Shown here in pieces: positions 1 to 35,122 of a stretch of DNA of 35,122 nt. Numbering within the stretch: position 1 is the stretch's first letter; each line of letters opens with the position of its first letter. Source of the stretch: Stutzerimonas stutzeri (GTDB lineage Bacteria; Pseudomonadota; Gammaproteobacteria; Pseudomonadales; Pseudomonadaceae); contig NZ_JAMOIC010000030.1 of the NCBI RefSeq assembly GCF_024448895.1, positions 1 to 35,122 of the forward strand, written 5' to 3'. Made by a program: the position numbers and the translations under genes. The notes beneath the pieces are model-generated. The model did not search any database. It saw nothing but the letters and a program-made list of their open reading frames with translations, and was not told the DNA's origin.

Positions 1-822
1 GTAGGCGGTAACTGCGTGTCGATGGGACGGCCACAGGAGTTTGCCCAGGCGGCGAATTTCTACAGTGAAGTTGACCGGGCTTGCGATTTGAACGTGCAGT
101 TCGGGATTGGCCTGCTGGTCGAGCAGATGGTTCATGGCCGTGACAAGCGGATGGTCGGACGAAGTGCTATAGCATATGACGCGTCGTGGCTGGCCTTGCC
201 GGGCTTTAAGCTTCGCTCCGGCTATCTCGATGCGGATGACTTCGCTCCGCAGCGTTTCATCGAAGGTACGGGAGATGTAAACGCCGTTTTTAAGCTCGGC
301 CGGTCTGCACCCGCTCAAAGCCGCTGTGATTATCGCTGCGCCATATTTACCCGTCTTGCTACGTTCATAGAGCGTCTCGCGCCAGTTATCGGGAAGACCA
401 TGCAGTGCCCGGCGTTTGCTTTTGCGCTTTTCACGAGTGCCTTCCAGGCCTGTCTGTTGAACCGCAGCGAAGGCTCTCAGGGCATTCAGGTGTAACTCCA
501 GCTCTCCCTGGAGTGCTCTTTGTTGCTCGTTCTGGCTCTGGCGCAGGGAGAGCATCAGGTCGTAATGCCGGGCATGTAAGAAGTAACGTAGTGCTGCCAT
601 GCGTTTTTGAAAGGTGCGTGGGCTGGAGGTACTGGTCACCACCGTCTGTAAGTCATGTGCATCATTTCGTACCCGCTGCATGAGTACTCGCCCCAGCTGT
701 AGGTAATCGGCACGGGTTTGTTCCGATGGGTCGGAAAAGATGCCGCCACGTGGTTGTATGGCCGCAACCGATTCTATGCATTGCTGCGCGAGTGATAGCA
801 GTCGCTGCTGTAGCTTGTTCAC
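1..822 (-). CDS. Tyrosine-recombinase-like protein, 3' end beyond window
   Basis: The reading frame is open from a GTG at 822 to the window edge (274 codons, no stop), so the gene is incomplete. The GTG overlaps the stop of the upstream replication gene as GTGA, which suggests translational coupling. Residues 1-140 are helical and charged with no recognised domain. From about residue 143 it resembles the catalytic half of a tyrosine recombinase: a stretch reading AALSGCRPAEL (about 167-177) matches the first active-site arginine region (R173), followed by a beta-strand segment IAGAKLKARQGQPRR (about 200-214) where the active-site lysine is expected. The later H-x-x-R and tyrosine would fall just outside the window. 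Calling it a recombinase is inference from these motifs. It may be an accessory recombinase or resolution protein of the mobile element rather than its main integrase. Confidence 0.6.
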   Translation of the reverse strand, partial: MNKLQQRLLSLAQQCIESVAAIQPRGGIFSDPSEQTRADYLQLGRVLMQRVRNDAHDLQTVVTSTSSPRTFQKRMAALRYFLHARHYDLMLSLRQSQNEQQRALQGELELHLNALRAFAAVQQTGLEGTREKRKSKRRALHGLPDNWRETLYERSKTGKYGAAIITAALSGCRPAELKNGVYISRTFDETLRSEVIRIEIAGAKLKARQGQPRRVICYSTSSDHPLVTAMNHLLDQQANPELHVQIASPVNFTVEIRRLGKLLWPSHRHAVTAY

Positions 823-1838
823 GACATGAGCTCTGTTGCCAGCTGATCAATACAGTCTGCCGAGACCTCTTGAACGCTACCGGCCTGAATGGCGAACAGC
901 AACCCGTCTTGTTCCAGTCGGCCGATTCGACGTGTCAGTTGGCCCCGCTCAATGCGGAACAGCTCATAGAGTCCGTCTGCTTCGATTCTGGCATAGCTAT
1001 TTGCCTGTTCTAGGGGCCAAGCGAAGCACCGCCCACGCAGCGCCGCCAGAGTTTGCTGAGGCACCTTCTTGCTCGCATTTTCGCGAGGTGTTTGGTTGAG
1101 CAGGTGCTGCAATAGCGCAGGAGCGTTCCGTGGCGGGCTTGTACACGAGCGGAACTGTTGCGCCAAAGAGTCAACGGCTTTTTGCAGCTCGGCGGCGGTG
1201 CGACCTGATTTCTGGGCTTTTTTAAGGACGCCAGTAATTCCGTCTTGCTGGGTCGCAGGTATGGAAAAGATATCCACAGGCAATGCTGGCGACTGTAGCG
1301 TTGGCGTTAGAGTTATATTTTTAGCGTTAGCGTTACCGAGGGAAAAGTTGGATGAGGTATCGATACCATATCCATATGGTATCTGGGAGGGATCGTCTAG
1401 GCTCTGCTGACCAAACTCAAGGTCTACGATGGGGCGGTACTCTTGCGGAAGTCGTGGGCGGAAATCCTCCAGAAAGTGCTGCTGCCATGGCTGCGGGATG
1501 CGCCGAATGTCTGCCAGTGTCCTATTACGTAGCTTGGGGCCCATGCTTTGGCCAGCGTGGTGGTGCTCCCACCATATGCGCACCCAGACGAACATATGCT
1601 CGGTGTCGAACCAAGTCAGATCGTTCGCGCGGAGCCGGTCGATAACCTGCAACCATTGCTCTGGCGACCAACCCACTTCAGCACTGGCTATTTTGGGTAC
1701 AAGGGCATAAGCCCCGACAATGTTGGAGTCGGGGCAAGTAAGCAGATGTAGAAGGGCGATTTTGTCTTCTGTGGTGCATATTTGCAGGCGTGGTGAGCGC
1801 CAGAAGCTCTGGTCGTTGATGGTTCGCTGGCGGCTCAT
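819..1838 (-). CDS. Replication-initiator-like protein of the mobile element
   Basis: 339 aa from the ATG at 1838, preceded by AAGGG and starting one base after the stop of the AlpA-like gene. A longer frame starts at 1886 but would overlap that gene. The N-terminal ~100 residues look like the winged-helix domain of phage or plasmid replisome-organiser proteins (FWRSPRLQ at 12-19, then a predicted helical core and a VWVRIWWEH segment). A low-complexity linker follows (about residues 155-190), then a helical C-terminal half. The DNA encoding the linker carries origin-like repeats (1270-1383), as in lambda-type O genes where the origin lies inside the initiator gene. The family assignment is by resemblance only. 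A transcriptional regulator with a winged helix is the main alternative. Confidence 0.5.
   Translation of the reverse strand: MSRQRTINDQSFWRSPRLQICTTEDKIALLHLLTCPDSNIVGAYALVPKIASAEVGWSPEQWLQVIDRLRANDLTWFDTEHMFVWVRIWWEHHHAGQSMGPKLRNRTLADIRRIPQPWQQHFLEDFRPRLPQEYRPIVDLEFGQQSLDDPSQIPYGYGIDTSSNFSLGNANAKNITLTPTLQSPALPVDIFSIPATQQDGITGVLKKAQKSGRTAAELQKAVDSLAQQFRSCTSPPRNAPALLQHLLNQTPRENASKKVPQQTLAALRGRCFAWPLEQANSYARIEADGLYELFRIERGQLTRRIGRLEQDGLLFAIQAGSVQEVSADCIDQLATELMS
1270..1383. other. Candidate replication origin inside the initiator gene
   Basis: Several origin-like elements cluster in 114 bp. At 1270-1278 lies ATATCCACA, one mismatch from a DnaA box (TTATCCACA). TAGCGTTGGCGTTA (1296-1309) and TAGCGTTAGCGTTA (1322-1335) are 14-bp direct repeats with one mismatch, 26 bp apart, separated by an AT-rich spacer (GAGTTATATTTT). 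At 1356-1367 GGTATCGATACC is a perfect palindrome, and 1362-1383 is a 10-bp perfect inverted repeat (GATACCATAT / ATATGGTATC) around CC. All sit in the linker-coding part of the replication gene. The repeats are directly visible; their role as iterons and origin is inferred. Confidence 0.45.
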
Positions 1839-1839
1839 C

Positions 1840-2040
1840 TTATTGCCCTTGTGCAGCAGGGCGCTGGGAAGCGGCTTGCGCCTCAAGCCATGAGTCGAGC
1901 TCGGTCTCTAGAAACATCACCATCCGCCCGCCCCCAAGGTTGATGGGTTTGGGAAAGCCTGGCTGCCTGGACAGACGCCAAAGAGTGGTGCGGCTGACCG
2001 AAAGTTTATTGCACACTTCTTGAATACGTATAGCGCGCAT
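1840..2040 (-). CDS. AlpA-family helix-turn-helix regulator
   Basis: 66 aa, typical for the AlpA / excisionase-like family. Residues 5-27 (IQEVCNKLSVSRTTLWRLSR) form the MerR/Xis-like helix-turn-helix, followed by PGFPKPINLGGGRMVMFLETELDSWL, the usual AlpA ending in which a small wing precedes a final helix. GAGGAG lies 7 bases before the ATG. AlpA proteins activate excision or early transcription in P4-like elements and are described as master switches of Gram-negative phage-inducible islands. Here the gene sits directly upstream of, and one base from, the replication-initiator-like gene, which fits a switch for excision and replication. Family assignment is strong; the target promoter is not known. 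Confidence 0.85.
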   Translation of the reverse strand: MRAIRIQEVCNKLSVSRTTLWRLSRQPGFPKPINLGGGRMVMFLETELDSWLEAQAASQRPAAQGQ

Positions 2041-2150
2041 GGTGAGACTCCTCGAAACGTTATGAATGCACGGGGAGTGTTGTACGAGTGCGATATCAGC
2101 TCACGGGCAAAAAGCAGCTAGAAAAGGCCAACATTTATGTCCGATCTTGC

Positions 2151-2960
2151 TCAGTCTACAGATGGGGTAAAGTGCGGTAGCTCGCCAATATCGCTTTGAT
2201 GCCGCAGCTCCTTCAGGGTGATCGTCGCAGGTTGCCGGTCCCAGTCGTAAGTGTCGCTATGCTGGTATTCTTCGTAAGAATGGGGTGCACGAAGTTTTCT
2301 TAGCATCGTTTTCGCGTGCCGTAGGCTGTTCGTGGGATGTTCTCCCGCCTCCGTGAATACTGCTGCCAAGCAGGCGACCGAATCAGATTCTCTCGGGCTA
2401 CCGCCATTCCTTCGCTCCGAACCGCTGTTTGCCGCGGTCAAGGGCCATCCTTCTATGTGGCATAGCACCACGAATTTCTTAGCTAGCTGGAACTCTGCTG
2501 AGTTGCCGGGTCTGCCTGCTTTGTTACGCTCAGCTAGCGAAGTTGCCGCTGCATGAAGCCAGATCAAGGTGTGGCGACTAAGCAAATCATTGGGAGCATG
2601 TGGGCCGCTATGGTATGCGTCTTCGCTTAGGGCCATTAGGTCATGGCCTAGCAGCGATGCGTCATGCCGAATTGGCTGCGCGTTCACTGTTTCGAGCTCA
2701 CGGCTTGATAGGGCGCTGAGCGCAGCTTGCATTTGAGCCGCTGCCTTTGCGACAGCCTCGTAGCGTCGACGGCTTTCCTTGTCTTGAGTAGCAGGAAATT
2801 GGCGGGCATGGGCATGAGCGATGGTCTCAAGCTTCCCGTAGAACGCCTCGGGGTCCTTGAATACGGCCTTACCTTGGCTTGTTCGACGCTCGAAGATCTC
2901 TTGGACCACGGCCCTCAATGGAGCAAAGCATGGTTGGCTGGGCCCATATCCTTCACTCAT
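2151..2960 (-). CDS. Unrecognised protein coupled to the integrase
   Basis: 269 aa from the ATG at 2960, which overlaps the integrase stop codon as ATGA. An in-frame ATG at 2975 would give a 19-base overlap and is less likely. I do not recognise a family. The protein looks soluble, mostly helical in its first 170 residues (rich in Ala, Glu, Arg), with no signal peptide, membrane segment or nucleotide-binding motif. A His-containing stretch around 112-135 (DAYHSGPHAPNDLLSRHTLIW) and a Ser/Gly/Arg-rich segment near 185-195 stand out. The coupling suggests co-expression with the integrase, so a role in integration, excision or element maintenance is possible, but nothing in the sequence proves it. 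Confidence 0.6.
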   Translation of the reverse strand: MSEGYGPSQPCFAPLRAVVQEIFERRTSQGKAVFKDPEAFYGKLETIAHAHARQFPATQDKESRRRYEAVAKAAAQMQAALSALSSRELETVNAQPIRHDASLLGHDLMALSEDAYHSGPHAPNDLLSRHTLIWLHAAATSLAERNKAGRPGNSAEFQLAKKFVVLCHIEGWPLTAANSGSERRNGGSPRESDSVACLAAVFTEAGEHPTNSLRHAKTMLRKLRAPHSYEEYQHSDTYDWDRQPATITLKELRHQSDIGELPHFTPSVD

Positions 2961-4129
2961 TCCTGCAGTTTCCATTTTTCAAGGTGGTCGGCCCAATCTT
3001 GCATCATTACCCGGCGCTCCTCGAAATAGGTGGCATGGTTGTAAGTCCGGCGCACGCTGTTTCGCTCAGCGTGAGCAAGCTGCGCTTCGATGGCATCAGG
3101 ACGATAACCCAGTTCGTTAAGCCTGGTGCTGCCGGTCGAACGCGTGGCATGAGGGCTATAAGTGCCACTCCATCCTAGGACCTTGAGTGCCTGACGTAGC
3201 GATGCTGCCGACATAGGCCCGTTGCGGTCATCGCGACCAGGAAATAGGTGCTTGCGCTTGCCTGTGATGACGTGAAGCGCGTTGAGCATCTCGACGGCTT
3301 GTCGAGGAAGGGGAACTAGGTGCTCACTCCTTGCTTTCATTCTCACGGCAGGGATACGCCAGGTTTTCGCTGTCAGGTCGAACTCGGCCCACTCCGCTTC
3401 AGCCACTTCCGTAGGGCGGGCCAACGTCCACCACATCAGCTGTACGCAATAATTCACCTGATAGCTGCAGCGGTGATTGTCAAAGTCGCTTAGCAGCTTC
3501 CCTACTTGTTGTTTGCTGAGTGCGGGTTTGTGCTGTGTCTTGTTGGCAGGGAGCGCCTTTCGCACTGGCCAGACCGGGTCGCTTTCGGCACGTAGGGTGG
3601 CAACAGCGAACTCAAAGACAGCTGACATTGTGCGCCTCGCCTCCGCCGCCACACTTGGAGCACCACGTTTGGCGGTTTTTTGTAAAATTTCGAGCACATG
3701 GATCGGCATCACGTCACGTACCGGCATATAGCCAATACTAGGGAAGACGACACGCCGAAGCATGCCAAGCCGTCGGTGCTTGGTAACTTCCTCCCAGTCT
3801 TTCGTCTGCAGCCACTCCTTGGCTACGACCTCGAAAGTGTTCTGAGCTTCGTTGGCCTGTCTGATTCGCTCAAGCTGCCGCTGCTGAGCAGGATTGATGC
3901 CTTGCTTGACCAGTTTGCGTGCAGCTGCGCAGCGTTCGCGTGCTTCTGAGAGTGAAGTGGAAGGGTACTCGCCGAGTGCGAACATGCTCGACTTGCCGTT
4001 GAGTGCGAAGCGGAAGCGCCAGGCTTTTACATTGTTTGGTTTGACCTCCAAGTACAGCCCTCGTTGGTCGTTCAGACGGTACAGCTTCTCTTTGGGCTTC
4101 GCGTTACGGCAGTGCGCGTCGGTGAGCAT
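2957..4129 (-). CDS. P4-type tyrosine integrase
   Basis: 390 aa, the usual length for island and P4-like integrases. Residues 1-85 are the N-terminal DUF4102-type arm-binding domain (AKPKEKLYRLNDQRGLYLEV, then ALGEYPSTSLSEAR). A SAM-like core-binding domain lies at about 97-185 and the catalytic domain at about 205-380. Active-site residues visible are R238 (TLARPTEV), H327 and R330 (SPHATRS), H353 (LAHAERN) and the tyrosine in the YNHATY segment (363-368). These enzymes insert elements at tRNA or other short sites. The gene is the last of the element: its start faces ychF across 213 bp that holds GTACTC repeats. All key residues are present, so it should be active. Confidence 0.93.
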   Translation of the reverse strand: MLTDAHCRNAKPKEKLYRLNDQRGLYLEVKPNNVKAWRFRFALNGKSSMFALGEYPSTSLSEARERCAAARKLVKQGINPAQQRQLERIRQANEAQNTFEVVAKEWLQTKDWEEVTKHRRLGMLRRVVFPSIGYMPVRDVMPIHVLEILQKTAKRGAPSVAAEARRTMSAVFEFAVATLRAESDPVWPVRKALPANKTQHKPALSKQQVGKLLSDFDNHRCSYQVNYCVQLMWWTLARPTEVAEAEWAEFDLTAKTWRIPAVRMKARSEHLVPLPRQAVEMLNALHVITGKRKHLFPGRDDRNGPMSAASLRQALKVLGWSGTYSPHATRSTGSTRLNELGYRPDAIEAQLAHAERNSVRRTYNHATYFEERRVMMQDWADHLEKWKLQE

Positions 4130-4161
4130 GTTTGCAGGCTTTCCAAGTAGATGGCACGACT

Positions 4162-4248
4162 GTACTCACTTTTTGGAAGGCAATCAAAAAACGTACTCAG
4201 CTTTGTACTCGGTAATTGAGTGGCAATGACGGAAACAGAAGGGTACTC
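4162..4248. promoter_or_regulatory. Four GTACTC repeats, probable integrase arm sites and element end
   Basis: GTACTC occurs at 4162-4167, 4193-4198, 4205-4210 and 4243-4248, all in the same orientation, in the short gap between the integrase start and the ychF terminator. Spacings between starts are 31, 12 and 38 bp. Short direct repeats beside an integrase gene are typical arm-type binding sites of P4-like integrases. The element boundary is probably between the last repeat and about 4340. The repeats are seen; the function is inferred. The core crossover sequence cannot be fixed without the other end. Confidence 0.5.
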
Positions 4249-4256
4249 CCTGAAAC

Positions 4257-4284
4257 AAAAAAGGCCGCGCTGTGCACGGCCTTT
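4257..4284 (-). terminator. Intrinsic terminator downstream of ychF
   Basis: On the minus strand AAGGCCGTGC and GCGCGGCCTT form a stem (one mismatched position, loop ACA) followed directly by a T run. It lies 59 bp past the ychF stop and is oriented to end the ychF transcript. It also shields the chromosome from the element. Confidence 0.8.
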
Positions 4285-4342
4285 GCGGCTTAGAGTCGTA
4301 TTCAGCTGGTTTCAAGAAACATGCTGAAAACCCTAAGTCGGG

Positions 4343-5443
4343 TCAGACGTTGAAGCGGAAGTGCATCACGTCGCCATCCTTGACGATGTACTCCTTGCCC
4401 TCCAAACGCCATTTCCCGGCTTCCTTGGCGCCTGCTTCACCCTTGTACTGGATGAAGTCGTTATAGGCGACAACCTCGGCGCGGATGAAGCCTTTCTCGA
4501 AGTCCGTGTGAATGACGGCTGCGCCCTGAGGAGCTGTTGCGCCGACCTTCACGGTCCAGGCGCGAACCTCCTTGACCCCTGCTGTGAAGTAGGTCTGCAG
4601 GTTGAGCAGTTCGTAGCCAGCGCGGATTACGCGATTCAGGCCGGGCTCTTCGAGGCCAAGGGACTCGAGGAACATGTCCTTTTCCTCGCCGTCATCCAGT
4701 TCGGCGATCTCGGCTTCGATCTTGTTGCAGACCGGCACCACAATCGCGCCCTCTTCGGCGGCGATGGCGTTGACCACATCCAGGTGCGGGTTGTTTTCGA
4801 AGCCATCCTCAGCGACGTTGGCGATGTACATCACCGGCTTGCTGGTCAGCAGGTGGAAGCCCTTGGCGAGCTGAATTTCTTCTTCGCCAAGCTTCTTCAG
4901 CAGGGTGCGGGCGGGCTTACCTTCGGAGAAATGCGGAATCAGCTTTTCCAGCAGCGCTTTCTGCGCTACGGCTTCCTTGTCGCCGCCTTTGGCATTGCGG
5001 GTTACGCGCTGCAGTTGCTTCTCGCAGCTGTCGAGGTCAGCGAATATCAGTTCCAGTTCGATGATCTCGATGTCACGCTTGGGATCGACCGAGTTCGATA
5101 CGTGAATGACGTTGTCGTCCTCGAAGCAGCGCACCACATGGGCTATGGCGTCCGTCTCGCGGATGTTGGCCAGGAACTTGTTGCCCAGCCCTTCACCCTT
5201 GGACGCGCCTTCGACCAAGCCTGCGATGTCGACGAATTCCATGGTGGTCGGCACGACCCGCTCGGGTTTGACGATCTCGGCCAATGCCTGCAACCGAGGA
5301 TCAGGCATCGGAACGATGCCGCTGTTCGGCTCGATGGTGCAGAAGGGGAAGTTTTCCGCTGCGATACCGGATTTGGTCAGCGCATTGAACAGGGTGGACT
5401 TGCCGACATTGGGTAGCCCGACGATGCCGCAATTGAATCCCAT
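4343..5443 (-). CDS. ychF: Redox-responsive ribosome-associated ATPase YchF (OLA1)
   Basis: 366 aa, close to the family's usual 363. P-loop GLPNVGKS at 9-16, the switch region [16 protein letters not shown], and the atypical G4 motif NVAE (in [10 protein letters not shown]) in place of NKxD, which explains why YchF/OLA1 proteins prefer ATP over GTP. A coiled-coil insertion (about 130-175) and a C-terminal TGS domain (about 280-366) complete the fold. It binds ribosomes and modulates stress responses. GAGG lies about 9 bases before the ATG. The gene follows pth, the usual Pseudomonas order, with a 141-bp gap between them. Its own terminator is at 4257-4284. Confidence 0.96.
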
Positions 5444-5584
5444 GGTGTCTTGCCTCGGTATTGGCTGGCAGCTAATGGGCTACCGGCGGTGCCAAAATTG
5501 CGTTTTAACGGCTTCGTGTTGCGTTGTGGTGAGAGCCTTCCGGTAAGCCGTTGCCTTGTCTTCGCGTGCCTGCCTCGGGCCAGG

Positions 5585-6169
5585 TCAGGCCTTTTGGCTG
5601 TGCAGGCGCTGCATCGCGCGCGTCCAGTCACCGGCGAGAATTTCCGGTAGCACGTCGAAAGTGAAATCGATGCTGGCGTCGAGCTTTTCGCGCTCGGTCT
5701 GAGGCGCACGGCCCAGCACATAGCCGGTTACCAGACTGCTGTGCCCAGGATGGCCAATGCCCAGCCGCAAACGGTAGAAATTGTTCTGATTGCCGAGCTT
5801 GGCGATGATGTCGCGAAGCCCGTTGTGCCCGCCATGGCCACCGCCTTGCTTGAGCTTGGCGACGCCCGGAGGCATATCGAGTTCATCATGAGCAACCAGG
5901 ATGGCCTCGGGGGGGATTCGGAAAAAGCCGGCCAGTGCCGCCACCGCCTGACCGCTGCGGTTCATGTAGGTGGTGGGAATCAACAGGCGGACATCTTCGT
6001 CCTGATGGCGAAACTTGCCAACCAGACCGAAATACTTGCGATCCACGCTGAGATTGACGCCCTTGTGGGCAGCCAGTCGCTCAACGAAAAGGGCCCCTGC
6101 GTTATGCCGGGTCTGGTCGTATTCGGGGCCTGGATTACCCAGGCCGACGATCAGTTTCACGGCAGTCAC
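5585..6169 (-). CDS. pth: Peptidyl-tRNA hydrolase
   Basis: 194 aa, the normal length. It releases tRNA from peptidyl-tRNA that drops off ribosomes, so tRNA can be reused; it is cytoplasmic and essential in most bacteria. The motif [17 protein letters not shown] carries the substrate-binding N12 and catalytic H22, and HDELDMPPG carries D95. The region [11 protein letters not shown] (67-77) and [10 protein letters not shown] are also typical. The gene lies 34 bp after rplY and precedes ychF; rplY and pth are probably cotranscribed. The start at 6169 leaves the family's N-terminal [14 protein letters not shown] intact. Confidence 0.97.
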
Positions 6170-6203
6170 GACAGAGGCCCTTCCTCAGATGCTTGCGAGC
6201 AGA

Positions 6204-6821
6204 TTACTCGGCAGCGTCTTCTTCTTTCGGAGTGTCTTCCTTGCTCACGCGCGGTGCGTGAACGTTGGCAACTGGCAGGTCGCTGCCATGTGCCAGGGCG
6301 ACCAGCTCAACGCCTTTCGGCAGTTTGATGTCGGTCATGTGCAGTACCTGACCGACTTCAACATTGGCCATGTCGACCTCGATGAACTCAGGCAGATCCT
6401 GCGGCATGCAGGACACTTCCACTTCGTTGATGTTGTGCAGGATTTCGCCGCCCTGCTGCTTCACGCCAATCGAGCTTTCCTGGTTGAGGAAGTGCAGCGG
6501 AACGGTAGCAGTCAGCTTGTGACCTTCGACAACGCGAACAAAGTCAGCGTGCAGAACGAAGCCCTTGGCCGGATGACGCTGCAGCGCCTTGATCAGAACG
6601 GATTCGTTCTGGCCGTCGACGTTCAAGGTCAGTACGTGGCTGTAAGAGGCTTCGGTTTCCAGCAGCTTGGTTACGTCTTTCAGCAGCAGGCTGATGGATT
6701 GCGGAGCCTTGTCGCCACCGTAGATCACGGCAGGGACGAGGTTGGCGTTACGACGCAGGCGGCGGCTCGCACCTTTCCCCAGGTCGGAACGCACTTGGGC
6801 ATTCAGAGTGAAATCAGTCAT
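6204..6821 (-). CDS. rplY: 50S ribosomal protein L25, CTC (long) form
   Basis: 205 aa from the ATG at 6821, which has GGAG seven bases upstream; an in-frame ATG at 6842 lacks support. Residues 1-95 are the L25 5S-rRNA-binding domain ([20 protein letters not shown] at the start). The remaining C-terminal domain makes it the long CTC/TL5 form rather than the 94-residue E. coli form. The tail is acidic and Glu-rich. It binds 5S rRNA in the large subunit, and CTC forms are often described as general-stress related. It sits between prs and pth as in other pseudomonads. Confidence 0.96.
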
Positions 6822-6884
6822 TGTGTTTCTCCAGGATAACAACGCGCCCGAAGCGCTCGCGACCAGCGCTATCGGCGGTTGGGC

Positions 6885-6908
6885 AAAAAGCCCCGCACAA
6901 GGCGGGGC
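6885..6908 (-). terminator. Intrinsic terminator after prs
   Basis: On the minus strand GCCCCGC and GCGGGGC form a 7-bp perfect GC stem (6902-6908 with 6890-6896, 5-base loop), followed by TTTTT. It lies between the prs stop and the rplY start, so part of the rplY transcript must come from its own promoter or from read-through. Confidence 0.85.
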
Positions 6909-6944
6909 ACATTTTCGGTCGACGCGAAGGGCTAAGTTTATGGC

Positions 6945-7886
6945 TTAGCGGAACATCGCGCTGATCGATTCAGCGTTGCTGATGCGGCGAACCGCTTCAG
7001 CCACCATTGGAGCGATGTCCAATTGGCGAATACGGGTACAGGCTTGCGCCGCTGCGGACAGCGGAATGGTATTGGTCACGACCAGTTCGTCGAGCACCGA
7101 ACCTTCGATGTTCTCGATGGCGCGGCCGGACAGAATAGGGTGGGTGCAATACGCAAAGACCTTGGACGCGCCATGATCTTTCAGAGCAGTTGCGGCATGG
7201 CACAAGGTGCCGGCGGTATCGACCATGTCATCAACGAGGATGCAGGTACGGCCTTCGATATCACCGATGATGTGCATCACTTCGGACTGGTTGGCCTTTG
7301 GGCGACGCTTGTCGATGATCGCCAGGTCCACGCCCAGCGACTTGGCGACGGCGCGAGCACGCACTACACCGCCGATGTCGGGGGAAACGATCATCAGGTT
7401 CTCGAAACGCTGAGCCTGGATATCGTCGACCAGAACTGGCGAGCCGTAGATGTTATCTACCGGCATGTCGAAGAAACCCTGAATCTGGTCGGCGTGAAGG
7501 TCAACGGTGAGAACCCGGTTGACACCCACCACGTCCAGCATGTCGGCCACGACTTTGGCGCTGATAGGCACACGTGCGGAGCGCGGGCGGCGATCCTGGC
7601 GGGCATAACCAAAGTAGGGGATGACGGCTGTGATGCGGGTGGCAGAAGAACGGCGGAAGGCATCAGCCATCACCACCAGTTCCATCAGGTTGTCATTGGT
7701 GGGAGCACAGGTCGGCTGGATCAGGAATACGTCCTTACCACGAACGTTCTCGTTGATCTCGACACTGATTTCGCCGTCGGAGAATTTTCCGACGTAGGCA
7801 TCACCGAGAGGGATATGCAGCTGACGTACAACACGCCGGGCCAGGTCGGGGTTGGCGTTCCCCGTGAAGACCATCATCTTGGACAC
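6945..7886 (-). CDS. prs: Ribose-phosphate pyrophosphokinase (PRPP synthetase)
   Basis: 313 aa with a GTG start (sequence begins [17 protein letters not shown], as in Pseudomonas Prs); ATGs three and four codons later are alternatives without a better ribosome site. It makes PRPP from ribose-5-phosphate and ATP, feeding purine, pyrimidine, NAD, histidine and tryptophan synthesis. Motifs: [16 protein letters not shown] (36-51), the ATP flexible loop [19 protein letters not shown], catalytic HADQIQGFF, and the PRPP loop [12 protein letters not shown] near 218-229. The PRPP made here is used by the upp and hpt products encoded further along. It follows the tRNA-Gln pair and ends at the terminator at 6885-6908. 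Confidence 0.98.
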
Positions 7887-7921
7887 GCGCAGTACCTGCC
7901 TGAGGGTGGATCCGATGAAAC

Positions 7922-7958
7922 AAAAAGCTGTTCAAAAGGCCAGGCGTCTTGAACAGCT
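7922..7958 (-). terminator. Intrinsic terminator after the tRNA-Gln genes
   Basis: A perfect 10-bp inverted repeat, AGCTGTTCAA (7926-7935) and TTGAACAGCT (7949-7958), with a 13-base loop. On the minus strand it is followed by a T run, 12 bases after the 3' end of the second tRNA-Gln. Confidence 0.8.
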
Positions 7959-7969
7959 CTCGAGATGTT

Positions 7970-8044
7970 TGGCAGGGGCGGCTGGATTCGAACCAACGCA
8001 TGCCAGGATCAAAACCTGGTGCCTTACCGCTTGGCGACGCCCCT
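7970..8044 (-). tRNA. tRNA-Gln(TTG), second copy
   Basis: 75 nt with encoded CCA. The minus strand begins AGGGGCGTCGCCAAGCGG, pairs its acceptor with CGCCCCT, and has the anticodon stem CCAGG / CCTGG around loop TTTTGAT, giving anticodon TTG. The T loop is GGTTCGAATCC. The sequence is identical to the other copy at 8095-8169. It decodes CAA/CAG codons. Confidence 0.95.
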
Positions 8045-8094
8045 GTAGATGTAACCTTGACTGTGCTTGCGGCTGTACCAACCCCGAGAGGTTA

Positions 8095-8169
8095 TGGCAG
8101 GGGCGGCTGGATTCGAACCAACGCATGCCAGGATCAAAACCTGGTGCCTTACCGCTTGGCGACGCCCCT
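8095..8169 (-). tRNA. tRNA-Gln(TTG), first copy
   Basis: 75 nt with encoded CCA and anticodon TTG, identical over its full length to 7970-8044. The two genes are separated by 50 bp. The 5' end lies only 12 bp beyond the ispE stop codon, so the pair is likely transcribed with ispE and cut out by RNase P. Confidence 0.95.
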
Positions 8170-8181
8170 GTAACGTACAAC

Positions 8182-9042
8182 CTAACCACTTACTTCCTGT
8201 GCCAGTTGCGCAAGCCGTCGGTGCAGCATCGAAATGTTGCGCCCTTGAGCTACGAAAGCTGGTAAATCGGCTGGAAGTTGGCGGCAAACTCTATCAGCCT
8301 CACCTTTGTTTGGGAAGCTCCCAAACACACAAGATCCAGTGCCGGTCATTCTTGCTGGAACGAAATTGTTCAACAAGCTCAAAGCGTTACGTACTTCTGG
8401 ATAACGCTTCTCGACCACCGGCTGACAGTCGTTACGACCGCCCCCTGCATGAAGGCTGCGAACTGTAATGGCCGGGGTATTGCGTGTCAACTCTGGGTCG
8501 GAAAATATTTCCGCTGTACTAACAGAGACTTGCGGGACGATGACGAGGAACCAGGGCTCGGTCAATTCGACCGGCTGCAGGCGCTCTCCGACCCCTTCGG
8601 CAAAGGCCGCGTGGCCTCTGACGAACACCGGTACGTCGGCTCCGAGCGCTAGGCCGAACTCGGCCAGCCGGTCCACTCCCAGGCGCGTCTGCCAGAGGTG
8701 GTCCAGGCCAAGCAGAGTAGTGGCGGCGTCAGAGCTGCCCCCGCCAATGCCGCCGCCCATGGGTAGCCGCTTGGTCAGCTCGATATCAGCGCCGAGGGTG
8801 CAGCCGCTTCGGGCCTGGAGCAGGCGGGCCGCGCGGACAATGAGGTTGCTGTCATGGTCGACGCCGGGCAACTCGGACTTCAGCTTGATCTGGCCATCGG
8901 TCCGGGCTGTGAAGTTCAGCTCGTCGCCATAGTCGAGAAACTGGAACAGCGTCTGCAGCTCGTGATAGCCATCAGCGCGACGCCCCAGAATGTGCAGCAT
9001 CAGATTGAGTTTGGCCGGGGCGGGGAGTGTCAGTGTCGGCAT
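8182..9042 (-). CDS. ispE: 4-diphosphocytidyl-2-C-methyl-D-erythritol kinase
   Basis: 286 aa, the usual length. It phosphorylates CDP-methylerythritol with ATP in the MEP (non-mevalonate) isoprenoid pathway. It is a GHMP kinase: N-terminal [23 protein letters not shown] (8-30) with the substrate lysine and HEL motif, and the glycine-rich ATP loop [14 protein letters not shown] near 92-105. The ATG overlaps the lolB stop by one base (TAATG), so the two are translationally coupled. The two tRNA-Gln genes follow immediately. Confidence 0.97.
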
Positions 9043-9662
9043 TAGCGACCGAGCTGGCGCGGCTGCCAGTCCTTGACCACGAGGGTGATCTTCAAGTCAC
9101 GACCTGCAAGCTTGATACGCGACGGCAGGCTATAGCCGTCTTCCTCGCTGTAACCGAGGTATTCCACGTCCCAGCCATCCTGCTGCAGTCTGGCAAGGCG
9201 GCCATCGGCGTCCAGCTGGATGCGACTGCGACTGTCCGGCGAGGGCAGGCCGCGCACCCACCAGAGTAGATTCGACACGGGCAGCTGCCAGCCGAGCTGA
9301 CTTTCCACCAGGGCCTCCGGCGAATCGGCTTCATAACGACCCTGGCCGGCAACTTCCAGTGCAACTGCTTCCGGGCGACCAGTCAGCCGGGTAGCGCCAC
9401 GACCCAGCGGGCCGGACAGGCGGATGTCGAAGTAGTCCTGACGTTGCAGCCAGAACAAGGTGCCGCTGCCAGAATCCTGCGGAGCCTGAATGCCAATCTT
9501 GCCGCTGATCTGCCAGCCATCGACCGTGCTCATCTGGGCCTTATGCGCCTTCCAGCCTTCGGCGTTACCCGAACCCTCAACGGATTCCTGGGGGCCGAGT
9601 CCGGCGCAGCCGGCTATCAATAATGCAAGGGCAGGTACCAGCAGATTACGCATCAGCTTCAT
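9042..9662 (-). CDS. lolB: Outer-membrane lipoprotein receptor LolB
   Basis: 206 aa lipoprotein. It accepts lipoproteins from periplasmic LolA and inserts them into the outer membrane. The N-terminus [19 protein letters not shown] is a lipoprotein signal with lipobox LIAGC (Cys19). The mature part has the LolA/LolB half-barrel pattern, including the exposed loop region [21 protein letters not shown] (split here for length: GTLFWLQ then RLSGPLGRG) and a late [11 protein letters not shown] strand. It follows the TPR lipoprotein gene by 3 bp and overlaps ispE by one base, the order seen in other pseudomonads. Confidence 0.95.
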
Positions 9663-9665
9663 GGG

Positions 9666-11393
9666 TCAGGGTTTCTCCGAGCCTGTCAGGCGTTTGATGG
9701 TTTCGCGCAGCACCGGGCTATCCGGCTGTTGCTTCAATGCCTCTTTCCAGATCGTCCGCGCTTCTCGCTGATTGCCGGACGCCCAGAGCACCTCGCCCAA
9801 GTGGGCGGCAACCTCGTGATCCGGGAAGCGCTCATGTGCCTTGCGCAGCTGCTCTTCGGCTTCTTCGAGATTGCCGAGGCGGTAATGCACCCAGCCCAGG
9901 CTGTCGAGAATGGCGGCGTCGTTGGGGTTAAGCCGGTAGGCCTGCTCAATGAGCTCCAGGGCTTCTTCATGCCGATCTGTGCGATCGGCCAGTGTGTAAC
10001 CTAGCGCGTTGATCGCCATGGCATTGTCGGGCTCGCGCTCGATGATGAAGCGAAGGTCTCGCTCGAGTAGCTCGAGGTCGCCACGCTTCTCGGCAATCAT
10101 CGCGCGGGTATAGAGAAGATTCAGGTCGCCGGGAAACTGCGCCAGCGCCTGTTCGGTCAGCTCCCACGCGGCGTCGTTCTGCTGCTGTCCCGAAAGCGCT
10201 TCGATTTCAATGAGAAACAGCTGAATGGCGTAATCAGGTTGCTCGTTACGGGCACTGGCCAGCATCGCGGACGCTTCCTGGTTGCGGCCCAGGGAAAACA
10301 GCAATTCTGCCTGCATCAACTGTGCAGGCAGATACTCGTTACCCGGTCCTACCTTGGCGAACGCGGCCAATGCCTGCTCATGGTTGCCCAATTGATTGTG
10401 GGCGCGGCCGAGATTGAAGTGGGCCGCGTCGACGTGGCTGCCGCGCTCGATCAGCTCTTCGAGATAGACGATCGCTTCGCGCCAGGCCTGGGCTTCGAGG
10501 CACACAAGCGCCATTGAGAACCGCAAGTCATCGTCGTCCGGGTATTGTTGGACCAGTGTGGCGAACTCTCCCATGGCCTGGTCGAACCGGTCCTGTTCAA
10601 CCAGCAGTCGGGCGTAGGTCAGTCGCAGGCGTTTATCTTCGGGATGTCGGCGCAGGCTCGCTTCCAGCAGCGGTACGGCCTCCTTGCTACGCTCGAGAAT
10701 CTGCAGCAACCGGGCTTGAAGCAGGATCGAGGGTATCTCCTGCTCGCTGGCGGGCTGCTCCTCGAGTAGCGCCAGTGCTTCGGCGGGCCGACCATCCTGT
10801 TGTAGAAGAACAGCCTTGCCGAACTTCAATTGCGGGTTGTCAGGATGCTTGATTAGCAGTTGATCGAAACTCTTGAGCAGGCCGGTGCGCGTGTCTGGAT
10901 CGGTTTCAGCCGCGGACAGGGCAAGAAAGTCGAAATGCGTATCGCCCTGGCCTTTGAGGACCTCTTCCATGAATTTCAGGGATTCTTCGTAGCGCCCGGC
11001 GCGCGCAAGCTGAACGGCTGCCGCCCGCTGGGCATCAAGGTTCGCCGGTGCGTTGTCAGCCCAGATCATCGCTGTATCCAAGGCGGCCTGGTCAGCACCG
11101 AGGTATTCGGCGATCCGAAAACCTCGTTCGGCTACACCGGCGTCCTGGGTGGCATTGGCCTGTTGCACATAATTACCCAGGGCGATATCGAAGCGGTTGC
11201 GCTGCCCCGCCAGCTCGGCCACGAGCAAGGCGTAAAGCGTGTCGCCGCTGAACGAGCCATATTCGGTGATGGGTGCTTGCGCCGCCTGCGGGGCGGTCTC
11301 CTCGATCGGCGGACCGCTGTCGGGATTGCTCTGCATGAAGCTTTGGCAGCCACCGAGAAAGAGGACGGCACTGAGGGCGAGGAGTTTTTTCAT
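9666..11393 (-). CDS. TPR-repeat outer-membrane lipoprotein
   Basis: 575 aa from the ATG at 11393. The frame extends to 11486, but the lipoprotein signal [16 protein letters not shown] with lipobox LGGC (Cys16) fixes the start. The mature protein is almost entirely TPR-like helical pairs, clearest in the C-terminal half (for example [20 protein letters not shown], and [20 protein letters not shown]). Such proteins act as periplasmic scaffolds; homologues lie beside lolB in pseudomonads. The specific partner is not known to me. It heads the lolB-ispE-tRNA transcription unit and is divergent from hemA across 181 bp. Confidence 0.88.
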
Positions 11394-11574
11394 AGGGAAC
11401 ATTTGGCTGGTCTGCGGTCGCGGCATGATGACACAAGCGGTCAGGCAAGCACATGGGCCGGCTTTGGGGGCAATCGGGCTGGTCAAGCAGATTCAGACAA
11501 TGACGGGCAATGGTTGTTCTGAGGCAGGCGAAGTAGGAGAATCGCGCGCTCCGTTTTCGAATCAGCGATCCTGC

Positions 11575-12843
11575 ATGGCTTTCATCGCGCTTGGCATTAA
11601 TCACAAGACCGCATCGGTGGACGTGCGCGAGCGTGTGGCGTTCACCCCGGAGCAGATGGTCGAAGCGCTGCAGCAGCTGTGTCGTGTGACGCCGACGCGC
11701 GAGGCTGCGATCCTGTCTACATGCAATCGCAGCGAGCTGTATCTGGAACAAGAACAGATCGAAGCCGAGGCGGTGCTTGCCTGGCTGGCCAATTATCATC
11801 GCCTGAACCTCGACGAACTGAAGGCCTGTGCCTACGTCCACACCGATAACCAGGCGGTTCGGCACATGATGCGCGTTGCGTCGGGACTGGATTCGATGGT
11901 GCTTGGCGAGCCGCAGATCCTTGGTCAGATGAAGTCTGCCTACGCGGTGGCGCGTGAGGCCGGCAGTGTTGGGCCGCTCCTGGGGCGCCTGTTTCAGGCG
12001 ACATTCAGTACCGCCAAAACTGTCCGCACGGACACTGCCATTGGCGAGAACCCGGTGTCGGTCGCCTTCGCGGCGGTCAGCCTGGCCAAGCAGATCTTCG
12101 CCAATCTGGATCGCAGCCAGGCCCTGCTGATTGGTGCGGGAGAAACCATCACCCTGGTTGCCCGTCATCTGCATGAGCAGGGCGTCAAGCGCATCGTGGT
12201 CGCCAACCGCACACTTGAACGCGCCAGCGCACTGGCTGAACAGTTCGGTGCCCACGCCATCCTGCTGGCCGACATCCCGCTAGAGCTCTACAACAGCGAT
12301 ATCGTGATCAGTTCGACAGCCAGCCAGCTGCCGATCCTCGGCAAGGGCGCCGTAGAGCAGGCGCTGAAGAAGCGCAAACACAAGCCGATGTTCATGGTCG
12401 ACATCGCCGTACCCCGCGACATAGAAGCGCAGGTCGGCGAGCTGGACGACGTCTACCTCTATACGGTCGATGACCTGCATGAGGTCGTCGCCGAGAATCT
12501 CAAGAGCCGGCAGGGCGCTGCCCAGGCTGCAGAGGGGCTGGTCGCTGCCGGTACCGATGACTTTATGGCCCGCCTGCGTGAGCTGGCTGCAGTGGATGTG
12601 CTCAAGGCCTACCGGCAGCACGCCGAGCGTATTCGCGACGAGGAGATGCTCCGTGCCCAGAGACTGCTGGCCAATGGCGCGACGCCCGAGGACGCTCTGG
12701 CACAGCTGGCGCGGGGCCTGACCAACAAGCTGCTGCACGCGCCAAGCGTTCAGCTGAAAAAACTCTCCGCCGAGGGGCGCGTGGAAGCTCTGAGCATCGT
12801 TCAGGAGCTTTTTGCCCTTCAGGACACCACGGATAAACCATGA
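11575..12843 (+). CDS. hemA: Glutamyl-tRNA reductase
   Basis: 422 aa from the ATG at 11575; the open frame runs further upstream, but the family begins [13 protein letters not shown]. It reduces glutamyl-tRNA(Glu) to glutamate-1-semialdehyde with NADPH, the first committed step of C5 tetrapyrrole (heme) synthesis. Catalytic Cys50 sits in [12 protein letters not shown]. The NADPH fold starts at [16 protein letters not shown] (about 183-198), and a helical dimerisation domain ends the protein. Its stop overlaps the prfA start as ATGA. It is divergent from the TPR lipoprotein gene, so its promoter is in 11394-11574. Confidence 0.97.
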
Positions 12844-13922
12844 AAGCGTCGCTGCTCAACAAACTCGATACGCTGCAGGACCGCTTCGAAGAATTGACGG
12901 CCCTGCTTGGTGACGCTGAAGTGATCAGCGATCAGACCCGGTTTCGCGCCTATTCTCGCGAATACGCCGAGGTCGAGCCGGTCATTGCAACGTACCGTGA
13001 ATTCATAAAGATGCAGTCCGACCTGGAGGGCGCACAGGCGCTGCTCAAGGACAACGATCCGGACGTGCGGGAGATGGCCGAGGAAGAAGTCACCGAGGCC
13101 CGCGAGAAGCTCGATGAAATCGAAGCGCGCCTGCAGCGCATGTTGCTGCCGAAGGATCCAAAGGACGGGCGTAACGTCTTTCTGGAAATCCGAGCGGGGA
13201 CCGGCGGCGACGAGGCGGCAATTTTTTCGGGTGATCTGTTTCGCATGTATTCGCGCTATGCCGAACGACAGGGCTGGCGTGTGGAGATTCTCTCCGAGAG
13301 CCCTGGTGAGCATGGGGGTTATAAAGAAGTCATCTCGCGGGTCGAAGGTGACAATGTATTCGCCAAGCTCAAGTTCGAGTCAGGCGCACATCGCGTGCAG
13401 CGCGTTCCTGAAACCGAATCCCAGGGTCGCATTCACACCTCCGCCTGCACCGTGGCGGTACTACCGGAGCCGGACGAGCAGATCGCCATCGAGATCAACC
13501 CGGCCGACTTACGCGTAGACACCTATCGCGCATCCGGTGCCGGCGGTCAGCACATCAACAAGACCGATTCGGCCGTTCGTATCACTCATATGCCCAGCGG
13601 CATAGTGGTCGAATGTCAGGAAGAGCGCTCGCAGCACAAGAACCGAGCCCGGGCCATGTCATGGCTGGCGGCCAAGCTGCAGGATGTGCAGGACAGTGCC
13701 GCGCATAAGGAAATCTCCGACACGCGCAAGTTGCTTGTTGGCTCAGGCGACCGCTCCGAGCGGATACGGACCTACAATTTTCCGCAGGGCCGCGTCACCG
13801 ATCATCGCATCAACCTCACGCTCTATTCGCTTAACGAGGTTATCGGCGGAGCGGTGGAGCAAGTCATCGAGCCCTTGCTGCAGGAGTATCAGGCTGACCA
13901 GCTGGCAGCCTTGGGCGACTGA
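12840..13922 (+). CDS. prfA: Peptide chain release factor 1
   Basis: 360 aa, the standard length. It recognises UAA and UAG in the ribosomal A site and triggers peptide release. The codon-reading PxT motif is PET (190-192, in [10 protein letters not shown]) and the catalytic GGQ is at 235-237 ([14 protein letters not shown]). Its GGQ glutamine is methylated by PrmC, encoded 90 bp downstream. The start overlaps hemA by four bases, which suggests coupling. Confidence 0.98.
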
Positions 13923-14012
13923 CCTACCAACTAAGCAAGTTCACCGCTCAACGACGTACCGTTCAATCGACTCCGGCTTGCTTCGCCTGACAGCCGCGCC
14001 TACGGAAAGCTA

Positions 14013-14840
14013 ATGTCCTCCATCGAGTCCCTGCTTCGTTCGGCCACTTTGCCGGAATCACCCAGCGCCAGGCTCGACGCCGAGTGGCTGTTGGCAGCAG
14101 CGCTCGGCAAGCCGACCAGCTACCTGCGCACCTGGCCAGAACGGGAAGTTCCGGACGATTGTGAAGCACGTTTCATGGCTGACCTCGCGCGGCGGCGTCA
14201 GGGCGAGCCGATAGCCTACATCCTTGGTCGACAGGGTTTCTGGAGTCTGGATCTGGAGGTTGCCCCGCACACCCTGATTCCGCGCCCCGATACCGAGCTG
14301 CTGGTCGAAACGGCGCTACAGTTGGTGCCGGCCACAGCGCGTGACGTTCTTGATCTGGGGACGGGTACCGGGGCGATCGCGCTGGCCCTGGCCAATGACC
14401 GCCCGGCGTGGTCCGTCATAGGTGTCGACCGTATCGCTGAAGCCGTCGCGCTGGCGACCCGCAACGCCGAGCGACTGAAGTTGCCCAATGTCAGGTTCTT
14501 CGAAAGCCAGTGGTTCTCTGCGCTTGGTGGGCAGCGTTATTCGCTGATCGTCAGCAACCCTCCTTACATCCGCGCCCGCGACCCCCATCTGCTGCAGGGG
14601 GACCTACGCTTTGAGCCAGACAGCGCCCTGGTGGCTGGCGAGGACGGGTTGGACGACATCCGTCAAATCATCTCCAGTGCGCCAGACTATCTATTACAAG
14701 ATGGTTGGCTGGTTCTGGAGCACGGTTACGATCAGGCGCACGAGGTGCGTCAGCTGCTGATGGATCGGGGGTTCGCCGATGCCCAGAGTCGCACCGATCT
14801 GGGCGGCCACGAACGAGTCACCTTGGGTTCCTGGTCATGA
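14013..14840 (+). CDS. prmC: Release-factor glutamine methyltransferase
   Basis: 275 aa. It uses S-adenosylmethionine to methylate the GGQ glutamine of RF1 and RF2. A helical N-terminal substrate domain (1-75) precedes the methyltransferase fold: SAM motif DLGTGTGAIALAL (114-126) and catalytic NPPY at 182-185 (SNPPYIRARDPHL). GGAAAG upstream may be the ribosome site. The gene directly follows its substrate gene prfA, and its stop TGA overlaps the in-frame ATG at 14837 of moeB. Confidence 0.97.
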   Translation: MSSIESLLRSATLPESPSARLDAEWLLAAALGKPTSYLRTWPEREVPDDCEARFMADLARRRQGEPIAYILGRQGFWSLDLEVAPHTLIPRPDTELLVETALQLVPATARDVLDLGTGTGAIALALANDRPAWSVIGVDRIAEAVALATRNAERLKLPNVRFFESQWFSALGGQRYSLIVSNPPYIRARDPHLLQGDLRFEPDSALVAGEDGLDDIRQIISSAPDYLLQDGWLVLEHGYDQAHEVRQLLMDRGFADAQSRTDLGGHERVTLGSWS

Positions 14841-14860
14841 GTCAACTTCAGGAGGGCGAC

Positions 14861-15616
14861 ATGCTTAGCGACGACGAGCTCCTGCGCTATAGCCGGCAGA
14901 TTCTGCTCAAGCAGGTCGACATTGAAGGCCAGCTGAAGCTCAAGCAGAGCCGGGTCCTGATTGTCGGCCTCGGTGGGCTGGGCTCGCCGGTAGCGCTGTA
15001 TCTGGCTGCTGCCGGGGTCGGCGAATTGCATCTGGCTGACTTCGACAGCGTCGACCTGACTAATCTGCAACGTCAGGTGCTACACGATTCGTCTTCCATC
15101 GGTAGGGAGAAAGTGGACTCGGCGATGGCGCGGTTGTCAGCGTTGAATCCGCTGGCAAAGCTGGTGCCACATCGTACGGCGATGGACGCCGACTCTCTTG
15201 AAACGGCCGTAGCCGCCGTGGATCTGGTGCTCGATTGCACCGACAACTTCGCCGTGCGCGAAGCCATCAACGCGGCATGCGTGGCGGTTAAAAAGCCGCT
15301 GGTCAGCGGTGCCGCGATACGTCTGGAAGGACAGCTCTCAGTATTCGATGCCAGGCTGGAGACGAGCCCCTGCTACCACTGCCTGTACGGGCACGGCAGC
15401 GAAGCCGAACTGACATGCAGTGAGGCGGGCGTGCTGGGACCCGTGGTTGGAATGGTGGGGAGCCTGCAAGCCCTCGAGGCGCTCAAGCTGCTGGCCGGCT
15501 TTGGCGAGCCGCTCATTGGTCGGTTGCTGCTGGTGGACGCCTTGTCGAGTCGCTTTCGCGAACTCAAGGTCAAGCGTGACCCTGGCTGCACGGTCTGCGG
15601 TAGCCGACATGGCTGA
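14861..15616 (+). CDS. moeB: Molybdopterin-synthase adenylyltransferase-like E1 protein
   Basis: 251 aa from the ATG at 14861, which has AGGAGG at the right distance; an ATG at 14837 overlapping the prmC stop would add eight residues. It is an E1-like enzyme (MoeB/ThiF family) that adenylates the C-terminus of a ubiquitin-like sulfur carrier such as MoaD. The nucleotide loop GLGGLGSP is at 36-43, with the following [14 protein letters not shown] typical. Two CxxC pairs (CYHC and CTVC) bind structural zinc. ThiF activity on ThiS is the alternative. Its stop overlaps murI by eight bases. Confidence 0.9.
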
Positions 15617-16400
15617 CAACGCGCCAATCGGGGTTTTCGATTCCGGGGTAGGGGGGCTATCGGTACTTCGGGAAATCCGGACGCGTCTTCCCAATGAATC
15701 ACTGCTGTACCTGGCCGATAGCGGGCACGTGCCCTACGGCGAAAAAAGCCCTGAGTTCATTCGTGATCGCTGTCGCTCGATAGTAAGTTTTCTGCTGGAG
15801 CAGGGCGCCAAGGCGCTGGTGGTTGCTTGCAACACTGCGACTGCAGCGGGTATCGCCGATCTTCGTCTGCTGTACCCGGACCTGCCGCTGGTGGGCATGG
15901 AGCCTGCAGTCAAGCCGGCCGCTCTTGCCACACGTTCCGGCGTGGTGGGAGTGCTTGCCACGACGGGCACCTTGAAAAGCGCAAAATTTGCCGCCTTGCT
16001 CGATCGTTTCGCCAGTGATGTCCGGGTCATCACCCAGCCATGTCCTGGGCTCGTGGAACGCATCGAGGCGGGTGAGCTTGACACTCCAGGCACGCGCTCG
16101 CTGCTCGCGGGTTTCGTTCAGCCTTTGATCGAGCAAGGCTGTGACACAGTCATTCTGGGCTGCACCCATTACCCGTTCGTCAAACCGCTGCTGCGTGAAA
16201 TGCTGCCTGCGTCCGTGGCACTTGTAGATACGGGAGCCGCAGTCGCCAGACATCTGGAAAGCGTACTGGCAACGCATCATCGGCTGGCAGACGGGCTATC
16301 GTCATCTAGGTTCTGGAGTAGTGGTGATCCCCGGCGATTGTCTGCGGTTCTGCCGGTACTTTGGGGCGAAAACGGTACAGTTTCCTACTGTTCTGTTTAG
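15609..16400 (+). CDS. murI: Glutamate racemase
   Basis: 263 aa. It converts L- to D-glutamate for peptidoglycan stem peptides. N-terminal [13 protein letters not shown] (8-20) holds the catalytic Asp/Ser region. The two catalytic cysteines are C74 ([11 protein letters not shown]) and C185 ([10 protein letters not shown]). The start overlaps the moeB stop by eight bases, as in a tight operon. The last 20 residues are less conserved. A pagL-like gene follows after 83 bp. Confidence 0.97.
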
Positions 16401-16483
16401 GAACTCTCGGTAACGGAGCGGCTCTGTAATTAAGTAATACTGAATAAACAAAAGCGGCCTACGTTTTGATAAGGAAATTCCGT

Positions 16484-17002
16484 ATGAAGAAACTGATCTC
16501 CCTCGCTGCGGTTGCGGCTGTCTCACTGGGTCAGGTAGCGGCTGCTCATGCGCTCGATCTCACCGTTGCGGTCGGCCAGACCGGTGAGTCCACGATGACC
16601 TATCGCATCGGTACGCAAGTCGATTTCAACCGCAGCTGGTTCCAGACGAGCGTGGGTCGACTGACTGGCTACTGGGATGCGGGATACACCTACTGGGAAG
16701 GGGACAAGACCTCCGCCAACCACAGCGTGTCGCTGGCGCCTGTTTTCGTCTATGAGTTCGCAGGCGATGCGGTAAAGCCTTACCTGGAGGCAGGGATCGG
16801 CATCGCAGCGTTCGAGAACACCGAGGTTGAGAATAACGATCTGGGTTCATCGTTCCAGTTCGAGGATCGTTTTGGAGCCGGTCTGCGCTTCGCCGGCGGT
16901 CATGAAGTGGGCATCCGGGCGATTCACTACTCCAACGCCGGTATCAAGAACCCCAACGATGGTATCGAGAGCTATGCCCTGCATTATCGGGCTTCGTTCT
17001 GA
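16484..17002 (+). CDS. pagL: Lipid A 3-O-deacylase (PagL family)
   Basis: 172 aa from the ATG at 16484 (AAGGAA upstream); an ATG at 16466 has no such support. Signal peptide 1-23 ends AHA. The mature protein is an eight-stranded outer-membrane barrel ending in aromatic Phe. The catalytic residues of PagL are present with exact spacing: H148 and S150 in IHYSN and E162 in NDGIESY (mature positions about 125, 127 and 139). It removes the 3-O-linked acyl chain of lipid A. It follows murI, as in P. aeruginosa, but with 83 bp and probably its own promoter. Confidence 0.93.
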   Translation: MKKLISLAAVAAVSLGQVAAAHALDLTVAVGQTGESTMTYRIGTQVDFNRSWFQTSVGRLTGYWDAGYTYWEGDKTSANHSVSLAPVFVYEFAGDAVKPYLEAGIGIAAFENTEVENNDLGSSFQFEDRFGAGLRFAGGHEVGIRAIHYSNAGIKNPNDGIESYALHYRASF

Positions 17003-17020
17003 GCACCGTTGATCTGTTCC

Positions 17021-17046
17021 GCTGACGGCATGGCTTTGCCGTCAGC
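17021..17046. terminator. Hairpin between convergent pagL and YkgJ-type genes
   Basis: A perfect 10-bp stem GCTGACGGCA / TGCCGTCAGC with a six-base loop. It overlaps the stop codon of the minus-strand gene. There is no clear T run on either side, so it may be a weak bidirectional terminator or an mRNA-stabilising end. Confidence 0.5.
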
Positions 17047-17362
17047 GATCTTCCAGATAGGCAGCTGAGGAGCCCTTGCGCTCTTCCAGGCAGTCTTCGG
17101 ACCCCAGTTCGAACTCGCGGCAGATCATGGGGCGCTGTTCATAGATGGTGCAGCGCATGCTGTCCCGGTCGAGCGCTGCGCACCAGCCATCATCCAGACG
17201 CCGCATCACCTGCCCACCCCAGTCATCCTCGTCAATGAAGCGCCACGGCACACCCGTATCACCGAGCAGCAGAACTTCGAGCCGGCAGCAGCAGGCTGCG
17301 CAGGTCGAACAGCTGACGCTGTCATCGGCTATCTGGCGGTGTGGAATGGCGGGGTAGGTCAT
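17042..17362 (-). CDS. YkgJ-family cysteine-cluster protein
   Basis: 106 aa. It belongs to the zinc- or iron-chelating YkgJ / UPF0153 type: cysteines at CSTCAACCC (18-26), then WCAALD, MRCTIYEQRPMICREFELGSEDC, the usual C...C...RP..CR.FE...C pattern. The metal and function are unproven for the family. It is probably a single-gene unit, convergent with pagL and separated from uraA by a hairpin. Confidence 0.88.
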   Translation of the reverse strand: MTYPAIPHRQIADDSVSCSTCAACCCRLEVLLLGDTGVPWRFIDEDDWGGQVMRRLDDGWCAALDRDSMRCTIYEQRPMICREFELGSEDCLEERKGSSAAYLEDR

Positions 17363-17432
17363 GGCGGCAGTCTACTCGTCTTGCCGCAGATCATGCAGTG
17401 GGGATGGAGTGGCGGTTGTAGGGCGGGGCCGT

Positions 17433-17459
17433 GCTGCCAGCACTCGAGGTGCTGGCAGC
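17433..17459 (-). terminator. Hairpin downstream of uraA
   Basis: An 11-bp perfect stem, GCTGCCAGCAC / GTGCTGGCAGC, around a TCGAG loop, seven bases after the uraA stop on the minus strand. No T run follows, so Rho-independent function is uncertain; it may mark or protect the 3' end of upp-uraA mRNA. Confidence 0.55.
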
Positions 17460-17465
17460 TTCACG

Positions 17466-18728
17466 TCAGCTGTTTTCGTCGAGCTGCTTGTTCTTCCAAC
17501 CTTCGCCGCCCGGTAGCACCAGATTCAGGAGCAGGGCGATGATGGCGCACAGCGAGATGCCCGACAGGCTGAACTCGCCATAACCGAAAACCATGCCGCC
17601 GATGCCGAACACCAGCGTCACCGACACGATGATAAGGTTTCGTGCTTCGGCCAGATCAACCTGATGGCGGATCAGCGTGCTCAGCCCGACCACGGCGATC
17701 GAGCCGAACAAAAGGCACAGAATGCCGCCCATGACCGGTACCGGGATGCTCAGCAGACCGGCGCCAAACTTGCCGATAAAGGCCAGGACGATGGCGAACA
17801 CTGCCGCCCAGGTCATCACCTTCGGGTTGTAGTTCTTGGTCAGCATCACCGCGCCGGTGACTTCCGCGTACGTGGTGTTGGGTGGGCCGCCAAACAGGCC
17901 GGCAGCGGAAGTTGCCAGGCCGTCACCCAGCAGGGTGCGATGCAGGCCGGGCTTCTTGATGAAATTCTTGCCCGTTACGCCACCGATCGCGACCACGCCG
18001 CCAATGTGTTCGATGGCCGGGGCGAGCGCGACGGGAACCATGAACAGGATCGCGCCCCAGTGGAACTCGGGAGTGACGAAGTTCGGGACGGCGAGCCAGG
18101 GCGCCGCAGCAATACCAGAGGTATCGACGACGCCAAAGGCGAACGACAGGCCGTAGCCCACCGCAACACCAGCGAGGATAGGCACCAATCTGAACAGCCC
18201 TTTGCCGAGCACCGCTACCAGCAGTGTGGTCAGCAGAGCAGGCATGGAAATCATCATGGCTGTTTCGTATGGCACCAGTTGCGCGCTGGCGTCGCCGGCT
18301 TTGCCCATGGCCATGTTTACCGCCACGGGCGACAACGCAAGACCGATGGAAATGATCACAGGCGCGATCACCACTGGCGGCAGCAGACGATCGATGAATC
18401 CGGGACCTTTCAGGCGAACTGCGAAGCCCAGAATTATATAAACCACACCAGCAGCCACCACGCCGCCGAGCACCGCGGGCAGACCGAAATCACTTTTGGC
18501 TGCAATGATCGGTGCGATGAACGCGAAGCTCGATGCCAGAAATACCGGTACCTCACGCTTGGTCACGACCTGAAACAGCAGGGTGCCGATGCCGGCAGTG
18601 AACAGGGCTACGTTGGGGTCCATCCCGGTGATGAGCGGCATCAATACTAACGCGCCGAAAGCGACGAAGAGCATCTGCGCGCCGGCCAGCACCTGACGCC
18701 CGAGCGGGTCTTCCATGGGCTGCGACAT
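17466..18728 (-). CDS. uraA: Uracil:proton symporter (NCS2 family)
   Basis: 420 aa inner-membrane transporter with about 14 hydrophobic segments. It imports uracil with protons. The NCS2 signature glutamates are visible: APAIEHIGG (TM8) and TTYAEVTGA (TM10), with the intervening glycine- and proline-rich GGPPN. The start MSQPMEDPLGRQVLAG has AAGGAC upstream, overlapping the end of upp. The two-base gap to upp indicates one transcript: the imported uracil is trapped as UMP by Upp. Confidence 0.95.
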   Translation of the reverse strand: MSQPMEDPLGRQVLAGAQMLFVAFGALVLMPLITGMDPNVALFTAGIGTLLFQVVTKREVPVFLASSFAFIAPIIAAKSDFGLPAVLGGVVAAGVVYIILGFAVRLKGPGFIDRLLPPVVIAPVIISIGLALSPVAVNMAMGKAGDASAQLVPYETAMMISMPALLTTLLVAVLGKGLFRLVPILAGVAVGYGLSFAFGVVDTSGIAAAPWLAVPNFVTPEFHWGAILFMVPVALAPAIEHIGGVVAIGGVTGKNFIKKPGLHRTLLGDGLATSAAGLFGGPPNTTYAEVTGAVMLTKNYNPKVMTWAAVFAIVLAFIGKFGAGLLSIPVPVMGGILCLLFGSIAVVGLSTLIRHQVDLAEARNLIIVSVTLVFGIGGMVFGYGEFSLSGISLCAIIALLLNLVLPGGEGWKNKQLDENS

Positions 18729-18730
18729 GC

Positions 18731-19369
18731 TCAGATGTCCTTCTGCTTGGTGCCGAAGATCTTATCTCCCGCATCGCCCAGACCGGGCATGATGTAGCCA
18801 TTCTCGTCCAGCCGATCGTCGATCGAGGCGGTATAGATGATGACGTCAGGGTGGGCGCTCTCCACTGCGGCGATGCCTTCCGGCGCCGCAACCAGCACAA
18901 GGGCACGTATTTCCTTGCAGCCCGCCTTCTTCAGCATGTCGATCGCAGCGACCATGGAACCTCCCGTGGCCAGCATCGGGTCGATGATCATGGCCAGTCG
19001 TTGGTCGAGGTCATCGACCAGGCGTTCGAGATAGGTATGCGCCTGTAGCGTTTCCTCATTCCGTGCGATGCCGACCGCACTGACCTTGGCGCCTGGAATC
19101 AGGCTGAGGACGCCATCGAGCATGCCGATGCCTGCACGAAGGATTGGCACTACGGTGATCTTTTTGCCGGAAATCTTCTCGACCTGGACGGGGCCGCACC
19201 AACCATCGATGCTGTAGCTTTCCAACGGCAGATCACGCGTCGCTTCGTACGTCAGGATCGATCCCACCTCCTGCGCTAGTTCGCGGAAGTTCTTGGTGCT
19301 GATATCGGCACGGCGCATCAGCCCAAGTTTGTGGCGAATAAGCGGGTGGCGGATCTCTCGAATGGTCAT
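18731..19369 (-). CDS. upp: Uracil phosphoribosyltransferase
   Basis: 212 aa. It converts uracil and PRPP to UMP in pyrimidine salvage. The PRPP loop is [11 protein letters not shown] (about 133-143) and the uracil-binding end is [22 protein letters not shown] lies seven bases before the ATG. It is the first gene of upp-uraA and is divergent from hpt across 176 bp. Confidence 0.97.
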
Positions 19370-19545
19370 GGCTGGCTCCGGCGGGCAAATAAACCGGCGT
19401 AGATTAATGCATCAAGGTGTTAGCGGCTATTGATGTGTCAGGCAGGGGTTGCCCTCGTCGGGGTCGCATCGGTATTGTCCCGCCCCTTAAATTTACGGGC
19501 AGCCGATCGGGCTGCTCCGATCTCATCACTTTTTGGAGCATCGCC

Positions 19546-20103
19546 ATGTCCGCCGATCTTGCACACGTACGCCAGATCATGGCTGAAGCCGATTGCCTTT
19601 ACGCCGAAGCAGAGGTGGAAACCGCAATCGATGCGGTGGCCGCGAAAATCAACGCCGAATTGGCTGACCGAAACCCTGTGGTGTTCTGTGTCATGAACGG
19701 GGGGCTGATTTTCTCAGGCAAGCTGGTTCCGAAACTGAACTTTCCACTTGAGCTTTCCTATTTGCATGCGACGCGGTACCGGAACGAGACCAGTGGTGGC
19801 GAACTGTTCTGGAAAGCCAAACCGGAAATTTCGTTCATGGATCGGGATGTGCTGATCATCGATGACATTCTCGATGAAGGGCATACCCTCGGGGCAATCA
19901 TCGATTTTTGCCGCCATGCCGGTGCCGCCGCTGTGCATACAGCCGTACTGGTCGACAAGGATCATGAGCGCAAGGCTCGCCCTGACCTGAAGGCCGATTA
20001 CGTCGGGCTCAGCTGCGTTGACCGTTACGTATTCGGTTACGGCATGGATTACAAAGGCTACTGGCGTAACGCACCCGGCATCTATGCTGTGAAGGGCATG
20101 TAG
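19546..20103 (+). CDS. hpt: Hypoxanthine-guanine phosphoribosyltransferase
   Basis: 185 aa from the ATG at 19546, with GGAG seven bases upstream; the frame runs further up without a ribosome site. It salvages hypoxanthine and guanine with PRPP. The PRPP loop is VLIIDDILDEGHTLG (about 103-117); the purine-binding end is LSCVDRYVFGYGMDYKGYWR. It belongs to the longer Pseudomonas-type HGPRT group and is divergent from upp-uraA. Confidence 0.93.
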   Translation: MSADLAHVRQIMAEADCLYAEAEVETAIDAVAAKINAELADRNPVVFCVMNGGLIFSGKLVPKLNFPLELSYLHATRYRNETSGGELFWKAKPEISFMDRDVLIIDDILDEGHTLGAIIDFCRHAGAAAVHTAVLVDKDHERKARPDLKADYVGLSCVDRYVFGYGMDYKGYWRNAPGIYAVKGM

Positions 20104-20684
20104 AAACCCTCGGTTGCCAAGCCGCCCAGCCGCCTAGCGAGTTGCTGGGTGGCGTCATGCGCAGTGAAACGGCAAGCCTTTGCCGATGTTGCGCATTTCA
20201 GCGGTGCGGGAAGTAAGTTTTGCTCCCGTTCAGTCCTCATTTACCGGTTGCGGAACCCGTGCCTTGGCCCAGCGCTGGGTAATGGTTCCTTTGCTGACTG
20301 TTTCGTTTCGCCTCATGCATTCTGCTTCGGTAACGCTTGCGACCTTTTGGGCTGAAGCAGAGCGTCGTGTCTAAAAGTTTTCATGCCCTTCCTCTCACGC
20401 CTGTGCTCAAGAAATATCAGGCTGAGGGCGACTGGAAGGGGCGAATTCAGCAAACAGGGTCTCAGGTGCTCTACATCGGGAGTTGCGAGAAGGTTGCTTG
20501 CAGCTAAGCTCTCGGATAGCTTCGCTAGCGCCTGCAATGAAATCAGGCGGGGAGCCTTTGCAGGCCAACGGTGGCAAGGCTGTTCATACTTAAGGATTAC
20601 AAAACAAATCAAACCTTAGTGCGCTTAACCCCCTGCTGCCGTGTGGTTAGGGTGAGCGTACTTCGAACCAACCAGGAGCGCCTC
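20104..20684. other. 581-bp non-coding region upstream of the DUF1302 gene
   Basis: It holds a hairpin just after hpt (GCCGCCCAGC at 20121-20130 with GCTGGGTGGC at 20144-20153, one wobble pair, no T run), then about 500 bp without a convincing gene. Small frames here have no ribosome sites or recognisable protein sequence. I found no clear sigma-54 or sigma-70 promoter. GGAG precedes the DUF1302 start. The length suggests a regulatory region or long leader for the outer-membrane protein gene. Confidence 0.6.
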
Positions 20685-22490
20685 ATGACAAAAACAACAA
20701 GGCAAGGAATCTTCCAGCCCAAGACTCTGGCCCTCGCGGTCGCGTTGGGCACCGCCGCACCGGCTTATGCCGTCAACTTCAATATCGGGGAAGTCGAAGG
20801 TCAGTTCGACTCCTCCATGTCTATCGGCGCCAGCTGGTCTACAACCGATCGGGATATGGATCTGGTGGGGATCAACAATGGCGGTACCGGATATACCCAG
20901 ACCGGTGATGATGGGCGTCTGAACTTCAAAAAAGGTGAGACCTTTTCCAAGATTTTCAAAGGTGTGCATGATCTCGAATTGCGGTATCGCGACAGCGGCG
21001 CATTCATTCGTGGCAAATACTGGTATGACTTCGAACTGAAGGATGAAAACCGGCTGTTCAAAGACATCAGTGATAGCAACCGTAAAGAAGCAGCCCAGTC
21101 TTCAGGCGCTCAAATCCTTGATGCCTTTCTCTACCATAACTATTACGTAGGCGATCTCCCAGGTACTGTACGAGTGGGCCGGCAGGTCGTTAGTTGGGGC
21201 GAGAGTACTTTTATCGGTAACTCGATTAACTCGATCAATCCACTGGACGCCGCGGCGTTTCGCCGTCCGGGAGCAGAAATCAAAGAAGGACTGATACCGG
21301 TAAACATGCTTTATGTATCGCAGAGCGTTAGCGATCGTTTGAGTATGGAGGCGTTTTATCAGCTCGAATGGGACCAGACCATCGTTGATAACTGCGGAAC
21401 GTTTTTTGGGTCGGATGTTGTACAGGACGGCTGTGACAACAACTACCACGTGGGTAACCCGGCAATCCAGCCGCTACAACCAATTGCCGCGGCTTTTGGT
21501 CAAGGCTTCGACGTAACCTCTGAAGGCGTCGTAATGCCTCGCGGTGGTGACCGCGACGCGCGCGACTCCGGCCAGTTCGGTCTGGCATTGCGTTGGCTTG
21601 GAGACGCAACGGAATACGGCGCCTACTTCATGAACTACCATAGCCGCACGCCGATCGTGAGCACCCAGTCAGCCGGTCTCGGGACTGCTGCTGCTCTTCC
21701 TGGAATAATCGGTACGGCTAATGGACTTGCTCCGGGATCAGGGCCAGGTCTCGCTCAGAGCGTCATGCTGGGCCGAGGACAGTACTATCTCGAGTACCCA
21801 GAAGATATCCGGCTGTATGGTCTTAGCTTCTCGACCACACTTCCTACCGGGACCGCTTGGTCCGGTGAAGTGAGCTATCGTCCTAATGCTCCAGTTCAGA
21901 TCAACACAACCGACGTGACGCGCGCGGTACTAAACCCGATCGCTCCAGGGATTTCTCCTGTTGCCAGTTCTTTCGGTGCGGACAATCGCGGCTATAACCG
22001 TAAAGAAATCACTCAGATTCAAACTACTTTCACCCACTTCTTCGACCAGGTATTGGGGGCTGGCCGTGTAACAGTCGTAGGTGAGGTTGGCTACGCCCAC
22101 GTTGGTGCCTTGGAAAGCACCAGCGAACTGCGCTACGGTCGTGATTCTATTTACGGCACGCCAGATGATGCCGGCCAGTTGGCGGCTTACGGCAATGACG
22201 GCTTCGTAACCGCTAACTCCTGGGGCTATCGCCTTCGCGCATTGGCTGACTACAGCAACGTGTTTGCAGGTGTGAACCTTACGCCCAACGTTTCCTTCTC
22301 TCATGACGTCGACGGATATGGTCCGAACGGTTTGTTCAACGAAGGCTCGAAGGCTATCAGCGTGGGTGTCGACGCTGTTTACCAGAACGCATACACCGCC
22401 AGCCTTTCGTATACCGATTTCTTCGGTGGCGACTACAACACGCTGGTCGATCGTGACTTTCTCGCTCTTAGCGTAGGCGTGAACTTCTAA
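20685..22490 (+). CDS. DUF1302-family outer-membrane protein
   Basis: 601 aa from the ATG at 20685 (AGGAG upstream); the open frame begins earlier at 20571 without support. A signal peptide of 29 residues ends APAYA. The mature protein is rich in Gly, Asn and aromatic residues in alternating beta patterns, with a C-terminal phenylalanine (SVGVNF), as expected for an outer-membrane beta barrel of the DUF1302 family. These proteins are typically paired with DUF1329 proteins in pseudomonads and have been linked by gene context to hydrophobic ester or polymer use, but no function is proven here. A DUF1329 gene follows after 106 bp. Confidence 0.85.
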   Translation: MTKTTRQGIFQPKTLALAVALGTAAPAYAVNFNIGEVEGQFDSSMSIGASWSTTDRDMDLVGINNGGTGYTQTGDDGRLNFKKGETFSKIFKGVHDLELRYRDSGAFIRGKYWYDFELKDENRLFKDISDSNRKEAAQSSGAQILDAFLYHNYYVGDLPGTVRVGRQVVSWGESTFIGNSINSINPLDAAAFRRPGAEIKEGLIPVNMLYVSQSVSDRLSMEAFYQLEWDQTIVDNCGTFFGSDVVQDGCDNNYHVGNPAIQPLQPIAAAFGQGFDVTSEGVVMPRGGDRDARDSGQFGLALRWLGDATEYGAYFMNYHSRTPIVSTQSAGLGTAAALPGIIGTANGLAPGSGPGLAQSVMLGRGQYYLEYPEDIRLYGLSFSTTLPTGTAWSGEVSYRPNAPVQINTTDVTRAVLNPIAPGISPVASSFGADNRGYNRKEITQIQTTFTHFFDQVLGAGRVTVVGEVGYAHVGALESTSELRYGRDSIYGTPDDAGQLAAYGNDGFVTANSWGYRLRALADYSNVFAGVNLTPNVSFSHDVDGYGPNGLFNEGSKAISVGVDAVYQNAYTASLSYTDFFGGDYNTLVDRDFLALSVGVNF

Positions 22491-22596
22491 GGAGGCATCA
22501 AAGGTATCGTCGTGCGGGGCTCTACAGGGCTCCGCCTGGCGTCAGGCTGCATGCAAGGCCTCCGGCCAAAACAAGATCAAGAGGAACTGGAAACGT

Positions 22597-23958
22597 ATGA
22601 AAACAACAAGAAAACTATTCAGTGTCTTGGCCTTCTCTCTGCTGGCGAGCAGCGTGATGGCTGCCGTATCACCAGAGGAAGCCGCCAAGCTGGGTAATGA
22701 GCTGACCCCATTGGGTGCCGAGAAGGCAGGTAACGCCGATGGAACCATTCCAGCGTGGACTGGCGGTTTGAGCACCGATGCCGCGCCGTTGAATAACGGG
22801 CATCTGACCAATCCCTTCAAGAATGAACAGCCAGAGTTCGTGATCACCGCTCAGAACGTTGATCAATACAAGGACAAGCTGACAGCGGGCCAGCAGGCCA
22901 TGTTCAAACGCTATCCGGAAACCTACAAGATTCGTGTGTTTCCAACCCATCGTTCCGCAGCCGTGCCCGACCGGATCTATGAAGCGGCCAAGAAAAGCGC
23001 TTCCAATACCGAGCTGGTGGACGGCGGTAACGGAATCGCCAACTTCTCTGACAGCCGCTACTACGCCTTCCCGATTCCCAAGACCGGTCTGGAAGTCGTC
23101 TGGAACCATATCACCCGCTATCGCGGAGGCAACGTACGCCGCAACATCGTGCAAGCGACCCCGCAGACCAATGGCAACTACACCCTGGTGCACTTCGAGG
23201 ACGAGGTGGCATTTCCTAGTGACATGACCGATCTGGACGCAGAGCGCGCCAAGAACGCGCTGCTGTTCTTCAAGCAGCGTGTGACCGCTCCGTCGCGTTT
23301 GGCGGGCAACGTTCTGCTGGTTCATGACTCGCTGGATCAGGTGAAGGAGCCACGGCAGGCCTGGATTTACAACGCCGGCCAGCGTCGCGTTCGACGTGCG
23401 CCCCAGGTGGCCTACGACGGTCCTGGCACTGCAGCAGACGGCATGCGTACCACCGATAACTTCGACATGTTCAGCGGCGCGCCTGATCGCTACGACTGGA
23501 AGCTGGTGGGCAAGAAGGAGCTTTACATCCCTTACAACAGCTACGAGATCAATTCCAGCGAAGCGAAATACAGCGATATCCTGAAAGCCGGTCACGTCAA
23601 CCAGGATCTGGCACGTTACGAGCTGCATCGTGTATGGGAAATCGAAGCCACTCTGAAGAATGGCGAGCGGAATATTTATGCCAAGCGGCGTTTCTTCGTC
23701 GACGAGGACACCTGGCAGATTGTTCAGTCCGAGCTTTATGACGGACGCGGTCAGCTTTGGCGTGTCGGTGAGGCGCACCTGTTGCAGTACTACCAGCATC
23801 AGGTCCCGGCTTATGCCTTCGAGGCTCTCTACGACGTGATTTCCGGTCGCTATATCGCGATCGGCATGAGCAATGAAGAGAAAGCACACGAGTTTGGCTA
23901 TAAAGCATCGGCACGAGACTTCACGCCCGCCGCGCTTCGTAATGCCGGGGTGCGTTGA
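22597..23958 (+). CDS. DUF1329-family exported protein
   Basis: 453 aa with a signal peptide of about 22 residues (LLASSVMA). AAGAGGAAC precedes the ATG. The family fold is described as related to LolA/LolB-type lipid-binding half-barrels, so a role in moving hydrophobic material or lipoproteins to the outer membrane is plausible. Typical segments are AAKLGNELTPLGAEKAGNADGTIPAWTG (split: AAKLGNELTPLGAEK, then GTIPAWTGG) and VYNAGQRRVRRAPQVAYDGP-like sequence near 252-270. It is the second gene of the DUF1302-DUF1329 unit and is closed by a strong terminator. Confidence 0.88.
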   Translation: MKTTRKLFSVLAFSLLASSVMAAVSPEEAAKLGNELTPLGAEKAGNADGTIPAWTGGLSTDAAPLNNGHLTNPFKNEQPEFVITAQNVDQYKDKLTAGQQAMFKRYPETYKIRVFPTHRSAAVPDRIYEAAKKSASNTELVDGGNGIANFSDSRYYAFPIPKTGLEVVWNHITRYRGGNVRRNIVQATPQTNGNYTLVHFEDEVAFPSDMTDLDAERAKNALLFFKQRVTAPSRLAGNVLLVHDSLDQVKEPRQAWIYNAGQRRVRRAPQVAYDGPGTAADGMRTTDNFDMFSGAPDRYDWKLVGKKELYIPYNSYEINSSEAKYSDILKAGHVNQDLARYELHRVWEIEATLKNGERNIYAKRRFFVDEDTWQIVQSELYDGRGQLWRVGEAHLLQYYQHQVPAYAFEALYDVISGRYIAIGMSNEEKAHEFGYKASARDFTPAALRNAGVR

Positions 23959-23982
23959 TCGAGTGGCATTTGAAAGATGAAT

Positions 23983-24010
23983 AAGGCGGCCAGTTGGCCG
24001 CCTTTTTATT
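23983..24010 (+). terminator. Intrinsic terminator after the DUF1302-DUF1329 operon
   Basis: AAGGCGGCCA and TGGCCGCCTT pair perfectly over 10 bp around a two-base centre, followed by TTTATTT. It lies 24 bp past the DUF1329 stop and separates the pair from the LuxR-type regulator. Confidence 0.93.
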
Positions 24011-24222
24011 TCCGGTGTGACCGAGGGTGTTACTTTTTAGCCGTGGAAGTTGTGCGGCATCAAGCCGCAGAAATGGATCTCCAGCGATTCGACAAAAGAG
24101 CAGCAATCGTGCAGGTTATTAAGGCGCACCGCCGCGATAATCGGTTCGAGCTCCGGAGTGGGCCTGATATCGGCGTTGATCGCATTCCTCAATGGACTGA
24201 TACGAATAAGAGAAACCTCGCT

Positions 24223-26844
24223 ATGTCCGTACGCTTCAACCCTGGTGCCCTCAGCACAGAAGCCGCCGCGCAGGTTCAAGTTGCGACTATTCCACGTCTT
24301 CCACCTCTTCATGTTCCAAGGCCACGGCTCGTCAACGCACTGCTTGAGGCTCGCTGTCGGCTGCGCCTGATCTGCGCGCCTGCAGGTTTTGGAAAAAGCG
24401 TGTTGATGAATGAATGCGCTCGACTGGTGCCTGGCGACACCCATCTCGTCTGGCTCGATTTGGGTGGGAGACCTATCACGGCTGAGTCGCTCTATGTTCA
24501 GCTCTGCAAGGTCCTTCACTGCGCGGCTTCGGCAAGTGGTGATGTCCAGCAGGATCTCGTGACGCTGCTGGATGAGTTCCCGCGCCCGTTGTGGATCATG
24601 CTGGACGATTATCCGCGGGAGACTAGCGTTCAATTCGATGCCTGCCTTGACCTGCTTCTTGAGCGGGGGCCTGAGTCCGTGAGCTGGTGGGTCAGCAGTC
24701 GACGACAACCCGCGTGGAAATTGCCCAGACTTTTACTTCAGGGCGATCTTTATGAGCTGGAAGCCGAGGCGCTGGCACTGACCGGCACAGAGCTAAGGCA
24801 GCTGCTACGCGCGCACCGTTTGGAGCTGGTGGAAGACACTTTTAAACAACTGTTGACCGGCACTGAGGGTTGGCTGGCCGGGGTTAGCTTGTTGTTGTTA
24901 AGCGCTGACGAACAGGCCGTCCGTGAGCGTCTGGTCGCTGGAACGCCACTACTACGCGATTACGTGCAGAAAGAGGTCTTGGAGGGGCAGAGCGAAGAGG
25001 TTCGCCGAGCGCTGTTCACCCTGGCGCGAATGCCTCGATTCTCGACCAAGCTGTGCGAGCACATCCTTGACGGCATCGGCGCCGACATTCTCGATGTTTT
25101 GAAAACTTTCCAACTATTCATTCGCCAGATCGACAACTGCGGAGAGTGGTTCCGCCTGTGGCGGCCGCTCGCACTTATGCTGCAGCGGATGCCTGAAGCT
25201 GTGTCGCCTACCCAGACGCACTTGCGCGCATGCCAATGGTTTGCCAATCGCGGTGAAATGAGAGAGGCGGTAGAGCACGCGCTTTGGGCCGGACAGCCGG
25301 AAGTGGCTGCGAACTTTCTGCAGCGTTACGGTCAGGAGCAGTTGCTCATCGGTGACAACGTCTCGCATTTCATGAAGTGGCGAAGCGAGCTGCCGCAGGA
25401 TCTTTTCAACAGTACGACTCGGCTGATCGTCCTGCACGGCTGGGCATTGATCATTTCCGCTCGTCTCGACGAAGTGGATGATTGTCTCGCCGACCTGGCG
25501 AAGTTCTTTCCCCAGCCTGATGCCCGTCGTCAGGCACAGCTGCTGGCCCAGTGGCAGGCGCTGCGAGGCTTCCTTGCGCGGTTGCGTGGTGAGCCTGAGG
25601 CCAGGAGTTACTGTCTGCAGGCTCTTGAAGTTCTATCCGACCACGCCTGGGCACAGCGGGTGCTCTGCTACCAAGCCCTATCACAGCAGGCAATGGCCGA
25701 AAGCCAACTCGAATTGGCCCAGCAGTACAACAGCGAAGGGATGAAGCTTGCGCGCCTCAAAGGCAGCGTGCTGTATGAGGCGATGCTCAACGTTGATCGT
25801 ATTCAGCTGCTCGAAATGACTGGCGAATTCGAAAGAGCCGTTGGGGTGCTGGAGGAATCGCTGCTGGTGCTGCGTGACAATGTTCGGCATAGCCCCATCA
25901 TCGGGCGTTTGAAACTCCTCCAAGGACATCTTCTGGCCTATCAGGGGCTCGACGACGGCGCGCGGGAGGCCTACCAGCAGGGACGGATCGAGACAGAAAC
26001 CTGTGGCGATTCCTATGTGTTCTTTGGCTATGTCGGGCTGGCGGAATTGGCGGCCCGTAATCAGGAAATCCCGACCGCTTATCACTGGCTGCGCGAAGCC
26101 GAGCGTCTGACCCAGTGGCGGCATGTTCCTGAAGCGCGATTCCGCGGCATCCTGCCATTGATTACGGCGGTAACCTGGCTCTATCAGGGGCAGCTCAAAA
26201 AAGCCAAGGCAGGTTTCCTGCAGATTCTGGACCTGTATGACGGCCATACCTTTCTGGCTCCGTCAGGATTCTATGAGCTACTACCGCGGGTGCAGCGTTA
26301 TCTTTCTGTGATCGACATGTTCTCGGGGCGCTGCGTATTGGCGATCGATACGCTGCGTGAGCTGATCGAGCAGAATCTTCGCTCGCAGCGGCTTGGCCTT
26401 GCCTGTGAATGTCGGTTCACACTTGCCGAAGCGCTGCAGCTCGATGGGCAGCACGACGAGGCGGAGCTGGAATTACGCAAAGCGCTCGGTGAGGCTTCGA
26501 GGCAGCATCTGGTCAAGCCTCTGTATGAGTTACAGCACCGTCAATCGCACTGGTTGGGGAAAGTGTTGCCGACTGGCAAAGGGGAAAGTCTGCGGGATCG
26601 GCTGCTGCAGTTCGAGCGGGAACCCGATGAGCTGATCCCTTCAAGTGAAGAGATGATTTTGAGTAATCGCGAGCTTACGGTGCTGAGGCTGATAGCTCAG
26701 GGCTGCTCGAATCAGGAGATTGCCGAACAGCTCTTCATCTCCCTGCACACAGTCAAGACTCACGCGCGTCGCATCAATACCAAGCTGGGCGTGGCTCGGC
26801 GCACTCAGGCAGTGGCTCGAGCCAAGGCACTGGCTTGGCTTTGA
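24223..26844 (+). CDS. MalT-like LuxR-family STAND regulator
   Basis: 873 aa from the ATG at 24223. The frame is open back to 23977, but that extension begins inside the terminator stem. The ribosome site is weak (GAGAAA). Order of domains: NTPase with Walker A APAGFGKS (52-59) and a Walker-B-like LWIMLDDY (about 124-131), a winged-helix region, a long helical TPR-like sensor (about 400-790), and a C-terminal LuxR HTH (about 813-873: NRELTVLRLIAQGCSNQEIA, LFISLHTVKTHARRI). MalT-type proteins sense a small inducer through the helical domain and activate when bound to ATP. It lies beside and downstream of the DUF1302-DUF1329 pair, which it likely controls; the inducer is unknown. Confidence 0.9.
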   Translation: MSVRFNPGALSTEAAAQVQVATIPRLPPLHVPRPRLVNALLEARCRLRLICAPAGFGKSVLMNECARLVPGDTHLVWLDLGGRPITAESLYVQLCKVLHCAASASGDVQQDLVTLLDEFPRPLWIMLDDYPRETSVQFDACLDLLLERGPESVSWWVSSRRQPAWKLPRLLLQGDLYELEAEALALTGTELRQLLRAHRLELVEDTFKQLLTGTEGWLAGVSLLLLSADEQAVRERLVAGTPLLRDYVQKEVLEGQSEEVRRALFTLARMPRFSTKLCEHILDGIGADILDVLKTFQLFIRQIDNCGEWFRLWRPLALMLQRMPEAVSPTQTHLRACQWFANRGEMREAVEHALWAGQPEVAANFLQRYGQEQLLIGDNVSHFMKWRSELPQDLFNSTTRLIVLHGWALIISARLDEVDDCLADLAKFFPQPDARRQAQLLAQWQALRGFLARLRGEPEARSYCLQALEVLSDHAWAQRVLCYQALSQQAMAESQLELAQQYNSEGMKLARLKGSVLYEAMLNVDRIQLLEMTGEFERAVGVLEESLLVLRDNVRHSPIIGRLKLLQGHLLAYQGLDDGAREAYQQGRIETETCGDSYVFFGYVGLAELAARNQEIPTAYHWLREAERLTQWRHVPEARFRGILPLITAVTWLYQGQLKKAKAGFLQILDLYDGHTFLAPSGFYELLPRVQRYLSVIDMFSGRCVLAIDTLRELIEQNLRSQRLGLACECRFTLAEALQLDGQHDEAELELRKALGEASRQHLVKPLYELQHRQSHWLGKVLPTGKGESLRDRLLQFEREPDELIPSSEEMILSNRELTVLRLIAQGCSNQEIAEQLFISLHTVKTHARRINTKLGVARRTQAVARAKALAWL

Positions 26845-26868
26845 GCGGAGCCTGTTCGCAAGCTGACA

Positions 26869-26902
26869 GACGCCCACGGCAGAGGCGCCACACATGGGCG
26901 TC
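26869..26902 (+). terminator. Hairpin downstream of the LuxR-type regulator
   Basis: GACGCCCA (26869-26876) and TGGGCGTC (26895-26902) form an 8-bp perfect stem with an 18-base loop, 25 bp past the stop. No T run follows; function as a terminator is uncertain. Confidence 0.4.
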
Positions 26903-26991
26903 ACGTTCTAGCAGGCAACCGGATTTGTTGTTTTAGTTGGAAGGGCGGTGCGGATCTGACAGCAACAGCCTGCAGGCAGTCAGGCTGGTTT

Positions 26992-27261
26992 TTATTGAGT
27001 GGCAGTGAGCGAATGCTTGGTCAATCGATAAGCGCTGTTCTGATCGCCTCGCTCGATGGCCAGGCTGAACTGCAAGCTGGTGATAAGACGTTCCAGTTGC
27101 TGCTGATCCCGCCACTGACTCGAGCTTATGAATCGCTTGACTGCCACGCCGGTTGCGCCTGTCAACGTAAGCAAAATACTGCCGTCGGGCTTCTCGATGC
27201 TGAAGTTGACGTTGTAGTCGGGCTGAAACACATCGCTGATTTTCTTGAAGGGACTGTCCAT
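26992..27261 (-). CDS. DUF3509-family small protein
   Basis: 89 aa from the ATG at 27261 (MDSPFKKISDVFQPDYNVNF), which has an AGGTAA-like site; an ATG at 27291 lacks one. The sequence matches the Pseudomonas-restricted DUF3509 type: a beta-rich N-terminal half (VNFSIEKPDGSILLTLTG) and a helical end (DQQQLERLITSLQFSLAIE). No signal peptide or catalytic motif. Function unknown. It lies 112 bp downstream of yebG on the same strand and could share its SOS control by read-through. Confidence 0.75.
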   Translation of the reverse strand: MDSPFKKISDVFQPDYNVNFSIEKPDGSILLTLTGATGVAVKRFISSSQWRDQQQLERLITSLQFSLAIERGDQNSAYRLTKHSLTATQ

Positions 27262-27373
27262 GCCGGTTACCTGTTGGATGACTGCATCCAATGGACCGGT
27301 CAGGGATTAACTAGTTTCGCCCGCTGGGTAACTTGCCTGCGGCAAAAGGAAGCAGCCGCCAGGCTCCGAAAAG

Positions 27374-27637
27374 TCATTCAGTGCCATCCAGTGGCGGTAT
27401 TTCAGCCAGCGCTTCGGGGTTGTTTTTGAATGCCCTGGCAAACAGTTCCCGGTGCCGGGCCATGAATATGCCAATGTCATCAGCCTGTTGTTCGCTCAGA
27501 GACGGCGTCGCCTTTTGCAGGGCTAACGCCAGGGCCTCAGCCAACTCAAGCATTTTATCGTGACGATCGGCTTCGGCTTTATCCATGAACAAGCGCTCCA
27601 GGTCCCGGCTGCTGCGGTACACCACTTCGACGGCCAT
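27374..27637 (-). CDS. yebG: SOS-inducible YebG-family protein
   Basis: 87 aa. It begins MAVEVVYRSSRDLERLFMDK with KAEADRHDKMLELAEAL, the YebG pattern (E. coli starts MAVEVKY and has KKEADAYDKMLD). It is a small DNA-damage-induced protein whose biochemical role is unsettled. A perfect LexA box lies 25 bp upstream of the start (27662-27677), confirming SOS control. Slightly shorter than the 96-residue E. coli protein. Confidence 0.88.
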   Translation of the reverse strand: MAVEVVYRSSRDLERLFMDKAEADRHDKMLELAEALALALQKATPSLSEQQADDIGIFMARHRELFARAFKNNPEALAEIPPLDGTE

Positions 27638-27661
27638 CTACCACCTCGGCTCAATTAAATA

Positions 27662-27677
27662 CTGTTTATTCATACAG
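27662..27677. promoter_or_regulatory. LexA (SOS) box upstream of yebG
   Basis: CTGTTTATTCATACAG matches the LexA consensus CTGT-N8-ACAG exactly, with an AT-rich centre. It sits between the yebG start and its probable promoter region, so LexA binding would block transcription until DNA damage. Confidence 0.9.
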
Positions 27678-27727
27678 CTTATGCTTGTTCGCACTCATTG
27701 GGAAAGCCGTACCGCTAAAAATGTGGA

Positions 27728-28192
27728 TCAGTCTGCGAAGTGGCCCTGAAGCCGCTCTGCTCGAAACTCGAGGCTAGCGCTGCGATACCCAGCGCGTAAG
27801 GGTGGCAGTGGGGCGCAGGAAGTCCAATTCTGGCCCGGTTGCAGGTCGCCCGGGCCGCGGTACTGTGGCGAGTCATAATTTGAACTGACGAGGTTCAGGC
27901 TCGAGCCTGGCGAGTATGCGGCAACCTCCCAGCGCAGGCTTCGTAACGGCTCGGCGCTATGGTTATCGAGAGTAATCCGTAGCGGCCGGCCGGCCGGGCA
28001 CTCGCCTGGCGCATAGGACATGCGTAGTTCCAGCTGTGCGAGAAGTCTTTCCTCACGTTGCTCTTGCCAGATCACCCATGCTGCAACCAATCCCAGGCCA
28101 AGAAGCGCGCCGAGCGAAATTGGAACCGCCCGAAGCGGGTAACGAATCAGCAGAATCACCCAGGTGACGACTAGTAGGGCCCCGATCAGCAC
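27728..28192 (-). CDS. Small membrane-anchored protein of unknown function
   Basis: 154 aa with a GTG start; no ATG exists in this frame before the upstream stop, and GAGG with an ATG at 28213-28215 leads only to a short dead-end frame. Two hydrophobic helices fill residues 1-41 (LIGALLVVTWVILLI and PISLGALLGLGLVAAWVIW). The rest is a likely periplasmic beta domain (ELRMSYAPGECPAGRPLRITLDNHSA, split: YAPGECPAGRPLRITLDN) with cysteines near 65 and 126. Databases label some similar Pseudomonas proteins multidrug transporter, which the length does not support. Function unknown. Confidence 0.65.
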   Translation of the reverse strand: MLIGALLVVTWVILLIRYPLRAVPISLGALLGLGLVAAWVIWQEQREERLLAQLELRMSYAPGECPAGRPLRITLDNHSAEPLRSLRWEVAAYSPGSSLNLVSSNYDSPQYRGPGDLQPGQNWTSCAPLPPLRAGYRSASLEFRAERLQGHFAD

Positions 28193-28317
28193 GGCGAATG
28201 CCTCTTCGAATGGATGCGCATCGTTACCTCGTTAAAGATGAATTCTGAATGCATCCTAACGCGCAAGTCCGGGACGTGCACCGCAAGGTGCCCGCACCCT
28301 AGCTTCGAAGACGCGTG

Positions 28318-28779
28318 TCAATCATCCATGACAGGACGAGCGTGGCTGGCGAGCCGCTCAAGTGCGGCTCTGAGTTTGGGGTCAGAGATACCGCGAGCAG
28401 TCTCCTGAATGTTGTCGGCAGCGCGTACAGATAGCTCCGGCGCCGGGCCGGGCTTGTGTCGGGGCGCCTCGGGAGGTTGAACCTTGAATTGGATACGGTT
28501 CAGGTCTCTGAACGCCTCCATGCCCTGCAATTGACGCTGCAATCGACGTTGCTGGTATCGAAGGCGGGTGGCCCAATGTCCATCCGTGACAATCAACAAC
28601 AGCGTTCCTTCACGCCATGAGGCTACCCGGCAGAATTCGCGTGCGGCGGGCTGCAGCTGGCTCTCGACCAACTTTTGCAGCTGGTCAAGTCGTCTCGTTT
28701 CTCCGAATAGCGCCTTGAGCGGTTTGGCCTCGCGTAGCAGCGATGCGGGCGCTCGGGCCGGCAATGGGCGGAACGACAT
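28318..28779 (-). CDS. dciA: DUF721-family replicative-helicase loader DciA
   Basis: 153 aa from the ATG at 28779 (MSFRPLPARAPASLLREAKPL); upstream ATGs in the frame match no homologue. The DUF721 core is residues 20-105, with HWATRLRYQQRRLQRQL (about 78-94) typical. DciA is the ancestral loader of DnaB helicase, replacing phage-derived DnaC in many bacteria including Pseudomonas. The C-terminal tail (110-153) is low-complexity. It is divergent from secA, the usual Pseudomonas order. Confidence 0.9.
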   Translation of the reverse strand: MSFRPLPARAPASLLREAKPLKALFGETRRLDQLQKLVESQLQPAAREFCRVASWREGTLLLIVTDGHWATRLRYQQRRLQRQLQGMEAFRDLNRIQFKVQPPEAPRHKPGPAPELSVRAADNIQETARGISDPKLRAALERLASHARPVMDD

Positions 28780-29083
28780 GGCGAGGTCTCGTGGATTGCA
28801 GAGCGTCATGTTAACAGATGCCTGCGCAGCCTCTGTGTTGCCATCGTCTAGTGCTTCAAAGGGCCGAAATCCCGACCTGCGGCAGATATGCAATACCGGC
28901 ACATTGCCCACGGCGCTGTTATCTGGATCCTTTTATTACCGATCCAATGCTGCTCGCAGCAACCCTGGCTGCGCAGTGGGCACCTTTCCTCTGTGACGTT
29001 TCCGAGTAGAATGCCCCCTTTGCACGCAGCCGTGGTGGCCCTGCGGCCGTGCCTCCATCCCCAGCATGGAAGTCTTTGTCGAT
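28780..29083. promoter_or_regulatory. Divergent dciA / secA intergenic region
   Basis: 304 bp with no convincing gene. TAGAAT at 29007-29012 is a reasonable -10 hexamer for secA, but no good -35 is visible at the right distance. A GGAAG about ten bases before the secA start may be its ribosome site. I see no secM-like leader peptide gene. Confidence 0.4.
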
Positions 29084-31822
29084 ATGTTTGCGCCTTTAAT
29101 GAAGAAGCTCTTTGGTAGCAAGAATGACCGCGAGGTCAAGCGCATGCTCAAGGCGGTCCAATCCGTCAATGCGCTCGAAGAGCAGATGCTGTCTCTCTCC
29201 GATGAGCAACTGCGGAGCAAGACCGAAGAGTTCAAGGCCCGCCTCGGCCAAGGCGAGACCCTCGATCAGATCCTGCCTGAAGCCTTCGCCGTGTGCCGTG
29301 AGGCGGGCAAGCGCGTCATGGGGATGCGTCACTTCGACGTACAGCTGATCGGCGGCATGACGCTGCACGAAGGCAAGATCGCCGAGATGCGTACCGGTGA
29401 AGGCAAGACCCTGGTCGCAACCTTGGCGGTCTACCTCAACGCCCTCGCTGGCAAGGGTGTCCACGTCGTCACTGTGAACGACTACCTGGCGCGCCGTGAT
29501 GCTAACTGGATGCGTCCACTGTATGAGTTCCTCGGCCTTACGGTAGGCATCGTTACACCTTTTCAGCCCCCGGAAGAAAAGCGTGCGGCTTACGCCTCCG
29601 ACATCACTTACGGCACCAACAACGAATTCGGCTTCGACTATCTGCGCGACAATATGGCGTTCAGTCTCGAAGAGAAGAACCAGCGCGAACTCAATTTCGC
29701 AGTCATCGACGAGGTGGACTCGATCCTGATCGACGAGGCGCGCACGCCGTTGATCATTTCCGGGCAGGCTGAAGACAGTTCCAAACTCTATCAGCAGATC
29801 AACCAGCTGATTCCGTTGCTCAAGCAGCACATCGAAGAAGAAGAGGGTGTCGTCACCCAGGAAGGCCACTTCAGCATCGATGAGAAGACCCGGCAGGTCG
29901 AACTGAACGAACAGGGCCACCAGTTCGTTGAGGACATGCTGACCAAGGCCGGACTGCTGGCTGAAGGCGAGAGCCTCTACTCCGCGCACAACCTGGGCCT
30001 GCTTACTCACGTTTACTCCAGCCTGCGCGCGCACAAGTTGTTTCATCGTAACGTCGAGTACATCGTGCAGAACAATCAGGTGCTGCTCATCGACGAGCAC
30101 ACCGGTCGTACCATGCCGGGCCGCCGCCTTTCCGAAGGTCTGCACCAGGCAATCGAGGCTAAGGAAGCGCTGCCGATCCAGCCGGAAAGCCAGACCCTCG
30201 CCTCGACGACGTTCCAGAATTATTTCCGCCTGTACAAGAAGCTTTCAGGTATGACCGGCACGGCCGACACCGAAGCGTTCGAGTTCATGCAGATCTACAG
30301 CCTGCCGGTGATGGTGATCCCGACCAACAAGCCGCTGGCGCGTAAGGACTATAACGACCTGGTCTATCTGACACAGGAAGAGAAGTTCGCCGCAATCATC
30401 ACCGACATCAAGGATTGCCAGAACAACGGACGTCCGGTGTTGGTCGGTACCGCAACGATCGAGAGTTCCGAGTACGTGTCGCGCCTGCTGGAAACGGAAG
30501 GTATCGAACACAAGGTACTCAATGCCAAGCACCACGATAAGGAAGCTGAGATCATCGCCCAGGCCGGCCGTCCCGGTGCGGTCACCATTGCGACCAACAT
30601 GGCGGGGCGCGGTACAGATATTCTGCTTGGCGGTAATTGGGAGGTGGAAGTCGCGGCGCTGGAAAATCCGTCTGACGAACAGGTCGCTCAGATCAAGGCC
30701 GATTGGCAGAAGCGCCACCAGGCTGTGCTCGAAGCCGGTGGTTTGCATGTGATCGCTTCCGAGCGCCACGAATCGCGTCGTATCGACAATCAGCTGCGTG
30801 GCCGCTCGGGTCGCCAGGGCGATGCCGGCTCGAGTCGTTTCTACCTGTCGCTGGAAGACAGCCTGATGCGCATCTTCGCCTCTGATCGGGTGAAGAACTT
30901 CATGAAGGCGCTGGGGATGGAATCGGGCGAGGCCATCGAGCACCGCATGGTCACCAATGCGATCGAGAAGGCTCAACGCAAGGTCGAGGGCCGTAACTTC
31001 GACATGCGTAAACAGCTGCTCGAATACGATGACGTCGCCAACGAACAGCGCAAGGTGATCTACCACATGCGCAACAGTCTTCTGGCTGCTGAGGAAATTG
31101 GCGAGACCATTAGTGAGTTCCGTCGTGAGGCGCTTGATCACGCCATCAACCAGCATATTCCGCCGCAATCGCTACCGGAGCAGTGGGATATCGCCGGTTT
31201 GGAAGCAGTGCTTTACAGCGATTTCGGTACGCGCTTGACGGTTCAGCAGTGGCTCGACGAAGACGAGAAGCTGTACGAGGAAACCCTTCGCGAACGTATC
31301 CTCGATGCCCTGGTATCAGCTTACAGCGAGAAAGAAGAACAGGCGGGCGCCGAGGCGCTGCGCACCTTCGAGAAGCAGATCGTTCTGCGAGTGCTGGATG
31401 ACCTGTGGAAGGACCACCTGTCCACCATGGACCACTTGCGCCACGGCATTCATCTGCGTGGTTATGCGCAGAAGAATCCAAAACAGGAATATAAGCGGGA
31501 GTCTTTCACCCTGTTCCAGGAGTTGCTCGAGTCGATCAAGCGCGACAGCATCCGTGTGCTTTCCCATGTGCAGGTGCGTCGGGAAGACCCAGCCGAGGAA
31601 GAGCAGCGTCTGCGCCGCGAAGCCGAGGAGCTGGCGCAACGCATGCAGTTCCAGCATGAGGAAGTATCTGCGCTGGAGCCGTCCGAGGATGAATCCGAAG
31701 CCGAGGGTGGCGTTGCAACCGCAACCGCGCCCGTACGCACTGAGCAGAAGATAGGGCGCAACGAGCCATGCCCGTGTGGCTCCGGCAAAAAGTACAAGCA
31801 TTGTCATGGACAGGTTCAGTAA
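29084..31822 (+). CDS. secA: Preprotein translocase ATPase SecA
   Basis: 912 aa from the ATG at 29084 ([14 protein letters not shown]); the frame extends to 29066 without support. It is the motor that drives unfolded preproteins through SecYEG. Walker A MRTGEGKT is at 102-109, followed by the DEAD-type [15 protein letters not shown] near 206-220, the second RecA motif [13 protein letters not shown], the IRA2 and helical scaffold domains, and a C-terminal zinc finger [14 protein letters not shown] that binds SecB. Length and domains are complete. A terminator follows at 31846-31880. Confidence 0.98.
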
Positions 31823-31845
31823 GCGGACCTGCCTTTCGTGACTCC

Positions 31846-31880
31846 ACGCCGCGACCGGCTTAGCCGCTCGCGGCGTTTTT
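31846..31880 (+). terminator. Intrinsic terminator after secA
   Basis: ACGCCGCGA (31846-31854) and TCGCGGCGT (31868-31876) form a 9-bp perfect stem, followed by TTTTT. It lies 23 bp past secA and 56 bp before argJ, so argJ is likely driven mainly by its own promoter. Confidence 0.88.
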
Positions 31881-31936
31881 CTCCCTGCTTTTCAAGGTGG
31901 CTGAAGGCCACCCAACCCGTCATGAGGAGTGCATCA

Positions 31937-33154
31937 ATGGCTGTCGGTCTTGGTCCCTTACCTACCCTGCATCCGGTCCCCGGTTTCGAACTCGGCATTG
32001 CCTCGGCTGGCATCAAGCGGCCAGGGCGCAAGGACGTCGTCGTGATGCGCTGTGCCGAAGGCTCGACCGTTGCGGGCGTGTTCACCTTGAATGCTTTTTG
32101 TGCTGCACCGGTTATTCTGGCCAAGCAACGCGCTCAGGGAGGCGTTCGTTACCTTCTGACCAACACCGGCAACGCCAACGCAGGTACTGGCGAGCCAGGC
32201 ATGCAGGCAGCGATCCGCAGCTGCGCCAGCCTCGCCAAACTGGCGGGCATCGATGAACAAGCCATTCTGCCGTTCTCGACTGGCGTCATCGGTGAGCCAC
32301 TGCCTGTCGACAAGATCGAGTCAGCGCTACCGGCTGCACTGGCTGACCTGAGCGAAGATCACTGGGCTGAAGCGGCGACGGGCATCATGACCACTGATAC
32401 CCTGCCGAAGGGTGCCAGCCGGCAGTTCGAACATCAGGGCGTAACCGTGACGGTCACCGGCATTTCCAAAGGCGCCGGGATGATCCGTCCGAACATGGCC
32501 ACCATGCTTGGTTACATCGCGACGGATGCCAAGGTCGCCCAGACCGTCCTGCAGGACCTGCTGCGTGACGCTGCAAACAAGTCCTTCAACCGCATCACCA
32601 TCGACGGTGACACATCCACCAACGATTGCTGCATGCTGGTGGCAACTGGCAAAGCGGCGCTACCGGAAGTCACCGAGGCCAATGGCGAGCTTTTCGCCAA
32701 GCTCAAGCAGGCCGTGTTCGAGGTAAGCATGGAAGTGGCGCAATCCATCGTCCGCGATGGTGAAGGCGCGACTAAGTTCGTCACCGTTGTGGTCAATGGC
32801 GGTGCGAACCATCAGGAATGCCTGGATGTAGGCTATGCCGTTGCCCATTCGCCGTTGATCAAGACTGCGCTGTTCGCCTCTGATCCCAACTGGGGGCGCA
32901 TTCTGGCTGCTGTCGGCCGCGCCGGCGTGCCAGAGCTGGATGTAAGCAAGATCGATGTCTACCTCGGCGCGGTCTGCATCGCCAGCCAGGGTGGCCGCTC
33001 CCCCAGCTATACGGAAGAGCAGGGCGCCGCTGTCATGGCGGAGGAAGAAATCGAGATTCGCATCGAGCTCGGGCGTGGCGCCTGCAGCGAGACTATCTGG
33101 ACCACCGATCTGTCCCATGAGTATGTGCGTATCAATGCCGAATACCGTACCTGA
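31937..33154 (+). CDS. argJ: Bifunctional ornithine acetyltransferase / N-acetylglutamate synthase
   Basis: 405 aa from the ATG at 31937, with GAGGAG upstream; an earlier open frame from 31838 overlaps the secA terminator. It recycles the acetyl group between acetylornithine and glutamate in arginine synthesis. The precursor cleaves itself between A188 and T189 ([10 protein letters not shown]), making Thr189 the nucleophile of the beta chain. The end [10 protein letters not shown] is typical. It precedes the Nudix fusion, as in other pseudomonads. Confidence 0.97.
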
Positions 33155-33232
33155 TGCCGCAGCGATAATTCCCGCACTGACGGGGCGCTGTCTGCAGGCG
33201 CTGGCCAGGCAGGTGTCGAGCGGTGCCAGGAG

Positions 33233-34174
33233 ATGAAGCGAGTCCATGTGGCTGCCGGTGTCATACGCAGCAGCGATGGTCATGTACTCATCGCCCGGCG
33301 CCCGCTGGACAAGCATCAGGGAGGCCTTTGGGAGTTTCCCGGAGGCAAGGTCGAGGCAGGCGAGACAGCCGAGACCGCACTCGCACGCGAGTTGGCTGAG
33401 GAGCTGGGCATTTCCGTGAAGGCGTCGCGACCGTTGATACAGGTCAGCCATGACTACCCGGACAAGCAGGTTCTGCTGGATGTATGGGAAGTGCTGGCTT
33501 TCTCCGGCGAGCCCCACGGTGCCGAGGGACAACCTTTGGCCTGGGTGGATCCAGAGGAACTGCTGGGTTTCAGCTTTCCAGCGGCCAATCGGCCGATAGT
33601 CACGGCAGCGCGATTGCCGGATCACTATCTCATCACACCGAATCACCTTTCTCCCTCTGAGTTGCTGAGCGGCCTGGCCCTAGCGCTGGATGCGGGTGTG
33701 CGACTCATCCAGTTGCGCTCGACTTTGCTTGATGCGGCGGACTATCGCGGTTTGGCTGGCGAGGTTCTGAGCATGAGCGCCGGCCGCGCTGCAGTGATGC
33801 TCAAGGGACCTCTGGAATGGGCTGGTGACTTTCCAACGGCCGGCTGGCATCTGACCGCGCAGCAACTGCGTCAGCATGCGCAGCTGGGCAGGCCTATAGC
33901 ATCAGGCAGGTGGTTGGCGGCCTCGTGCCACGATTCGGTCGAAATGGACATGGCGTCGAGAGTGGGGGTTGATTTCATTACGGTCTCGCCGATACTGCCT
34001 ACCGCGACACATCCTGAGGCGCAGCCATTGGGATGGCAGCGCGCCGCCGAGCTACTGGTCTACTTCGGCCAGCCCGCCTTTTTGCTGGGCGGCCTTGGGC
34101 CAGGCGATCTGGCACGAGCAGTGCGCGCGGGTGCGCAAGGTGTTGCAGGTATCCGGGCTTTCTGGCCGAATTGA
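33233..34174 (+). CDS. Nudix hydrolase fused to a ThiE/TenI-like domain
   Basis: 313 aa. Residues 1-125 are a MutT-type Nudix domain with a complete Nudix box from G38 to I60 (GKVEAGETAETALARELAEE segment), so hydrolysis of oxidised or other nucleoside triphosphates is likely. Residues 130-313 resemble a thiamine-phosphate synthase / TenI barrel: LIQLRS (158-163), SPILPTATHPEAQPLGW and LGGLGPGDL. Key ThiE residues differ: LRS instead of LREK, MLKG where INDR is usual, HPEA instead of a TK motif. The barrel is therefore probably not a working thiamine-phosphate synthase. AGGAG abuts the ATG. It follows argJ by 78 bp. Confidence 0.88.
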   Translation: MKRVHVAAGVIRSSDGHVLIARRPLDKHQGGLWEFPGGKVEAGETAETALARELAEELGISVKASRPLIQVSHDYPDKQVLLDVWEVLAFSGEPHGAEGQPLAWVDPEELLGFSFPAANRPIVTAARLPDHYLITPNHLSPSELLSGLALALDAGVRLIQLRSTLLDAADYRGLAGEVLSMSAGRAAVMLKGPLEWAGDFPTAGWHLTAQQLRQHAQLGRPIASGRWLAASCHDSVEMDMASRVGVDFITVSPILPTATHPEAQPLGWQRAAELLVYFGQPAFLLGGLGPGDLARAVRAGAQGVAGIRAFWPN

Positions 34175-34279
34175 GCGGGCTCGTTCAGTCATGGCCGGAC
34201 GTCGCACTTAAGACGGGCTGCCGAATTGCCGGTCGAAACTGGTGTCGTACCGGATGCCGTTGCTCACGAGGTAGGTCGA

Positions 34280-34316
34280 TAGCTATTAGCTATCGAAGTT
34301 ATTTCCTCAATCAATT
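34280..34316 (+). promoter_or_regulatory. OxyR-like site in the ahpC promoter
   Basis: ATAGCTATTAGCTAT (34280-34294) matches the OxyR half-operator ATAG-N-T-N3-A-N-CTAT perfectly. After seven bases a degenerate second copy follows, ATTTCCTCAATCAAT (34302-34316). TTAACT (34316-34321) and TTATCG (34338-34343), 16 bp apart, are possible -35 and -10 boxes, so OxyR would sit against the -35 as an activator. Binding is inferred. Confidence 0.7.
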
Positions 34317-34384
34317 AACCTTATGCGGATGGCTGCGTTATCGTAGCGGCCGTTAAAGTTCTGAATCCCACAAGGAGTTAGCAG

Positions 34385-34948
34385 ATGTCTCTGATCAACA
34401 CCCAAGTCCAGCCGTTTAAAGTCAACGCTTTCCACAATGGCAAGTTCATCGAAGTCACCGAAGAGTCCCTCAAGGGCAAGTGGTCGGTACTGATCTTCAT
34501 GCCGGCAGCCTTCACCTTCAACTGCCCGACCGAGATCGAAGACGCTGCCAACAGCTACGCCGAGTTCCAGAAGGCCGGTACCGAGGTGTACATCGTTACC
34601 ACCGATACTCACTTCTCGCACAAGGTATGGCACGAAACTTCTCCTGCCGTCGGCAAGGCTCAGTTCCCGCTGATCGGCGACCCGACTCACCAGCTGACCA
34701 ACGCTTTCGGCGTACACATCGCTGAAGAAGGTCTGGCACTGCGCGGCACCTTCCTGATCAACCCGGAAGGCGTGATCAAGACCGTTGAGATTCACTCCAA
34801 CGAGATTGCTCGCGACGTTTCCGAGACCCTGCGTAAGCTGAAGGCTGCTCAGTACACTGCCGCTCATCCGGGCGAAGTCTGCCCAGCCAAGTGGAAAGAA
34901 GGCGAAGCCACTCTGGCCCCGTCGCTGGATCTGGTTGGCAAGATCTAA
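34385..34948 (+). CDS. ahpC: Alkyl hydroperoxide reductase subunit C (2-Cys peroxiredoxin)
   Basis: 187 aa, the standard length. It reduces hydrogen peroxide and organic peroxides, and is itself reduced by AhpF. Peroxidatic C47 is in FTFNCPTEIED and resolving C166 in GEVCPAKW, near the C-terminus as in typical 2-Cys peroxiredoxins. AAGGAG precedes the ATG. An OxyR-like operator lies upstream and the ahpF gene starts 140 bp downstream, after two hairpins. Confidence 0.98.
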   Translation: MSLINTQVQPFKVNAFHNGKFIEVTEESLKGKWSVLIFMPAAFTFNCPTEIEDAANSYAEFQKAGTEVYIVTTDTHFSHKVWHETSPAVGKAQFPLIGDPTHQLTNAFGVHIAEEGLALRGTFLINPEGVIKTVEIHSNEIARDVSETLRKLKAAQYTAAHPGEVCPAKWKEGEATLAPSLDLVGKI

Positions 34949-34958
34949 ACGGCTGTCT

Positions 34959-34981
34959 GGCGCTGCGCCTTACGCAGCGCC
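34959..34981 (+). terminator. First hairpin after ahpC
   Basis: GGCGCTGCG / CGCAGCGCC is a perfect 9-bp stem with loop CCTTA, ten bases past ahpC. A T run (34992-34997) follows about ten bases later rather than directly, so termination here may be partial. Confidence 0.6.
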
Positions 34982-35022
34982 TGCTAGGCTGTTTTTTCGG
35001 ACGATTCGTCGGTCCGAGCTCC

Positions 35023-35055
35023 AACGCCTGGACGTGATCCGTCCGGGCGTTTTAT
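35023..35055 (+). terminator. Second hairpin in the ahpC-ahpF gap
   Basis: AACGCCTGGACG (35023-35034) and CGTCCGGGCGTT (35040-35051) pair over 12 bp with one wobble around TGATC and are followed by TTTATT. This is a good intrinsic terminator, 33 bp before the ahpF start. Confidence 0.8.
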
Positions 35056-35088
35056 TACCTGAATTTCGCAAGAAGGGGATCGCTGCTC

Positions 35089-35122
35089 ATGTTGGACTCC
35101 AATCTCAAAGCGCAACTGAAAG
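35089..35122 (+). CDS. ahpF: Alkyl hydroperoxide reductase subunit F, 5' end only
   Basis: Eleven codons before the window edge read MLDSNLKAQLK, which matches the start of Pseudomonas AhpF, the flavin disulfide reductase that regenerates AhpC. AAGGGG lies upstream. The position directly after ahpC supports the call. The rest of the gene is outside the window. Confidence 0.85.
   Translation, partial: MLDSNLKAQLK

Follow-up and report, generated by a model that had tools for sequence, protein, structure and literature searches.

In phage lambda, the iterons of the origin lie within the initiator gene O (PMC3985674). The RepA_N initiator of plasmid pSK41 has a winged-helix N-terminal domain and a C-terminal domain that varies with the host, and its origin boxes occupy the central, linker-coding part of rep (PMC5703833). 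Among integrated elements, the island SGI1 replicates after excision and has an HTH_17 gene preceding rep; its iterons are 17 bp long, its oriV is located downstream of rep, and a helper plasmid is needed (PMC7433901). The RepA of PLE, a satellite in Vibrio cholerae, is a DnaD-like initiator of the RepA_N family encoded by an integrated Gram-negative element with iterons and a non-coding origin (PMC7145576).

Origins within initiator genes are already known. What appears to be new here is an 11-bp iteron, GATACCCTATC, that is unusually widespread; a literature search whose reach excluded most subscription journals and figures found no published description of it. The repeats described below lie inside an initiator gene, in its linker-coding part, and are conserved as DNA, the layout of an in-gene origin. 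On the strength of the sequence comparisons, we consider it highly probable that the cluster is the oriV of an integrated mobile island, carried inside the island's own initiator gene.

The island and its genes

The DNA analysed, referred to as the window, is the entire contig C30 from its first base onward (35122 bases). The terminal part of a mobile island, with five genes, takes up the first 4.1 kb:

1..822, minus strand: tyrosine-recombinase-like gene, truncated at the contig edge (PF12834, E 0.016, below cut-off)
819..1838, minus strand: rep, the initiator gene, 339 aa (matches to phrog_1701 and phrog_6251; AlphaFold models)
1840..2040, minus strand: AlpA-type HTH regulator or excisionase-like gene, directly upstream of rep (PF05930, E 2.5e-11; PF12728, E 1.1e-8)
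2151..2975, minus strand: island gene, 274 aa, function not assigned; a copy in L030 is 40% identical
2957..4129, minus strand: P4-type tyrosine integrase (PF13356, PF22022, PF00589)

The integrase lies beside a gene that we take, from its protein, to be ychF. The closest relative, L030 of Propionivibrio limicola, has the same five genes in identical order; its integrase is 85% identical and likewise adjoins a ychF-like gene. The C-terminal part of the L030 relative of the recombinase-like gene matches the extreme end of a second contig, C35. Positions 8000-26540 of C35 (L072) are likely the continuation of the island and contain genes resembling those of type I restriction-modification, an OLD-like nuclease and a sigma-54 type regulator, as judged by eye. 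The recombinase-like protein (1-822, minus strand) has weak plasmid relatives, four of them on plasmids of 2.7-3.8 kb. Tandem tRNA-Gln (TTG) genes occur on the minus strand of the window at 7970-8044 and 8095-8169. Between the integrase-ychF intergenic stretch and the fetched part of C35, the longest shared match was 13 bp; this is close to the ~11.5 bp expected by chance, and no attachment-site core is proposed.

The repeat cluster in rep

The initial annotation had described repeats, palindromes and a DnaA-like box at 1270..1383, and every one of these elements was found where it had been placed. The features are as follows:

1351..1383, minus strand: three 11-bp phased iterons (1373-1383, 1362-1372 and 1351-1361), the middle unit inverted with respect to the consensus
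1294..1335, minus strand: G-poor TAACNN tract with a 6-bp period, a putative unwinding element that holds both 14-bp repeats
1270..1278, plus strand: DnaA-box-like ATATCCACA, one mismatch to TTATCCACA, auxiliary at most

The 14-bp direct repeats, TAGCGTTGGCGTTA at 1296-1309 and TAGCGTTAGCGTTA at 1322-1335, are identical at 13/14 positions and 26 bp apart. The palindromes are GGTATCGATACC (1356-1367) and GATACCATAT-CC-ATATGGTATC (1362-1383). Both sets are real; the essential unit, on our reading, is the 11-bp phased iteron together with the 6-bp periodic tract rather than a DnaA box with two 14-bp repeats. The iteron units are spaced one helical turn apart and the array is located ~450 bp into rep.

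To score the array, we used a consensus that was picked after viewing the homologues and whose defining perfect copies are in other genes, none of them in the window. The window array scored 28/33, a value reached by 9 of 20000 codon shuffles that preserve the Rep protein (0/2000 in a smaller run) and, within rep, by 1 of 5000 scrambled consensus 11-mers. It is the best match in the 35,122-base window, and no other position scored 26/33 or more. The 10-bp palindrome arm was reached in 8/1000 protein-preserving shuffles of rep and the TAACNN tract in 29/2000 synonymous shuffles. Within rep, both the 60 bp poorest in G and the 80 bp of lowest stability overlap the tract.

The DnaA box, which the initial annotation had called near-perfect, is present with its one mismatch, and an identical box occurs in L030. 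It is the weakest part of the cluster: among homologous genes, a one-mismatch box is enriched rather than constant (6/18 against 1.2 expected), and a DnaA-box-driven origin was set back because of this inconstancy.

The initiator protein

Rep comprises a predicted winged-helix N-terminal domain (residues 1-145), a disordered linker (residues 146-185) and a C-terminal part. In the AlphaFold model, the N-terminal domain has a mean pLDDT of 88.5 and residues 146-185 have pLDDT values below 50; both the array and the tract fall within this linker. The winged-helix assignment of the N-terminal domain is based on the succession of its helices and strands, together with weak Foldseek matches. Searches with the whole model and with the N-terminal domain yielded no match at E ≤0.001 and no initiator structure; the best winged-helix match had an E-value of 0.075, and the 50 matches listed were mostly winged-helix regulators, with some methyltransferases. 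A phmmer and profile search of the PDB returned a bacteriocin immunity protein, annexins and an immediate-early protein, which were rejected as weak and implausible.

According to PHROG searches, the window protein resembles DnaD-like helicase loaders (phrog_1701, E 1.1e-11) and replisome organizers (phrog_6251, E 3.8e-6), and matches to these families were found in 24/24 scanned members. The RepA_N domain, PF06970, matched 0/24 members at E-values up to 0.1. Similarly, PF07261, the DnaB_2/DnaD C-terminal domain, was absent from the window protein at E-values up to 1.

Distribution of the family

Using the window protein as query (E 1e-5), members were found in 0/55 other genomes of its own genus. 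The gene occurred in 5/397 genomes elsewhere in the family and in 12/398 genomes of the genus g15, three of which are counted also among the five. With the same single query, no phage matched and no match in genome_contigs or viral_contigs was confirmed. Among plasmids there was one distant match, from Bacillus velezensis, with 30% identity across 26% of the query length; two other members had none. That the sole plasmid match is distant, and that no plasmid shows the family at work, counts against the cluster being an origin. Wider searches and a profile search opened the family beyond this query, giving 29 loci in genome_contigs, several from the same genomes, and 5 viral contigs. An order-level search of 293 genomes added five further, distant matches (L065-L069).

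From 49 genes, five short or truncated ones (L011, L013, L035, L058 and L061) were dropped and the remaining 44 were grouped into 18 representatives, which removed several cases of one genomic place being present in two collections. The broken or truncated members (L013, L061, L011/L035 and L058) had an early stop codon, ran into a contig end or lost homology. The 18 non-redundant homologues span Pseudomonas, Propionivibrio, Massilia, Achromobacter, Ralstonia, Burkholderia and Corticimicrobacter. L065-L069 were kept outside the comparisons of representatives, their arrays being scored in a separate run.

Judging from neighbouring genes, some of the relatives have the appearance of integrative conjugative or mobilizable elements: a relaxase and VirB5 beside L049, an integrase and TrbL/VirB6 beside L041, and TrbL/VirB6 beside L052. 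The MobP1 label fell under its NCBIfam cut-off and the Pfam relaxase match over its own. In most of twelve loci a small gene directly precedes rep; that of L049, the one scanned, is HTH-like below cut-off. Some relatives are catalogued as IMG/VR viral contigs (L059-L063); going by the neighbours of similar loci, some of these contigs may belong to conjugative or mobilizable elements and not to phages.

The rarity of the gene in its own genus, together with the fact that no circular form is known and that transfer genes were not recognized on the parts of the island read, would suit an origin that is real by descent and now unused, the island being a fixed remnant. By contrast, the rep, alpA and integrase frames are intact, the array has been kept, and the nearest relative, from another genus, shares both gene order and neighbouring gene. 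We regard present disuse as unlikely; it is compatible with the cluster being an origin and was assessed apart from it.

Conservation of the array among homologues

The array exceeded the synonymous-shuffle null in 17 of the 18 representatives (≤17/2000 shuffles, with 0/2000 in 13 of them) and was weak in L044 (80/2000). Eleven of the 18 contain the exact palindrome TATCGATA. The TAACNN tract was reached by ≤32/2000 shuffles in 13/18 representatives; it was not significant in the other five (L009, 49/2000; L003, 80/2000; none in L002, L007 and L033). Counted without a null, the lowest-G 60 bp overlapped the tract in 18/18 genes and the least stable 80 bp overlapped the array or tract in 15/18. 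By eye, the spacing between array and tract is near-constant. In three genes, L049, L051 and L053, a second group of 11-bp units lies upstream of the main array, offset by 66 bp (six units) in L049.

High-scoring arrays were also confined to rep in the loci scanned. Across 34 loci comprising 609,441 bases, 28 positions scored at least 27/33 and all were within rep. By locus, 16 reached 27, fifteen scored 24-26 and three scored 21 or less (the truncated L035 and L058, and L044). Further, where residues were identical, the codons were also identical in 335/415 cases (0.81) in the origin segment, versus 1088/2184 (0.50) before and 487/1008 (0.48) after it, the counts being from 20 non-independent pairs. 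The DNA of the array and the tract is conserved beyond the requirement of the protein.

Comparison of homologous genes at the DNA level had been suggested in the initial annotation as a check on the repeats. In the near family this check came out in favour of the repeats: diverged homologues retain them, and the linker that they encode is not conserved. By contrast, the five distant genes from other families of the order, L065-L069, matched the N-domain HMM yet had no array (17-19/33; 338-932/1000 shuffles). A different origin signal is to be expected in these genes.

These data bear on whether the cluster is a protein-level feature, namely a low-complexity linker peptide whose DNA repeats arise from codon bias. 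The 6-bp period of the tract is a multiple of 3, the first TAAC of the tract is in the same codon phase in 18/18 genes, and asparagine 169 is invariant in A3, so the tract could partly be a peptide repeat. An argument from frame differences between homologous positions was dropped on account of this constant codon phase. The mean column information was also left unused, being inflated by the choice of anchor. For the array, however, an 11-bp unit does not divide into whole codons, so that adjacent units are read in different frames. The test relied on is the synonymous shuffle, in which the array is lost although the protein stays the same. We consider such a protein-level explanation very improbable.

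DNA-only searches and phage initiators

We also searched IMG/VR with a 15-bp DNA probe, which returned 82 stretches in 80 loci, 65 of them distinct by flank. Counting only the bases beside the 15-mer, and leaving the raw number of 15-mer matches unused, a phased array was present in 41/65 distinct places, as compared with 0.1 expected from shuffled flanks. The N-domain HMM (E 1e-3, 77-ORF set) matched at 26 of the 41 array-bearing places, two of which, L106 and L136, are the already known contigs L060 and L059; it matched at 5 of the 24 array-less places. In a PHROG scan of six of the 15 array-bearing places lacking an HMM match, L085, L086 and L114 matched phrog_1701 and L112 an O-like family; L120 and L129 matched no replication family. 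A phage-like contig end, L073 (5280-5406, minus strand), contains a perfect 11-bp tandem followed by TAAC-rich repeats. The longest frame across it is open to the contig end and stops after 21 codons, the tract being mostly outside the frame, and the record has no N-domain match.

Eight records, six from phages and two from plasmids, matched a query of three consensus units, with weak E-values (0.002 to 4). They include array carriers from two phages of Gram-positive hosts, namely a DnaD-domain gene in Exiguobacterium phage vB_EalM-137 and the replisome organizer in Geobacillus virus E2 (two records), as well as a DnaD-domain gene on a 44.6-kb circular Brevibacillus plasmid. In these three genes (L156-L158), the array follows the N-terminal domain, at codons 127-142, and the C-terminal domain is PF07261. 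A GAA/AAA-rich tract follows the array immediately in two of the three and ~100 bp later in the Exiguobacterium phage. The N-terminal domains of this group and of the window family are homologous according to hhalign (probability 97.7, 22% identity).

The converse test, from protein to array, was seeded by these three array-found genes, so that the set is centred on array carriers; it used the best 80 of 356 IMG/VR relatives, thinned to 36 distinct genes. Eighteen of the 36 scored at least 27; for 32, no more than 15/500 synonymous shuffles reached the score. The array was absent from four distinct phage genes (L165, L182, L186 and L236). Before thinning, 48/80 scored below 24, since 42 of the loci are the L186 cluster. 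The prophage genes of this cluster have a homologous N-terminal domain and no array, and the linker of L186 is of the KEK type. The converse and DNA-probe sets are not independent, having at least six contigs in common.

Comparison with known systems

The initial annotation had likened the locus to lambda-type O genes, and the annotated lambda iterons do lie inside O, at codons 117-145. As in the window, iterons in the initiator gene are followed by an A-rich stretch. Lambda O has no N-domain HMM match (E 1.1, score below 0, 11-protein set) and no such array (19/33; 203/1000 shuffles). The gene after the window rep resembles a tyrosine recombinase, below the Pfam cut-off, and no P-like gene was recognized beside rep. 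Together with lambda O, the DnaD-like loaders TP901-1 rep and A118 gp49 lack the array (17-19/33) and an N-domain match (E 0.078 to 1.1 for the three). All three have repeats of their own in the linker region, those of lambda O being known from annotation.

The RepA_N origin, as in pSK41, is a closer structural analogue, in that it combines a winged-helix N-terminal domain, an origin in the linker-coding part of rep and a variable C-terminal domain. The window family differs in being without PF06970 (24 members), in having 11-bp iterons and in residing in integrated Gram-negative elements. The phage loaders of PHROG 1701/6251 share the homologous N-terminal domain and, in the set obtained with array-bearing seeds, the array (32/36 distinct genes). 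They differ in that the three named examples have a PF07261 C-terminal domain, absent from the window protein, and in that the tract is often GAA/AAA-rich. SGI1 is similar in being an integrated island with an integrase, an HTH_17 gene before rep and an iteron oriV, that of the present island being a candidate; it is dissimilar in the position of its oriV, its iteron length and its need for a helper, as set out above. PLE, too, is an integrated element of a Gram-negative host and has iterons and a DnaD-like initiator; it is set apart by its non-coding origin and RepA_N family.

Binding and initiation are not told apart by conservation, as any protein-bound site would give equal conservation of DNA. 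The array might, in principle, be an initiator-binding site that serves control, through autorepression, incompatibility or titration, instead of being the start of replication. Against this, the array is ~450 bp inside the gene, away from its start; the coupled, easily melted periodic tract suits an origin better; and the in-gene repeats of pSK41 and lambda are origins (PMC5703833, PMC3985674). We judge a role in control alone to be improbable.

If the cluster is an origin, we propose that the N-terminal winged-helix domain would bind the 11-bp sites along one face of the helix and that the adjoining tract would melt and perhaps be kept single-stranded. The divergent C-terminal part would recruit the host helicase or primase, and the excised circle would then be copied. 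Winged-helix plasmid initiators are reported to bind iterons and, at the same time, a single strand of a repeated unwinding element, which provides a fitting model for the tract (PMC4081077).

A broader reading is offered tentatively, with our own judgement leaning marginally towards doubt. It holds that a single 11-bp phased iteron code, GATACCCTATC, would have persisted as the origin in a large branch of the winged-helix initiators, one that takes in ICE-like elements and islands of beta- and gammaproteobacteria as well as phages of Gram-positive bacteria. The C-terminal part would have been exchanged as hosts changed, and the recognition domain would have diverged to ~22% identity, the IDTVSIPY-like and KEKEK-like linkers being the mere translation of the origin. 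Because five distant N-domain genes are without the array, this broader reading was lowered from slightly favoured to its present standing, and our confidence that the window cluster is an origin was reduced by a very small step.

Significance

To our knowledge, few integrated elements have a known origin, and for most islands it is not established whether they copy themselves once excised. The in-gene DNA signature allows candidate origins to be read from the sequences of many phages and integrative elements at once. It also makes autonomous replication directly testable and indicates which elements should share an initiator or compete for one. The odd, repetitive linkers of DnaD-like phage proteins may be explained as features of the DNA and not of the protein. 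If the shared code is true, otherwise unrelated elements could recognize one another's origins.
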